Assembly (NCBI RefSeq): GCF_002848345.1
Contig: NZ_CP025429.1
Span: 3,410,001-3,474,000 of the forward strand
Source of the DNA: Chromobacterium sp. ATCC 53434
GTDB taxonomy: Bacteria > Pseudomonadota > Gammaproteobacteria > Burkholderiales > Chromobacteriaceae
Reading direction: 5' to 3'
DNA: 64,000 bases
Part shown: positions 1 through 64,000 of the stretch, piece after piece
Numbering within the stretch: position 1 is the stretch's first letter
How the letters are laid out: the number at the start of each line of letters is the position of its first letter
Translations under genes and position numbers: made by a program
The notes under the pieces: model-generated
What the model saw: the letters and a program-made list of their open reading frames with translations, nothing else
Told to the model about the DNA's origin: nothing
Database searches by the model: none

Positions 1-1
1 G

Positions 2-3000
2 ATAGACCCGCAGAACTACACGATCGCCGCCAGCGGCGGCGACATCACCGGCTCGCAAGTCAGCAGCCTGCTGGCCAGCAACAACATCATCATCTCGTCC
101 ACCCAGGGCGCCACCGCCGGCAGCGGCGACCTGAATGTCAACGACGCGATCAGCTGGAGCAACGCCAACTCGCTGACCCTGAACGCGGTGCGCAATGTCA
201 GCTTCAACAGCGGCGGCACGGTGACGAATACCGGCGGCGGCACCTTGTCGGCCAGGGCCGACGCCAATGCCAGCGGCACCGGCACGGTGATCATGAATGG
301 CGGCAGCATCAATGTCAGCGGCACCGGCGGCGCGGTCAATTTCTATTACAACCCGGCGGTGTTCGGCACCGCGTCCAGCTTCAGCAATGTCACCGTGGGC
401 AGCGGCGACAAGTTCACGGCCTATATGCTGATCAACAGCGCGAGCAAGCTGCAGTCGATGTCGGTCAACACCGCCGGCAATTACGCATTGGGCACCAATA
501 TCGACGCGTCTTCGATCAGCAACTTCACGCCCGTCGCGTTTACCGGCAATTTCGATGGCCTGAATTACGCGATCAGCAATCTTACCGTGAACGCCAGCGC
601 CAATAACGCAGGCTTGTTCAGCACGGCGAGCAGCGCGGCGACCATACAGAACGTGACGCTGAGCAATGCCTCGATCACCGGCCACGCGGCTGTCGGCGCC
701 TTGGTCGGCAACAACGCCGGCACGATCAAGAACATCACGGTCAGCGGCACCGTCAGCGGAAGCAGCGACGAAATCGGCGGGGTGGTCGGCTATAACACCG
801 GCACCCTGGATCGCATCAACTCGTCAGCCACGGTCAACGGCACCGGCGTCAGCGGCGCCAGCGACTATGTCGGCGGACTGATCGGCTATAGCACCGGCGG
901 CGCCATCAGCAATGCGTCGGTGACCGGGGCGGTCAATACCGCGGCGCATAATTACTATGTCGGCGGCTTCATCGGCTACAGCAACAGCACGATCAGCAAC
1001 TCATCGGCCACCGGAAACGTCAATTCGATATTCGGCGGCTACACCGGCGGATTCATCGGCTATGCCGGCGGCGGAACGGTATCGACTTCCTATGCGACCG
1101 GCTCGGTAAGCGCCGGCGATTATGGTTACGACGATAACGCGGGCTTTATCGGCGTCAACTATGCGCCGATCACCAATTGTTATTCGACCGGCACCGTCAA
1201 CCTTGCGCAATCGTGGTACAGCGGCAGCTTCGTCGGACAAAACCGCGCCAATATCAGCAATTCCTACTCCACCGGCAACATCACCGTCAGCAGCGGACCG
1301 GCGGCCGGCGGCGACGGGTCCGCCACCTATACCGACAGCGTCGGCGGCTTCGTCGGCTACAACGTCTCCGGCAACCTGAGCAATGTCTACGCGACCGGCA
1401 GCGTCACCTCCACCGGGCAGGGCGCGAACGGCACCTACTACGGCAGCTATTATGTCGGCGGCCTGGTCGGCTATGTCGGGTCGGGCAATATCACCCATTC
1501 CTACGCGACGGGCAATGTCACGGCCACCGCGCTGATCCGGGGAGCGGGCGGGCTGGTCGGCGAAGGCGTCGCCGGCACCTATACCAATGACTACGCCAGC
1601 GGCAATGTGACGGCGACGCAAGCCGGCTACAGCTCGCCCCCCAGCTATGTCGGCGGCTTGCTCGGCTATCCCGGCGCGACGCTGGTCAATACCTATTCGG
1701 TGGGCAATGTCAGCGTTTCCGCCGGCACCACCAACTCCGGCGGCCTGACCGGCGCGGCGACCACCATCACCGGCAGCTCGTTCTGGGATACCACGACCAG
1801 CGGCAAAGCCACCGACCCTTCCACCCACGCGGTCGGAATGAATACGGCCAATATGCAGACACAGGCCAACTTCACCTCGGCGACGGCGGCCAATGGCAAC
1901 AGCAACCCGGCCTGGGATTTTTCCACTGTCTGGAAAATGGGCTCCGGCTCTTATCTGTACCCGGTATTCCAGACACCAGACGGACCGACCAGCACGCCCG
2001 GCGCCACCACGCCCGTCGTCGCCGCGGTCTACTATCCGCTGACCTTGTCCAACTTCTCCGCCAGCAACAAGGTGTATGACGGCACCACGGCCGCCAGCTC
2101 GATCACCGCCAGCCTGGCCGGCATCCTGCCTGGACAAAGTGTCAGCCTGTCCCCGCTGAGCGGTACCTTCGTCAACAAGAATGTCGGCAACGGCAAGACG
2201 ATCACCCTCAGCTCGACCCCGACGCTGGCCGGCGCCAATGCCGGCAACTATCAACTGGCGCCGTATGTCGTCAACGCGTTCAGCGCCAATATCACGCCGC
2301 TGGCCATCACCGTCGCCGCCAGCGGGCAGAACAAGACCTACGACGGCACCGTGGCCGACACCGTGACGCTCTCCAGCAGCGGCGTGCTGGCCGGCGACAC
2401 CGTCAACTTCTCCGACACCAGCGCCAGCTTCGCCAACAAGAACGTCGGCAACGGCAAGGCCGTCTCGGTCTCCGGCATCTCGGCCAGCGGAACCGACGCC
2501 GGCAACTACACGCTGAACAACAGCACGGCGACCACCAGCGCCAACATCACCCCGCTGGCCATCACCGTCGCCGCCGCCGGGCAGAACCGGACCTACGACG
2601 GCACCGTAAACGACGCCGTCACGCTATCCAGCAGCGGCGTGCTGGCCGGCGACACCGTCAACTTTTCCGACACCAGCGCCAGCTTCGCCAACAAGAACGT
2701 CGGCAACGGCAAGACCGTCTCGGTCTCCGGCATCTCGGCCAGCGGCGCCGACGCCGGCAACTACACCGTCAGCAACAGCACGGCGACCACCAGCGCCAAC
2801 ATCACGCCGCTGGCCATCACCGTCGCCGCCGCCGGGCAGAGCAAAACCTACGACGGCACCGTATCCGACACCGTCACGCTCTCCAGCAGCGGCGTGCTGG
2901 CCGGCGACACCGTCAACTTCGCCGACACCAGCGCCAGCTTCGCCAACAAGAACGTCGGCAACGCCAAGGCCGTCACCGTCTCCGGCATCTCGGCCAGCGG

Positions 3001-6000
3001 CGGCGACGCCGGCAATTACACGCTGAGCAACAGCACGGCGACCACCAGCGCCAGCATCACGCCGCTGGCCATCACCGTCGGCGCCGCCGGGCAGAACAAG
3101 ACCTACGACGGCACCGTAAACGACACCGTCACGCTCTCCAGCAGCGGCGTGCTGGCCGGCGACGCCGTCAACTTCTCCAGCGCCAGCGCCAGCTTCGCCG
3201 ACAAGAATGTCGGCACCGGCAAGACCGTCTCGGTCTCCGGCATCTCGGCGGGCGGCGCCGACGGCGGCAACTACACCATCAACAACAGCACGGCGACGAC
3301 CAGCGCCAACATCACGCCGCTGGCCATCACCGTCGCCGCCACCGGACAGAACAAGGTCTACGACGGCACCGTCAGCGATACCGTCACGCTCGCCAGCGGC
3401 GGCGTGCTGGCCGGCGACGCCGTCAGCTTCTCCGACACCGGCGCCAGCTTCGCCAACAAGAATGTCGGCACCGGCAAGACCGTCACCGTCTCCGGCATCT
3501 CGGCCAGCGGCGCCGACGCCGGCAACTACACGCTGAACAACGGCACGGCGACCACCAGCGCCAACATCACCCCGCTGGCCATCACCGTCGCCGCCACCGG
3601 ACAGAACAAGGTCTACGACGCCACCACGGGCGACACCGTGACGCTGGCCAGCGCCGGCGTGCTGGCCGGCGACACCGTCAACTTCACCAGCGCCAGCGCC
3701 AGCTTCGCCAACAAGAACGTCGGCACCGGCAAGACCGTCTCGGTCTCCGGCATCTCGGCCAGCGGCGCCGACGCCGGCAACTACACGCTGAACAACAGCG
3801 CGGCGACCACCAGCGCCAACATCACCCCGCTGGCGCTCAGCGTCAACGGCGCCGGCGCCAGCGACAAGCTGTACGACGGCGGCAATGCCGCCTCGCTGTT
3901 CGGCAGCATCGCCACGCTCGCCGGGGATGCCGTCACCCTGAGCGGCAACGGCACCTTCGCCAGCGCCCACGTGGCGCGCGACGGCAGCGGCAACGTCATC
4001 GCCCAGAACGTCGCCGCCAACTATTCCATCAGCGGCGCCGACGCCGGCAATTACACGCTGTCGCAGCCAACCGGACTCAGCGCGTCCATCCGGCCGGTCT
4101 CCGTCACCGCCAGCGTCAGCGCCGCCAACAAGACCTACGACGGCACCACCAGCGCCACGCTGAGCAGCCAGGGCGTCACCGGCGCCATCAATGGCGAAAC
4201 CCTGGTCCTCAATGCCGCCGCCGCCAACTTCGACACCCAGGACGCCGGCACCGGCAAGACCGTCACCGCCAGCGGCCTGACGCTGGGCAACGGCACCGGC
4301 CTGGCCAGCGACTATGCGCTGCAAAGCACTACCGCCGCCACCACCGCCAACATCAACCAGGCCCATCTGAGCGTCAGCGGCCTGATCGCCGCCGGCAAGA
4401 CCTATGACGGCACCACCAACGTCACCATTACCAACTGGGGCAATCTGAACGGCCTGGTCGCCGGCGAGACCCTGACGCTGGATCACGGCACCGCCTCGTT
4501 CAGCAGCGCCGGCAGCAGCGCGGGCACCGTCACCGTCACCGCTTCCGGCTACAGCCTGGCCAATGGCAGCGGCAAGGCCAGCAACTACGTGCTCGACACG
4601 CCGACCGCCACCACCCAGGCGGCGATCAACAAAGCCCTGCTGACGGTCACCGCCAACAACGACGCCAAGATCGTCACCCAGGCCGACAATGCCGGCAGCT
4701 ACAACGGCGTCAGCTATTCCGGCTTCGTCAATGGCGAAACCGCCTCCGTGCTGGGCGGCGCGCTGTCGATCTCGCGCAGCGGCATGGGCGCCGGCAACGG
4801 CGCCAGCGACCCGGCCGGCAGCTACGCCAACAGCCTGGTCGCCAGCGGCCTTTCCTCGTCCAACTACGCCATCAGCTACCAGACCGGCAACTACACCATC
4901 GTGCCGGCCAATGTGCTGCTGGTGAAAGCGGCCAATGCCAGCCAGGCCTATGGTTCGGCCTTCAGCCTCGCCGCGCCGACCGCGCAGTATCTCGACGGCA
5001 CCAGCAACCTGATCAAGATGCTGACCGTCACCGCCAACGGCGGCAACAGCTTTACCGCCAACGACGGCGCCGGCGGCACCGCGACCTTCACGCTGAGTCC
5101 CAGCGCCGGCGTGTACAGCGGCAGCAACAACCTGGCCCTCGGCAACTACAACCTCACCAGCGGCAACGCGGCCATCACCGGCGGCAACTTCAGCAGCCTG
5201 GTCTACACCGGCGTCGAGACCGTCACGCCGAAAGCGCTGACGCCGTCCGCCAGCGGCGTCAGCAAGACCTACGACAGCACCACCGCGATGAGCGGCTTGA
5301 GCCTGACGGCCGGCACAGGCGTCATCGCCGGCGATGCGGTCAATGTCAGCGGCAACGGCGCCTTCGCCAGCGCCAACGCCGGCAGTGAGGCCTACACAAT
5401 CAATGATGTGATTCTGAGCGGCAGCGACGCGGCGGACTACTATGTCACCGGCGGCACCCTTAGCGGCGCCGGCACCATCAATGCGCGCCACATCACGCTG
5501 AACGCGCAGAGCGACACCAAGACCTACGATGGCACCACCGGCTCCACGCAGAGCGTCGCCATCGGCGGCTCGGGCCTGGTCGGTTCCGACAACATCAGCG
5601 GCCTGGCCGAGCAGTTCGCCAGCAAGAATGTGCTGGGCGCCAACGGCAGCACGCTGTCGGTCAAGACCGGCTATGTGATCAACGACGGCAATGGCGGCGG
5701 CAACTACATCGTCGACGCGACGAACACCGCCAGCGGCACCATCAACCAGGCGGCGCTGACCTTGAGCGCGCAAAGCGACACCAAGACCTACAACGGCACC
5801 ACCGCCTCGGCCGGCACCGTTCAAGTCAGCAGCGGCGGCCTGGTCGGCGGCGACAGCTTCAGCGCGCTGAGCCAGAGCTTCGACAGCAAGAACGCCGGCA
5901 GCCGCACGTTGAGCGTCAACTACGCGATCAACGACGGCAATGGCGGCGGCAACTATCAGGTCACCACGCTGACCGCCGGCGGGACGATCGCGCAAAAGGC

Positions 6001-9000
6001 GCTGACCGACTCCGGCATGAGCATCAACAGCAAGGTCTACGACGGCACCACCGCCGCCACCATCAACTCATCCGGCGTGCTCAACGGCGTGATCGCCGGC
6101 GACAGCGTCAGCGTCGATACCAGCCACAGCTCGGCCGTTTTCTCCACCAAGAACGTCGGCAGCAATCTGGCGGTCGCCGTCAGCTCGGTAGGTCTGGGCG
6201 GAACCGACGCAGGCAACTACACGCTGACCCAGCCGTCCGATCTGACCGGCAACATCACCGCCAAGGGGCTGACCGTCACCGGCTCCTCCGCGGCCGGCAA
6301 GACCTACGACGGCACCACCGCCACCACGGTCAGCGGCGGCGCCCTGGTCGGCCTGGTTTCCGGCGACAGCGTGACGCTCAGCCAGGCCGGCAGCTTTGTC
6401 GATCCCAACGCCGGCACCAACAAGGCCGTCACCGCCAACGACAGCCTCAGCGGACTCGACGCCGCCAACTACACGCTGACCCAGCCATTGGGCATCACCG
6501 CCAACATCACGCCCAAGACCATCTCCGCCTCGTTCACTATCCAGAACAAGGTCTACGACGGTTCGACCACCGCCACCGTGTCGGCTTACGGCTTCAGCGG
6601 CCTGGTCGGCTCCGACTCCCTGACCCTGTCCGGCGCCAGCGCCGCCTTCTCCGACAAGAACGTCGCCTGGAGCGCGGGGCCGGGCAGCACCGTCGTCAGC
6701 AAGACCGTCTCCATCAGCGGCTACACCCTAGGCAATGGCAGCGGCCTCGCCAGCAATTACCAGCTGGCCTCGCCGAGCGCCACCTCCTCCGCCAGCATCA
6801 CGCCGCTGGCCATCACCGTCGCCGCCACCGGACAGAACAAGGTCTACGACGGCACCGTCAGCGATACCGTCACGCTCGCCAGCGGCGGCGTGCTGGCCGG
6901 CGACGCCGTCAGCTTCTCCGACACCGGCGCCAGCTTCGCCAACAAGAATGTCGGCACCGGCAAGACCGTCACCGTCTCCGGCATCTCGGCCAGCGGCGCC
7001 GACGCCGGCAACTACACGCTGAACAACGGCACGGCGACCACCAGCGCCAACATCACCCCGCTGGCCATCACCGTCGCCGCCACCGGACAGAACAAGGTCT
7101 ACGACGCCACCACGGGCGACACCGTGACGCTGGCCAGCGCCGGCGTGCTGGCCGGCGACACCGTCAACTTCACCAGCGCCAGCGCCAGCTTCGCCAACAA
7201 GAACGTCGGCACCGGCAAGACCGTCTCGGTCTCCGGCATCTCGGCCAGCGGCGCCGACGCCGGCAACTACACGCTGAACAACAGCGCGGCGACCACCAGC
7301 GCCAACATCACCCAGCTGGCGCTCAGCGTCAGCGGCGCCGGCGCCTACAACAAGCTGTACGACGGCGGCAATGCCGCCACCTTGTACGGCAGCATCGCCA
7401 TCCTGGGCAACGACGCCGTCACCTTGAGCAACAACGGCACCTTCGCCAGCGCCCACGTGGCGCGCGACGGCAGCGGCAACGTCATCGCCCAGAACGTCAC
7501 CGCCAACTACGCCATCAGCGGCGCCGACGCCGGCAATTACACCCTGTCGCAACCGACCGGGCTCAGCGCGTCCATCCTGCCGGTCTCCGTCACCGCCAGC
7601 GTCGGCGCCGCCAACAAGACCTATGACGGCTCCACCAGCGCCACGCTGAGCAGCCAGGGCGTCACCGGCGCCATCAATGGCGAAACCCTGGTCCTCAATG
7701 CCGCCGCCGCCAACTTCAACACCCAGGACGCCGGCACCGGCAAGACCGTCACCGCCAGCGGCCTGACGCTGGGCAACGGCACCGGCCTGGCCAGCGACTA
7801 CGCGCTGCAAAGCACTACCGCCACTACCACCGCCGACATCAACCAGGCCCATCTGAGCGTCAGCGGCCTGACCGCCGCCGACAAGACCTATGACGGCACC
7901 ACCAGCGTCGACATCACCAACTGGGGCAGCCTGAACGGCCTGGTCGCCGGCGAGAGCCTGACCTTGAACCATGGCAACGCCTCGTTCAGCAGCGCCGGCA
8001 GCAGCGCGGGCACCATCACCGTCACCGCTTCCGGCTACAGCCTGGCCAACGGCAGCGGCAAGGCCAGCAACTATGTGCTCGACACGCCGACCGCCACCAC
8101 CCAGGCGACGATCAATCAGGCGCTGTTGACGGTCACCGCCAATAACGACGCCAAGATCGTCACCCAGGCCGACAATGCCGGCAGCTATAACGGCGTCAGC
8201 TATTCCGGCTTCGTCAACGGCGAAACCGCCTCCGCGCTGAGCGGCACGCTGTCGATCTCGCGCAGCGGCATGGGCGCCGGCAACGGCGCCAGCGACCCGG
8301 CCGGCAGCTACGCCAACAGCCTGGTCGCCAGCGGCCTTTCCTCGTCCAACTACGCCATCAGCTACCAGACCGGCAACTACACCATCGTGCCGGCCAATGT
8401 GCTGCTGGTGAAAGCGGCCAATGCCAGCCAGGCCTATGGTTCGGCCTTCAGCCTCGCCGCGCCGACCGCGCAGTATCTCGACGGCACCAGCAACCTGATC
8501 AAGATGCTGACCGTCACCGCCAACGGCGGCAACAGCTTTACCGCCAACGACGGCGCCGGCGGCACCGCGACCTTCACGCTGAGCCCCAGCGCCGGCGTGT
8601 ACAGCGGCAGCAACAACCTGGCCCTCGGCAATTACAATCTCACCAGCGGCAACGCGGTCATCTCCGGCGGCAACTTCAGCAGCCTGGCCTACACCGGCGT
8701 CGAGACCGTCACGCCGAAAGCGCTGACGCCGTCCGCCAGCAGCGGCGCCATCAAGACCTACGACGGCACCACCGCGATGAATGGCTTGAGCCTGGCGGGC
8801 GGCGCGGGCGTCATTGCCGGCGATGCGGTCAATGTCAGCGGCAACGGCGCCTTCGCCAGCGCCAACGCCAACGCCAACGCCGGCAGTGAGGCCTACACGA
8901 TCAATGATGTGATTCTGAGCGGCAGCGACGCGGCGGACTACTATGTCACCGGCGCCGGCACCGTCACCGGCACCGGCACCATCAATGCGCGCCACATCAC

Positions 9001-11302
9001 GCTGAACGCGCAGAGCGACGCCAAGACCTACGACGGCACCACCGGTTCCACGCAGAGCGTCGCCATCGGCGGCTCGGGCCTGGTCGGCTCCGACAACATC
9101 AGCGGCCTGGCCGAGCAGTTCGCCAGCAAGAATGTGCTGGGCGCCAACGGCAGCACGCTGTCGGTCAAGACCGGCTATGTGATCAACGACGGCAATAGCG
9201 GCGGCAACTACATCGTCGACGCGACCAACACCGCCAGCGGCACCATCAACCAGGCGGCGCTGACCTTGAGCGCGCAAAGCGACACCAAGACCTACAACGG
9301 CACCACCGCCTCGGCCGGCACCGTTCAAGTCAGCAGCGGCGGCCTGGTCGGCGGCGACAGCTTCAGCGCGCTGAGCCAGAGCTTCGACAGCAAGAACGCC
9401 GGCAGCCGCACGCTGAGCGTCAACTACGCGATCAACGACGGCAATGGCGGCGGCAACTATCAGGTCACCACGCTGACCGCCGGCGGGACGATCGCGCAAA
9501 AGGCGCTGACGGCCTCCGGCCTGGGCATCAACAACAAGGTCTACGACGGCACCACCGCCGCGACCATCAACGCGTCGACCGGCGTGCTCAACGGCCTGAT
9601 CGCCGGCGACAGCGTCGGTGTCGATACCAGCCACAGCTCGGCGACCTTCTCCACCAAGAATGTCGGCACCAATCTGGCGGTGACCGTCAACTCGGTGGGA
9701 CTGAGCGGCGCCGATGCCGGCAATTACACCCTCAGCAGCGGCAGCGGCACCGCCAGCGCCAGCATCACGCCACTGGCCATCACCGTCGCCGCCAGCGGAC
9801 AGAACAAGACCTACGACGGCGGCACCGGCGACACCGTCACGCTCGCCAGCAGCGGCGTGCTGGCCGGCGATACCGTCCACTTCTCCGACACTGGCGCCAG
9901 CTTCGCCGACAAGAACGTCGGCAATGCCAAAACCGTCACTGTCGCCGGTATCTCGGCCAGCGGAACCGACGCCGGCAACTACACCGTCAACAGCACGGCG
10001 ACCACCAGCGCCAACATCACCCCGCTGGCCATCACCGTCAGCGCCGTCGGACAGAACAAGACCTATGACGGCACCACAGGCGACGCCGTGACGCTCTCCA
10101 GCGGCGATGTGCTGGCCGGCGATGTCGTCCACTTCACCGATACCGGCGCCAGCTTCGCCAACAAGAACGTCGGCAATGCCAAGACCGTCTCCGTGACCGG
10201 CATCACGGCCAACGGCGGCGATGCAGGCAACTACACCATCAACCGCACGGCGACCACCAGCGCCAGCATCACGCCGCTGGCCATCACCGTCGCCGCCGCC
10301 GGACAGAACAAGGTCTACGACGGCACCCTAGTCGACACCGTGACGCTCTCCAGCGGCGGCGTGCTGGCCGGCGATAGCGTCAGCTTCTCCGATGCCGGCG
10401 CCAGCTTCGCCAACAAGAATGTCGGCAACGGCAAGATCGTCTCGGTGGCCGGCATCTCGGCCAGCGGCGCCGACGCCGGCAATTACATCGTCAGCAACGG
10501 CACCGCCGTCACCAGCGCCAGCATCACGCCGCGCGCCATCACCGTCGTCGCCGCCGGACAGAACAAGGTATACGACGGCACCACAGGCGACACCGTGACG
10601 CTCTCCAGCGGCGGCGTGCTGGCCGGCGATACCGTCAACTTCTCCGACGCCGGCGCCAACTTCGCCGACAAGAATGTCGGCAACGGCAAAACCGTCACCG
10701 TGGCCGGCATCTTCGCCAGCGGCGCCGATGCCGGCAATTACGCCATCAATGGCAGCACGACGACGACAGCCTCGATCACGCCGATCACCTTGTATTACTT
10801 CGCTCTGCCACAGGGCATCAAGCAGGGCGAGACGCCCTACAACCTCATCGGTGAAATCAGGGGGAATTTCGTCAATGGAGAAAACTTGGGCAATGCGACA
10901 TACGGCACACTGACCTGGCTGAGCAACGGCAACGCCAATAGCGCTATCGGCCAGTATGCAATCTTTGGCGGGGGCTTGAGCGCGCAAAACTACATCTTCG
11001 TGCAAGATCCATCCAATGCAACGGCACTGACTATTTATCCCAATCAAGTGCCATTCATTACCCAAACCCAGAACGATACGGTAGCGCAGGCTCTTGCCCT
11101 GACTTTCAACGCGCAATCGTCGGCGACACCCTACGGTTTGGCTACCAGCCCCTTTTCAACCGGCAATGTCGCCGCGAACAGAAAATATAACGGCGACAAC
11201 AATACCGGCTTGACGGACTTCACAAGTGATCTGAATCTGAATGTCATCGATGGCGGCGTCAAGTTGTCAATAGACCGCATGACGACCGATGGGGACAACT
11301 GA
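2..11302 (+). CDS. two-partner secretion exoprotein (FHA/HMW-type adhesin), 5' end missing
   Basis: The reading frame is open from base 2, so the secretion signal and TPS N-terminal domain lie outside the window; at least 3766 residues are present. The N-terminal part reads as beta-helix sequence. From about 650 to 1780 come GLUG-type repeats (recurrent GGxxGYxxG and SYATGxV blocks). From about 2040 to 10790 there is a long array of YDG-type Ig-like repeats with the motif K-x-YDGTT and ends like GNYTL. The last 170 residues (from about 10790) are non-repetitive and less GC-rich. The gene for an outer-membrane TpsB transporter starts 2 bp after its stop, which fixes the class. It is probably a surface or released adhesin; the ligand cannot be told. 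Confidence 0.9.
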   Translation: MDPQNYTIAASGGDITGSQVSSLLASNNIIISSTQGATAGSGDLNVNDAISWSNANSLTLNAVRNVSFNSGGTVTNTGGGTLSARADANASGTGTVIMNGGSINVSGTGGAVNFYYNPAVFGTASSFSNVTVGSGDKFTAYMLINSASKLQSMSVNTAGNYALGTNIDASSISNFTPVAFTGNFDGLNYAISNLTVNASANNAGLFSTASSAATIQNVTLSNASITGHAAVGALVGNNAGTIKNITVSGTVSGSSDEIGGVVGYNTGTLDRINSSATVNGTGVSGASDYVGGLIGYSTGGAISNASVTGAVNTAAHNYYVGGFIGYSNSTISNSSATGNVNSIFGGYTGGFIGYAGGGTVSTSYATGSVSAGDYGYDDNAGFIGVNYAPITNCYSTGTVNLAQSWYSGSFVGQNRANISNSYSTGNITVSSGPAAGGDGSATYTDSVGGFVGYNVSGNLSNVYATGSVTSTGQGANGTYYGSYYVGGLVGYVGSGNITHSYATGNVTATALIRGAGGLVGEGVAGTYTNDYASGNVTATQAGYSSPPSYVGGLLGYPGATLVNTYSVGNVSVSAGTTNSGGLTGAATTITGSSFWDTTTSGKATDPSTHAVGMNTANMQTQANFTSATAANGNSNPAWDFSTVWKMGSGSYLYPVFQTPDGPTSTPGATTPVVAAVYYPLTLSNFSASNKVYDGTTAASSITASLAGILPGQSVSLSPLSGTFVNKNVGNGKTITLSSTPTLAGANAGNYQLAPYVVNAFSANITPLAITVAASGQNKTYDGTVADTVTLSSSGVLAGDTVNFSDTSASFANKNVGNGKAVSVSGISASGTDAGNYTLNNSTATTSANITPLAITVAAAGQNRTYDGTVNDAVTLSSSGVLAGDTVNFSDTSASFANKNVGNGKTVSVSGISASGADAGNYTVSNSTATTSANITPLAITVAAAGQSKTYDGTVSDTVTLSSSGVLAGDTVNFADTSASFANKNVGNAKAVTVSGISASGGDAGNYTLSNSTATTSASITPLAITVGAAGQNKTYDGTVNDTVTLSSSGVLAGDAVNFSSASASFADKNVGTGKTVSVSGISAGGADGGNYTINNSTATTSANITPLAITVAATGQNKVYDGTVSDTVTLASGGVLAGDAVSFSDTGASFANKNVGTGKTVTVSGISASGADAGNYTLNNGTATTSANITPLAITVAATGQNKVYDATTGDTVTLASAGVLAGDTVNFTSASASFANKNVGTGKTVSVSGISASGADAGNYTLNNSAATTSANITPLALSVNGAGASDKLYDGGNAASLFGSIATLAGDAVTLSGNGTFASAHVARDGSGNVIAQNVAANYSISGADAGNYTLSQPTGLSASIRPVSVTASVSAANKTYDGTTSATLSSQGVTGAINGETLVLNAAAANFDTQDAGTGKTVTASGLTLGNGTGLASDYALQSTTAATTANINQAHLSVSGLIAAGKTYDGTTNVTITNWGNLNGLVAGETLTLDHGTASFSSAGSSAGTVTVTASGYSLANGSGKASNYVLDTPTATTQAAINKALLTVTANNDAKIVTQADNAGSYNGVSYSGFVNGETASVLGGALSISRSGMGAGNGASDPAGSYANSLVASGLSSSNYAISYQTGNYTIVPANVLLVKAANASQAYGSAFSLAAPTAQYLDGTSNLIKMLTVTANGGNSFTANDGAGGTATFTLSPSAGVYSGSNNLALGNYNLTSGNAAITGGNFSSLVYTGVETVTPKALTPSASGVSKTYDSTTAMSGLSLTAGTGVIAGDAVNVSGNGAFASANAGSEAYTINDVILSGSDAADYYVTGGTLSGAGTINARHITLNAQSDTKTYDGTTGSTQSVAIGGSGLVGSDNISGLAEQFASKNVLGANGSTLSVKTGYVINDGNGGGNYIVDATNTASGTINQAALTLSAQSDTKTYNGTTASAGTVQVSSGGLVGGDSFSALSQSFDSKNAGSRTLSVNYAINDGNGGGNYQVTTLTAGGTIAQKALTDSGMSINSKVYDGTTAATINSSGVLNGVIAGDSVSVDTSHSSAVFSTKNVGSNLAVAVSSVGLGGTDAGNYTLTQPSDLTGNITAKGLTVTGSSAAGKTYDGTTATTVSGGALVGLVSGDSVTLSQAGSFVDPNAGTNKAVTANDSLSGLDAANYTLTQPLGITANITPKTISASFTIQNKVYDGSTTATVSAYGFSGLVGSDSLTLSGASAAFSDKNVAWSAGPGSTVVSKTVSISGYTLGNGSGLASNYQLASPSATSSASITPLAITVAATGQNKVYDGTVSDTVTLASGGVLAGDAVSFSDTGASFANKNVGTGKTVTVSGISASGADAGNYTLNNGTATTSANITPLAITVAATGQNKVYDATTGDTVTLASAGVLAGDTVNFTSASASFANKNVGTGKTVSVSGISASGADAGNYTLNNSAATTSANITQLALSVSGAGAYNKLYDGGNAATLYGSIAILGNDAVTLSNNGTFASAHVARDGSGNVIAQNVTANYAISGADAGNYTLSQPTGLSASILPVSVTASVGAANKTYDGSTSATLSSQGVTGAINGETLVLNAAAANFNTQDAGTGKTVTASGLTLGNGTGLASDYALQSTTATTTADINQAHLSVSGLTAADKTYDGTTSVDITNWGSLNGLVAGESLTLNHGNASFSSAGSSAGTITVTASGYSLANGSGKASNYVLDTPTATTQATINQALLTVTANNDAKIVTQADNAGSYNGVSYSGFVNGETASALSGTLSISRSGMGAGNGASDPAGSYANSLVASGLSSSNYAISYQTGNYTIVPANVLLVKAANASQAYGSAFSLAAPTAQYLDGTSNLIKMLTVTANGGNSFTANDGAGGTATFTLSPSAGVYSGSNNLALGNYNLTSGNAVISGGNFSSLAYTGVETVTPKALTPSASSGAIKTYDGTTAMNGLSLAGGAGVIAGDAVNVSGNGAFASANANANAGSEAYTINDVILSGSDAADYYVTGAGTVTGTGTINARHITLNAQSDAKTYDGTTGSTQSVAIGGSGLVGSDNISGLAEQFASKNVLGANGSTLSVKTGYVINDGNSGGNYIVDATNTASGTINQAALTLSAQSDTKTYNGTTASAGTVQVSSGGLVGGDSFSALSQSFDSKNAGSRTLSVNYAINDGNGGGNYQVTTLTAGGTIAQKALTASGLGINNKVYDGTTAATINASTGVLNGLIAGDSVGVDTSHSSATFSTKNVGTNLAVTVNSVGLSGADAGNYTLSSGSGTASASITPLAITVAASGQNKTYDGGTGDTVTLASSGVLAGDTVHFSDTGASFADKNVGNAKTVTVAGISASGTDAGNYTVNSTATTSANITPLAITVSAVGQNKTYDGTTGDAVTLSSGDVLAGDVVHFTDTGASFANKNVGNAKTVSVTGITANGGDAGNYTINRTATTSASITPLAITVAAAGQNKVYDGTLVDTVTLSSGGVLAGDSVSFSDAGASFANKNVGNGKIVSVAGISASGADAGNYIVSNGTAVTSASITPRAITVVAAGQNKVYDGTTGDTVTLSSGGVLAGDTVNFSDAGANFADKNVGNGKTVTVAGIFASGADAGNYAINGSTTTTASITPITLYYFALPQGIKQGETPYNLIGEIRGNFVNGENLGNATYGTLTWLSNGNANSAIGQYAIFGGGLSAQNYIFVQDPSNATALTIYPNQVPFITQTQNDTVAQALALTFNAQSSATPYGLATSPFSTGNVAANRKYNGDNNTGLTDFTSDLNLNVIDGGVKLSIDRMTTDGDN
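2301..3830 (+). repeat. six tandem 255-bp (85-codon) YDG repeats
   Basis: The phrase for LAIT recurs at 2301, 2556, 2811, 3066, 3321 and 3576, and the variant LALS follows at 3831, giving an exact 255-bp period. Each unit holds Q-N-K-x-YDGT, GVLAGD, FANKNVG and DAGNYT. Units are nearly identical in DNA, so they are recent or homogenised by recombination. Confidence 0.93.
3310..6230 (+). repeat. internal segmental duplication, copy A
   Basis: This block of about 2.9 kb matches 6796-9735 at an offset of 3486 bp at the start and 3504 bp near the end; the 18-bp difference is in frame. The first 500 bp or so look identical in both copies, later parts differ at scattered bases. It covers two 85-codon YDG units and a run of more divergent YDG/MBG-like domains. 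Confidence 0.88.
6796..9735 (+). repeat. internal segmental duplication, copy B
   Basis: This is the second copy of 3310-6230. Against copy A it carries small in-frame insertions (for example an extra ANAN near 8867-8880) and scattered substitutions. Homology fades just before the last YDG run. The two copies make the gene prone to unequal recombination and to assembly collapse. Confidence 0.88.
9774..10786 (+). repeat. terminal run of four 252-255-bp YDG repeats
   Basis: The LAIT/RAIT phrase recurs at 9774, 10026, 10278 and 10533. Two units are one codon shorter than the 255-bp unit. They belong to the same subfamily as the 2301-3830 run but are more diverged from each other, so they look older. 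Confidence 0.88.
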
Positions 11303-11304
11303 TC

Positions 11305-13047
11305 ATGAAATGGAAATTTTCATCTCATCGCCCCGAGAGAACAAAATCGGATGGCTTGCGCCTTGGGGCACGGAAAAAATACCTGACCCTGTGCTTGATC
11401 CATTACGCGTTCTTGACGAGCTGGGCAGCGCAGGCAAACGCCGCAGGCCCTGCCGTCAACTTCGACAGCGGACAACTGTTGCAGCAGTTGAAACGCCCCG
11501 CGCCAACCGCGCCCAACAAGGATACGCCGCTGACGACAGAGCAGCCCGTCGATACGACCAAGCATGGCGGACCGACTTTGCTGGTACAAGATATCGTCAT
11601 GGAAGGCAATACGGTTTTCGACAGTAAAACGCTGCTTGAGCTGGTGGCCGACGCCAGGGGAAAGGAATTAAACCTCGACCAGTTGAAAGAGCTGGCCGCG
11701 CGGATCACCCATTACTATCAACAACACGGTTATCCAATTGCGCTGGCTTATATCCCGGCGCAAGCTCCGGTCAACGGGCTGGTCAGAATCAAAATCGTCG
11801 AGACCCGCTTTGGCAAGATCACGATAAACAACCAGAGCCCGGTCAAGGACCAGGCGCTGTCGGCAAACCTGACGCCATTGCAAAGCGGCGACCTGGTTCG
11901 CGAAGACCAGCTGCAGCGCAGCCTGTTGTTGTTGAGCGACACGCCTGGCATTACCGTCCAGAGCACCTTGCGGCCGGGAGAGAATCCCGGGACATCGGAT
12001 CTGCAAGTCAACACACAAGCCGGCGCCAAATACAATGGCAGCATATTGCTAGACAATACCGGCAATACCTATACCGGCCGCACCCGGCTAGGCGGCACCT
12101 TGCAGATCAACAACCCGCTGAACCAGGGCGATCAATTGGGGTTGAATGGTTTAACCAGCTCCGGCCTGAATTATGGACGGATAGACTATCAGTTTCCGCT
12201 GGCAGGCCAGGCTACCCTGATCGGAGGATCGGCCTCTTATCTGGACTATCACTTGAAAAAGGATTTTTCCAATCTAGGCGCGAACGGAACCGCCAGCGAG
12301 GGCGATTTATGGCTATCGCACGTCTTCGAGCGCAGCGTAAGCGGCTCCTTGATCGGCCGTCTGACTGCCACGCAAAAGAAACTAAACGACAATATCGTCT
12401 CTAATCAGTCCATCAAGAGTCGAGGATCGAACAGCATGACGATGGAGCTTTCGGGGGACAGGCTCGACAGCTCCGGCGTCAGCAATATGCGTCTCAGCCT
12501 GGTCAGCGGCGACCTGCGCTTCGATAACGATGCCGCCGGCTTGTTGGACATGGAAAGCACCCGGACAGCCGGCCATTTCTTCAAGGGCACGCTGAGCCTG
12601 GCTCGCCTGCAGCGGCTGAGCAGCAACAGCTCGCTTTATTTGTCGGCGACCGGACAGTTGGCCAACAAGAATCTTGATTCGTCCGAACAGTTTGTCTTGG
12701 GCGGATTCAACAATATACGCGCGTATGAGTCCGGCGCGGCCTCCGGCGCGCAAGGCTATGCGCTGACCGCCGAGTTGCGTCACACCTTCTCGCTGTCGGC
12801 TCCCGGCGTATGGCAGGGCATCGCCTTCATCGATTCCGGCCGGGTTGAGCTGTACCGGCACGCCTTCACCGCCGGCGACAATTTCGCCACCTTGTCCGGC
12901 GCCGGCGTCGGCCTGAACTGGAGCGGCGGGCAGGGTTGGAACCTGTCTGCGATCTTCGCCAAGAAAATCGGCAGTCCCCCGCCGATATCGATTGTCAGCA
13001 ATCCGAAAAAAGAACTGATCTGGCTGCAGCTGAACAAGAGTTTTTGA
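11305..13047 (+). CDS. TpsB outer-membrane transporter (ShlB/FhaC/HecB family)
   Basis: This 580-residue protein is of normal length for the family and exports the upstream exoprotein across the outer membrane. An N-terminal signal region with a basic stretch and a hydrophobic segment ends near ANAA (about residue 47). A POTRA-type domain follows (about 90-175: VQDIVMEGNTVFD ... VRIKIVETRFGKI), then a 16-strand barrel region. The protein ends in phenylalanine, as outer-membrane barrels usually do. The start lies 2 bp after the exoprotein stop, so the two genes are surely cotranscribed. The particular family member is not resolvable from sequence reading alone. Confidence 0.93.
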   Translation: MKWKFSSHRPERTKSDGLRLGARKKYLTLCLIHYAFLTSWAAQANAAGPAVNFDSGQLLQQLKRPAPTAPNKDTPLTTEQPVDTTKHGGPTLLVQDIVMEGNTVFDSKTLLELVADARGKELNLDQLKELAARITHYYQQHGYPIALAYIPAQAPVNGLVRIKIVETRFGKITINNQSPVKDQALSANLTPLQSGDLVREDQLQRSLLLLSDTPGITVQSTLRPGENPGTSDLQVNTQAGAKYNGSILLDNTGNTYTGRTRLGGTLQINNPLNQGDQLGLNGLTSSGLNYGRIDYQFPLAGQATLIGGSASYLDYHLKKDFSNLGANGTASEGDLWLSHVFERSVSGSLIGRLTATQKKLNDNIVSNQSIKSRGSNSMTMELSGDRLDSSGVSNMRLSLVSGDLRFDNDAAGLLDMESTRTAGHFFKGTLSLARLQRLSSNSSLYLSATGQLANKNLDSSEQFVLGGFNNIRAYESGAASGAQGYALTAELRHTFSLSAPGVWQGIAFIDSGRVELYRHAFTAGDNFATLSGAGVGLNWSGGQGWNLSAIFAKKIGSPPPISIVSNPKKELIWLQLNKSF

Positions 13048-13099
13048 ATCCCCCACCGCGGAACAAGCAGGCCGGAGCGGAACGCGAAGCCGAAGCACC

Positions 13100-13129
13100 C
13101 AAAACAAAACCCCCGCCGAAGCGGGGGTT
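13100..13129 (-). terminator. intrinsic terminator of pnp (possibly bidirectional)
   Basis: A perfect 9-bp stem (13108-13116 with 13121-13129) closes a 4-base loop. Read on the minus strand it is followed by TTTTGTTTT. It lies between the convergent tpsB and pnp genes and may also stop the plus-strand transcript, although that side has few Ts. Confidence 0.8.
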
Positions 13130-13161
13130 CGCCATCCATCGTCGCCCGAGGGCGAAAAGGA

Positions 13162-15306
13162 TTACTGAGCCTTCAGGCCGAACGATTCAGCGGTATCCTT
13201 GGCGGTCTTGGCTTCCTCTTCCAGCAGGGCCTTGATCGACAGGCGGATGCGGCCGCGGTCGTCCATTTCGATGGCCTTGACCTTGACGACCTGGCCTTCC
13301 TTCAGATAGTCGGACACATTCTTGATGCGCTCGTTGGCGATCTGCGAGATGTGCACCAGGCCATCCTTGCCCGGCAGGATGGAAACGATGGCGCCGACGT
13401 TGTTGTCGAGGATCTTGACCACGGTGCCTTCGTAGACCTTGCCCACTTCGACTTCGACGGTGATCTCTTCGATGCGCTTCTTGGCCGCTTCCGCGCCCTC
13501 GTTGCTGACCGAAGCGATGGTGATGGTGCCGTCTTCCTCGATGTTGATCTCGCAGCCGGTGTCCTTGGTGATCGAGCGGATGGTTTCGCCGCCCTTGCCG
13601 ATCACTTCGCGGATTTTCTCCGGGTTGATCTTCATCACGTACAGGCGCGGAGCGTGGGCGGACAGTTCTTGCGGACCGTCAACGGCTTCCTTCATCAGGC
13701 CCAGGATGTGCATGCGGCCTTCCTTGGCCTGGTCCAGCGCGACCTGCATGATTTCCTTGGTGATGCCCTGAATCTTGATGTCCATCTGCAGCGCGGTCAC
13801 GCCGGTGGCCGAACCGGCCACCTTGAAGTCCATGTCGCCCAGGTGATCTTCGTCGCCGAGGATGTCGGTCAGCACCGCGAAGCGGTTGCCTTCCAGGATC
13901 AGGCCCATGGCGATGCCGGCCACGTGCGCCTTCAGCGGCACGCCGGCGGACAGCAGCGACAGGCAGCCGCCGCACACGGAAGCCATCGACGAGGAGCCGT
14001 TGGATTCGGTGATCTCGGACACGACGCGCATCGAGTAGCCGAATTCGTCTTCCGGCGGCAGCACCGCGACCAGCGCGCGCTTGGCCAGGCGGCCGTGGCC
14101 GATTTCGCGGCGCTTCGGCGGGCCCATGCGGCCGGCTTCGCCGGTCGAGTACGGCGGGAAGTTGTAATGCAGCATGAAGCGCTCGGTGTATTCGCCGGCC
14201 AGCGCGTCGATGATCTGCTCATCCTGCTTGGTGCCCAACGTGGTCACGACCAGCGCCTGGGTTTCGCCGCGGGTGAACAGCGCCGAACCGTGGGTGCGCG
14301 GCAGCACGTTGCTGCGGATGCTGATAGGACGAACGGTGCGGGTATCGCGGCCGTCGATGCGGGCGTCGCCAGCCAGGATCTGGCCGCGCACGATCTCCGC
14401 TTCCAGGTCCTTGAAGATGCCCTTGATCTCGTTGGCCTTCAGCGTGTCGGTTTCCTCGTTGATCAGGCCGGCCTTGACGGCGTCCCAAGCTTCATTGATC
14501 GCCACGGTGCGGGCTTGCTTCTGACGCAGACGGAAGGCTTCGGCCAGCTTCTCGCCGGCGATGCCGCGGATCTGGGCGACCAGCGCCTCGTCCTTGCTCG
14601 GAGCGGCCCAGTCGAACATCACCGGGTTCACTTCGTCGGCCAGTTCGTTGATGGCCTTGATCGCGGCCTGCATCTGGTCGTGACCGAAGACCACGGCGCC
14701 CAGCATCACGGCTTCCGACAGTTCCTTGGCTTCGGACTCGACCATCAGCACCGCGCGCTGGGTGCCGGCCACCACCAGATCCATTTCGGACGTGGCCAGC
14801 TGGCTGCGGGTCGGGTTCAGGATGTATTCGCCATTGGCGTAACCGACGCGGGCGGCGCCGATCGGGCCGGCGAACGGCAGGCCGGAGATCGCCAGCGCGG
14901 CGGAGGCGCCGATCATCGCCGGGATGTCGGAATCCACTTCCGGATTCAGCGACACGACGGTGGCGACGATTTGCACGTCATGGTAGAAGCCGGCCGGGAA
15001 CAGCGGGCGGATCGGACGGTCGATCAGGCGGCTGGTCAGCACTTCCTTCTCGGACTGCTTGCCTTCGCGCTTGAAGAAGCCGCCCGGGATCTTGCCGGCG
15101 GCGTAGGTACGCTCCAGGTAGTCGACGGTCAGCGGGAAGAAATCCTGGCCCGGCTTGACGTTCTTGCCGCCAACCACGCTAACCATGACGACGGTGTCGT
15201 CGACGGTGACGACTACGGAACCGGACGCCTGGCGGGCGACTTCACCGGTTTCCAGGGTGACGGTTTGATTGCCGTACTGGAAGGTTTTGGTGATCTTATT
15301 GAACAC
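13162..15306 (-). CDS. pnp: polyribonucleotide nucleotidyltransferase (PNPase)
   Basis: This 714-residue enzyme degrades RNA 3' to 5' by phosphorolysis and is a core part of the RNA degradosome. Two RNase PH-like domains are followed by a KH domain ([19 protein letters not shown]) and an S1 domain ([18 protein letters not shown] ... GLVHISQI). I chose the GTG at 15306 because family members begin with [11 protein letters not shown]; an upstream extension of the frame has no family similarity. A GGGA ribosome site sits about 8 bases before that GTG. It lies downstream of rpsO, the usual order. Confidence 0.96.
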
Positions 15307-15356
15307 GAGGGTTTCCCTATCTTGGTTCGATGATTGAAATTCGCGAGCCGGAAAAA

Positions 15357-15424
15357 ACAACGGGAACCCCTAAAAATTCTGACCTGCGGCGTAGATCGGA
15401 ATTTGTAGAGGCTCCCCCCGTTGT
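15357..15424 (-). promoter_or_regulatory. long stem-loop in the pnp leader
   Basis: Arms 15357-15364 and 15417-15424 are perfectly complementary over 8 bp, and an inner 6-bp helix pairs 15374-15379 with 15399-15404. It lies in the transcript between rpsO and pnp. In E. coli the pnp leader forms a duplex cut by RNase III, through which PNPase controls its own mRNA; the same role here is inference. Confidence 0.55.
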
Positions 15425-15455
15425 CACAACAATAAAACTCGCGGTACTGCCGGCG

Positions 15456-15487
15456 TGAAAAAGTCGCAGCGAACTGCGACTTTTTCA
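15456..15487 (-). terminator. rpsO terminator
   Basis: A perfect 14-bp stem (15456-15469 with 15474-15487) has a 4-base loop and a run of Ts in the 3' arm when read on the minus strand. It lies 14 bp past the rpsO stop. Partial read-through into pnp is the known arrangement in other proteobacteria. Confidence 0.85.
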
Positions 15488-15501
15488 GAACCGTATACCG
15501 A

Positions 15502-15771
15502 TTACTTGCGCAGGCCCAGACGGGTGATCAGCGCGCGGTAGCTATCAGCGTCGGTACGCTTCAGGTAGTCCAGCAGACGGCGACGACGGCTAACCAGCTT
15601 CAGCAGACCACGACGGCTGTGGTGGTCCTTGGTGTTGGCCTTGAAGTGCGGGGTCAGGTCGTTGATGCGTGCGGTCAGCAGGGCAACCTGCACTTCGGAC
15701 GAACCGGTGTCGCCTTCAGCGCGTTGGTAGCCTTTAACGATTTCTGCTTTTTGAGCGGCGGTCATTGCCAT
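15502..15771 (-). CDS. rpsO: 30S ribosomal protein S15
   Basis: This 89-residue protein has full family length. The conserved parts [33 protein letters not shown] and [11 protein letters not shown] are present; they bind the three-way junction of 16S rRNA and the central domain. I kept the first ATG because a GGAG lies 8 bases before it; an internal ATG two codons later is less likely. It sits between truB and pnp, the typical order. Confidence 0.97.
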
Positions 15772-15863
15772 TTGGATTACTCCGTTTCAATAGGGGTTTG
15801 AAAACCCGACAAGTGCGGCGAGCCGGAAAACCCAACCCATTCCACACTTCGGTAAGCGGCGAA

Positions 15864-16787
15864 TCAGGGCGTTTCCGCCTGTTCCGCCAGGAGCCGGATG
15901 GGATGCAGGCGGCCATCGCCGCGCGCCTCTCCCAGCCCCACGAATCTCCGGGTGGACTGTTGATACACCCGGAAACGCTGTATTTTCTCACACTTTTGTT
16001 CAAAACGCACGGGCTGGCCATGCATAAACTTGCCGATCTCGTCGTCGCTCAGCTCCAGCGGCGGGAAATGCGCCACCAGCACGTCGGCCGACAGCAGCTT
16101 CGCCTCTCGGCCCGGCATGTCCAGCGTTTCCAGCTCGGCCAGCTGATGCGCCTCGTCCAGTCCGAAACCGCCGGTGGCGGTGCGGCGCAGGCCGGTCAAG
16201 TGGGCGCCGCAGCCGAGCGCTTCGCCGATATCGCAAGCCAGGGTCCGGATATAGGTGCCCTTGCTGCACAACACGTCCATCACCGCGACATCGCCGTCGA
16301 AACTGATCAGCTCCAGCTTGCGGATGGCGACCTGGCGCGCCTCGCGCGGCACTTCTATGCCGGCGCGGGCGTATTCGTACAACGGTTTGCCCTGATGCTT
16401 CAGCGCCGAATACATCGGCGGCACCTGGCTGATCTCGCCGGTGAAGCGCGCCATCTCGGCCAGCAGCGCCTCGCGGTCGAAGGCGACCGGCCGCTCGGAC
16501 ACCACCTCGCCCTCGATGTCGCCGGTCGTCGTCACCGCGCCGAACTTCACCGTCGCGCGATAGCCCTTGTCGGCGTCCAGCAGATACGAGGAGAACTTGG
16601 TCGCCTCGCCCAGGCATACCGGCAGCAGGCCGGTGGCCAGCGGATCGAGCACGCCTGTGTGGCCGGCCTTGGCGGCGTTCAGCAGCCAGCGCGCCTTCTG
16701 CAGTGCGTTGTTGCTGGAGATATCGTAGGGCTTGTCGATCAGCAGCACGCCGTCGATGCGGCGCCGGTTGCTGCGCGGCTTGCTCAT
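15864..16787 (-). CDS. truB: tRNA pseudouridine(55) synthase
   Basis: This 307-residue enzyme makes pseudouridine 55 in the T-loop of tRNAs. The catalytic motif is clear: GHTGVLDPLATGLLP, with the nucleophilic Asp after L. The N-terminal GVLLIDKP and GYRATVKFG motifs are also present, and the C-terminal part looks like the usual PUA-like domain. Its start overlaps the rbfA stop by 4 bp, so translation of the two is probably coupled. Confidence 0.96.
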   Translation of the reverse strand: MSKPRSNRRRIDGVLLIDKPYDISSNNALQKARWLLNAAKAGHTGVLDPLATGLLPVCLGEATKFSSYLLDADKGYRATVKFGAVTTTGDIEGEVVSERPVAFDREALLAEMARFTGEISQVPPMYSALKHQGKPLYEYARAGIEVPREARQVAIRKLELISFDGDVAVMDVLCSKGTYIRTLACDIGEALGCGAHLTGLRRTATGGFGLDEAHQLAELETLDMPGREAKLLSADVLVAHFPPLELSDDEIGKFMHGQPVRFEQKCEKIQRFRVYQQSTRRFVGLGEARGDGRLHPIRLLAEQAETP

Positions 16788-17203
16788 TCGGCCGCGCCCT
16801 TGTCCGCGCTCTCGCCGTCGGCCGACGCCTCGCCGAATTTCTCGGCGTCGTCGCGCGCCACCTGGCTGATCAGGCTGGTCAGGTGCATGCCGCGCTCGAC
16901 CGAGTCGTCGTAGACGAAATGCAGCTGCGGGATGCTGAAGATCTTGATCGCGCGGCCCAGCTCGTTGCGCAGATAGCCGGCGGAGCTTTCCAGCGCCTCC
17001 TGGGTGGCCTCGCGGGTGGTATCGACCATCACCGTGTAATAGATCTTGGCGTGCGAGTAGTCGCGGGTCACTTCGACCGCGGTGATGGTGATCCAGCCGG
17101 CGCGCGGGTCCTTCAGGCCCTTGCGGGTCAGTTCGGCCAGCTCGCGCTGGATCTGCTCGGCGATGCGGTCCGAGCGGGAAAAACCTTTTTTGGCTTTGGC
17201 CAT
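16784..17203 (-). CDS. rbfA: 30S ribosome-binding factor A
   Basis: This 139-residue protein is the cold-shock-associated factor for maturation of the 30S subunit and 16S 5' end. Family features are R-x-D-R-x-AEQIQRELAEL at the N terminus, the KH-like core (ITITAVEVTRDYSHAKIYY) and RAIKIFSIPQLHFVYDDSVERG. A charged acidic tail follows. It lies 170 bp downstream of infB and overlaps truB. Confidence 0.95.
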   Translation of the reverse strand: MAKAKKGFSRSDRIAEQIQRELAELTRKGLKDPRAGWITITAVEVTRDYSHAKIYYTVMVDTTREATQEALESSAGYLRNELGRAIKIFSIPQLHFVYDDSVERGMHLTSLISQVARDDAEKFGEASADGESADKGAAE

Positions 17204-17313
17204 GTCACTTCCAGTTCTGTTCTAGCGGCCCTTATAGCCTCGTAAACAGGCTCTTCAGCCGCAAGCCGCGAAGCCCGCTCCCGCAACGGGAGGCATTTCG
17301 CGGCGCGTATGCG

Positions 17314-17330
17314 AAAAAGGGCGAGCGCCC
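17314..17330 (-). terminator. terminator-like hairpin after infB
   Basis: On the minus strand a GGGCG/CGCCC stem is followed by TTTTT, about 45 bp past the infB stop. A second stem-loop (arms around 17267-17283 and 17287-17302) lies closer to rbfA. These structures in the 170-bp infB-rbfA gap may uncouple rbfA-truB expression from infB. Confidence 0.55.
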
Positions 17331-17373
17331 GCCGGCCATCCGGCCGACGTTGCACCCGCCCCTGGCGTCCCGA

Positions 17374-20268
17374 TTACAGGGAACGCGCGACTTCCACGAT
17401 CTCGAACGCTTCCAGCTGGTCGCCTTCCTGGATGTCGTTGAAGTTCTTCAGCATCAGGCCGCATTCGTAGCCCTGCTTGACTTCCTTCACGTCGTCCTTG
17501 AAGCGCTTCAGCGATTCCAGTTCGCCGGTATGCACCACCACGTGGTTGCGGATCAGACGGACCGAAGCGGAGCGCTTGATCATGCCGTCGGTCACCATAC
17601 AACCGGCGATGTTGCCAACCTTGGAAACCGTGATCACCTGACGGATCTCGACGGTGCCCAGTACCTGCTCCTTCTTCTCCGGAGCCAGCATGCCGGACAG
17701 CGCGGCCTTCACCTCGTCCACCGCATCGTAGATGATGCTGTAGTAACGGATGTCGACGCCTTCGTTCTCGGCCAGCTTGCGCGCGGCGGCGTCGGAGCGG
17801 GTGTTGAAGCCGATCACGATGGCCTTGGACGCGATCGCCAGGTTGATGTCCGATTCCGAGATGCCGCCCACGCCGGAGTGCAGGATGCTGACGCGCACTT
17901 CGTCGGTGGACAACTTCTGCAGGCTGCCGGCCAGCGCTTCGTACGAACCTTGCACGTCGGCCTTGATGATCAGCGACAGCGTCTGCACTTCGCCTTCGGT
18001 CATCTGGGCGAACATGTTTTCCAGCTTGGAAGCCTGCTGCTTGGCCAGACGCACGTCGCGGAACTTGCCGGCGCGGAACAGGGCGATTTCACGCGCCTTC
18101 TTCTCGTCGGCCAGAACCATGGTGTCTTCGCCGGCCTGCGGCACGTCGGACAGACCCAGGATTTCCACCGGGATGGCCGGACCGGCTGCATCGATGGCCT
18201 TGCCGTTTTCGTCCATCATCGCGCGGACGCGGCCGAATGCCGTGCCAGCCAGCACCACGTCGCCCTTCTTCAGCGTGCCGGACTGAACCAGCAGCGTGGC
18301 GACCGGACCGCGGCCCTTGTCGAGGCGGGCCTCGACGATGATGCCCTTGGCCAGCGAATCGACCGGAGCCTTCAGCTCCAGCACTTCAGCCTGCAGCAGG
18401 ATGGCTTCCAGCAGCCCGTCGATATTGGTGCCCATCTTGGCGGACACTTCGACGAACTGGGTATCGCCGCCCCAGTCTTCCGGCACCACTTCGTGCGCCA
18501 CCAGTTCCTGGCGGATGCGCTCGATGTTGGCGCCGACCTTGTCGATCTTGTTGACCGCAACCACGATAGGCACCTTGGCGGCCTTGGCGTGGTGGATCGC
18601 CTCGATCGTCTGCGGCATCACGCCGTCGTCGGCCGCCACCACCAGCACGACGATGTCGGTGGCCTTGGCGCCACGGGCACGCATCGCGGTAAACGCTTCG
18701 TGACCCGGGGTATCGAGGAAGGTGATCATGCCGCGCGGGGTTTCCACGTGGTAGGCGCCGATGTGCTGCGTGATGCCGCCGGCTTCGCCCGCGGCGACCT
18801 TGGCGCGGCGGATGTAGTCCAGCAGCGAGGTCTTGCCGTGGTCGACGTGACCCATCACGGTCACCACCGGGGAACGCGACTGCTCGACGACTTCGACGGT
18901 CGCGCCGTCGGTCACGTCCAGATAGGCTTCCGGATCATCCGCTTGGGCAGCCTTCGGCTTGTGGCCCATCTCTTCCACGACGATCATCGCGGTTTCCTGG
19001 TCCAGCACCTGGTTGATGGTGACCATCATGCCCATCTTCATCAGGGCCTTGATCACTTCAACCGCCTTCACCGCCATCTTGTGGGCCAGTTCGGCCACGG
19101 TGATGGTTTCCGGCACCAGAACCTCATGGATGATAGGCTCGGTCGGGGTCTGGAAAGCGTGCTGGTTGTTGCCCTGCTTGTGCCGGCCCTTGCCGCCGCG
19201 GGACTTCCAGTCATTGCCGGCGTCGCCGCCCTTGGTCTTCAGACCGCGGCCGCCCTTCTTGTTGTCGTCCCAGCGATCGCCGCCCTTCTTGCCGCCGCCG
19301 CCCTTCTTCGCATCGGGACGACCGGCAACGGTAGCCGGAATCGCCGGAGCGCCAGGCACGCCAGGCGCTGCCGGGCGCGGGCCGCGGTTGTCGCCTGCCG
19401 GGCGCGGGCCACGGTTGTCGCCAGCCGGACGCGGACCACGGTTGTCGCCAGCCGGGCGCGGGCCGCGGTTGTCGCCAGCCGGACGCGGGCCACGGTTGTC
19501 GCCTGCCGGACGCGGGCCACGGTTGTCGCCAGCCGGGCGCGGGCCGCGGTTGTCGCCTGCCGGACGCGGGCCACGCTCTTCGCGCGCCGGTTCCGGAGCG
19601 CGCGGCGCCTCGACCACCGGGGCCGGCTGCGATGCGGCCAGCTTGGCGGCCTGACGGCGCTCTTCGCGTTCGATTTTTTCGCGCATCAGCGCTTCTTGAC
19701 GGGCGCGGAACGCCGCCTGACGCTTTTCTTCCGCTTCGCGGGCGGCGATTTCTTCCGGCGTCAGGATGGAAGCGACGGTCGGACGGACCGCCGGCTTCGG
19801 TTCCGGCTTGGCCTCGACCTTCGGCTCCGGCTTCGGCTCGGGCTTGACCTCTACCTTGGGCTCGGGCTTCGGCTCCGGCTTGATCTCGACCTTCGGCTCC
19901 GGTTTCGGCTCCGGCTTGGCTTCCACCACCGGCGCGGCGACGGGCGCCGGCTCGGCCGGTTTGGCGGCCTCGACGCGCGGGGCGTCCTCAGGGCGCGCCA
20001 CGACACGCTTCTTGCGCGTCTCCACCGTCACGGTGCCGCCGTCAGCCTTCTTCACCTCGGACGTGGACTTGCGGGTCAGCGTGATACCGCTGTCCTCGCG
20101 AGCGCCGTGCGAGCGTTTCAGGTAGTCCAGGAGCTGGGACTTGTCTTGCGCCGATAGGGTGTCATCCGACGAGCGCTTGCTCACACCGGCGGCGCGCAGC
20201 TGTTCCAGCAGGCGCTCGGGGGTGAGATTCATCTCGCTGGCAAATTGTTTTACATTCGTCAAAACCAT
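17374..20268 (-). CDS. infB: translation initiation factor IF-2
   Basis: This 964-residue GTPase places initiator fMet-tRNA on the 30S subunit. An IF2_N domain ([22 protein letters not shown]) opens the protein. A low-complexity linker follows, with KPEPKPE runs and seven perfect 9-residue repeats. A second IF2_N-type segment comes next, then the GTPase core with GHVDHGKTS (G1), [10 protein letters not shown] (G2), DTPGHEAF (G3), NKID (G4) and VSAK (G5), and the C-terminal beta-barrel and C2 domains. I chose the ATG at 20268, preceded by GGGAAG, over a TTG four codons upstream. Confidence 0.96.
19369..19575 (-). repeat. seven-plus tandem 27-bp repeats in the IF-2 linker
   Basis: Seven copies of a 27-bp unit encode RGPRPAGDN, with a partial eighth ending RGPRPA. 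Bases differ at a few synonymous sites between units. The in-frame period lets copy number change without breaking the gene. Confidence 0.92.
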
Positions 20269-20307
20269 GCGTCTTCCCAAATTCCGTAAATACTTCCCGA
20301 GAAAGCC

Positions 20308-21786
20308 TTACTGGTTAAACCAGTGTTCGCGCGCCTTCATGATGATGGCGCGTGCAGCTTCCGCTTCCATGCCGGTCATGTCCACCAGATCGTCAACGGC
20401 CAGGTCGGCCAGATCGTCGCGGGTGGCCACGCCGCCTGCGGCCAGCTTGCGAACCAGCTCGGCATCCAGGCCTTCCACGTCCTTCAAGTCGTCGGATACG
20501 TTCTCGACCTGTTCTTCGGACGCGATAGCCTGCGTCAGGAGCGCATCACGGGCGCGGCTACGCAGCTCGCCCACCAGCTCCTCGTTGAAGCCTTCGATTT
20601 CCAGCATTTCTTCCAGCGGCACATAGGCCACTTCTTCCAGCGCGGCGAAGCCCTCGCTCACCAGCTTGGCGGCGGTGTCTTCGTCGATGCTCAACGCGCT
20701 GGCAAACAGCTGACGCAGCGCGGCGTCCTCGGCTTCATGCTTCTCTTCCGCCTCGGACACAGTCATGATGTTCAAGTACCAGCCGGTCAACTCGGCGGCA
20801 AGCTTGACGTTCTGGCCGCTGCGGCCGATGGCCAGCGCCAGTTGCTCTTCCTCGACGATCACATCCATGCTGTGATTGTCTTCGTCGACCATGATGCGGC
20901 TGACTTCGGCCGGCGACAGCGCGTTGATCACGAACTGGGCCGGTTCCGGCGCCCACAACACGATGTCGACGCGCTCGCCGGCCAGCTCCTGGGTCACCGC
21001 CTGCACGCGCGAACCGCGCATGCCGATGCAGGTGCCCTGTGGGTCGATGCGGGCGTCGTTGGCCTTGACGGCGATCTTGGCGCGCATGCCCGGGTCGCGC
21101 ACGGCGGCGCGGATTTCCAGCATGCCCTCGTCGATCTCCGGCACTTCCAGCTCGAACAGCTTGACCAGGAATTCCGGCGCGGTGCGCGACAGGATCAGTT
21201 GCGGGCCGCGGCCCTGGCGGTCGATGCGCAGCAGATAGGCCTTGACGCGGTCGCCCACGCGCAGGTTTTCCTTCGGAATCATCTGGTCGCGCGGCAGCAC
21301 TGCTTCCAGCTTGCCGCATTCGACGATGGCATTGCCGCGCTCGATGCGCTTGATGGTGCCCATCACCAGATGCTCGCGGCGCTGCAGGAATTCGTTCAGC
21401 AACTGTTCGCGCTCGGCGTCGCGGATGCGCTGCAGGATCACCTGCTTCGCGGTCTGCGCGCCGATGCGGCCGAACTCGACCGCTTCCATCTGTTCTTCGA
21501 TGAAAGCGCCCAGCTCGATGCGAGGATCGCGTTCGCGAGCGTCGATCAGGCCGATTTCCTTGCTTTCGGACTCCAGCAGCTCGTCCTCCACCACCATCCA
21601 GCGGCGGAAGGTCTGGTACTGACCGGTGTAGCGGTCGATTTCGACGCGCACATCCATCTCGTCATCGGTAAACTTTTTCTTGGTGGCCGAGGCAAGCGCC
21701 ATCTCAAGGGCGGAAAAAACCACGTCCTTGCTGACATTCTTCTCGCTCGCCAGGGCATCCACCAGCAACAAAATCTCGCGACTCAT
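20308..21786 (-). CDS. nusA: transcription termination/antitermination factor NusA
   Basis: This 492-residue RNA polymerase-binding protein controls pausing, termination and antitermination. An N-terminal RNAP-binding domain ([18 protein letters not shown]) is followed by an S1 domain, two KH domains ([41 protein letters not shown]) and two C-terminal helix-hairpin acidic repeats ([37 protein letters not shown]). It lies between rimP and infB as in most proteobacteria. Confidence 0.97.
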
Positions 21787-21837
21787 GCATTCCTCTCCGA
21801 ATTTTGTCCTTTTGCGTGGGCTATCGCCGTCCAGACA

Positions 21838-22263
21838 TCAAAACTCAGGCTCGATACGGGCCTTGTCGATGTTGGCGAACGGAATCACCACGATGCGGCC
21901 ATCTACATCCAGCTTCACGGAGCCATCCTCGACCCCGGCAAGACGACCGATAAACTTCTTCTGCTGCTCGATCGGCATCCGCGTCTTGACCTTGGCGAGC
22001 TGACCGGCGAAGCGGACAAAATCGGCTTCTTTCTTCAAAGGGCGATCCAAGCCCGGCGAAGAGACCTCCAGCCGTTCGTAGTTCACGTTCTCGACCATGA
22101 ACAGCCGGGTCAGGTGATTGCTCACCAAGACGCAGTCTTCCACGGTGATGCCACCGGGCTTGTCGATAAACACGCGAAAACCGCCACCTGGGGTCATTTC
22201 AAAGTCGACCAACTCGTAGCCGAGACCCTGCAGGGTGTTTTCCAGCAGCAAACGAACATCCAT
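21838..22263 (-). CDS. rimP: ribosome maturation factor RimP
   Basis: This 141-residue protein (formerly YhbC/P15a) aids 30S maturation. Recognisable parts are [30 protein letters not shown], and [13 protein letters not shown], which is the family signature. The ATG at 22263 is preceded by GGAAA at good spacing; a GTG four codons upstream lacks a ribosome site. It is the first gene of the rimP-nusA-infB operon. Confidence 0.95.
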
Positions 22264-22278
22264 TGCTTTTTCCACAAA

Positions 22279-22301
22279 TAAAAAATGGGCGAAACGCCCA
22301 T
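22279..22301 (-). terminator. attenuator-like hairpin in the rimP-nusA-infB leader
   Basis: On the minus strand a perfect 7-bp stem (22295-22301 with 22285-22291, 3-base loop) is followed by TTTTTTATTT, which is a standard intrinsic terminator. It ends only about 16 bp before the rimP start, so it lies in the operon leader, not after a gene. A TACAAT -10-like box lies just upstream at 22316-22321. Confidence 0.7.
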
Positions 22302-22315
22302 CCCTAACCGCTGCG

Positions 22316-22344
22316 ATTGTAACCTATTCCCGCAAAAAAGAAAA
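22316..22344 (-). promoter_or_regulatory. possible promoter of the rimP operon
   Basis: On the minus strand there is TACAAT (22316-22321), a good -10 match, with a weak -35 (TTTTCT, 22339-22344) at 17-bp spacing. Transcription would start near 22309, just before the attenuator-like hairpin. Confidence 0.4.
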
Positions 22345-22570
22345 CCTGCCGCCCCACCCGTCCCGAGGACCCCACGCGCCTATGCCAGACAATTTTGCGA
22401 GAGCATTTCAGTTACGGTACATTACCGCGAATCAAACCTCGAGTTTGAGCGCAGCGGCCACGGGCCGCCAAGACAACGACTAAAAAAACAGCGAACCGCT
22501 AAACCGATTCGCCACCGGCTCCGCCGGGGCGATGCTCGCTAAAACCCGCACGACGGAGAAACCCGGATTT

Positions 22571-24252
22571 ATGGATAAGGTGTGGCTTAAAAACTACCAG
22601 GCTGGGGTGCCTCACGAGATCGACATCAATCAGTTCCAGTCGGTCACGGAAGTGTTCGACCGCAGCATAGCGAAGTTCGGCGACCGCCCCGCCCTCGCCA
22701 ATATGGGCAAGCAACTCAGCTACGCGCAGCTGGACGCGCTCAGCGGACAATTCGCCTCCTTCCTGCAGCACAAGCTGGGCCTGAAGAAAGGCGACCGCGT
22801 CGCCGTGATGATGCCCAATCTGCTGCAATACCCGATCACCATCTTCGGCACGCTGCGCGCCGGCGGCGTGGTGGTCAACGTCAATCCGCTGTACACGCCG
22901 CGCGAGCTGGAACACCAGCTGAAGGACGCCGGCGCCGAAACCATCGTCATCCTGGAGAATTTCGCCGGCGTGCTGGAACAAGTGCTGCCGCGCACCCGGA
23001 TCAAGAACGTGGTGGTCGCCTCCATCGGCGATCTGCTGGGCTTCGCCAAGGGCGCGCTGGTCAACTTCGTCGTGCGCAAGGTGAAGAAGATGGTGCCGCC
23101 GTGGCACCTGCCCGGCCACGTCCGCTTCAACGACGCGCTGTCCGCCGGCGCCGCCAGGCCCTACGACAAGATCGCGCTGGGCCACGAGGACATCGCCTTC
23201 CTGCAATACACCGGCGGCACCACCGGCGTCGCCAAGGGCGCTGAACTGCTGCATCGCAACATCGTCGCCAACATGTTGCAGGCCAGCGCCTGGGTCGGCA
23301 CGCTGGTGCGCGAGGGGCAGGAAGTCATCGTCACCGCGCTGCCGCTGTACCACATCTTCTCGCTGACCGCGAACCTGATGGTCTTCATCGAGATGGGCGC
23401 GCTGAACGTGCTGATCACCAATCCGCGCGACATCCCCGGCTTCGTCAAGGAGCTGCGCAAGTATCCGATCACCTGCATCACCGGCGTCAACACGCTGTTC
23501 AACGCCCTGGTCAACAATCCGGAATTCGCCACGCTGGACTTCTCCACCTGGCGGCTGACGCTGGGCGGCGGCATGGCGGTGCAGAAGGCGGTGGCCGACA
23601 AATGGCAGGCCGTCACCGGCGTGCCGCTGGTCGAAGCCTACGGCCTGACCGAAACCAGCCCGGCCGCGTGCATCAATCCGATGAATCTGCCGGAGTACAA
23701 CGGCACCATAGGCCTGCCGGTGTCGTCCACCGAGATCGAAATCCGCGACGCGGAAGGCAAGCCGGTGGCGCAGGGCGAACAGGGCGAGTTGTGCATACGC
23801 GGCCCGCAGGTGATGCGCGGCTACTGGAACCGTCCGGACGAGACCGCCAAGGTGCTGGGCGCCGACGGCTTCCTCGCCACCGGCGACATGGCGATGGTGA
23901 CGCCGGAAGGCTTCGTCAAGCTGGTGGACCGCAAGAAGGACATGATCCTGGTGTCCGGCTTCAACGTCTATCCGAACGAGATCGAGGACGTGGTCGCCGG
24001 CCACCCCGATGTGCTCGAGGTGGCCTGCATCGGCGTGCCGGACGAGAAGTCCGGCGAAGTGGTCAAGGTCTTCGTCGTCAAGAAGAACCCGGCGCTGACC
24101 GACAAGGACGTCATCCGCTACTGCCGCGAAAACCTGAGACCGGCTACAAGGTGCCGAAGCTGGTCGAGTTCCGCAGCGAGCTGCCGAAGACCAATGTCGG
24201 CAAGATCCTGCGCCGCGCGCTGCGCGACGAGGAAGCCGCCAAGCACGGCTGA
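22571..24252 (+). pseudogene. fadD: long-chain fatty acid-CoA ligase, frameshifted near the 3' end
   Basis: This is an AMP-forming acyl-CoA synthetase of about 560 residues, activating fatty acids for beta-oxidation. Motifs are YTGGTTGVAKGA (P-loop, near residue 215), the AMP-binding [15 protein letters not shown] and [22 protein letters not shown]. Near 24135-24140 the frame breaks: after CRENL the correct sequence ([25 protein letters not shown]) continues in another frame to the stop at 24252. One missing A would restore it. Read without correction, the frame runs falsely into pilU. The family-typical C terminus is intact, so this is a sequencing error or a very recent mutation. Confidence 0.9.
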
Positions 24253-24274
24253 GCGACGCCATCTCCGGCCCAAG

Positions 24275-24305
24275 CCGCCGCCCCCCGCCGGGCGGCGGTT
24301 TTTTT
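24275..24305 (+). terminator. fadD terminator
   Basis: A GC-rich stem (24275-24282 with 24291-24298) is followed by seven Ts, 22 bp past the fadD stop. Confidence 0.88.
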
Positions 24306-24373
24306 ATCGGCCGCGCGAGCGGAGCCCGACGGCTACACTGAATGCAGACTTTCCCGCCCCGAAGGATGGATCG

Positions 24374-26994
<2,621 letters not shown>

Positions 26995-27017
26995 GCGAGC
27001 GCGCTCCGCTATGCTGA

Positions 27018-27042
27018 AACCGGCGGCGACGCCGGTTTTTTT
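27018..27042 (+). terminator. dapE terminator
   Basis: A 7-bp stem (27018-27024 with 27031-27037) is followed by a T-run to 27042, 24 bp past the dapE stop. Confidence 0.85.
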
Positions 27043-27129
27043 ATATTGCGATGCCCTTGGCGCAACCATGGTTGTTTGCGTCTCCCCGCCGAATGTTGCG
27101 GACCGAACGAACAGGTAAGCTTCCTCGTC

Positions 27130-27759
27130 ATGGAAATCGAAATCGCAAAAATCTTCATCGCGCTGCTGGTGCTGGTCAACCCGCTGGGCGCCATCCCCAT
27201 CTTCATCAGCCTGACGCCCAGCGCCAGCCAGGAGGAAAGGCAGAAAATCGCCCAGACCACCGCCATCGCGGTGGCGGTGGTGATGTGCCTGTTCGCCATC
27301 GTCGGCCAGACCCTGCTGCGCTTTCTCGGCATCAGCATAGGCTCGTTCCAGGTCGGCGGCGGCATCTTGTTGATGCTGATCGCCATCGCGCTGATGAACG
27401 CCAAGCCCGGACCGACCAAGACCACCAAGCAGGAGCGCGAGGAAGCCGGCGGCAAGACCAATATCGCCGTGGTGCCGATGGCCATCCCGCTGATGACCGG
27501 CCCCGGCACCATCTCCACTGTCATCATCTACGCCACCACCGCCCACTCCTGGCTGCAGGTGGTCTATCTGCTGGTCAGCAGCCTGCTGGTGGCCATCACC
27601 TGCTACGGCGCGCTGACGCTGGCCACGCCGCTGACCCGGCTGCTAGGACAGACCGGCATCAACATCGTCAACCGGGTGATGGGCATGCTGCTGGCGGCGG
27701 TCTCGGTGGAAATCATCGTCGACGGCCTCTACCGGCTGTTTCCGCAACTGACGCGCTGA
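27130..27759 (+). CDS. MarC family integral membrane protein
   Basis: This 209-residue protein has about six membrane segments. Family marks are LLVLVNPLGAIPIFISLTP near the start and VVPMAIPLMTGPGTISTVIIYAT in the middle. MarC/YhgN-type proteins have no settled function; the old link to multiple antibiotic resistance was not upheld. I chose the ATG at 27130 because upstream codons look non-coding; the ribosome site is weak. Confidence 0.88.
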   Translation: MEIEIAKIFIALLVLVNPLGAIPIFISLTPSASQEERQKIAQTTAIAVAVVMCLFAIVGQTLLRFLGISIGSFQVGGGILLMLIAIALMNAKPGPTKTTKQEREEAGGKTNIAVVPMAIPLMTGPGTISTVIIYATTAHSWLQVVYLLVSSLLVAITCYGALTLATPLTRLLGQTGINIVNRVMGMLLAAVSVEIIVDGLYRLFPQLTR

Positions 27760-27790
27760 ACGACGCGGCCCGGGCCGCTGCGTCGTTTTT
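27759..27790 (+). terminator. terminator after the marC-like gene
   Basis: An 8-bp stem (27759-27766 with 27780-27787, its inner part also pairing) is followed by Ts, overlapping the stop codon. Confidence 0.82.
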
Positions 27791-27934
27791 CCAACAGGCC
27801 ATCCATGCATTTCCCGGCGGAAAACCTGGCTTTCGCCGATACTCACCTTGACTAATATCACTCATCTTTCATACACCGAATAAGCGGAAGCACATCTGCC
27901 TTCCGGACCATCCCTATCCCGCGAGGATGCCAAG

Positions 27935-29279
27935 ATGTTCGACCATAAACTGAAATCCAATTTACAGAACGCTCTGGTCCAACTGGAGAACCAGCAAAAC
28001 GTGATGGACGCGCTGAGCAAGTCGACGGCCATCATAGAATTCAGCCCGGACGGCACCATCATCTCGGCCAATTCCAATTTCGAGCAGACCATGGGCTACA
28101 CCTCCGACGAAATCATCGGCAAGCACCACAGGATGTTCTGTCAGCCGCATTTCGCCGCCAGCCAGGAATACCAGGCCTTCTGGCAGGTGCTGCGCACCGG
28201 GGGCTTCATCAAGGACCAGTTCAAGCGCCTCGCCAAGGACGGCCGCACCGTCTGGCTGGAGGCCAGCTACAACCCGATCTACGACAAGCACGGCCAGGTG
28301 GTCAAGGTGCTCAAATTCGCGATGGACGTCACCCGCGAGGTCGATATCGCCCATGAGGCGAGAAACATCATGAAGGCGGTCGATCGCTCGATGGCCGTCA
28401 TCGAATTCACCCCGGACGGCGTCATCCAGACCGCCAACGCCAACTTCCTCGGCGCCACCGGCTATACCGCCGAGGAAATCATCGGCAAGCACCACCGGAT
28501 CTTCTGCCCAGCCGACTTCGTGCGCAGCCCCGCCTACGAGCACCTGTGGAAGCAACTGAAACAGGGCGTCTTCGTCAACGGCCGCTTCGAGCGCGTGCAC
28601 AAGTCGGGCCGGCCGGTCTGGCTGGAGGCCAGCTACAAATCCGGTCTTCGACGACGAGGGCGTGGTGTTCAAGGTCATCAAGTTCGCCGCCGACATCACC
28701 GACCAGGAGACCGCCCGGCAACAGGATCTGCGCCTGGTGCAGGAGGCCCACCGGCTGTCGGCGGCGTCGGACAGCGCCTCCAACGACGGCCAGCAGGTGA
28801 TCCGCGACACCATACAGGCGATGAGCGTGATCGCCGACAGCGCCGGACAATCGGCGCGGCTGATAGAAGACCTGGAGCAGAAGACCAGCCGCATCACCAC
28901 CATCGTCAACACCATCCACGAGATCGCCGACCAGACCAATCTGTTGGCGCTGAACGCGGCGATCGAGGCGGCGCGGGCCGGCGAGCAGGGCCGCGGCTTC
29001 GCCGTGGTGGCCGACGAAGTGCGCAAGCTGGCCGAACGCACCAGTTCCTCCACCAAGGAGGTGACGGAGATGATAGACGACATCAAGAACGGCACCGGCA
29101 ACGCCACCGAGAGCATCCACGAGATGTTGGTCAAGGCCCAGAAAGGCGAGGAACACGCCAGCGAGGCCAGCCACTCGATCGAACAGATACGCAGCAGCAC
29201 CTCGCAGCTGGCCGACGTCGTCAACCACTTCTCCGCGGTCCAGTCCATGGCCATGGACAAAACGCATCCGGGGAACTGA
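27935..29279 (+). pseudogene. soluble methyl-accepting chemotaxis protein with two PAS domains (BdlA-like), frameshifted
   Basis: Two PAS domains (SPDGTIISANSNFEQTMGY and TPDGVIQTANANFLGATGY, each followed by a PAC-like VKVLKFAMDVT segment) precede an MCP signalling domain with the hairpin tip [20 protein letters not shown]. No membrane segment is present, as in Pseudomonas BdlA, so it probably senses an internal redox or ligand signal and acts through CheA/CheW. At 28637-28639 an extra A breaks the frame: PVWLEASYN should continue [15 protein letters not shown], found in the next frame and running to 29279. Restored length is 447 residues. Confidence 0.88.
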
Positions 29280-29287
29280 GGCGGGCC

Positions 29288-29308
29288 GCCGGGCGCCGGG
29301 CGCCCGGC
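29288..29308 (+). terminator. GC-rich hairpin after the chemoreceptor gene
   Basis: A perfect 9-bp stem (29288-29296 with 29300-29308) has a 3-base loop. There is no T-run, so termination would be weak or Rho-assisted. Confidence 0.4.
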
Positions 29309-29313
29309 TGTAG

Positions 29314-29335
29314 GTATACAGTCAAATCTGTATAC
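29314..29335. promoter_or_regulatory. palindromic operator upstream of ccoG
   Basis: A perfect inverted repeat, GTATACAG and CTGTATAC separated by six bases, lies 81 bp before the ccoG start. GTATAC-type half sites fit GntR-superfamily regulators, and a MocR-type member of that superfamily is encoded just after ccoG. The link is inference. Confidence 0.55.
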
Positions 29336-29415
29336 ATATTTTCATCTTGGTCTGTGCATTGTTTGTACTGATGGTCGGCAGTAAAAATAGCCATCCTCAT
29401 AACGTGGTGGCAGCC

Positions 29416-30756
29416 ATGTCCAAGCCCGACAGCAAACCGATCAAAATCTACCCCCGCCTCACCAGCGGCCGCTTCAACAATCTGCGGGTCGCGATGGTCG
29501 TCGTCACCCAACTGGTGTTCTTCGGGGTGCCGTGGCTGCAATGGAACGGCCGCCAGGCCGTTCACTTCAATCTGGCCGAGCACCACTTCCTGATTTTCGG
29601 CATCAGCCTGTGGCCGCAGGACTTCATCTACCTGGCGGCGCTGCTGGTGGTGTGCGCGCTGGGTCTGTTCCTGTGGACCACGCTGGCCGGCCGGCTATGG
29701 TGCGGCTACAGCTGCCCGCAAACTGTGTACACCCAGATCATGATCTGGATAGAACGACTGACGCTGGGCGACCACATCGCCCGCCGCCGGCTGGACGCGG
29801 CGCCGGCCAGCGTCGGCAAGTACGCCAAGAAAGGCCTGAACCAGCTGCTGATGCTGAGTTTCTCGCTGTGGACCGGCCTGACCTTCGTCGGCTATTTCAC
29901 GCCGATGCGCGAGCTGGCAGTGCTGGACATGGGGCCGTGGGATCTGTTCTGGACGCTGTTCTACGCCGGCTTCACCTGGCTCCTGGCCGGCGTGCTGCGC
30001 GAGAAGGTCTGCCTGCACATGTGCCCGTACGCCCGCTTCCAGGGCGCGATGTTCGACGACCACACCCTGGTCATTTCCTACGACGAGAAACGCGGCGAGC
30101 CGCGCGGCAAGGCGCAGGCGCGCAGCGAAGAGCCGGTCAAGGGCTGCATAGACTGCGGCATCTGCGTGCAGGTCTGCCCGACCGGCATCGACATCCGCCA
30201 CGGCCTGCAATACGAGTGCATAGGCTGCGCCGCCTGTATCGACGCCTGCGACCAGGTGATGGACAAGCTGAAGTCGCCGCGCGGGCTGATACGCTACACC
30301 AGCGCCCAGGCGCTGCAGGGCAAGCCGGCCCCGGCGCGTTCGCTGCACCGGCCCCGCGTGGCGGTCTACTCCTGCCTGCTGGCCGGCATCATCATGCTGT
30401 CCACCACCGCCCTGGTGCTGAAAAAGCCGTTCAAGGTGGACGTGCTGCGCGACCGCGCCAGCCTGGTCGAACAGACCGACGATGGCATGCTGCAGAACCG
30501 CTACAACCTGCGGCTGATCAACACCACCGAACAGCCGCAGCGCTACCGGCTGGACGTGGACGGCCTGCCCGGCATCCGGCTGGAGCAGCCGGGCCAGATC
30601 GTCGCCGTCAAACCGGCGCAGACCGAAACCGTCGCGGTACGGGTACAGGCCGACCCCGAGCACGCCACGCGCGGCGCCCACACCATCCACTTCGTGATAC
30701 GCTCGTTGGGCGATGACGTCACCATACGGGAAAAATCCAGCTTCATCGGCGAATGA
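29416..30756 (+). CDS. ccoG: cytochrome c oxidase accessory protein CcoG (RdxA/FixG family)
   Basis: This 446-residue membrane ferredoxin takes part in maturation (copper supply) of cbb3-type oxidase. The N-terminal membrane part holds the CGYSCPQTVYTQ motif. Two 4Fe-4S clusters are bound by GCIDCGICVQVCPTGID and ECIGCAACIDACD. A later membrane segment precedes a C-terminal Ig-like FixG domain. I start at MSKPDSK, since upstream codons look unlike the family. No cco structural genes are in the window. It is followed 19 bp later by the MocR gene. Confidence 0.92.
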   Translation: MSKPDSKPIKIYPRLTSGRFNNLRVAMVVVTQLVFFGVPWLQWNGRQAVHFNLAEHHFLIFGISLWPQDFIYLAALLVVCALGLFLWTTLAGRLWCGYSCPQTVYTQIMIWIERLTLGDHIARRRLDAAPASVGKYAKKGLNQLLMLSFSLWTGLTFVGYFTPMRELAVLDMGPWDLFWTLFYAGFTWLLAGVLREKVCLHMCPYARFQGAMFDDHTLVISYDEKRGEPRGKAQARSEEPVKGCIDCGICVQVCPTGIDIRHGLQYECIGCAACIDACDQVMDKLKSPRGLIRYTSAQALQGKPAPARSLHRPRVAVYSCLLAGIIMLSTTALVLKKPFKVDVLRDRASLVEQTDDGMLQNRYNLRLINTTEQPQRYRLDVDGLPGIRLEQPGQIVAVKPAQTETVAVRVQADPEHATRGAHTIHFVIRSLGDDVTIREKSSFIGE

Positions 30757-30775
30757 GGCGGCAGGAACGAACCAC

Positions 30776-32266
30776 ATGAACAAGACCGGCCAACTGAGCC
30801 AACGCTTCCGCAACGCGATAGAACAGGGCCATCTGCGCGCCGGCGACCGCATGCCGTCGCTGCGCAAGGTGTGCCAGGATCACAAGATCAGCATCACCAC
30901 CGCGCAGCGCGCCTACGCGGAGCTGGAGAAGCTGGGCCTGATCGAGGCGCTGCCGCGCTCGGGCTTTCGCGTGCTGTCGCGCCACAACCCGTTGCCGGGC
31001 AGCCTGCTGCAGGGCGGCGACGGCAGCGGCATCCGCATCGAGCATCTGACCAGCGCGCTGCCTATGCCCTGGGGCTGCCCCTACATGAACCCGGCGCTGA
31101 TCAACACCACGCCGCTGAACCGCGCGCTGACCCGCGCGCTGCGCGACTATCGCTACGCGCTGTCCGGCAACGCCAACACCGGCTACGAGGGCCTGCGCCG
31201 CGAGCTGACGCTGCGCTATCTGGCGCAGGGCGTGGAGCTGGACGGCGACGAGCTATTGGTCACCTGCGGCGGCATGGAGGCGCTGAACCTGGCGATACGG
31301 GCGGTCAGCAAGCTGTCCGGCAGCCAGGCGATGCTGGTGCTGACGCCGGCCTTCCCGGCGCTGTTCGACCAGTTGGAACAGCTGGGCATCGCCGCCCACA
31401 CGCTGGCGACGCCGCCCGGCCAAGCGCTGGACCTGGCTCGGCTGGAACAGCTGGTCATCCAGCACCAGCCGGCCGCCATCCTGGCGATGGCCAACTTCCA
31501 GCACCCGACCGGCCTGACGATGAGCGACGCCGACAAGCAGGCGCTGCTGGAGCTGGCCGACCGCCACAGGCTGCCGGTGATCGAGGACGACACCTACCGC
31601 GAGCTGTACTTCGGCGAGAGCGCGCCGCTGCCGCTGAAGGCCTTCGACCAGAAAGGCAGCGTGCTGCACTGCTCGTCGTTCAGCAAATCGCTGGCGCCGG
31701 GCTACCGCGTCGGCTGGATCGCCGCCGGCCGCTACCGCGACAGCATCGTCGGACTGAAGCTGTGCAGCTCGCTGTCGACGCCGCTGCCCAGCCAGATGGC
31801 GCTGTCCCGGCTGTTGGCCGGCGGCCAGCACGAAGACATGCTGAGCCTGCTGCGCAGCCGGCTGCAGGCCAACTGGCTGGCGCTGAGCCAGCAGTTGGAG
31901 CAGCATCTGCCCTCCTCCCGCCTGATCACGCCGCAAGGCGGTTATTTCCTGTGGCTGGAACTGCCGGAAGGCAGCGACTGCCGCGGCCGGCTGCCGCAGG
32001 CGATACAGCAGGGAATACATTATGCGCCGGCGCCGCTGTTCTTCCGCGACAACCAGCCGCGCCTGAACGCGATGCGGCTCAATTTCAGCTATTTCGACCC
32101 GCTGCAACAGCACAACGGCGTCGCTATGCTGGCCCAGACGGACGCTGGCCGGCGACTGAGTCCGGCCTCCTCGATCAGCCAATCGGCCACCGAGGCGACG
32201 ATGGCGGCGCGCGCTTCGCCGTCCGCCCGCGCCAGCCAATACTGCGCGCCCGGCGCCGACGGATAG
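30776..32266 (+). CDS. MocR-type GntR/aminotransferase-like regulator
   Basis: An N-terminal winged-helix GntR domain (AGDRMPSLRKVCQDHKISITTAQRAYAELEKLGLIEALPRSGFRV) is joined to a fold-type I PLP aminotransferase-like domain, with the PLP Lys in SSFSKSLAPGYRVGW and the Asp region VIEDDTYRELYFG. The PLP domain usually acts as effector sensor. The last 36 or so codons look foreign and overlap the convergent LysR gene by 178 bp. Removing one copy of a GACG duplication at 32137-32144 would give a natural stop at 32159 and a 459-residue protein. Confidence 0.88.
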   Translation: MNKTGQLSQRFRNAIEQGHLRAGDRMPSLRKVCQDHKISITTAQRAYAELEKLGLIEALPRSGFRVLSRHNPLPGSLLQGGDGSGIRIEHLTSALPMPWGCPYMNPALINTTPLNRALTRALRDYRYALSGNANTGYEGLRRELTLRYLAQGVELDGDELLVTCGGMEALNLAIRAVSKLSGSQAMLVLTPAFPALFDQLEQLGIAAHTLATPPGQALDLARLEQLVIQHQPAAILAMANFQHPTGLTMSDADKQALLELADRHRLPVIEDDTYRELYFGESAPLPLKAFDQKGSVLHCSSFSKSLAPGYRVGWIAAGRYRDSIVGLKLCSSLSTPLPSQMALSRLLAGGQHEDMLSLLRSRLQANWLALSQQLEQHLPSSRLITPQGGYFLWLELPEGSDCRGRLPQAIQQGIHYAPAPLFFRDNQPRLNAMRLNFSYFDPLQQHNGVAMLAQTDAGRRLSPASSISQSATEATMAARASPSARASQYCAPGADG

Positions 32267-33033
32267 CCGGACAGGCGGACCAGCCTTCCGTCGGCCAGGG
32301 CCTCGTCGGCCAGCAGGGCCGGCAGACAGGCCACGCCGTGTCCGCGCAGCGCCGCGTCCAGCAACAGCCGGGCATCGTCGTAGATGCCCGTGCGACGGAA
32401 TCCGGCCAGATGGCCGCGCAACAAGGCGCCGGCCCGCGCGTCGGTGAAGCCGTCCTCCAGGCACAGCAGGCCGGCCCGACCGGCATGCTCGGCCGGCGGC
32501 GCCGCCTCCAGCGTCCGCGCCAACTGCGGCGCCGCGGCCACTATCCATTCGTCGGCGAGCCAGCGGCGCTCGGCGACGCCGGGCTGCTGCAGCGGCCGGT
32601 CGGCGATCACGATGTCCACGTCGACCTCGTCGACGAAACGCGCGCTCTCGTCGGTGGACAGCAGCAGGCTCAAGGCCGGCAGGCGCCGGCGCAAGGCGTC
32701 CAGCCTGGGCTGCAGCCAGCCCTGCGCCACCGCGGCCGGACAGACCAGCACCACCAGGCCCGGATCCATATAGCCGGCGATCCGGCCCAAGCCGCCCTCC
32801 AGATTGTCCAGCGCCCGCCTGACGCTTTGCTGCAGCACCTCGCCGGCCACCGTCAGCTCGACGCCGCGGCCCACCCGGCGGAACAGCGGCTGCCCCAGTT
32901 GCTGCTCCAATTGCTGCACCTGATGGCTGATGGCCGATTGCGACAGGCAGAGCTCGTCCGCCGCGCGGGAAAAATTGCCGTGCCGGGCGGCGGCCTCGAA
33001 ACCCAGCAGCAGTTTCAGCGAAGGAATGCGCAT
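32089..33033 (-). CDS. LysR family regulator (GcvA-like)
   Basis: The N-terminal helix-turn-helix (FEAAARHGNFSRAADELCLSQSAISHQVQQLEQQLGQPLFRR) is followed by a type 2 periplasmic-binding effector domain. SQSAISHQ resembles the GcvA/AmpR branch. It is divergent from the agmatine deiminase gene with 132 bp between starts, so it may control that gene. The C-terminal tail (ATPLCCCSGSK) runs antisense into the MocR gene and may be an artefact of the same GACG duplication; without it the protein would end near 32118. Confidence 0.85.
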   Translation of the reverse strand: MRIPSLKLLLGFEAAARHGNFSRAADELCLSQSAISHQVQQLEQQLGQPLFRRVGRGVELTVAGEVLQQSVRRALDNLEGGLGRIAGYMDPGLVVLVCPAAVAQGWLQPRLDALRRRLPALSLLLSTDESARFVDEVDVDIVIADRPLQQPGVAERRWLADEWIVAAAPQLARTLEAAPPAEHAGRAGLLCLEDGFTDARAGALLRGHLAGFRRTGIYDDARLLLDAALRGHGVACLPALLADEALADGRLVRLSGYPSAPGAQYWLARADGEARAAIVASVADWLIEEAGLSRRPASVWASIATPLCCCSGSK

Positions 33034-33046
33034 AAACGAATCATGA

Positions 33047-33084
33047 GAAAAGTTGATTAATCAGGGCAATTATCATCAATTTTC
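33047..33084. promoter_or_regulatory. inverted repeat between lysR and the agmatine deiminase gene
   Basis: GAAAA-x-TTGAT at 33047-33057 and ATCAATTTTC at 33075-33084 are inverted, with TGATTAATCA beside the left arm. This AT-rich spot in the divergent gap is a fitting LysR operator and promoter area. Confidence 0.45.
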
Positions 33085-33165
33085 AAATCAGCGGCCACCA
33101 CGGACAATGACGCGGTCTATTTGATAAACAGGCGGCGCCGATCCGCCGCCCCACCGGAGCCGACA

Positions 33166-34290
33166 ATGAACCGACGCCGTTTTCTGCAACAAGCCTCCCT
33201 GCTGTCCGGCAGCGCCATGCTGCTGGGCGGCTGCCTGTCCGCCGAAGCGGCCCCCTCCGCCCCGCCGCGCCAAGACCGCCAAGCCGCGACCGGCTGGCGC
33301 ATGCCGGACGAGGGCGAGCGGCACGCGGCGACCTGGATGGCCTTCGGCGCGCGCGAGGCCATCTGGGGCGGCCGCCTGCTGGGCCCGGTCCGGCAGAACC
33401 TGGCCGCCATCGCCGGCGCGATCTCGGCCTTCGAGCCAGTCCGCATGCTGGCGCCGGAGAACGAGATGGAACTGGCGCGCCGGCTGTGCGGCGACGGCGT
33501 GCAGCTGATCGCACAGCCGCTGGACGATCTGTGGATGCGCGATACCGGCCCGGTCTTCGTCCGAGACGGCCGGGGACGCGCCGCCGGCGTCGGCTTCAAC
33601 TTCAACGGTTGGGGCGGCAAGCAGGCCCACGACCGCGACGCCAAGGTCGCGGCGGCGGTCTGCGCGCGGCTGGGCCGGCCGCTCTTGGCGAGCTCGCTGA
33701 TCCTGGAAGGCGGCGGACTGGAAGTGGACGGCGACGGCACCGCCATCGTCACAGAAAGCTGCGTGCTCAATCGCAACCGCAACCCCGGCGTAGGCAAGGC
33801 CGCCTGCGAGGCCGAACTGAAGCGCCTGCTCGGCATAGACAAGGTGATCTGGCTGCCCGGCGTCGCCGGCCGCGACATCACCGACGGCCACACCGACTTC
33901 TACGCCCGCTTCGTCCGCCCCGGCGTGGTGATCGCCGGGCTGGACGGCGACCCGTCGTCATACGATTACGCGGTGACGCGGCGCCATCTGGAGCTGCTGC
34001 GCGCCGCCCGCGACGCGCGCGGACGGCCGCTGGACGTGGTGGTGCTGGAGGGGCCGTCCAGCGTGCGGCCGCGATTCGAAAACCGCGAGTTCGCCGCCGG
34101 CTACGTCAATTTCTACGTCTGCAACGGCGCGGTGATCGCGCCGCAGTTCGGCGACGCGGCGGCCGACGCCAACTGCCGCGCCATCCTGCGCGAGCAGTTC
34201 CCGGACCGCGAAATCGTCCAGCTGGACATCGACGCGGTGGCGGCCGGCGGCGGCGGCATACACTGCACGACGCAGCAGCAGCCAGCCTGA
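33166..34290 (+). CDS. agmatine deiminase family protein with Tat/lipoprotein-type signal
   Basis: This 374-residue member of the peptidyl-arginine deiminase/agmatine deiminase family would convert agmatine to N-carbamoylputrescine and ammonia. Active-site parts are DDLWMRDTGP, ILEGGGLEVDG, DGHTDFYARF and the C-terminal nucleophile Cys in GGGGIHCTTQQQP. The N terminus MNRRRFLQQASLL ... LLGGCLS has a twin-arginine motif and a lipobox-like Cys near residue 25, unusual because the known enzymes are cytoplasmic. The ATG at 33166 has GGAG 7 bases upstream. The polyamine-type glutamine synthetase nearby fits polyamine metabolism. Confidence 0.88.
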   Translation: MNRRRFLQQASLLSGSAMLLGGCLSAEAAPSAPPRQDRQAATGWRMPDEGERHAATWMAFGAREAIWGGRLLGPVRQNLAAIAGAISAFEPVRMLAPENEMELARRLCGDGVQLIAQPLDDLWMRDTGPVFVRDGRGRAAGVGFNFNGWGGKQAHDRDAKVAAAVCARLGRPLLASSLILEGGGLEVDGDGTAIVTESCVLNRNRNPGVGKAACEAELKRLLGIDKVIWLPGVAGRDITDGHTDFYARFVRPGVVIAGLDGDPSSYDYAVTRRHLELLRAARDARGRPLDVVVLEGPSSVRPRFENREFAAGYVNFYVCNGAVIAPQFGDAAADANCRAILREQFPDREIVQLDIDAVAAGGGGIHCTTQQQPA

Positions 34291-34314
34291 TAGCCCATCC
34301 TTTTCACAGCCTTG

Positions 34315-34340
34315 CATCCGCTGCGCGGATGATAATTTTC
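34315..34340 (+). terminator. terminator-like hairpin after the agmatine deiminase gene
   Basis: CATCCG at 34315-34320 pairs with CGGATG at 34326-34331, and ATAATTTTC follows. It lies 24 bp past the stop. Confidence 0.6.
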
Positions 34341-34364
34341 ATTGCCGGGGCTGCCCGGCGGCAG

Positions 34365-34536
34365 GGAGGGGATATTTGCTTGGCCAAATATCCCCTCCAC
34401 CCCTAAAGGCCACCCTCAAGCCTGGCCTTCGGCTTCCCGTCGGGTCCCGTCAGGCCCGAGGCGCGGCTGAACTCGCCCCGCGCTAACGTCGCGGGGCTCA
34501 AACATGCAGCCGCTTAAGACCTCGGGCCTGCCACCC
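34365..34536. other. highly structured non-coding element between the agmatine deiminase and glutamine synthetase genes
   Basis: The gap 34291-34669 has no convincing gene. A perfect 14-bp inverted repeat (34365-34378 with 34385-34398) comes first. A nested hairpin follows: 34451-34460 pairs with 34521-34530, 34463-34469 with 34507-34513, and 34475-34482 with 34490-34497, around a 7-base loop at 34483-34489. GGGTCCC at 34442-34448 also matches GGGACCC at 34552-34558. It could be a structured RNA, a mobile-element or attachment remnant, or a set of terminators; I do not recognise the family. Confidence 0.6.
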
Positions 34537-34669
34537 GTCGGCAGGCTAGAAGGGACCCGGGGTACATCGGATACGCGGTTGCGTTCCTCAAAGCGTTCCC
34601 CAATGGGTCAAAGGTCAGAAATAAACTCTCCAAACCGCAGGGCGGCGCATCCTCATCGACAACAGGCCG

Positions 34670-36010
34670 TCACACATGCAGCAGCAGGAAGCGCCGCTCC
34701 CACGGGCTGATCACGTCGAAGTACTCGCGGTACTCGGCCTCCTTAATCGCCGCGTAGGTCTCGATGAAATGCTCGCCGAACAGCTCGGCCAGCGGCTTGC
34801 AGCGCAGCAGCATCTCGACGGCGTCGTCCAGGTGGCGCGGCAACTGGTGCGGCTGCTCGTAGGCGCTGCCGCTCAGCGGGTCCGACGGCTGGATCTGCTC
34901 GCGCATGCCGAGATAGCCACAGGCCAGGCTGGCCGCCATCGCCAGATAGGGATTGACGTCGACGCCGGCCAGCCGGTTCTCGACCCGCCGCGCCTCCGGC
35001 CCCGAATGCGGCACCCTGAGGCCGCAGGTGCGGTTGTCGTAACCCCAGCTGAGATTGATCGGCGCCGAGGTGTAGCGGCTGAGGCGGCGGTAGGAGTTGA
35101 CGTAGGGCGCGAAGAAGGGCATCGCCGCCGGCAGATAGCGCTGCAGGCCGCCGATGAAATGCAGGAAGGCCGGCGACGGCTGGCCGTCGGCCAGGCTGAA
35201 GATATTGTTGCCGCCGGCGATGTCGACCACGCTCTGGTGCATGTGCATCGCGCTGCCGGGCTGGCCCTGCATCGGCTTGGCCATGAAGGTGGCGTACATA
35301 TTGTTGCGTATCGCCACTTCGCGCACGGTGCGCTTGAACAGAAAGACCTGGTCGGCCAGCTGCAAGGGGTCGCCGTGGTCGAGGTTGATCTCCATCTGCG
35401 CGGTGCCCATCTCGTGGATCAGCGTGTCCAGCGCCAGGCCCTGCGCCTCGCACCAGTCGTACATCACGTCGAAGATGTCGTCGTATTCATTGACCGCGTC
35501 TATCGAAAAACTCTGCATGCCGGCCTCGGTACGGCGGGTGCGGCCCACCGGCGGCCGCAGCGGCAGGTCCTCGTCCGGCTGGATTTCGACCAGGTAGAAC
35601 TCCATCTCCGGCGCGATCACGGCCTTCCAGCCCCGCTCCTCGTACAGCTTCAGGATGCGCTTCAGCACATTGCGCGGCGCCAGGTCCACCGCCTGGCCGT
35701 CGAAGGAATAGCAATCGTGGATGATCTGCGCCGTCGGCTCCTTGTTCCACGGCACCGGGCGCAGCGTGCTGATGTCAGGCAGCAGCTTCATGTCGGGGTC
35801 GGCGACCGAAGTGAAATCGCGGTCGGGATAATCGCCGGTGACCGTCATGGACAGCACCGCTTCGGGCAGGCGCAATCCCTCGGCGGGATTGTATTTGTGG
35901 CGCGGCACGATCTTGCCGCGGGCGAGGCCGGTCATGTCCGGGATCAGACACTCCACCTCGGTGATATGGTGTTGGTCAAGCCATTGATTGATGGTATCGG
36001 CGCTATTCAT
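34670..36010 (-). CDS. glutamine synthetase family protein, probably gamma-glutamylpolyamine synthetase (PuuA-like)
   Basis: This 446-residue protein has the GS fold. EMEFYLVE and QMEINLDHGD carry metal-binding Glu residues, GSAMHMHQSV is the ATP/glutamate-site His motif, and NRTCGLRVP and ENRLAGVDVNPYLAMAASLACGYLG are PuuA-type sequences. The N-terminal TEVECLIPDMTGLARGK resembles gamma-glutamylputrescine synthetases rather than GlnA, which has a longer ammonium-assimilating form. It would glutamylate putrescine or a related amine in the cytoplasm. The deiminase on its other side of the structured gap supports a polyamine role. Confidence 0.88.
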   Translation of the reverse strand: MNSADTINQWLDQHHITEVECLIPDMTGLARGKIVPRHKYNPAEGLRLPEAVLSMTVTGDYPDRDFTSVADPDMKLLPDISTLRPVPWNKEPTAQIIHDCYSFDGQAVDLAPRNVLKRILKLYEERGWKAVIAPEMEFYLVEIQPDEDLPLRPPVGRTRRTEAGMQSFSIDAVNEYDDIFDVMYDWCEAQGLALDTLIHEMGTAQMEINLDHGDPLQLADQVFLFKRTVREVAIRNNMYATFMAKPMQGQPGSAMHMHQSVVDIAGGNNIFSLADGQPSPAFLHFIGGLQRYLPAAMPFFAPYVNSYRRLSRYTSAPINLSWGYDNRTCGLRVPHSGPEARRVENRLAGVDVNPYLAMAASLACGYLGMREQIQPSDPLSGSAYEQPHQLPRHLDDAVEMLLRCKPLAELFGEHFIETYAAIKEAEYREYFDVISPWERRFLLLHV

Positions 36011-36367
36011 AAAGCCTCTAGTTCTGTTTTGTTATGTATGGGTGCCCGAGCTGCCCAGCAGCCGGGCCGGATTGACCAGGGTGTTGCGCCGTCCCGCCTG
36101 CAGCAGGAACAGGCAGCGGTCCGCCAGCAGCGGGGCCGCTATGGAAATGATTGACCGGCGTCGCCGGTGATGACTTGGCAAGATCATCGTCCTTTCGTGA
36201 TAAAGATTTGGCAAAATCGCGTTCAAGATATTGAACGCTCATCCATCGTAGCCAGCCGCCGCGCCCGCCGGCAATGGCCGGCCCCGGTCCCATCGTCAAT
36301 ATTCGTCAACAATAGGACAAACAACGCAACAGGACGGGGCTGGCAAAGTGCATTAGAATTAAACGAT
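36011..36367. other. divergent intergenic region, GS gene / DUF748 gene
   Basis: This 357-bp gap holds the promoters of both genes. The part near the GS gene (about 36040-36160) is GC-rich and can be read as protein on the minus strand, but there is no ribosome site or recognisable family. The AT-richer part from 36170 to 36365 contains a palindrome listed separately. Confidence 0.5.
36220..36237. promoter_or_regulatory. CGTTCAA/TTGAACG palindrome
   Basis: A perfect 7-bp inverted repeat with a 4-base GATA centre lies 210 bp upstream of the GS gene and 131 bp upstream of the DUF748 gene. It has the look of an operator for a dimeric repressor; which gene it controls is unknown. Confidence 0.45.
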
Positions 36368-39300
36368 ATGAATACCCATGCTCCGGCCGATCCGGCCTCC
36401 GTCTCCCCCGCTCCCCGCAAACCCCGCCGCTGGCTACGCTGGCTGCTCGTCGCCGTCGCGCTGGTCTTGCTGGTCTGGGCCTTTCTCGGCCTGGCGGCGC
36501 CGCGGCTGTTGCAACAGGCCGCCGCCGACTGGGCGCGCAAGCACGGCCGCCAGCTGGCCATCGCCGAAGTCCGCATCGTGCCGTGGAGCATGGAGTTGAC
36601 GCTGAACGGTGTCGCGCTGCGCGAGGGCGACGGCCGCCCGCTGTTCCTGGCCCGCCGCGTCTATCTGAACGCCGACCTGTACGCGCTGCTGCTGGGCCGC
36701 TGGCAGGCCAGCGAATTCACGCTGGACAGCCCGCAGCTGTGGCTGGACCGCGACGCCTCCGGCATGTGGAACTGGAGCAAGTTCGCCGCCGACGTGTCCG
36801 GTCCGCCCAAGCTGGAAGACGGCACCGCGCCGGAAAAGTTGCCGCGGCTGCGCATCGCGGCGCTGAATCTGCGCAACGGCCAGCTGCGCTTCAGCGATCA
36901 CGGCGACGGCCAGCATGAACGCTTCCAGTTGATGCCCATCGGCATCAGCCTGAGCAATCTGAGCACGCTGGCCGAAAACGGCAGCTACGCGCTGCACGCC
37001 GAGCTGGAAGGCGGCGGCCGCTTCGACTGGAAAGGCAGCATGCGGCTGCAGCCGCTGCAATCGAGCGGCGAGGCCAGCATGCAGGGGCTGCCGCTGGCCT
37101 CGGTCTGGGACTACCTCCGTCCCTACTTCGCCACCGCCAAGCCCGACGGCGAACTGTCGGTCCAAGCCCGCTACCAGTTCGACATGAGCGGCAAGACGCC
37201 GGACCTGACGGTGTCGGCCCTGCGCGCCGGCCTGTCCGGGCTGAAGCTGGCCGCGCCGGGCGGCGGCGGCGAGCTGTCGCTGCCGGAAGTGAAGCTGGAC
37301 GGCGGCGCGCTGGACCTGTCGCGCTCGCTGCTGACCGTGGCCAAAGTCGAGCTGAACCGCGGCCGCCTCAGCGCCGGCCGCGACGCCGCCGGCAATCTGG
37401 ACTGGCTGCGCGCCTTGCCGCCGGCCGCGCCTAAGCCGGACAAACCGGCCAAGCCGTCGCCGTGGCTGGTCAAGGTGGAAAGCATACGTTTCAACGACTG
37501 GCAGGCCGACTGGCGCGACCAGAGCTTCGTCCAGACCATGCGGTTGCAAACGGCGCTGCCGCAGTTGCAGGCCAAGCTGACGCTGGACCCCGAGCGCGGC
37601 ATGCGGCTGGACGACGTCGGCCTCAGCCTGGCCGATCTGAAGCTGGGCGCCGCCGGCGGCATGCCCTGGTTCAGCCTGGACCGCGCCGAGCTGGCGCCGA
37701 CGCGGATAGACTTCAAGCGGCGCGACGTCCAGCCCGGCGACATCACGCTGTCCGGCGCGCAGCTGGCGCTGCAACGCGACCGCGACGGCAAGCTGCAGTT
37801 GCAGAAGCTGCTGGCGCAGCGGCCGCGGCCGGCCGCGCCGAAGGCCAAGTCCGACGCCGCGCCGGGCTGGAAGCTGGCCTATCCGGAACTGAAGCTGGAG
37901 AACAGCCGCGTTGCCTGGCGCGATCTGAGCCTGCCCAAGCCGCTGGAATACCGGCTGGACAAGATAGACGCGCGCGCCAAGGCCGGCGACGGCGGCCCGC
38001 TGTCGCTCCAACTGTCCGGCCGCGCCGGCAACGGCGGCCTGTCCGCCAAGCTGGACATCGATCCGGCGAAGCCGGCCGCGCGCGGCGGCATCAAGCTTGA
38101 CGCGCTGCCGATCGCGCCGCTAGCGCCTTACGGGCTGACCGGCACCCCGCTGAAGCTGTCCGGCGGCGCCGTCAGCGCCGATCTGCAACTGAACGCCGCC
38201 TCGGCCAGCCAGTGGTCGCTGTCCGGCCAGCTGCGCCTGGCCAGGATGGCGCTGCAGGAACCGGGCGAGGCGCAGCCGCTGCTCGGCTGGAACAGTCTGG
38301 CCCTGTCCCGCCTGCAGGCCCAGGGCATGCCGCTGAAGGTCTCGATCAACGACGTGCGGCTGGATCAGCTGCGCGCCCGGCTGATCCTCGACCAGCAGCG
38401 CCGGCTGAACTGGCAGAAGATCTTCGCCGGCGCGCCGACGGCCAAGCCGGCGCATCCGGCCGGCAACGGCGCGCCGCTGCCGCAAATCGACGTGCACAGC
38501 ATCCACGTGCAGAACGGCGCGGTCGAGTTCGCCGACCACGGCATGACGCCGGACTTCGCCACCCGCATGCACCATCTGCGCGGCAGCATACAGAACCTGT
38601 CCACCCGCGCCGGCGGCCGCGGCCGCATCACGCTGGACGGCGCGGTGGACCAGTACGGCGAGGTCAAGGTGCGCGGCGCGCTGTCGCCGCTGGCGCCGAC
38701 CGACAGCACGGACATCCATCTGGATTTCCACAATCTGGCGATGAACAACCTGAATCCGTACTCGATGAACTTCGCCGGCTGGCAGGTCAAGGACGGCCGG
38801 CTGTCGCTGGAGCTGCGCTATCTGCTGGAACACCGGCAGCTGAAGGGCGAGAACCGCGTCGTCATCGACTCCATCCAGCTCGGCGACGAATTGAAGGGCG
38901 ACAAGTCGCCGCATCTGCCGCTGCGACTCGCCGTGGCGCTGCTGGAAGACAGCGACGGCCGCATCGATCTGGACCTGCCGGTGGCCGGCAGCCTCGACGA
39001 TCCGCAGTTCAGCTACGGCCAAGTGGTATGGAAGGCCTTCGTCAACATCGTCACCAAAGTCGTCACCGCGCCGTTCCGCGCGCTGGGCGCGCTGCTCGGC
39101 GGCGAAGGATTCGACGACATCCGCTTCGTCGCCGGCGAGACCCAGCCCGCCCGAGCGCGAGAAGCTGGACAAGGTGGCGGCGATGATGGAAAAGCGGCCC
39201 AAGCTGCAACTGGCGATCTCCGGCGGCTACGCGCCGGAGCAGGACAGCCGCCAATTGGCGCGCGCCCGCGTCGACGCGGCGGTGCTCGCCGCCGCCGGCC

Positions 39301-39662
39301 ACCCGCCGATGGACGACGAGCCGCTGGCCACGCTGGACCTGAAGGACGCGCAGACCCAGTCGGCGATCAAGACCGTCTACGGCCAGCGCATCGGCCGGCT
39401 GAAGCTGCTAGGCCACACGCTGAAGATAGGCGGTCCGTCCGGCGCCGATCTGGCCAAGCTGCTGCGCGACGAAATGCTGGCGGCGGAAAAGGTCGGCGAG
39501 GCCGATCTGCTGAAGCTGGCGAAGCAGCGCGGCGAGAACGCCCGCAAGGTGATGCTGCGCCGCCAGCCGGACCTGGCCGAACGGGTGACGCTGGACGCGC
39601 CGCAAAAGACTTCGGCCAACCGCGACGGCGTGGAACTGGCGGTGAAAATCACCGCCAAGTAG
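36368..39662 (+). pseudogene. DUF748 (AsmA-like) protein, frameshifted near the 3' end
   Basis: The restored protein is about 1097 residues. A single N-terminal membrane segment (WLRWLLVAVALVLLVWAFLGL, residues 25-45) is followed by long AsmA/TamB-like beta-rich sequence in the periplasm, with LPRLRIAALNLRNGQLRFSD and QIDVHSIHVQNGAVEFADHGM being DUF748-like. Such proteins are thought to bridge the envelope and move lipids. Near 39146-39152 one extra base (probably a C) breaks the frame: GETQP should continue PEREKLDKVAAMMEKRPKLQL, found in the next frame, ending at 39662. Confidence 0.85.
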
Positions 39663-39732
39663 CGCGAGGCTGTGGCTGAGGCGGCACAGCCGCGCCGCCG
39701 ACCCGACACAAGGTCTTGCGTTCACACCCCCG

Positions 39733-39769
39733 AACGGCGTACAACATATAGTTGCTACGCCGTTTTTTT
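39733..39769 (+). terminator. terminator after the DUF748 gene
   Basis: A 9-bp stem (39733-39741 with 39756-39764), extended inside by a short second helix, is followed by seven Ts. Confidence 0.88.
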
Positions 39770-39826
39770 ACGCCCACCCGGCCATGCATTTGTCGTTGAA
39801 AACCGTATCGGAAGGATGAAGATTCC

Positions 39827-42682
39827 ATGCAGCAGGAAAACATCGCCGCCATGGCGGAACAGGACATCTCGCGCGAAGTATTGCTGGAAAAATACGCCAA
39901 GCACGGCGAACGGAATGTGGACGAGGTCCGCCACCGCGTCGCGCGCGCGCTGGCCGAGCTGGAGCAGGACCCGGCCCGTTTCGAACCGCTGTTCTTCGCC
40001 GCGCTGGACCAGGGCTTCATCCCCGGCGGCCGCATCAACTCCGCCGCCGGAACCGATCTGAAAGCCACGCTGATCAACTGCTTCGTGCAGCCGGTCGGCG
40101 ATTCGGTGTCCGACGCCGAGCAAGGCAAGGTGGGCATTTATCAGGCGCTGCTGCAGGCGGCGGAAACAATGCGCCGCGGCGGCGGCGTCGGCTACAACTT
40201 CTCGCGCATCCGCCCGCGCGGCGCGCGGGTCAAGGGCACCGACAGCCGGGCCTCCGGCCCGGTGTCCTACATGCGGGTGTTCGACCGCAGCTGCGAGACG
40301 GTGGAATCGGCCGGCGCGCGGCGCGGCGCGCAGATGGGCGTGCTCGACGTCAGCCATCCGGACATCGAGGACTTCATCCACGCCAAGGACCGCGGCGACC
40401 TGCGCAACTTCAACATCTCGGTCGGCGTCTCCGACGATTTCATGCGCGCGGTCGAGGCCGACGACGAGTGGCAGCTGATCCACGCCGTCGAACCGGCCTC
40501 GCCGGCCTTCGCCGACAGCTTCCGCCGCCAGGACGGCCTGTGGGTCTACCGCAGCGTGCGCGCCCGCGAGCTGTGGCGGCAGATCATGGAATGCACCTAC
40601 GATCACGCCGAGCCGGGCGTGCTGTTCATGACCCGGATCAACGAAGACAACAATCTGTCCTATTGCGAGGTGATCGAGTCCACCAATCCCTGCGGCGAGC
40701 AGCCGCTGCCGGATTACGGCTGCTGCGATCTGGGCTCGATCAACCTGACCCGCCATGTGCGCGCGCCGTTCGGCGCCAAGGCCAGCTTCGACTTCAAGGC
40801 CTTCGAGAAAGTGGTGCGGATGTCGGTCCGCATGCTGGACAATGTGCTGGACCTGACGGTGTGGCCGCTGCCGGAACAACAGCGCGAGGCGATGAACAAG
40901 CGCCGCATCGGCCTCGGCTTCACCGGCCTCGGCGACGCGCTGATCATGCTGCAGCTGCGTTACGACAGCGAGGAAGGCCGCCGTTTCGCCGCCCGCATCG
41001 CCGAAAGCATGCGCGACGCCGCCTACGACGCCTCGGTGGATCTGGCGATGGAGAAAGGCGCCTTCCCGCTGTTCGACGCCGAAAAATACCTGGCCGCGCC
41101 GCACTGCGCCAGCCGGCTGCCGGAGAAGATCAAGGCCAGGATACGCCAGCACGGCATACGCAACTCCCATCTGCTGTCCATCGCCCCGACCGGCACCATC
41201 TCGCTGGCCTTCGCCGACAACGCCTCCAACGGCATCGAGCCGCCGTTCTCCTGGTTCTACACCCGCAAGAAGCGGATGGCCGACAACACGCAGCAGGAAT
41301 ATCTGGTGGAAGATCACGCCTATCGCGTGTGGCGGCTACAGGGCGGCGACACCGCGCGGCTGCCGGACTACTTCGTCTCGGCGCTGGACATGAGCGCGCT
41401 GGACCACATGCGGATGGTGGCCGCCGTCGCGCCCTATGTCGACACCGCGATCTCCAAGACCGTCAACGTGCCGGCCGACTACCCGTTCGCCGATTTCGAC
41501 AGCCTGTATCTGGAAGCCTGGCGCGCCGGCCTGAAGGGCATCACCACCTACAGGCCGAACAATGTGCTGGGCTCGGTGCTGTCGGTGGAGCCGACGCCGG
41601 CCGCCGCCGCCGCGCCGCAGGACCTGTCCGGCGCCGCCAGCGACCCGGACCGCCGCGTCACGCTGAACACCGCCCCCAGCCCGGCGCTGTCCAGCCTGAA
41701 ATGGCCGAACCGGCCCCGGCTGCAGGAAGGCAACCCGTCGTGGACCTTCATGGTGGAGGGCGACGCCGGCGACTTCGCCGTCGTCGTCGGCCATATGGAG
41801 AACGGTCGCGCGACGCCGTTCGAGTGCTGGGTCAACGCGACCGACGAACAAAGAGGCCTGTCGGCGATCGCCAAGACGCTGTCGATGGACATGCGCTGCC
41901 GCGACCGCGCCTGGCTGTCCGCCAAGCTGGACGCGCTGTCGCGCACCAATGGCGACAAGCACTATCGCTTCACCCTAGGCGGCAAGGCGATACACGCCAG
42001 CTCGGCCGCCGCCGCGCTGGGCCAAGTGGTGCGCCACCGCGTCGAACAGCTGGGCGCGCTGCAACTGGAAGAAGGCGAGGCCACGCCTGTGATGGACGCG
42101 CTGTTCGCGCGCAAGGAGCCGAAATCCGGCGGCGACGGCACGATGAGCTGGTCGGTGGACGTGGTCAATCCGCAGACCGGCGACGACTTCGTGCTCTTCG
42201 TCAAGGAGCTGCTGCTGCCGAACGGCCAGCGCCGCCCGTACTCGGTGTGGCTGGCCGGCAGCTATCCGCGCGAGCTGGACGGCCTGTGCAAAATGCTATC
42301 ACTCGATATGCGCGTGATAGATCCGGCCTGGATAGGCCTGAAGCTGCGCAAGCTCTTGAGCTACGCCGAGCCGCAGGGCGACTTCTTCGCCCGCATTCCG
42401 GGCCTGGAGAAATCGCAGAGCTGGCCGTCCACCGTCGCCTACCTCGCCCGATTGATCATCCATCGCTATGCGATGCTGGGCGTCTTGACCGAGGACGGCG
42501 TGCCCGTCGAGGAAATGGGCGTGCTGGCGCCGGAGCAGAGCGACCTGTTCGCGCCGGACGCCCCGGCCGCGCCGCGGCCGCTGGCCGGCAAGGCCTGCCC
42601 GGAGTGCGGCAACCACGCCTTGATCAAGAAGGACGGCTGCGAGTTCTGCACCGCCTGCGGCCACGTCGGCGCCTGCGGCTGA
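39827..42682 (+). CDS. nrdJ: adenosylcobalamin-dependent (class II) ribonucleoside-diphosphate reductase
   Basis: This 951-residue enzyme makes deoxyribonucleotides with B12, so it works with or without oxygen. Active-site sequences are [51 protein letters not shown] and [14 protein letters not shown]. The C-terminal third holds two TSCPD-type domains (each with [18 protein letters not shown] sequence; about residues 620-750 and 770-890). A zinc ribbon, [22 protein letters not shown], ends the protein. I saw no cobalamin riboswitch in the 165 bp upstream. It converges on a LysR gene 7 bp away. Confidence 0.93.
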
Positions 42683-42689
42683 CAAGCGC

Positions 42690-43604
42690 TCAGGCCGCCG
42701 CCCGCTCCACCAGACCACGCAGCCAGCGCTGCGCCGGATCGTTGTCGCGCGTCGCGTGCCAGAACAGCGACAGGCTGAACTGGGGCGCGTCCAGCGGCAG
42801 CGGGTCGGCGCGCAGCCTCCCGGTCTCGGCCCAGTGCGCGCCCAGCGTCGCCGGCACCGTGGACAATGCCGGCAGGCTGCCCAGCAGCGACGGCAGCGCG
42901 CCGAAGGACTGGGTCGAATAGCGCACCCGCCGCTGCCGGCCCTGCTCGGCCAACAGGCTGTCGATGGCGCTGTGAAAGGCGCCGCGATAGCTGACCAGCA
43001 GATGCGGGTGGGCCAGGTAATCGTCCAGCCGCAGCGCGCCGTCCAGCCGCAGGCAGTCCGGATGATGGACGCACTGGAAGCCCATTTCGGCCAGCACGCG
43101 GCTGCGCAGCCAGCTCGGCGACTCCGGCAAGGAGGCGATGCCCAGATCCATCTGCTGCTGCTCCAGCATGCCGACGGCGGCGAACGGATCGGTGGGTTTG
43201 ACGACGATGTCCACACCCGGCGCTTCCGCCAGCAGCATCCGGCATAGCCGCGGCATCAACCAGATCTCCACCCAATCCGGCATCGCCAGCGTGAACACCC
43301 GCTCGGCCCTGGCCGGATCGAAGGCCTCCGGCTGAAACAACGCCGACTGCATCCGCTCCAGCAGCGGCAGCAGCTCGCCCTCCAGCCTCAGCGCGCGCTC
43401 GGTCGGCTCCATGCCGCGCGGCGTGCGCAGCAGCAAGTCGTCGTCGAACAGCAGCCGCAGCCTCGCCAGCGCGCCGCTGACGGCGGGCTGGCCGACAAAC
43501 AGGCATTCGGCGGCGCGCGAAACATTGCGCTCGCGCATCAGGACCAGGAAAGTCACCAGCAGGTTGAGATCGACGGTTCTGAAATCTCTTTCACTGATAC
43601 TCAC
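42690..43604 (-). CDS. LysR family regulator (NodD/LinR-like branch)
   Basis: The helix-turn-helix region (VDLNLLVTFLVLMRERNVSRAAECLFVGQPAVSGALARLRLLFDDDLLLR) is of the NodD/PA2877 kind. The effector domain follows to 304 residues. It is divergent from the metallo-hydrolase gene with 95 bp between starts, the normal arrangement of a LysR regulator and its target. Confidence 0.9.
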   Translation of the reverse strand: MSISERDFRTVDLNLLVTFLVLMRERNVSRAAECLFVGQPAVSGALARLRLLFDDDLLLRTPRGMEPTERALRLEGELLPLLERMQSALFQPEAFDPARAERVFTLAMPDWVEIWLMPRLCRMLLAEAPGVDIVVKPTDPFAAVGMLEQQQMDLGIASLPESPSWLRSRVLAEMGFQCVHHPDCLRLDGALRLDDYLAHPHLLVSYRGAFHSAIDSLLAEQGRQRRVRYSTQSFGALPSLLGSLPALSTVPATLGAHWAETGRLRADPLPLDAPQFSLSLFWHATRDNDPAQRWLRGLVERAAA

Positions 43605-43699
43605 TATCTTTCCAATCGATTTGAATGATACAGACGGTTATTGGAACATGGCTGGGTCACGCAAGCAAACCGCTTGCATACCGCTTTAAAGGAACCGAC

Positions 43700-44698
43700 A
43701 TGCCCCTGATCCGCCAACTGAAAGCCATTGCCGCCGCCGTCGCCATCGGCACCGCCGCGCTGCTCCCCGTCGCCCCCAGCCTGGCCGCCGCGCCACAAAT
43801 CCACGCCCAGGCGCCCGGCTATTACCGGATGATGGTCGGCCAGTTCGAAATCACCGCGCTGTCCGACGGCACCGTCAAGGTCCCGCTGGACAAGCTGCTG
43901 CACGGCGAGTCGCCGGAGCAGATCCGCCAATTGCTGGAACGAGGCTTCCAGGCGCCGAACAAGGCCGAGACCTCGATCAACGCCTTCCTGATCAATACCG
44001 GCTCCAAGCTGCTGTTGGTCGACAGCGGCGCCGGCGATCTGTTCGGCCCCGGCTCCGGCAAGCTGCCGGCCAATATCCGCGCCGCCGGCTACCGGCTGGA
44101 AGACATAGACGCGGTGCTGCTGACCCATGTGCACCTGGACCATTCCGGCGGCCTGACCGTGGCCGGCAAGGCGGTCTTCCCGAACGCCGACGTCTATCTG
44201 AACCAGAAGGAAGAGGATTTCTGGCTGGATCCGGCCAATAAGGCCAAGGTGGCGCCGGAGCAGCCGTCCGGCTTCGACCAGCGCAAGGGCTTCGACCAGG
44301 CCCGGGCCTCGCTGGCGCCGTATCTGGCGGCCGGCCGGGTGAAGACCTTCGCCGCCGGCGCCGAGCTGTTCCCCGGCGTGCGCACCATCGCCGCCCCGGG
44401 CCACACGCCGGGCCACACCTTCTACGAGGTGCAAAGCCGCGGCCAGCGCATGCAGTTCTGGGGCGACGCCGTCCATGCCCAGCAAGTGCAGTTCGCCCGG
44501 CCCAATGTGGCGATAGACTTCGACGTCGACTCCGCCACCGCCGTCCAGCGCCGCCGCCAGGCCTTCGCCGACGCCGCCCGCAACGGCTACTGGGTCGCCG
44601 CCGCCCACATCTCCTTCCCCGGCATCGGCCACGTCGGCCGCGACGCCAAGGCCTTCGCCTGGATTCCGGCCAATTACAGCGAGGATGTCGGCAACTGA
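43700..44698 (+). CDS. exported metallo-beta-lactamase-fold hydrolase
   Basis: This 332-residue protein begins with a Sec signal peptide (LKAIAAAVAIGTAALLPVAPSLAAA). The metal site motif THVHLDHSGG is near residue 143, with later metal ligands in GHTPGHTFYEV, FWGDAVHA and ISFPGIGHVGR. The type is that of quorum-quenching lactonases and related periplasmic hydrolases; the substrate is unknown. AAAGGA lies 6 bases before the ATG. The divergent LysR gene probably controls it. Confidence 0.88.
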   Translation: MPLIRQLKAIAAAVAIGTAALLPVAPSLAAAPQIHAQAPGYYRMMVGQFEITALSDGTVKVPLDKLLHGESPEQIRQLLERGFQAPNKAETSINAFLINTGSKLLLVDSGAGDLFGPGSGKLPANIRAAGYRLEDIDAVLLTHVHLDHSGGLTVAGKAVFPNADVYLNQKEEDFWLDPANKAKVAPEQPSGFDQRKGFDQARASLAPYLAAGRVKTFAAGAELFPGVRTIAAPGHTPGHTFYEVQSRGQRMQFWGDAVHAQQVQFARPNVAIDFDVDSATAVQRRRQAFADAARNGYWVAAAHISFPGIGHVGRDAKAFAWIPANYSEDVGN

Positions 44699-44716
44699 GT
44701 CCCCGGCGTCAATATC

Positions 44717-44750
44717 CGGTCAAAACTGTTCATTAGGACAGTTTTGACCG
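44717..44750. promoter_or_regulatory. 13-bp perfect inverted repeat
   Basis: Arms 44717-44729 and 44738-44750 are exact complements around an 8-base spacer. It lies 18 bp past the hydrolase stop. It lacks a T-run, so it may be an operator or a weak terminator. Confidence 0.55.
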
Positions 44751-44869
44751 CCCCATCAGCTTCTATAGTCCCCGTATTCCGGCAAAAATATTTCTCATTA
44801 GAACCATCTATCCGGTCGCGCGCCCCCGAGCCGCGACCGAGTTGTCGTTTTGTCCGAACGGGCATCTTT

Positions 44870-44923
44870 CGCCTCCCGCTCCGCCATCGCCTCCCGCTCC
44901 GCCATCGCCTGCCGCTTCGCCAT
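44870..44923. repeat. three tandem 18-bp repeats
   Basis: Units at 44870-44887 and 44888-44905 are identical; the third, 44906-44923, has two differences. The 344-bp gap 44699-45042 otherwise has no supported gene; frames through the repeat encode low-complexity peptides on both strands without a ribosome site. Confidence 0.85.
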
Positions 44924-45042
44924 TTCGGCACCGCAAGCCGGCTGCGCCGCTCCCCCGACGCCACGCCCCGCCCCGTCACGGCGCATCACGCGCCGCGCCC
45001 CGATACCAAGCTGGTTTCCGACAATCGACAAGGAGCAATACC

Positions 45043-45471
45043 ATGAACACTAGCCACCTGGGGCGCCGCCTGATCGCGCTCGCCATCGCCGCCGCCGCCT
45101 GCGCGCTGAGCTCTCCGTCGCTGGCCGCCGGCCAGCCGCCATCCCACAGGGCGGCAACGGCCGCCGTCATCCCGGTCACCAAGACCTATAGCGTCATCGT
45201 CAATGTCGACGGCACGCTGGCCGTCGGTCCGGCCGGCGCCAGCTCGGACAATTTCGGCGGCAACTACGGCTATTTCGAAGTGATCTTCCCGAGCAATGTG
45301 TCGCAATGCGTGTATACCGCCACCATAGGCGACGCGCTGACCGACTCGCCGGCCTTCGGACTGATCAGCGTGACCCAGCGCGCCGGCAACTCCAACGCCG
45401 TCTTCGTCCGCACCGCCGATTCCAACGGCACGGTGAACGACCACCCGTTCCACCTGCACGTGCAGTGCTGA
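45043..45471 (+). CDS. small secreted protein of unknown function
   Basis: This 142-residue protein has a signal peptide (LGRRLIALAIAAAACALSSPSLAAG). The mature part is beta-rich (KTYSVIVNVDGTLAVGPAG ... GYFEVIFPSNVSQCVYTATIGD) and has two cysteines, one of them the last residue, which could form a disulfide. AAGGAG precedes the ATG by 7 bases. I do not recognise the family. Two GC-rich hairpins follow the gene. Confidence 0.78.
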   Translation: MNTSHLGRRLIALAIAAAACALSSPSLAAGQPPSHRAATAAVIPVTKTYSVIVNVDGTLAVGPAGASSDNFGGNYGYFEVIFPSNVSQCVYTATIGDALTDSPAFGLISVTQRAGNSNAVFVRTADSNGTVNDHPFHLHVQC

Positions 45472-45513
45472 GCGTCCACAATGAAAAGGCGGCCTCCCGG
45501 CCGCCCTGGCTAT

Positions 45514-45549
45514 GACAGCGCCGGGCCGTGAACGGCCCGGCGTTCTGTC
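45514..45549. terminator. convergent hairpin terminator
   Basis: GACAG at 45514-45518 pairs with CTGTC at 45545-45549, and a 10-bp GC stem lies inside. It sits between the two convergent genes and overlaps the stop of the next one. T-runs are lacking on both sides. Confidence 0.5.
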
Positions 45550-46108
45550 AGCGATTTCCGTCGATGCAATTGATGTAGGAGCCGCCCTGCAGCATATTGA
45601 TCAGCCCGGCGCTGTACTGCGGCTCCACCGCCAGACTGCCATCGGAAAGGCCGAGGGCGCCGTGCTCGCGGATATGGGCCTGCGTGACGTAGGGCGCGCC
45701 GTGCATCACCAGATTGCGCGCGCGCATATTGGAATTGGACGGTTCCAGCCCGTCCAGCCACAGCGACAGGCCCTGATTGCCGAAGAAGGTTTCCGATGCC
45801 CGGCACACGCCCAGGCTGGACGCGCCGCAGCCGGGCTCGTTCGAGAAGGAAGCGGCCCGCAGCGGATCGGCGTCCGCCTCTGCGCTTCCGCCGTGCGCGA
45901 CCAGAAAGCGCTGGACGCTGCCCTCCAGCGTGTCGAACACGAACAACCGGCCCTCGGTCGACGGGCGGCCATAATCGACCACCACCCAATACAGCAGGCT
46001 GGCTCGCGGATGCAGCGTTCTTTGCACCGCCACCATGTCCAGCACCGCCGAATCCGGCAACGCTTCCTGCCGGCATAAGCGCAGCAATATCTCTTCCAGC
46101 GTGTCCAC
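45548..46108 (-). CDS. murein L,D-transpeptidase catalytic domain family protein with degenerate active site
   Basis: The 186-residue sequence follows the YkuD_2 (PF13645) pattern: VVDYGRPSTEGRLFVFDTLEG, LVAHGGS, FSNEPGCGASSLGV, LDGLEPSNSNMRARNLVMHGAPYV. The final family motif, normally GRSWGCPA, here reads GLSDGSLA, so the catalytic Cys is Ser (codon at 45635-45637) and its neighbours are changed. It is probably not an active transpeptidase. I chose the GTG at 46108 because GGAAGGA lies 7 bases upstream; an ATG at 46162 has no ribosome site. No signal peptide is visible. An IS element lies 165 bp upstream. Confidence 0.78.
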   Translation of the reverse strand: MDTLEEILLRLCRQEALPDSAVLDMVAVQRTLHPRASLLYWVVVDYGRPSTEGRLFVFDTLEGSVQRFLVAHGGSAEADADPLRAASFSNEPGCGASSLGVCRASETFFGNQGLSLWLDGLEPSNSNMRARNLVMHGAPYVTQAHIREHGALGLSDGSLAVEPQYSAGLINMLQGGSYINCIDGNR

Positions 46109-46273
46109 CGCCGATTCCTTCCGTTTGGCATATGGCCTGCTTGGGGAATCTCGCCATTCCATATAGAAGAAGCGGCAAAAAATCCGTGCAATGGCGAATC
46201 ACAGCCGCGCGGCCGGACCCACATCCGCCGGCCAGGGCTTGTCGTTCAATGGTCAAAGCGGTGTTTCATTCTA

Positions 46274-47395
46274 TTAATCCGGCAGTCAAATACCGTACAG
46301 AAAGCTCATGCCGCGTAGCGGATTTTTTCATGCCGGAAGTACGACCGGATTCTGGCCGGCTGCTTCTGCAATGAGCGTAAATGGGACAGCACTTTCCCTT
46401 GAAGTTGACCGTCTGATCGAACCGGCTCACCTGCGCTCATTCTGGCCTTCAGGTCGCCGTTCAAGTATTCATCCGGGTTCAGTTCCGGTGAGTAGCTGGG
46501 CAGGAAGAACAACTCAATCGCCTTCTTGTTCTCTTCCTCCTCCAACCATGCTTGCACCAGCTTGCTGTGATGCACGCGCAAGTTGTCGAGGATCAAGAAC
46601 ACCTTCTTGCCGCCAGCATCACGGATCAGCCGCATCAGAAACTTGATCAGCACCCGGGCCGTCAAGGTCTCCCGGTACAGCATGAAGCGCATCTTGCCTT
46701 GGTTGGTAATGGCCGAAATCAAGTTGATGCGCGCTCTTTTCGATTGGGATAACACCAGAACTGGGGTTTGGCCTTTTGGGGCGTAGCCACGCGGAAAGTG
46801 CTCAACACTCGACACCGCCGATTCGTCGCCCCAGCTGATTTCAGCCATTTCCGCTTTGGCACGCGCGACGATAGCCGGGTATTCCTCCTTGAGCCATTTC
46901 TCGACTGCTGCCGGTCGCTGCTCATAAGCGCGTTTGAGCGGGCGCTGCGGCGTAAAGCCCCAGCGGGCCAAGTACAGACGGACAGTACGGATCGGCAGAT
47001 CGATCAGAAACATCTGCTTGATTACAGCCTTGACCGCCTGAGCACTCCACAGGGCAAACCTCAGCTTCATCTGGTCTGGCGTGCGATCCACGATGTCCTG
47101 CTTGATCCGGGCTTCCTGCGCCTCGGTCAGCCGACGGCCGGTGCCTTCGGCGCGACCGCGCTTCTGTTCTTTGAATCCCTGCGCACCTAGTGCTGCCTCA
47201 CGCACCACCCAGGCGGAAATGGTGGGGCGGCGCAGCCCGAGTTCTTCGGCAATACTGGCTTGAGACCGGCCTCGCTTGTACATCCGGATAGCGGTACGCC
47301 TCAGCTGCTCACGGGCGGCCAGTTCAAGCTTGCGCACATCGATTTTTTCCATGCCGGAAGTATACAATCTGTACGGATTATTACTGCCGGATTAA
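46274..47395 (-). mobile_element. IS630-family insertion sequence, apparently complete
   Basis: This 1122-bp element has terminal inverted repeats at 46274-46300 and 47369-47395 that match at about 24 of 27 positions. TA dinucleotides flank it at 46272-46273 and 47396-47397, the target duplication of this family. One uninterrupted transposase gene fills it. Its GC content is lower than that of the neighbouring genes. Confidence 0.92.
46306..47352 (-). CDS. IS630 family transposase
   Basis: This 348-residue DDE transposase has an N-terminal helix-turn-helix (GRSQASIAEELGLRRPTISAWVV) and a DDE catalytic core: ISWGDESAV, VFLILDNLRVHHS and SPELNPDEYLNGDLK. The frame is complete, so the element may be mobile. 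The ATG at 47352 is the likely start; the frame could extend to a TTG at 47367. Confidence 0.95.
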   Translation of the reverse strand: MEKIDVRKLELAAREQLRRTAIRMYKRGRSQASIAEELGLRRPTISAWVVREAALGAQGFKEQKRGRAEGTGRRLTEAQEARIKQDIVDRTPDQMKLRFALWSAQAVKAVIKQMFLIDLPIRTVRLYLARWGFTPQRPLKRAYEQRPAAVEKWLKEEYPAIVARAKAEMAEISWGDESAVSSVEHFPRGYAPKGQTPVLVLSQSKRARINLISAITNQGKMRFMLYRETLTARVLIKFLMRLIRDAGGKKVFLILDNLRVHHSKLVQAWLEEEENKKAIELFFLPSYSPELNPDEYLNGDLKARMSAGEPVRSDGQLQGKVLSHLRSLQKQPARIRSYFRHEKIRYAA

Positions 47396-47612
47396 TAGGT
47401 TTGCCCCCTGGCAAGAGCAAGCGGGCGCCCGCCGACGATCGCCGGCGGAACCTGTCGGAAAAATATCATGGCCGCCGGCCCGGAACGCTCCGGACCCGCT
47501 CTTGATTCGCTCGCCGGCGCCTCCACTATCATCACTACATGAGCAAGGCGGCATCATCCGCCATCGACGCGCGGCGGCATCCCGCCAGCCGCGCCCTGAA
47601 AGCGAGCACCGC

Positions 47613-48737
47613 ATGAAATCCCTCGGCAAGAAAGCATCCGGCGACAGGCTGGAACGCATGCGGGCGTCCCCGCTGTGGGCCGGCAACGGTTTTCGCAACC
47701 TCTACCCGATTCCGCCTGAGCTGCGCGATCCGGCGGCGCGCATGCCTTCGCTCGGCGACTTCCTCTGCGGCGGCGAACGCCGGGTGCCGCAAGGCCCGCT
47801 GCCGGCGCTGGACCCGCGCGAGGCCTGGGGGCGGCCGGCCGGCTCCGGCCTGCGCGCCACCTGGCTGGGCCACTCCACCGTGTTGCTGGAGATAGACGGC
47901 TTGCGGGTGCTGACCGATCCGGTCTGGGGGCCGCGCGCGTCGCCGACCCGGCTGGCCGGCCCCAAGCGCTTCCAGCCGGCGCCGGTGCGCCTGAAGAACA
48001 TGCCGCCGCTGGACCTGGTGCTGGTATCTCACGACCACTACGACCACCTGGACTACCCGACGATACGCGAACTGGCCAAGACCGACGTGCCCTTCGTGAC
48101 GTCGCTCGGCGTCGGCGCCCATCTGGAGGCCTTCGGCGTGGCGCCGCAGCGCATCACCGAGCTGGACTGGTGGGAAAGCTACCATCACCCGAACGCCGAC
48201 CTGACCGTCACCGCCACGCCGTCGCAGCACTTCTCCGGCCGCGGCCTGAAAGACCGCAACGCCACGCTGTGGTCGTCGCTGGCGATACGCACGCCGCGCC
48301 ATTCGGTTTTCTTCAGCGGCGATACCGGCCTGAGCGGCCAGTTCGCCGAAATCCGGCAGCGACTGGGCGGTTTCGATCTGGTGATGCTGGAGGTGGGCGC
48401 TTTCCACCCGGCCTGGGGCGATATCCACCTAGGCCCGGACAATGCGCTGAAGGCGCTGGAGCTGCTCGGCGGCGGCGCCTTCCTGCCGGTGCACTGGGGC
48501 ACCTTCAATCTGGCGATGCACGCCTGGGACGAGCCGGCGGAAACGCTGCTGGCGCAAAGCGAGCGGCAGAACGTCCAGTTGATGATGCCGCGGCTGGGGG
48601 AGGCAATGGAGCCGGCCCATGCCGAGCGCGCCGCGCCATGGTGGCGCGAGGTGGACAGCGTGCCGGCCCCGCCGGCGCCTGCCGCCGAGGAAGCGGACGC
48701 GCCGCTGCCGAAATCCATGCCCTGGCCGCTGGACTGA
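47613..48737 (+). CDS. metallo-beta-lactamase-fold hydrolase (UlaG/NAPE-PLD-like)
   Basis: This 374-residue protein has WLGHSTVLLEIDGLRVLTDPVWG, the metal site SHDHYDHLDYPTI, SGDTGLSGQF and PVHWGTFNLAMHAWDEP. These match the UlaG-like group that includes N-acyl-phosphatidylethanolamine phospholipase D. No signal peptide is visible. The C-terminal tail is rich in Pro and Ala. The substrate is unknown. The ATG at 47613 begins the conserved part; the frame is open further upstream without family support. Confidence 0.88.
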   Translation: MKSLGKKASGDRLERMRASPLWAGNGFRNLYPIPPELRDPAARMPSLGDFLCGGERRVPQGPLPALDPREAWGRPAGSGLRATWLGHSTVLLEIDGLRVLTDPVWGPRASPTRLAGPKRFQPAPVRLKNMPPLDLVLVSHDHYDHLDYPTIRELAKTDVPFVTSLGVGAHLEAFGVAPQRITELDWWESYHHPNADLTVTATPSQHFSGRGLKDRNATLWSSLAIRTPRHSVFFSGDTGLSGQFAEIRQRLGGFDLVMLEVGAFHPAWGDIHLGPDNALKALELLGGGAFLPVHWGTFNLAMHAWDEPAETLLAQSERQNVQLMMPRLGEAMEPAHAERAAPWWREVDSVPAPPAPAAEEADAPLPKSMPWPLD

Positions 48738-49062
48738 ATATCCGCGACCCGGATCGCCGCGCCAGGCTCCGGGTCCTTTTCCAGCCGCCCGCTGGAGCCT
48801 GGCGGCCGGCCTTTCCCCGCCTCGCCCGCCGGACGCCATTGCGGCGATTTGTCTGAAAAACGGCGCCGAGCGCCGCCTCTCCTCCCTCCCCCTGTTCTAC
48901 TTCGAACACGCGCCAAGCGATCGCTGGGTGACGATGGCGTGTTATCGATGACGCCGCTTGTCAGACCCCGCTTGGCGCCGGTCCGGCGTCTTTTCTGGCC
49001 GCGCTGCGACGCTCGCGCAAGACGTTGAACAGACGCTTACCACCAAATCGAAGGAGTTCATG
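48738..49062. other. intergenic region without recognised features
   Basis: These 325 bp between the hydrolase and the first chitinase gene hold no supported gene. Frames here encode Pro/Arg-rich low-complexity peptides. I saw no clear terminator or operator. Confidence 0.5.
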
Positions 49063-50400
49063 ATGAAAACACTCGCCATCGCCTCCACGCTGGCCCTCAT
49101 CGCCGGCATCAGCAGTCCCCCCATCCAGGCCCGCGCCTTCGCCCCCTACGTCGACATGACGCTGTGGCCGACGCCCAGGATAGACAAGATGGGCGTCAAC
49201 AGGGGCATACAGCAATTCGCCCTGGCCTTCGTCGTCGCCAAGGACGGTTGCAAACCCAGCTGGGGCGGCGTGCTTCCGATCCCCGGCGACGGCGCCGATC
49301 CGCAGTTGAGCGTCGTCCGCAACGGCATCACCCGTTTTCGCGACAAGGGCGGCGAGGTGATGGTGTCCTTCGGCGGCGCCAACGGCACCTCGCTGCAACA
49401 GGCCTGCGCCAGCAACGCCAGCCTGCAGGCCGCCTACCAGACCGTGCTCGACGCCTACCATCTGAACCGCATCGACTTCAATATCGAAGGCGCGGCCCAG
49501 GCCGACACCGCCGCCAACACGCGCAATTTCTCGACGGTGGCGGCACTGCAGAAGGACTTCAAGGCCAAGGGCAAGATGCTGCATGTGTCGCTGACGCTGC
49601 CCGCCATGCCCTCCGGCCTGAACGGCGACGGCAAGGCCGTGCTGAATTCGGCGCTGGACAACGGCGTGGCGCTGGATGCCGTCAATCTGATGACGATGGA
49701 TTACGGCCAAGCCGTCGCCGACATGGGCGCCGCCGCCAAACAGGCGGCCCAGGCGCTGTACGGCCAGCTGGACGCCGCCTACAAGGCGCACGGCCTGATC
49801 TTGCCCGACGCCCTGCTATGGCAGAAGATAGGCGTGACGCCGATGATAGGGATGAACAACAGCCCGTCGGAAACCTTCAGCGTCGCCAATGCCGCCGACT
49901 TGTACCGCATGGCCGACAGCGACAATTTCGGCCTGCTGTCGATCTGGTCCATCAACCGCGACAAGCCCTGCCCGGACAACGGCCACTACGTCAACGCGCA
50001 GTGCTCGGGCATCGAGCAGACCCCTTACGCCTTCGCCGACGCCTTCCATGGCTTCGGCGAGCATTGGGGCCTGGGCGTCAGCCAGGACCCCAACTACGAC
50101 GGCGGCAGCCCGGCCACCGTTCAGCGCTGGTCCGCCGACCATGCCTATCAGGCCGGCGATGTCATCTCCTACCCCAGCCCCGACGTGATCTGGGAAACGC
50201 CGTCCTATTCGAGCCGGGGCGACGTGCCGGGCCAGTCGCCGTCATGGCGGCAGCTTAGCGGCCCGTTGCAGCCATGGAACGCCCTGGTCCCTTATCAGAG
50301 CGGCGCTTGCGCCCTCTATCTGGGTTTCAAGTATTGCTCGGCGCGGGACACCCAAGGCGGAATGCCGACCAGCGGCGCGCCATGGGCGCGCGCCGACTGA
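49063..50400 (+). CDS. secreted GH18 chitinase-like protein, altered active site and binding modules
   Basis: This 445-residue protein has a signal peptide (KTLAIASTLALIAGISSPPIQARA) and a GH18 barrel (FAPYVDMTLWPTP, GGEVMVSFGGANGT). The catalytic motif reads RIDFNIEG (about residue 136), with Asn where the paralogue at 50624-51967 has Asp (RVDFDVEG). Two C-terminal segments align with the paralogue's two CBM5/12-type modules but have lost the WWTQG aromatic pair in both. It may bind or process another polymer, or be decaying. AAGGAG lies 6 bases before the chosen ATG. Confidence 0.87.
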   Translation: MKTLAIASTLALIAGISSPPIQARAFAPYVDMTLWPTPRIDKMGVNRGIQQFALAFVVAKDGCKPSWGGVLPIPGDGADPQLSVVRNGITRFRDKGGEVMVSFGGANGTSLQQACASNASLQAAYQTVLDAYHLNRIDFNIEGAAQADTAANTRNFSTVAALQKDFKAKGKMLHVSLTLPAMPSGLNGDGKAVLNSALDNGVALDAVNLMTMDYGQAVADMGAAAKQAAQALYGQLDAAYKAHGLILPDALLWQKIGVTPMIGMNNSPSETFSVANAADLYRMADSDNFGLLSIWSINRDKPCPDNGHYVNAQCSGIEQTPYAFADAFHGFGEHWGLGVSQDPNYDGGSPATVQRWSADHAYQAGDVISYPSPDVIWETPSYSSRGDVPGQSPSWRQLSGPLQPWNALVPYQSGACALYLGFKYCSARDTQGGMPTSGAPWARAD

Positions 50401-50420
50401 GCGCCCATCGCCAACGATCA

Positions 50421-50445
50421 AGCCGGGCGCCAGCCCGGCTTTTTG
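50421..50445 (+). terminator. terminator of the first chitinase gene
   Basis: An 8-bp stem (50421-50428 with 50433-50440) is followed by TTTTT. Confidence 0.88.
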
Positions 50446-50473
50446 CCATCCGCCGCCACCGATGCGGCATAGC

Positions 50474-50487
50474 TTGATCAACATCAA
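50474..50487. promoter_or_regulatory. FNR/ANR-type box upstream of the second chitinase gene
   Basis: TTGAT-N4-ATCAA matches the FNR consensus at all ten fixed bases. Its centre is about 61 bases before the transcription start predicted from the promoter at 50508-50535, the usual class I activator position. Confidence 0.6.
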
Positions 50488-50507
50488 AAGCGAGCGCGCG
50501 TTCTCTA

Positions 50508-50535
50508 TTGAGCTTTTACTCCAAATGCGTATATT
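50508..50535 (+). promoter_or_regulatory. sigma-70-type promoter of the second chitinase gene
   Basis: TTGAGC and TATATT are separated by 16 bp in a rare AT-rich patch, about 90 bp before the start codon. The predicted start is near 50542. Confidence 0.6.
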
Positions 50536-50623
50536 GGGTAACTGCTGTCCAACGACGGCATGTTGATGAACCCAAACCACGCATCGGCCCCCACTGGCGG
50601 ATGCGCATCGCCGGAGAATGCTG

Positions 50624-51967
50624 ATGATAAAACCGATAACCATCGCCGCCGCCGTCGCCGTCGCCGTCGCGGCCGGCCTAGCCAGCCCCGCCGTCCAGGC
50701 CCGCGCCTTCGCGCCGTATGTCGACATGACGCTGTGGCCGACGCCGCAGCTGGACAAGATAGGCGTCAACCAGGGCATACAGCAATTCACGCTGGCCTTC
50801 GTCGTCGCCAAAGGCGGCTGCGCGCCGTCCTGGGGCGGCGTGCTGGCCATTCCCGGCAATAGCGCCGATCCGCAGCTCGGCGCCATCTCCAGCGGCATCG
50901 CCAATTTCCGCAACAAGGGCGGCGAGGTGATGGTGTCCTTCGGCGGCGCCAACGGCACGCCGCTGCAACAGGCTTGCACCAGCAACGCCAGTCTGCAGGC
51001 CGCCTACCAGACCGTGCTGGACGCCTATCAGCTGAACCGCGTCGATTTCGACGTCGAGGGCACGGCGCAGGACGATGCCGCCGCCAACAGCCGCAATTTC
51101 GAAGTGGTGGCGGCCCTGCAGAAGAGCTTCCAGGCCAAGGGCAAGACCCTGCACGTGTCGCTGACGCTGTCGGTGATGCCTTTCGGCCTGACCCAATCCG
51201 GCCTGTCGGTACTCAAGTCCGCGCTGGACAAGGGCGTCGCGCTGGATACCGTCAACATCATGGCGATGGACTACGGCCAGGGCACCGCCGACATGGGCGC
51301 GGCCGCCAAACAGGCCGCCCAGGCGCTGTACGGCCAGCTGGACGCCGCCTACAAGGCGCACGGCCAGACGCTGACCGACGCCCAGCTGTGGCAGAAGGTC
51401 GGCGTGACGCCGATGATAGGCTTGAACGACACCCAGCCGGAGGCCTTCAGCGTCGCCAACGCCGGCGCGCTGTACGGCATGGCCAACAGCAACAACTTCG
51501 GCCTGCTGTCGATGTGGTCCATCAGCCGCGACAAGTCCTGCCCCGGCAACGGCAGCTATGTCGACGCGCAATGCTCGGGCATCGTGCAGACGCCCAACGC
51601 CTTCGCCAACGCGTTCAAGGGCTTCAAGGACCATTGGGGCAGCGGCGTCACCCAGGACCCGAACTACGGCGGCGGCGACGGCGGCCCGGTAGGCGGCCAA
51701 GCCTGGTCGGCCGGCCAGGTCTACAACGCCGGCGACACCGTCACCTACGCCGGCGCCACCTGGAAGGCGCAATGGTGGACCCAGGGAGACGTGCCGGGCC
51801 AGGCGGCGGTATGGCTGCAACAGGGCGGCAGCCTGCAGCAATGGTCGGCCAGCACCGCCTACTCCGCCGGCGCCTGCGTGATGTACCAGAGCAAGAAGTA
51901 CTGCGCGAAGTGGTGGACCCAGGGCAACACGCCCGGCGCCGGCGATCCGTGGGCGCCGTCCAACTGA
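50624..51967 (+). CDS. secreted GH18 chitinase with two CBM5/12 modules
   Basis: This 447-residue chitinase has a signal peptide (ITIAAAVAVAVAAGLASPAVQARA) and a GH18 barrel with GGEVMVSFGGANGT and the catalytic RVDFDVEG, whose Glu is the acid. Two C-terminal chitin-binding modules both carry the aromatic pair (KAQWWTQGDVPG; CAKWWTQGNTPG). It would hydrolyse chitin outside the cell. I chose the second ATG because GGAG lies 7 bases before it. It is a tandem paralogue of the gene at 49063-50400, roughly 70% alike by eye. Confidence 0.93.
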   Translation: MIKPITIAAAVAVAVAAGLASPAVQARAFAPYVDMTLWPTPQLDKIGVNQGIQQFTLAFVVAKGGCAPSWGGVLAIPGNSADPQLGAISSGIANFRNKGGEVMVSFGGANGTPLQQACTSNASLQAAYQTVLDAYQLNRVDFDVEGTAQDDAAANSRNFEVVAALQKSFQAKGKTLHVSLTLSVMPFGLTQSGLSVLKSALDKGVALDTVNIMAMDYGQGTADMGAAAKQAAQALYGQLDAAYKAHGQTLTDAQLWQKVGVTPMIGLNDTQPEAFSVANAGALYGMANSNNFGLLSMWSISRDKSCPGNGSYVDAQCSGIVQTPNAFANAFKGFKDHWGSGVTQDPNYGGGDGGPVGGQAWSAGQVYNAGDTVTYAGATWKAQWWTQGDVPGQAAVWLQQGGSLQQWSASTAYSAGACVMYQSKKYCAKWWTQGNTPGAGDPWAPSN

Positions 51968-51987
51968 GCGGCCCGCCGCCTAAGCAA

Positions 51988-52011
51988 AGCCGGGCGCACG
52001 CCCGGCTTTTT
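51988..52011 (+). terminator. terminator of the second chitinase gene
   Basis: An 8-bp stem (51988-51995 with 52000-52007) is followed by TTTTT. It is nearly the same as the terminator of the first chitinase gene, so it was probably duplicated with it. Confidence 0.88.
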
Positions 52012-52024
52012 GACGCTTCCGGAC

Positions 52025-52465
52025 CTAGCCCGGAATCTCCGGCTCCACCAGCGCCGCCAGCTGCTGCAGCGACTGCTGCCAGCCCAGATAGCAGTTCTCC
52101 GGCGGAATCGCGTCCGGAATCCCTTCCTGCGTGATCGAAAGATCGGTGCCGCAGGACAGCGTCTCCAGCGTGATCGTCGTCGTCATCTCGCCGGGCAGGT
52201 CGGCGTCGTCGAAGCGGTCGGTGTAACGGATGCAGCCCGGCCTCAGCTCTAGGTAGCGGCCGCCGAAGGCATGCGACTGGCCGTGCGAGAAATTGGTGAA
52301 GACCATACGGTAGCCGCCGCCTACCGTCGCGTCCTGCTCCAGCACTTCGCAGACGAAGCCGGCCGGCGGCAGCCACTTGGCCAGGGCCAGCGGATCGATG
52401 AAGGCGCGGTAGACGCGTTCCGGCGGCGCGCTCAGCACGCGGTGCAGGCGTATCGTGTTCGGCAT
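52025..52465 (-). CDS. SRPBCC (AHSA1-like) family protein
   Basis: This 146-residue protein opens with RVLSAPPERVYRAFIDPLALAKWLPPAGF, the typical START of AHSA1/SRPBCC proteins, and has YRMVFTNF, LRYTDRFDD-like and LGWQQSLQQLAALVE parts. The fold binds hydrophobic ligands in a cavity; the ligand here is unknown. GGAG lies 6 bases before the ATG at 52465, which is why I did not use the longer frame. Confidence 0.88.
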   Translation of the reverse strand: MPNTIRLHRVLSAPPERVYRAFIDPLALAKWLPPAGFVCEVLEQDATVGGGYRMVFTNFSHGQSHAFGGRYLELRPGCIRYTDRFDDADLPGEMTTTITLETLSCGTDLSITQEGIPDAIPPENCYLGWQQSLQQLAALVEPEIPG

Positions 52466-52525
52466 GGCTGGCTCCTTGTCTGCGGGGAAACGATTTCCAA
52501 GGCACGATAGCACACCGGCATTGCG

Positions 52526-53095
52526 CTATCGCAGATCCCGCTCCATCTGCCAGTCGAAAGGCTCGAGCGCCACCTGCGGGCCGTGCAGCCAGCGCGCCGG
52601 CACGCAGCCGCAGCGCTCGTAAAACGATACCGTCTCGATGGCCGAATGCGAGGAGACGTACAGCCGGCGCGCGCCGATGGCCCGGCCGCCGGCGATGCAC
52701 GCCTGCATCAGCTCGCGGCCCAGCCCCCTGCCCCGCCAGCGCTCATCGACCTGCAGCTCCTTCAGCTGCCGATATTCGCCGTCCGGCCCCAAGCTCTGCG
52801 GCGAAACGGCGGCGAAACCCGCCAACCGCCCCGCGGCCGTCGCCGCCAGCACCAATCCGTCGCCGGCCATCGCGGCCAGCTCCCGGCACAGCTCGCGCCG
52901 CTCGTCCTGCGACCAGTCGTCGATGAACGGCTCGGCGACGATCCGTCTGTCGTCCGGCCTGCCTCGATACACCAGCGTCACCTGTTGCCGGCGCTGGAAA
53001 TCGGCCAGCCAATCCTGATCGATCTCGGACGCGCCCAGACGGCGGATGGACCAGCGGGCGGTAACAACGGAGGCGGTGACGGAATGGCGTTTCAT
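52526..53095 (-). CDS. GNAT family N-acetyltransferase
   Basis: This 189-residue protein has the acetyl-CoA-binding motif QVDERWRGRGLGRELMQACI (motif A), followed by ARRLYVSSHSAIETVSFYERCGCVPA (motif B). The substrate cannot be told. It lies 60 bp upstream of the SRPBCC gene on the same strand, so the two may form an operon. Confidence 0.88.
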   Translation of the reverse strand: MKRHSVTASVVTARWSIRRLGASEIDQDWLADFQRRQQVTLVYRGRPDDRRIVAEPFIDDWSQDERRELCRELAAMAGDGLVLAATAAGRLAGFAAVSPQSLGPDGEYRQLKELQVDERWRGRGLGRELMQACIAGGRAIGARRLYVSSHSAIETVSFYERCGCVPARWLHGPQVALEPFDWQMERDLR

Positions 53096-53140
53096 CGCGG
53101 GCGGACGGGATCAGGACATCGCCATTATGCCAGCGAAACA

Positions 53141-53166
53141 GGCCGCCCTTGCGGACGGCCGCGTTT

Positions 53167-53168
<2 letters not shown>
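53141..53168. terminator. hairpin after mmsA
   Basis: GGCCGCCC at 53141-53148 pairs with GGACGGCC at 53153-53160 with one mismatch. On the plus strand Ts follow; on the minus strand, past the mmsA stop, the T-run is weak. Confidence 0.4.
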
Positions 53169-54660
<1,492 letters not shown>

Positions 54661-54686
54661 TTCAGGTTTCTCGTTTTATTGATCAA

Positions 54687-56024
54687 TCAGGCCAGCTTGG
54701 CCAGCGTTTCGCCGACGGCGTCGAACAGACTGTCCAGCTCCTGCGGCGTGGTGGTGAATGGCGGGCCGAACTGCAGCGCGTCGCCGCCGTAGCGGACATA
54801 GAAACCGTTGCGCCACAGCGCCATCGCCGCCTCGTACGGCCGCACGATGGCGTCGCCCCCGCGCGGCGCGATCTGCACCGCGCCGGCCAGGCCGCAATTG
54901 CGGATGTCCACCACATGCGGCAGGCCCTTCAGGCCGTGGATGCCGCGCTCGAAATGCGGCGCCAGCTCGGCGGCCTTCGCCACCAGGTTTTCGTTTTCCA
55001 ACACGTTCAGCGCCGCCAAGGCCGCCGCGCAGGCCACCGGATGGGCCGAGTAGGTGTAGCCATGGGCGAACTCCACCGCGTACTCCGGCGTCGCCTGCGC
55101 CATGAAGGCCTCGTAGATTTCGCTGGTCGCCACCACCGCGCCCATCGGCAACGCGCCGTTGGTCAGCTGCTTGGCCAGGTTCATGATGTCCGGCGTCACG
55201 CCGAAGTGATCGGCGCCGAACATCGCCCCGGTACGGCCGAAACCGGTAATCACCTCGTCGAAGATCAGCAGGATGCCGTGCTGGTCGCAGATCTCGCGCA
55301 GGCGCTGCAGATAGCCCCGCGGCGGCACGATGACGCCGGCCGAGCCGGCCATCGGCTCGACGATGACCGCGGCGATATTGGACGCGTCGTGCAGCTCGAT
55401 CAGCCGCAGCAGATCGTCGGCCAGCTCGGCGCCGCGCTCGGGCAGGCCGCGGCTGAAGGCGTTGGCCGGCAGCAAGGTGTGCGGCAGGTGATCGACGTCC
55501 ATCAAGGGTCCGAACAGCTTGCGGTTGCCGTTGATGCCACCGAGGCTGGTGCCGGCGATGTTGACGCCGTGGTAGCCGCGCGCGCGGCCTATCAATTTGG
55601 TCTTGGACGCCTGGCCCTTCAGCCGCCAGTAGGCGCGCGCCATCTTCACCGCGGTGTCGGCGCACTCGGAGCCGGAATTGGTGAAGAACACGTGGTTCAG
55701 CTCGCCCGGCGCCATCGCCGCCAGCCGCTCGGCCAGCCGAAACGACAGCGGGTGGCCGAACTGGAAGCCCGGCGAGTAGTCCAGCGTCGACAACTGGCGG
55801 TAGGCCGCCTCGGCGATCTCCTTGCGGCTGTGGCCGGCGCCGCAACACCACAGGCCGGACAGGCTGTCGAACACGCGGCGGCCGTCGGCGTCGGTCAGAT
55901 AGTTGCCGTCGCCGGCGACGATCAGCCGCGGATCGCGCTGGAAATCGCGGTTGGCGCTGAACGGCATCCAGTGCGCGCGCAGGTCGAGACGGTCGAATTC
56001 GGAACGGGTGGTCAGCGGGTTCAT
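54687..56024 (-). CDS. class III (omega) aminotransferase, probably beta-alanine:pyruvate transaminase
   Basis: This 445-residue PLP enzyme has HWMPFSANRDFQRDP and GLWCCGAGHSRKEIAEA at the N terminus, the PLP-phosphate site TNSGSECADTAVKMA, LLIFDEVITGFGRTG (cofactor Asp) and NLAKQLTNGALPMGA with the Schiff-base Lys. The N-terminal motif is that of beta-alanine:pyruvate transaminases. It forms an operon with mmsA, which would take the malonate semialdehyde product. The divergent LysR gene is its likely regulator. Confidence 0.92.
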   Translation of the reverse strand: MNPLTTRSEFDRLDLRAHWMPFSANRDFQRDPRLIVAGDGNYLTDADGRRVFDSLSGLWCCGAGHSRKEIAEAAYRQLSTLDYSPGFQFGHPLSFRLAERLAAMAPGELNHVFFTNSGSECADTAVKMARAYWRLKGQASKTKLIGRARGYHGVNIAGTSLGGINGNRKLFGPLMDVDHLPHTLLPANAFSRGLPERGAELADDLLRLIELHDASNIAAVIVEPMAGSAGVIVPPRGYLQRLREICDQHGILLIFDEVITGFGRTGAMFGADHFGVTPDIMNLAKQLTNGALPMGAVVATSEIYEAFMAQATPEYAVEFAHGYTYSAHPVACAAALAALNVLENENLVAKAAELAPHFERGIHGLKGLPHVVDIRNCGLAGAVQIAPRGGDAIVRPYEAAMALWRNGFYVRYGGDALQFGPPFTTTPQELDSLFDAVGETLAKLA

Positions 56025-56083
56025 CGTGGTCGCCTATCGCAGGAGTATGGCCACAGCATGCGCCGGACATTGCGTGAGTTAAA

Positions 56084-56115
56084 TGCTATCTTTCTTACGT
56101 TCAGATTAGATAGCA
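56084..56115. promoter_or_regulatory. operator between the aminotransferase and lysR genes
   Basis: TGCTATCT at 56084-56091 and AGATAGCA at 56108-56115 form a perfect 8-bp inverted repeat in the 99-bp divergent gap. It lies just before the lysR start, as expected for LysR autoregulation and target control. Confidence 0.6.
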
Positions 56116-56123
56116 CTCAACTT

Positions 56124-57031
56124 ATGAAGCGCGCTCTGGGTCAGGTCAGCGATTTCGATATCCGGCTGCTGCGGCTGTTTCGCGCGGTGGCCGAGTGCGG
56201 CGGCTTCTCCGCCGCCGAGGGCGTGCTGGGCATCAGCCGCTCGGCAATCAGCCTGCAGATGGGAGACCTGGAACAGCGCCTCGGCATCCGGCTGTGCCAG
56301 CGCGGCCGCGCCGGCTTCTCGCTGACCGACGAGGGACGCGAGGTGCTGCGCGCCAGCCAGACGCTGCTGGCGGCGCTGGAGGACTTCCGCAGCGAGGTCA
56401 ACCTGCTGCACCGCCGGCTGCGCGGCGAGTTGAACATCGGCATCGTCAACAATCTGGTGACGCTGCCGAAGATGCGCATCACCCGCGCGCTGCAGGCGCT
56501 GGGCGAACAGGGCCCGGACGTGCGCATCAATATCGGCATGATGACGCCCAGCGACATCGAGACCGGCCTGCTGGACGGCCAGCTGCACGCCGGCGTGGTG
56601 CCGATGATCCAGCCCTTGTCCGGCCTCGACTACCTGCCTTGTACGACGAACGCTCCCAACTTTACTGCAGCCGCGAGCATCCGCTGTTCGCGCGGCCCGA
56701 CGACGCCTTGAGCGAGGCGGAGCTCGCCGCCGCCGACGCCGTCGCGCCCGGCTACCGGCTGCCGCCGCAGGCCCAGGCCTTGCAGCAGCGGCTGAAGCCG
56801 GCGGCCACCGCCTCGGACCGCGAGGGCATCGCCTTCCTGATCCTCAGCGGCCGCTACATCGGCTATCTGCCCGATCACTTCGCCGCCGGCTGGGTCGCGC
56901 AGGGCCAGATGCGGCCGCTGCTGCCGGATGCCTGCCGCTACGACGCGCCGCTGGCGCTGGCCGTCAGAAAGGGGCGGCGCGCCAACCTGGTGCTGGAGCG
57001 CTTTTTGCAGGAGCTGGAGCGCAGCGGCTGA
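56124..57031 (+). pseudogene. LysR family regulator, frameshifted
   Basis: The N-terminal domain (SDFDIRLLRLFRAVAECGGFSAAEGVLGISRSAISLQMGDLEQRLGIRLCQR) is a typical LysR helix-turn-helix. The effector domain breaks at 56637-56640: LDYLP should continue LYDERSQLYCSREHPLFARPDD, which lies in another frame to the stop at 57031. One missing C would restore a 302-residue protein. It is divergent from the aminotransferase-mmsA operon and is presumably its activator. Confidence 0.88.
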
Positions 57032-57034
57032 ATC

Positions 57035-57385
57035 TCAGAGCCACAGCAGCGCGATGCCCAGCGCCGCCGGCAGCCCCTGCACGAACAGGATTCGGCGATT
57101 GACGGTGACGGCGCCGAACACGCCGGCCACCAGCACGCCGAGGAAGAACAACTTGATCTGCAAGCCGGCCGCGCCCAGCCACAAGCCCCAGGCCAGGCCG
57201 GCGGCCAAAAAACCGTTGTACAGGCCCTGGTTGGCGGCCAAGACTTTGGTGTCGCGCGCCCGCTCCGGCGTCAGCCGGAAAGTCTTCATGCCCAGCGGCT
57301 TGTCCCACAGAAACATTTCCAGCGCCAGGAAATAAACGTGCAGCAGCGCCACCAGCGCGACGACGACATCGGCGATCAGACTCAT
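57035..57385 (-). CDS. DUF1304 family membrane protein
   Basis: This 116-residue protein has about four membrane segments. VALLHVYFLALEMFLWDKP, NQGLYNGFLAAGLAWGL and LFFLGVLVAGVFGAVT are family features. The function is unknown. It lies 3 bp from the end of the convergent LysR gene, and 85 bp downstream of the MFS gene on the same strand. Confidence 0.9.
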   Translation of the reverse strand: MSLIADVVVALVALLHVYFLALEMFLWDKPLGMKTFRLTPERARDTKVLAANQGLYNGFLAAGLAWGLWLGAAGLQIKLFFLGVLVAGVFGAVTVNRRILFVQGLPAALGIALLWL

Positions 57386-57470
57386 GATTTCTCCTGAAAT
57401 CGATGCGCGGCGCCGGCCGCAGTCGGGCCATCATGCCGCGCATCGCGAAATATTCCATCAGGGCAAAATC

Positions 57471-58898
57471 CTAGCGATCGCCGGCCGCCGCGGCAAGAGC
57501 TTGCCGTCTTGCCCCGCCCAGCGAAATCGCCAGCGCCAGCGCGATCAGGCCGGCCGCCGCTGCGAAAACGACGTGCATGCCGCGCGCCACCGCCTCCGGC
57601 GCCGCGGTCGCCAGCTGGTCCGTTCCCGTGGCCGCGGCAAAAACCGCCCCCATCGCCGCCGCGCCGGTCACCAGGCCCAGATTGCGCGCCAGATTCAGCA
57701 AACCGGCCACCAGGCCGCGCCGGCTCGCGTCGCTGCCGGCCATCACCTGGGTATTGTTGGCCGCCTGAAACTGGGCGTAGCCAACGGTCAGCAGCAGCAG
57801 CGGCGCGAGATAGCCCGGCACGCCCCAGGCCGGCGGGCTCAGGCTCAGCGCCGCGGCCCCGGCCAGCATCGCGGCGAGCCCGGCCCGCATCACGCCTTGC
57901 GCGCCGAAGCGATCCACCGCCGCGCCGGCCGGCAGGCCCGACAACGCCGACACCAGCGGCCCGGCCGACAGCGCCAATCCGACCGCCGCCATCCCCAAAC
58001 CCAGCGTGCGCGCCAGATAGAACGGTCCCGCCACCATCGTCACCATCATCACCGCCGCCACCAGGGCGCTCATCGCCATGCCGCCGCTCAACGCCGGATC
58101 GCGCATCATCTCCAGTCTCAGCAACGGTTCGGCGGCGGCGCGCCGCTGCCGCCAGACGAACAACGCGCCGCCGCACAGCGCCGCCGCCAGCAAGGCGGCG
58201 TTCAAGGCGCCGAAGCGGCCATGTCCCGCCGTCATCGCCAGCGCGTACGCCGACGCGGCCAGCGCCAGCAGCGCGGTGCCGGCCAGGTCGAAACCGCCGA
58301 GACGGCCGCGCGCAGGCCGCGCCGCCTCCGGCAGGCAGCGCCGGGCCAGCGCGAAAGCCGCCGCCCCCAGCGCGGCCTGCAACAGAAAGATGCTGCGCCA
58401 GCCGCAGGCGGCGATCAGCGCGCCGCCCAGCGACGGCCCCAGCGCGGTGCCGACCGCCGACATCGTGCCCAGCCAGCCCATTGCGCGGCCGATGGCGTCC
58501 CTGGGCGCGACATCGACGACGAAGGCCATGCTCAGCGCCATCATCACCGCGGCCCCCGCCCCCTGGACGGCCCGCGCCGCGACCAGGCCGCCGAACCACG
58601 GCGACCATGCCGCCAGCAGCGAGGCGGCGGCGAACAGCGCCATGCCCGACAGCAGCAGCCGGCGCCGACCGAGCAGATCGCCCAGCCTGCCGGCGCCGAC
58701 GATCAGCGCGGTGACGGTCAGCAGATAGGCCAGCACCACCCATTGCACCTGCTGGAACGACGCGCCGAATCGCCGCGACAACTCGGGCAGCGCCACATTG
58801 GCGATGCTGGTGCCCAGCGAGGCCAGCAGCATCGCCAGCGACAGGCTGGCCATGCCCCAGCGCGGCGACGCGCCGGCTTTGCCTGATGTTGTTTCCAT
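57471..58898 (-). CDS. MFS transporter, DHA2 (EmrB/QacA) family
   Basis: This 475-residue protein has about 14 membrane segments. Motif A is GRLGDLLGRRRLLLSG, and motif C-like GTALGPSLGGALIAACGW marks a drug:H+ antiporter. SLGTSIANVALPELSRRFG at the start is typical of the group. The ATG at 58898 has GGAG 7 bases upstream, better than the first ATG four codons earlier. The divergent LysR gene probably controls it. The exported compound is unknown. Confidence 0.92.
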   Translation of the reverse strand: METTSGKAGASPRWGMASLSLAMLLASLGTSIANVALPELSRRFGASFQQVQWVVLAYLLTVTALIVGAGRLGDLLGRRRLLLSGMALFAAASLLAAWSPWFGGLVAARAVQGAGAAVMMALSMAFVVDVAPRDAIGRAMGWLGTMSAVGTALGPSLGGALIAACGWRSIFLLQAALGAAAFALARRCLPEAARPARGRLGGFDLAGTALLALAASAYALAMTAGHGRFGALNAALLAAALCGGALFVWRQRRAAAEPLLRLEMMRDPALSGGMAMSALVAAVMMVTMVAGPFYLARTLGLGMAAVGLALSAGPLVSALSGLPAGAAVDRFGAQGVMRAGLAAMLAGAAALSLSPPAWGVPGYLAPLLLLTVGYAQFQAANNTQVMAGSDASRRGLVAGLLNLARNLGLVTGAAAMGAVFAAATGTDQLATAAPEAVARGMHVVFAAAAGLIALALAISLGGARRQALAAAAGDR

Positions 58899-58969
58899 GA
58901 CCTTCTCCATCCGTTCATTGACCGTCTGCAGCGTAAGCCCGGATCAATAGCGGCGGAAGACGCACGTCT

Positions 58970-58986
58970 TGCACTATATAAGTGCA
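58970..58986. promoter_or_regulatory. operator between the MFS and lysR genes
   Basis: TGCACT-ATATA-AGTGCA is a perfect 6-bp inverted repeat with the T-N11-A form of LysR sites, in the 123-bp divergent gap. Confidence 0.6.
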
Positions 58987-59021
58987 TGCAACGCCATCTA
59001 TGAATGTGATACGGTGCCGCC

Positions 59022-59921
<900 letters not shown>

Positions 59922-59955
59922 AGCCGGCGACGGCGTCGAAGCGATGCCGGCCGGC

Positions 59956-60495
59956 TTACGACGTCACATACTGATTATGCAGCCAGGTGTTCTGCGGCAA
60001 CGGGTACACCACCTGGTCGGGCCCCACGCTGAAAAGCGTCATATAGGCGTCGCTCCAGTCGCCGTTGCCGCCTCCCGACAGACTGTTCCACAGCTGGAAA
60101 AACACGGCGGAATCGAAACGCTTGACGATGGGCACCGTCTGATCGACAAAGGCCTCGATCAGCCATACCGTGTAGCCGTCGACCAAAATATTGAAATTAT
60201 GATTGAGCGCGGACGGCTCGCCCATCATCGAGATATTGACGAAGCTCTGGTTCGGGAAGGCCTGCGGCAAGGCCGCGCCGGCGACGTACGACTCCGTGTC
60301 GAGCGAGTAGGGATCGACGCCGATCTCGGCGCAGACCTTCTCCAGCAGCAGCGGGGCGAAGGTGTTGCAAGACCAGGCCGGATCGGACATCTCGCCGGTG
60401 TCCAGGGTGTCGACGGGATCGCCCGGCGGGCTCATCTGCGCCAGCGCGGCATTCAGCGCGTCGACGGTTTGCTGGGGCGTGACGGGATTAGGCAT
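59956..60495 (-). CDS. protein of unknown function
   Basis: This 179-residue protein has no signal peptide or membrane segment and is rich in Asp, Asn and Pro. It holds a Cys in WSCNTFAPLLLEK and a later His in LNHNFNILVDGYTVWLIEAF. That order and the beta-hairpin character are reminiscent of papain-like cysteine enzymes, but I cannot assign a family. GGAG lies 7 bases before the ATG at 60495, so it is a real gene. It stands alone. Confidence 0.75.
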   Translation of the reverse strand: MPNPVTPQQTVDALNAALAQMSPPGDPVDTLDTGEMSDPAWSCNTFAPLLLEKVCAEIGVDPYSLDTESYVAGAALPQAFPNQSFVNISMMGEPSALNHNFNILVDGYTVWLIEAFVDQTVPIVKRFDSAVFFQLWNSLSGGGNGDWSDAYMTLFSVGPDQVVYPLPQNTWLHNQYVTS

Positions 60496-60662
60496 ATCGG
60501 ACTCCAATGGATGAGAAGACAATGTCGATCGAAACGCCGACTAAACCCAGGAACGCCGCGGTCGTCCGCTTGTGAGCGGCGGGCCGTCTTTCGCCAATTC
60601 CAGATTCATGAAATCATCGCCGGCATGCCATCATATGTCATTCAATAATGGAGCTTCTTGCA

Positions 60663-61160
60663 ATGAACGCCTTGCGCCACGGCCTGATCGACACCTATTT
60701 CGGCCCGGTCGCCGCCTGCCTGGACGCCGACGGCGCGCTGGTGCGGCTGCTGTTCCGCCCCGACCCCGTGCAATTGACCGGCGCGCGCGACGACGCGGCG
60801 CTGTCCGAAGTGGCGCGCCAGCTGGCCGAATACCAGGCCGGCGATCGCCGCGAATTCGACTTGGCGCTCGCCCCGCGCGGCACGCCGTTCCAGCAGCAGG
60901 TGTGGGCGACCTTGCGCCGCATCCCCTACGGCTCCACCGTCAGCTACGGCGAGTTGGCGCGGGTGCTGGGCACGCCGGACGGCGCGCGCGCCGTCGGCCG
61001 CGCCAACGCCACCAACCCGATCGCGCTGATCGTGCCCTGCCACCGCGTGCTCGGCGCCGACGGCAGCCTGACCGGCTACGCCGGCGGCCTGCCGTTGAAA
61101 GCGGCGCTGCTGCGCTTCGAGCTGGAACGCAGCGCGCCGCCGGGGCTGTTCGGCGGCTAA
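60663..61160 (+). CDS. ogt: methylated-DNA-[protein]-cysteine S-methyltransferase
   Basis: This 165-residue suicide repair protein takes the alkyl group from O6-alkylguanine. GTPFQQQVWATLRRIPYGSTVSYGELAR is the DNA-binding part, RAVGRANATNPIALIVPCHRV holds the Arg finger and acceptor Cys, and GYAGGLPLKAALLRFE ends the family motif. The ATG at 60663 has GGAG upstream; an ATG five codons earlier has none. Confidence 0.94.
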   Translation: MNALRHGLIDTYFGPVAACLDADGALVRLLFRPDPVQLTGARDDAALSEVARQLAEYQAGDRREFDLALAPRGTPFQQQVWATLRRIPYGSTVSYGELARVLGTPDGARAVGRANATNPIALIVPCHRVLGADGSLTGYAGGLPLKAALLRFELERSAPPGLFGG

Positions 61161-61217
61161 GCGCCGCTTCACGATCTTTTTCCGGCGGCGTCCGTTCCCT
61201 GCCGGAAACCGGAGACG

Positions 61218-62228
61218 ATGACAATGACAATCAAACACGCGGCGATCGCGCCGCTGCTGCTCGCCCTGGCCCTGCCCGCCTGGGCGCGGGTATACACCTT
61301 CAAGGACTGGGCGGTCGCCTGCGACAATATCCGCCGTTGCCAGGCCAGCGGCAGCCAGGCCGAAGACGGCGACAATCCGGTCGCGCTGCTGCTGACGCGC
61401 ACCGCCGGCCCCGGCTCGGCCATGGCCGGCCGCTTGAGCGTGGCCGATCCGGACGACGGCAAGATAGGCGCGCTGACGCTGCGCGTCGGCAAGCTGAAAT
61501 GGACCGGCATCACGCCGGACCAGGCCTTTGCTCCGGCGCGCGCCGCGCTGCTGCTGGCCGCGATGCGCGACGCCGACGCGATGACGCTGGACGACGGCCG
61601 CCGCCGCTGGACCCTGTCGCTGGCCGGACTGAAGGCCGCGCTGTTGAAAATCGACGAAATCCAGGGCCGGATCGGCACCCGCGGCGCGCTGGCGAGGCCG
61701 GGCGACAAGCCCGAGTCCGCCGTGCCGCCGGCGCCGACCGCGCCGCTGGTGGCGCCGGCCGCAACGCCGGCGGCGCGCCCCGGCGACAAGGCGCTGCTGC
61801 CGGCGCTGCTGAAACGGCTGAAGGCGGCCGACGCGACATGCTGGAACGAACAGCCGGACGCCGAACAGCCCGACGCCGAACTGTATCGGCTCGGCGCCAG
61901 CCAGTTGCTGGTGCTTCGCGAGTGCGGCCGCGCCGCCTACCAGAGCAATTACAAGGCCTGGATCGTCGACGACAAGCCGCCGTTCCGAAGCCGCGCGGCA
62001 ATGCCGCGCGACGAGGACGGCAAGGACGCGCCGCTGATCGGCGCCGCCTTCGAGCGCGGCGTGCTGTCCAGCTACGCCAAGGGCCGCGGCATAGGCGATT
62101 GCGGCGGCGGCGCCAGCTGGGCCTGGACCGGCGGGGACTTCCAGCTGATGTCGGCCGAGGAGGCGCCGCAATGCCGCGGCATTCCCGGCGGCGTGCCGCT
62201 GCGCACCTGGGTCAGCCGGCAGCATTGA
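61218..62228 (+). CDS. DUF1176 domain-containing exported protein
   Basis: This 336-residue protein has a signal peptide (IAPLLLALALPAWA) and begins its mature part with RVYTFKDWAVACDNIRRCQA, the DUF1176 opening. A Pro/Ala-rich linker (about residues 160-190) precedes a second domain with paired cysteines (ADATCWNE ... RECGRA; GDCGGGASWAWTG; PQCRGIPGG). It is periplasmic; the function is unknown. The start may instead be the ATG two codons later. Confidence 0.88.
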   Translation: MTMTIKHAAIAPLLLALALPAWARVYTFKDWAVACDNIRRCQASGSQAEDGDNPVALLLTRTAGPGSAMAGRLSVADPDDGKIGALTLRVGKLKWTGITPDQAFAPARAALLLAAMRDADAMTLDDGRRRWTLSLAGLKAALLKIDEIQGRIGTRGALARPGDKPESAVPPAPTAPLVAPAATPAARPGDKALLPALLKRLKAADATCWNEQPDAEQPDAELYRLGASQLLVLRECGRAAYQSNYKAWIVDDKPPFRSRAAMPRDEDGKDAPLIGAAFERGVLSSYAKGRGIGDCGGGASWAWTGGDFQLMSAEEAPQCRGIPGGVPLRTWVSRQH

Positions 62229-62304
62229 CCAGCTGGCGGCCGGCGCGCCGGCTGCCTTATACTGCGCAATCTTCCACCGTTTTCAGAAAAGAAAGGAGGT
62301 AAAT

Positions 62305-62391
62305 ATGGTTTTCCCTGCGCGCCCAATCATGCTGGCTCGCTTGTTCAGCGCATTTGAAAGCTCTTGCCTGCCATCCATCGCGCTGCGATAA
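62305..62391 (+). CDS. 28-codon leader peptide upstream of the ABC-F gene
   Basis: A strong AAGGAGGT ribosome site (62293-62300) lies 4 bases before this ATG, better than that of almost any gene in the window. The product is MVFPARPIMLARLFSAFESS followed by CLPSIALR. It ends 116 bp before the ABC-F start. Codons 11-14 can pair with the ABC-F ribosome site. It has no membrane or domain features and is probably a regulatory uORF whose translation matters more than its product. Confidence 0.6.
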   Translation: MVFPARPIMLARLFSAFESSCLPSIALR

Positions 62392-62498
62392 GCGGGTTCG
62401 AGCAAAGCCACACTCCCCATCCAGAGTCCTTTCTCGACTCATCCCCGTTGTCGCCAGCGCGCCTGTTGACAGGGACCGTCGCGTCCCGAGCAAGCGAG
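62336..62498 (+). promoter_or_regulatory. candidate translational attenuator sequestering the ABC-F ribosome site
   Basis: Bases 62336-62346, inside the leader ORF, are complementary to 62488-62498 over 11 bp with one G-U pair. The second strand covers most of the GCGAGAG ribosome site of the ABC-F gene. A competing partner, GAGCAA at 62400-62405, can pair with 62341-62346. A ribosome halted early in the leader would free the ABC-F start. The helices are seen; the mechanism is inference. Confidence 0.5.
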
Positions 62499-62507
62499 AG
62501 CACACGC

Positions 62508-64000
62508 ATGACAACCCTGATTTCCGCCCTTTCCGTACGACTGGACGCCGGCCACGGCCCGCTGTTCAACGATCTGTCCTTCACCGTCAAACTCGGCGAC
62601 CGCATCGGCCTGATCGGCCACAACGGCTGCGGCAAGAGCACGCTGCTGAGACTGCTGTCCGGCCAGCTGGAGCCGAGCGGCGGCGAGGTGCAGTACGCGT
62701 CCGCCTGCCGGCTGCAACATGTCGAACAACACCTGCCCGAACAACTGTACGCGCTGAGCGCGCGCCAGGCGCTCAGGCAGGCGGTCGAGGCCGATCAATA
62801 CTGGCGCGTCGACAGCCTGCTGGCCGAGCTGGAGCTGGACGCCCAGGCCGACACGCAGGTCGCCGACCTCAGCGGCGGCCAGCACACCCGGCTGCTGCTG
62901 GGCCGCGCGGTCTTGCGCCAGCCCAATCTGCTGCTGCTGGACGAGCCCAGCAACCACCTGGACCTGCCGTCGCTGCTGTGGCTGGAGGATTTCCTCTGCC
63001 GCTGGCCAGGCGGCTTCATCCTGGTGTCGCACGACGCCCGACTGCTGGACCGCGCCACCCGCCACAGCTGGGTGATGCGCGACGGGCGGCTGTACCGTTT
63101 CGAGCTGCCCTGCGGCCAGGCGCTGGCCGAACTGGCCGACGCCGACGCGGCCGCCCATGCCCGCCGCGCCGGCGAACAGAAGGAGATAGACCGCCTCGCC
63201 GCCAGCAGCAAGCGGCTGGCTATCTGGGGCCGCGAACACGACAACGAGAAACTGGTGCGCAAGGCCAAGTCGATGGAAAAGCGCGTCGACAGGCTGAAGG
63301 ACGAGCAGACCTTCGTCAGCCGCGGCAGTCCGTGGCGGCTCGCGCTCAAGGGGCAGGCGCTGTCGGCCGACAGCCTGCTGGCCTTCGAATCGCTGCCGGT
63401 GTCGGCGGCGTCCGGCCTGCCGCCGCTGTTCAGCGCCGCCGGCCTGTGGCTGCGCCCCGGCGACCGGGTCGCGCTGCTGGGCGCCAACGGCGCCGGCAAA
63501 TCGTCGCTGCTGCGCCAGTGCTGGCGCGATGTCCAGCACGGCGAACCGCAAGCCGGCTGGCGCTGGCATCCGGCGGCCAGCATCGCCTATTACGACCAGT
63601 CGCTGCGGCAGCTGGCCGACGAGGCGACGCTGCTCGACGCCCTCCATCCGCTGGCGCCGCTGCCGGAAACGGCGCGCCGGCACGCGCTGATCGCCGCCGG
63701 CTTCGCCTACTCGCGCCACGATCAACGGGTGGACACGCTCAGCGGCGGCGAGCGGGCGCGTCTGCTGTTTCTGGCGCTGTCGCTGGCCAGCCACCACCTG
63801 CTGTGGCTGGACGAACCGACCAATCACCTGGACCTGGACGGCAAGCGCGAGCTGGCTGAGGCGCTGGCCGCCTTCCCCGGCGGCGCGCTGCTGGTCTCCC
63901 ACGACCGGGAGCTGATCGAGGCCGGCTGCAACCGTTTCTGGGTGCTCGGCGACGGCCGGCTGCGGGAATGGCCGGACGCCGACAGCGCCTACGCCGCGCT
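62508..64000 (+). CDS. ABC-F family ATPase, 3' end missing
   Basis: At least 497 residues are present and the frame is open at the window end. Two ATP-binding cassettes lie in one chain without membrane segments: Walker A GHNGCGKST and GANGAGKSS, signatures LSGGQHTR and LSGGERAR, Walker B LLLDEPSNHLD and LLWLDEPTNHLD. A basic helical linker lies between (about residues 205-265: EQKEIDRLAASSKRLAIWGREHDNEKLVRKAKSMEKRVDRL), as in ribosome-acting ABC-F proteins. These proteins either tune translation or protect the ribosome from antibiotics. The leader ORF favours an inducible resistance-type role, but this is inference. Confidence 0.9.
   Translation, partial: MTTLISALSVRLDAGHGPLFNDLSFTVKLGDRIGLIGHNGCGKSTLLRLLSGQLEPSGGEVQYASACRLQHVEQHLPEQLYALSARQALRQAVEADQYWRVDSLLAELELDAQADTQVADLSGGQHTRLLLGRAVLRQPNLLLLDEPSNHLDLPSLLWLEDFLCRWPGGFILVSHDARLLDRATRHSWVMRDGRLYRFELPCGQALAELADADAAAHARRAGEQKEIDRLAASSKRLAIWGREHDNEKLVRKAKSMEKRVDRLKDEQTFVSRGSPWRLALKGQALSADSLLAFESLPVSAASGLPPLFSAAGLWLRPGDRVALLGANGAGKSSLLRQCWRDVQHGEPQAGWRWHPAASIAYYDQSLRQLADEATLLDALHPLAPLPETARRHALIAAGFAYSRHDQRVDTLSGGERARLLFLALSLASHHLLWLDEPTNHLDLDGKRELAEALAAFPGGALLVSHDRELIEAGCNRFWVLGDGRLREWPDADSAYAA

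What the first reader, a model, noticed from the sequence alone, without database searches (positions are those of the whole stretch)
62293..62520. Leader ORF and RNA switch controlling an ABC-F gene
A 28-codon ORF with a near-perfect Shine-Dalgarno precedes an ABC-F ATPase gene. Leader codons 11-14 (62336-62346) are complementary over 11 bp, with one G-U, to 62488-62498, which overlaps the ABC-F ribosome site. A second segment (62400-62405) can compete for the same leader bases. Antibiotic-resistance ABC-F genes in Gram-positives are known to be induced by drug-stalled ribosomes on leader ORFs; a similar device in a Neisseriales-type bacterium would be new to me. The pairing and ORF are seen; induction by ribosome stalling is inference.
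Basis: partly seen in the sequence, partly recalled or inferred. Interest (0 to 1): 0.85.

Follow-up and report, generated by a model that had tools for sequence, protein, structure and literature searches.

The report
Leader-ORF RNA switch before ABC-F gene
Upstream of a predicted ribosome-protection gene in a Chromobacterium-type bacterium lies a short leader ORF and a folding RNA, found before every fetched relative of the gene from Burkholderia to Klebsiella, Vibrio and Serratia, that looks like a switch able to hide the gene's ribosome site and release it when a ribosome stalls; drug induction is untested.

Summary
A leader ORF like the window's (62305-62391) precedes every homologue of this ABC-F gene that I fetched: 96 loci (91 distinct) plus 9 later ones, in Beta- and Gammaproteobacteria. 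At the cut-offs used, a model of the leader RNA and the ABC-F gene mark the same 15 of 61 family genomes and the same 5 of 399 order genomes. The supported sequestering helix is another: leader codons 19-21 (A, 62360-62367) with the ABC-F ribosome site (C, 62494-62501). A also covaries with a segment just after the leader stop (B), giving mutually exclusive folds. I see no intrinsic terminator, so translational attenuation is the best reading. The gene belongs to a Gram-negative ABC-F group that probably equals the predicted resistance group PAF1 (inferred from genera). No Rfam family matches, and nothing I saw in ten paper searches describes this leader. Support is weaker when only swaps within each gene clade are counted. 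Drug induction and the resistance function are untested inferences.

The parts
62258..62263 (+). possible -10 box TATACT, 47 nt before the leader ATG
   Evidence: TANNNT at -42 to -50 in 27 of 41 representatives, my count of the listing; one search found no sigma-70 pair in the window
62293..62302 (+). leader ribosome site (AAGGAGGTAA)
   Evidence: sequence; GGAGG-type or AGGAG-type site before the leader ORF in the relatives
62305..62391 (+). leader ORF, 28 codons plus TAA
   Evidence: open frame of 24-30 codons in 96 of 96 loci, 95 with ATG, one (L094) with ATA
62317..62340 (+). F hairpin inside the leader ORF (GCGCGCC 62317-62323 with GGCTCGC 62334-62340)
   Evidence: native arms pair better than cross-lineage swaps, 0/5000; within clades 40 and 15 of 5000
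62335..62349 (+). weak peptide motif [ASV][RH]x[FLY][GSA] (window A11 R12 L13 F14 S15)
   Evidence: codon table of 41 representatives: -7 R/H 34 of 41, -5 F/L/Y 38 of 41, -4 G/S/A 40 of 41; the -5 codon starts 16 nt before A in the sequences I worked out by hand, 17 in L069
62360..62367 (+). element A (GCTCTTGC), in leader codons 19-21
   Evidence: best leader complement of the ribosome site in 35 of 41 representatives, the window not among them; swap test 0/5000
62379..62391 (+). element D, last leader codons and stop, pairs with D'
   Evidence: found unprompted by RNAalifold; swap test 0/5000; P up to 1.0 in the window
62396..62408 (+). element B (GTTCGAGCAAAGC), can pair with A or with G
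   Evidence: A:B: 5 of 8 pairs with double changes, covariation score 0/500 shuffles; swap tests A:B and B:G 0/5000
62428..62440 (+). element G (CCTTTCTCGACTC), pairs with B
   Evidence: swap test 0/5000; TCGAG:CTCGA P 0.92-0.98 in the window
62448..62461 (+). element D' (TTGTCGCCAGCGCG)
   Evidence: column counts not above shuffles
62464..62471 (+). element X (TGTTGACA), weakly supported alternative partner of D'
   Evidence: swap tests 44/5000, 154 and 335/5000, 461 and 415/5000 within clades
62472..62487 (+). E hairpin (GGGAC..GTCCC) just before the ABC-F ribosome site
   Evidence: swap test 0/5000, within clades 683 and 8; P about 0.8
62494..62501 (+). element C (GCGAGAGC), ABC-F ribosome site, pairs with A
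62508..64000 (+). ABC-F ATPase gene, cut by the window end (570 aa in the whole genome)

Best explanation
A ribosome-sensing translational attenuator. Supported by comparison: a leader ORF is followed by RNA that can take two exclusive folds. OFF: A (inside the leader ORF) pairs with C, the ABC-F ribosome site, outside a long arm made of D:D' and B:G, with hairpins F and E. ALTERNATIVE: A pairs with B just after the leader stop; D then lies in that loop, which disfavours D:D', and C is free. Inferred: when ribosomes read the leader freely they clear A and finish at the stop inside D next to B, which favours OFF; when a drug slows or stalls a ribosome at or upstream of A, A is covered or caught by B, C stays open and the ABC-F is translated. 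Because the peptide is only weakly conserved, the leader is likelier a broad sensor of stalled ribosomes than a sensor of one drug.
For: Leader ORF at 96 of 96 loci. RNA model R1 and ABC-F mark the same 15 of 61 and the same 5 of 399 genomes. R1 also matches 5 of 5 loci fetched from the 39 plasmid-collection records with the gene and 4 of 4 order loci (L112 has the same leader as L036). Swap tests A:C, A:B, B:G, D:D' 0/5000 each, control B:C 3939/5000; F and E 0/5000. A:B: 5 of 8 pairs with double changes (1/500 shuffles), covariation score 0/500. A is the best leader partner of the ribosome site in 35 of 41. Runs of five or more T between leader and gene in 6 of 41. Masking A with a ribosome footprint raises predicted ribosome-site opening by 0.059 on average, against 0.005 with the ribosome at the stop, though much of this is built into the model.
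Against: No expression, toeprint or drug data. Other swap controls were not flat: A:G 173/5000, D:C 143/5000. Restricted to swaps within each of the two gene clades the support is weaker: A:C 437/5000 beta-type and 5/5000 gamma-type; A:B 1061 and 14; control D:C reached 54/5000 in beta-type. D:D'+B:G counted by column does not exceed shuffles (69/500 for paired cells), being nearly invariant. RNAalifold alone finds only D:D'. The footprint effect is small, above 0.05 in 20 of 41; equilibrium folding gives probability 0 to the four core A:B pairs in the window. In Aeromonas and the window clade B pairs less well with A, by inspection. Rho-dependent control is not excluded.
Confidence: 0.72

Rival explanations
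1. Transcriptional control: the folds expose or hide a Rho-loading or pausing site, so that leader translation decides early termination, as reported for toiL/topAI where translation repression leads to Rho termination.
For: E. coli uses such a device (PMC12121999, passages); an untranslated stretch of 100 to 155 bases lies between leader stop and gene.
Against: C, the ribosome site itself, covaries with A, which points to translation. No T-run follows the conserved hairpins by my reading; the only terminator-like site is on the other strand. Rho sites were not searched for.
Confidence: 0.2
2. Drug-specific arrest peptide: the conserved [FLY][GSA] step about 16 nt before A stalls the ribosome with one class of drug, its front edge touching A.
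For: -5 F/L/Y 38 of 41 and -4 G/S/A 40 of 41; spacing to A of 16 nt where worked out by hand, 17 in L069; slight excess of synonymous changes, 51 against 40.8 expected, P 0.039.
Against: The rest of the peptide varies widely; part of the motif lies in the F hairpin, so RNA pairing may hold it; 88 of 139 single-change codons in the N-terminal part are non-synonymous, and the pairs used are not fully independent.
Confidence: 0.25
3. A riboswitch or thermosensor-like RNA in which leader translation is incidental.
For: Strongly structured conserved RNA.
Against: Ribosome site and open frame kept in 96 of 96 loci, with leader indels mostly in threes and the stop kept at D; no Rfam match.
Confidence: 0.05
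4. One reading: helix 62336-62346:62488-62498 is the switch.
For: 11 bp, 35 of 5000 shuffles as long; P 0.55 in the window; the best leader partner of the ribosome site in the window, and an overlapping segment is best in L094.
Against: Mismatched in sister species L090 and L091 (alignment), swap test 1272/5000, 3850 and 839/5000 within clades; best or overlapping partner in 2 of 41.
Confidence: 0.07

Closest known systems
Inducible ABC-F leaders of Gram-positives: vmlR, vgaA, msrD, cplR
   Same: Leader ORF before an ABC-F gene, with exclusive RNA folds; a translational attenuation part is reported for cplR and vmlR (PMC10201436 passages; PMC9226507 abstract).
   Different: Transcriptional attenuation is reported for these as well; here no intrinsic terminator is seen and the hosts are Beta- and Gammaproteobacteria. 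Leader sequences were not compared directly; Rfam shows no match.
E. coli toiL/topAI regulatory uORF
   Same: Leader ORF in a gammaproteobacterium; the authors propose that stalling anywhere in it unmasks the downstream ribosome site (PMC12121999 passages).
   Different: Controls a toxin-antitoxin operon, not an ABC-F; Rho-linked; no sequence relation was tested.
PAF1 group of ABC-F proteins (Murina 2019)
   Same: [quoted passage not shown] predicted resistance factor (PMC6723617 passages).
   Different: The main text has no word beginning leader, attenuat or uORF; identity with PAF1 is inferred from genera only, and Citrobacter was not among my loci.
erm-type translational attenuators (ermC)
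   Same: A stalled leader ribosome frees a downstream ribosome site by swapping helices (recalled).
   Different: No shared sequence was tested; target gene differs.

Membership tests
ribosome-mediated attenuator of an ABC-F gene | translated-looking leader ORF with own ribosome site upstream of an ABC-F gene | tested here: met
   96 of 96 loci; translation itself not shown
ribosome-mediated attenuator of an ABC-F gene | mutually exclusive RNA folds involving leader ORF and gene ribosome site or terminator | tested here: met
   A:C and A:B swap tests 0/5000, A:B covariation 0/500; weaker within clades
ribosome-mediated attenuator of an ABC-F gene | induction by ribosome-targeting drugs through stalling on the leader | not testable with these tools
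   needs reporter and toeprint work
transcriptional (intrinsic terminator) attenuator | hairpin followed by T-run before the gene | tested here: not met
   for the window; 6 of 41 with any run of five or more T, none directly after a conserved hairpin by my reading
Rfam RNA family | match at gathering score | tested here: not met
NCBIfam NF000355 ribosomal protection-like ABC-F | score above curated cut-off 380 | tested here: not met
   best family hit, but 295.2 bits for the full protein
named resistance ABC-F families (Msr, Vga, Sal, Lsa, OptrA) | score above curated cut-off | tested here: not met
   window part of the protein, all five; full protein: Sal, Msr, Vga
PAF1 (Murina 2019) | placement in the PAF1 clade | tested here: inconclusive

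The most novel reading that the evidence does not exclude
A previously undescribed leader-RNA and ABC-F unit of Gram-negative bacteria, including Klebsiella pneumoniae, shared across classes, acts as a broad ribosome-stall sensor: one leader segment chooses between the gene's ribosome site and an anti-sequestor placed right after the leader stop, so that stalling at or before that segment switches on a native ribosome-protection factor.
Probability: 0.5. Interest if true: 0.82.

Novelty: new variant of a known kind. Interest (0 to 1): 0.7.

Why it matters
The 2019 ABC-F survey only predicted PAF1 as a resistance group and called it worthy of investigation, and I found no later work on it in the searched library. 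If this gene is PAF1, a conserved stall-sensing leader in front of it would be independent evidence that the protein answers ribosome-targeting drugs, would offer a ready reporter to find which drugs, and could explain why the function is easy to miss. It would also add an unregistered RNA family spanning Beta- and Gammaproteobacteria.

Tried and rejected
Promoter pair by consensus: none found, only a positionally recurring -10-like box. RNAalifold on 41 representatives: only D:D', because C and E shift by a few bases between lineages; hence the swap tests, which still take their segments from alignment A1 and use lineage groups that I labelled myself. Column counts of D:D' plus B:G: no excess over shuffles. 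D':X as alternative fold: weak. Strong coding conservation of the peptide: not found. Class-wide sample with the RNA model: 1 of 369, only the own genome; the matching protein search did not complete, so this says nothing about co-occurrence there. Another copy of the leader in the own genome: none at E up to 10. Loci L002-L008 around other ABC hits of the own genome: no convincing match (L007 17.5 bits, E 0.027). Rfam weak hits at 62211 and 62461: below gathering, not followed. Two minus-strand matches of R1 in L108 and L109 (18.6 and 17.7 bits) I take as self-complementarity. Structure prediction was not run. Rho sites were not searched for.

Full report
What is there. The window lies at 3410001-3474000 of a 5.14-Mb genome; the closest listed protein to its ABC-F is 96% identical and named Chromobacterium vaccinii. 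A leader ORF of 28 codons (62305-62391) with SD AAGGAGGT is followed by 116 bases and then the ABC-F start at 62508. The gene runs to 570 aa beyond the window. An upstream ORF on the same strand ends at 62228, 76 bases before the leader ATG.

62336-62346 and 62488-62498 pair over 11 bp with one G-U; 35 of 5000 shuffles gave as long a helix. It is predicted at about 0.55 in the window RNA, beside 0.45 for the A:C helix below. But it is mismatched in the sister species L090 and L091 (alignment); among 41 representatives its leader arm is the best leader partner of the ribosome site in the window and an overlapping segment is in L094; and native arms do no better than swapped ones (1272/5000; 3850 and 839/5000 within clades).

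Conservation. Identity to the window protein runs from about 51% to 100%. All 96 have an open leader frame of 24 to 30 codons whose stop ends 100 to 155 bases before the gene; 95 start with ATG and one (L094) has ATA; in L079 the frame runs past the usual stop to 30 codons. Hosts include Chromobacterium, Burkholderia, Paraburkholderia, Janthinobacterium, Chitinimonas, Aeromonas, Alcaligenes, Klebsiella, Enterobacter, Serratia, Rahnella, Dickeya, Morganella, Xenorhabdus, Vibrio and Endozoicomonas. Later loci: three Pantoea and two Klebsiella records, fetched from 39 that matched the protein, 5 of 5 with the leader, and four from the order sample, 4 of 4 (L112 has the same leader as L036). The gene tables of four of these five records show nothing over the leader, but such tables are incomplete; the fifth record shows no features.

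Co-occurrence. Covariance model R1 was built from 40 representatives, so its matches to these are by construction; it matches 81 of 81 loci L009-L089. In 61 family genomes it matches 15 at E 0.01, the same 15 that hold the ABC-F at E 1e-120; within the genus 12 of 19 genomes have both. In 399 order genomes it matches 5, the same 5 that hold the ABC-F at E 1e-110. These searches score only part of the first-look candidates per genome (55, 25, 8 and 3), so absence is not absolute. The own genome has one copy. In an even class sample R1 matched only the own genome of 369; the protein search there did not complete.

The folds. Elements in order: F hairpin, A, D (leader end and stop), B, G, D', X, E hairpin, C (ribosome site). 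I compared the pairing energy of native arms with arms taken from other lineages, permuting 14 lineage groups (my labels) 5000 times. As good by permutation: A:C 0, A:B 0, B:G 0, D:D' 0, F 0, E 0; D':X 44, 154 or 335 depending on the cut; controls A:G 173, D:C 143, B:C 3939. A:C shows changes on both sides: GCUCUUGC:GCAAGAGC in several beta-type leaders, CUCAAG:CUUGAG in most of the gamma-type, GGCGCUUACC:GGUAAGCGC in Chitinimonas, CUCAGG:CCUGAG in Rahnella L078. A:B counted by column: 5 of 8 pairs changed on both sides; none of 500 shuffles as high for paired cells, double-changed cells or covariation score, 1 of 500 for number of such pairs, 29 of 500 for pair types. Limits: the gene tree has two main clades, and swaps inside each clade are weaker: A:C 437 and 5, A:B 1061 and 14, B:G 6 and 961, D:D' 19 and 1, F 40 and 15, E 683 and 8, D':X 461 and 415 of 5000 (beta-type, gamma-type); controls B:C 2723 and 2534, A:G 714 and 1522, D:C 54 and 4064. 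D:D'+B:G by column gave 69 of 500 for paired cells.

Leader peptide. In the N-terminal part, 39 disjoint pairs gave 51 synonymous and 88 non-synonymous single-change codons, null 40.8 synonymous, P 0.039. Those pairs are not fully independent: some contigs present twice sit in two pairs, and a few pairs join different genera. So the frame is kept, the peptide only loosely. Relative to A, codon -7 is R or H in 34, -5 is F, L or Y in 38 and -4 is G, S or A in 40 of 41. The C-terminal I(A/V)LR is probably held by D:D'.

Mechanism. A can pair with C or with B; B with A or with G; A:B encloses D and so conflicts with D:D'. With C paired the ribosome site is hidden. No terminator-like site was found on the coding strand at 61800-62700; 6 of 41 representatives have a run of five or more T between leader and gene. 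The step from stalling to expression is inference.

Gene. The full protein scores best on NCBIfam's ribosomal protection-like ABC-F model but below its cut-off (295.2 against 380), and far below the cut-offs of the named resistance families listed. [quoted passage not shown] our group fits by genera, and the Klebsiella copy with its leader had no near match in 20,395 E. coli records. The tree of 41 representatives puts Aeromonas inside the beta-type clade and Alcaligenes inside the gamma-type clade, and their leaders are of the matching type by the alignment, which suggests that gene and leader travel together.

Literature. Ten searches showed, in listings that were partly capped, no paper on a leader of this gene group; PAF1 with ABCF and proteobacterial occurs in one paper only. 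Papers seen as passages: PMC6723617, PMC10314930, PMC12121999, PMC11109978, PMC8297930, PMC7240160, PMC12421871, PMC10201436, PMC10219788; as outline with abstract: PMC9226507. No paper was read whole. The library lacks most subscription papers and states that it holds no bioRxiv preprints, so the claim of novelty reaches only that far. Rfam 15: no match for this region.

Noticed in passing
window 15715-15834, - strand: Rfam S15 ribosomal leader match (42.8 bits, gathering 39.5).
   Followed up: no
L094 (G024), leader start: The leader start codon is ATA instead of ATG while the frame, ribosome site and RNA elements are kept: a natural variant for asking how much leader initiation matters.
   Followed up: partly
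L069 (Xenorhabdus indica), leader: A one-base insertion after the FG step and a one-base gap just before D leave the frame reading to the same TAA.
   Followed up: partly
L105-L107 (Pantoea large plasmids): The ABC-F with its leader lies on replicons of 557-742 kb.
   Followed up: partly
L009 and L108 source records: Records of 4.9 Mb (Aeromonas caviae) and 5.4 Mb (Klebsiella pneumoniae) are filed as plasmids; by size they look like chromosomes.
   Followed up: no
window 60648-61160, +: ogt-type methylated-DNA cysteine methyltransferase gene upstream.
   Followed up: no
L048 and L054 (Alcaligenes): A two-base gap at the end of A makes the leader end a few bases later at another stop, still beside B.
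   Followed up: no
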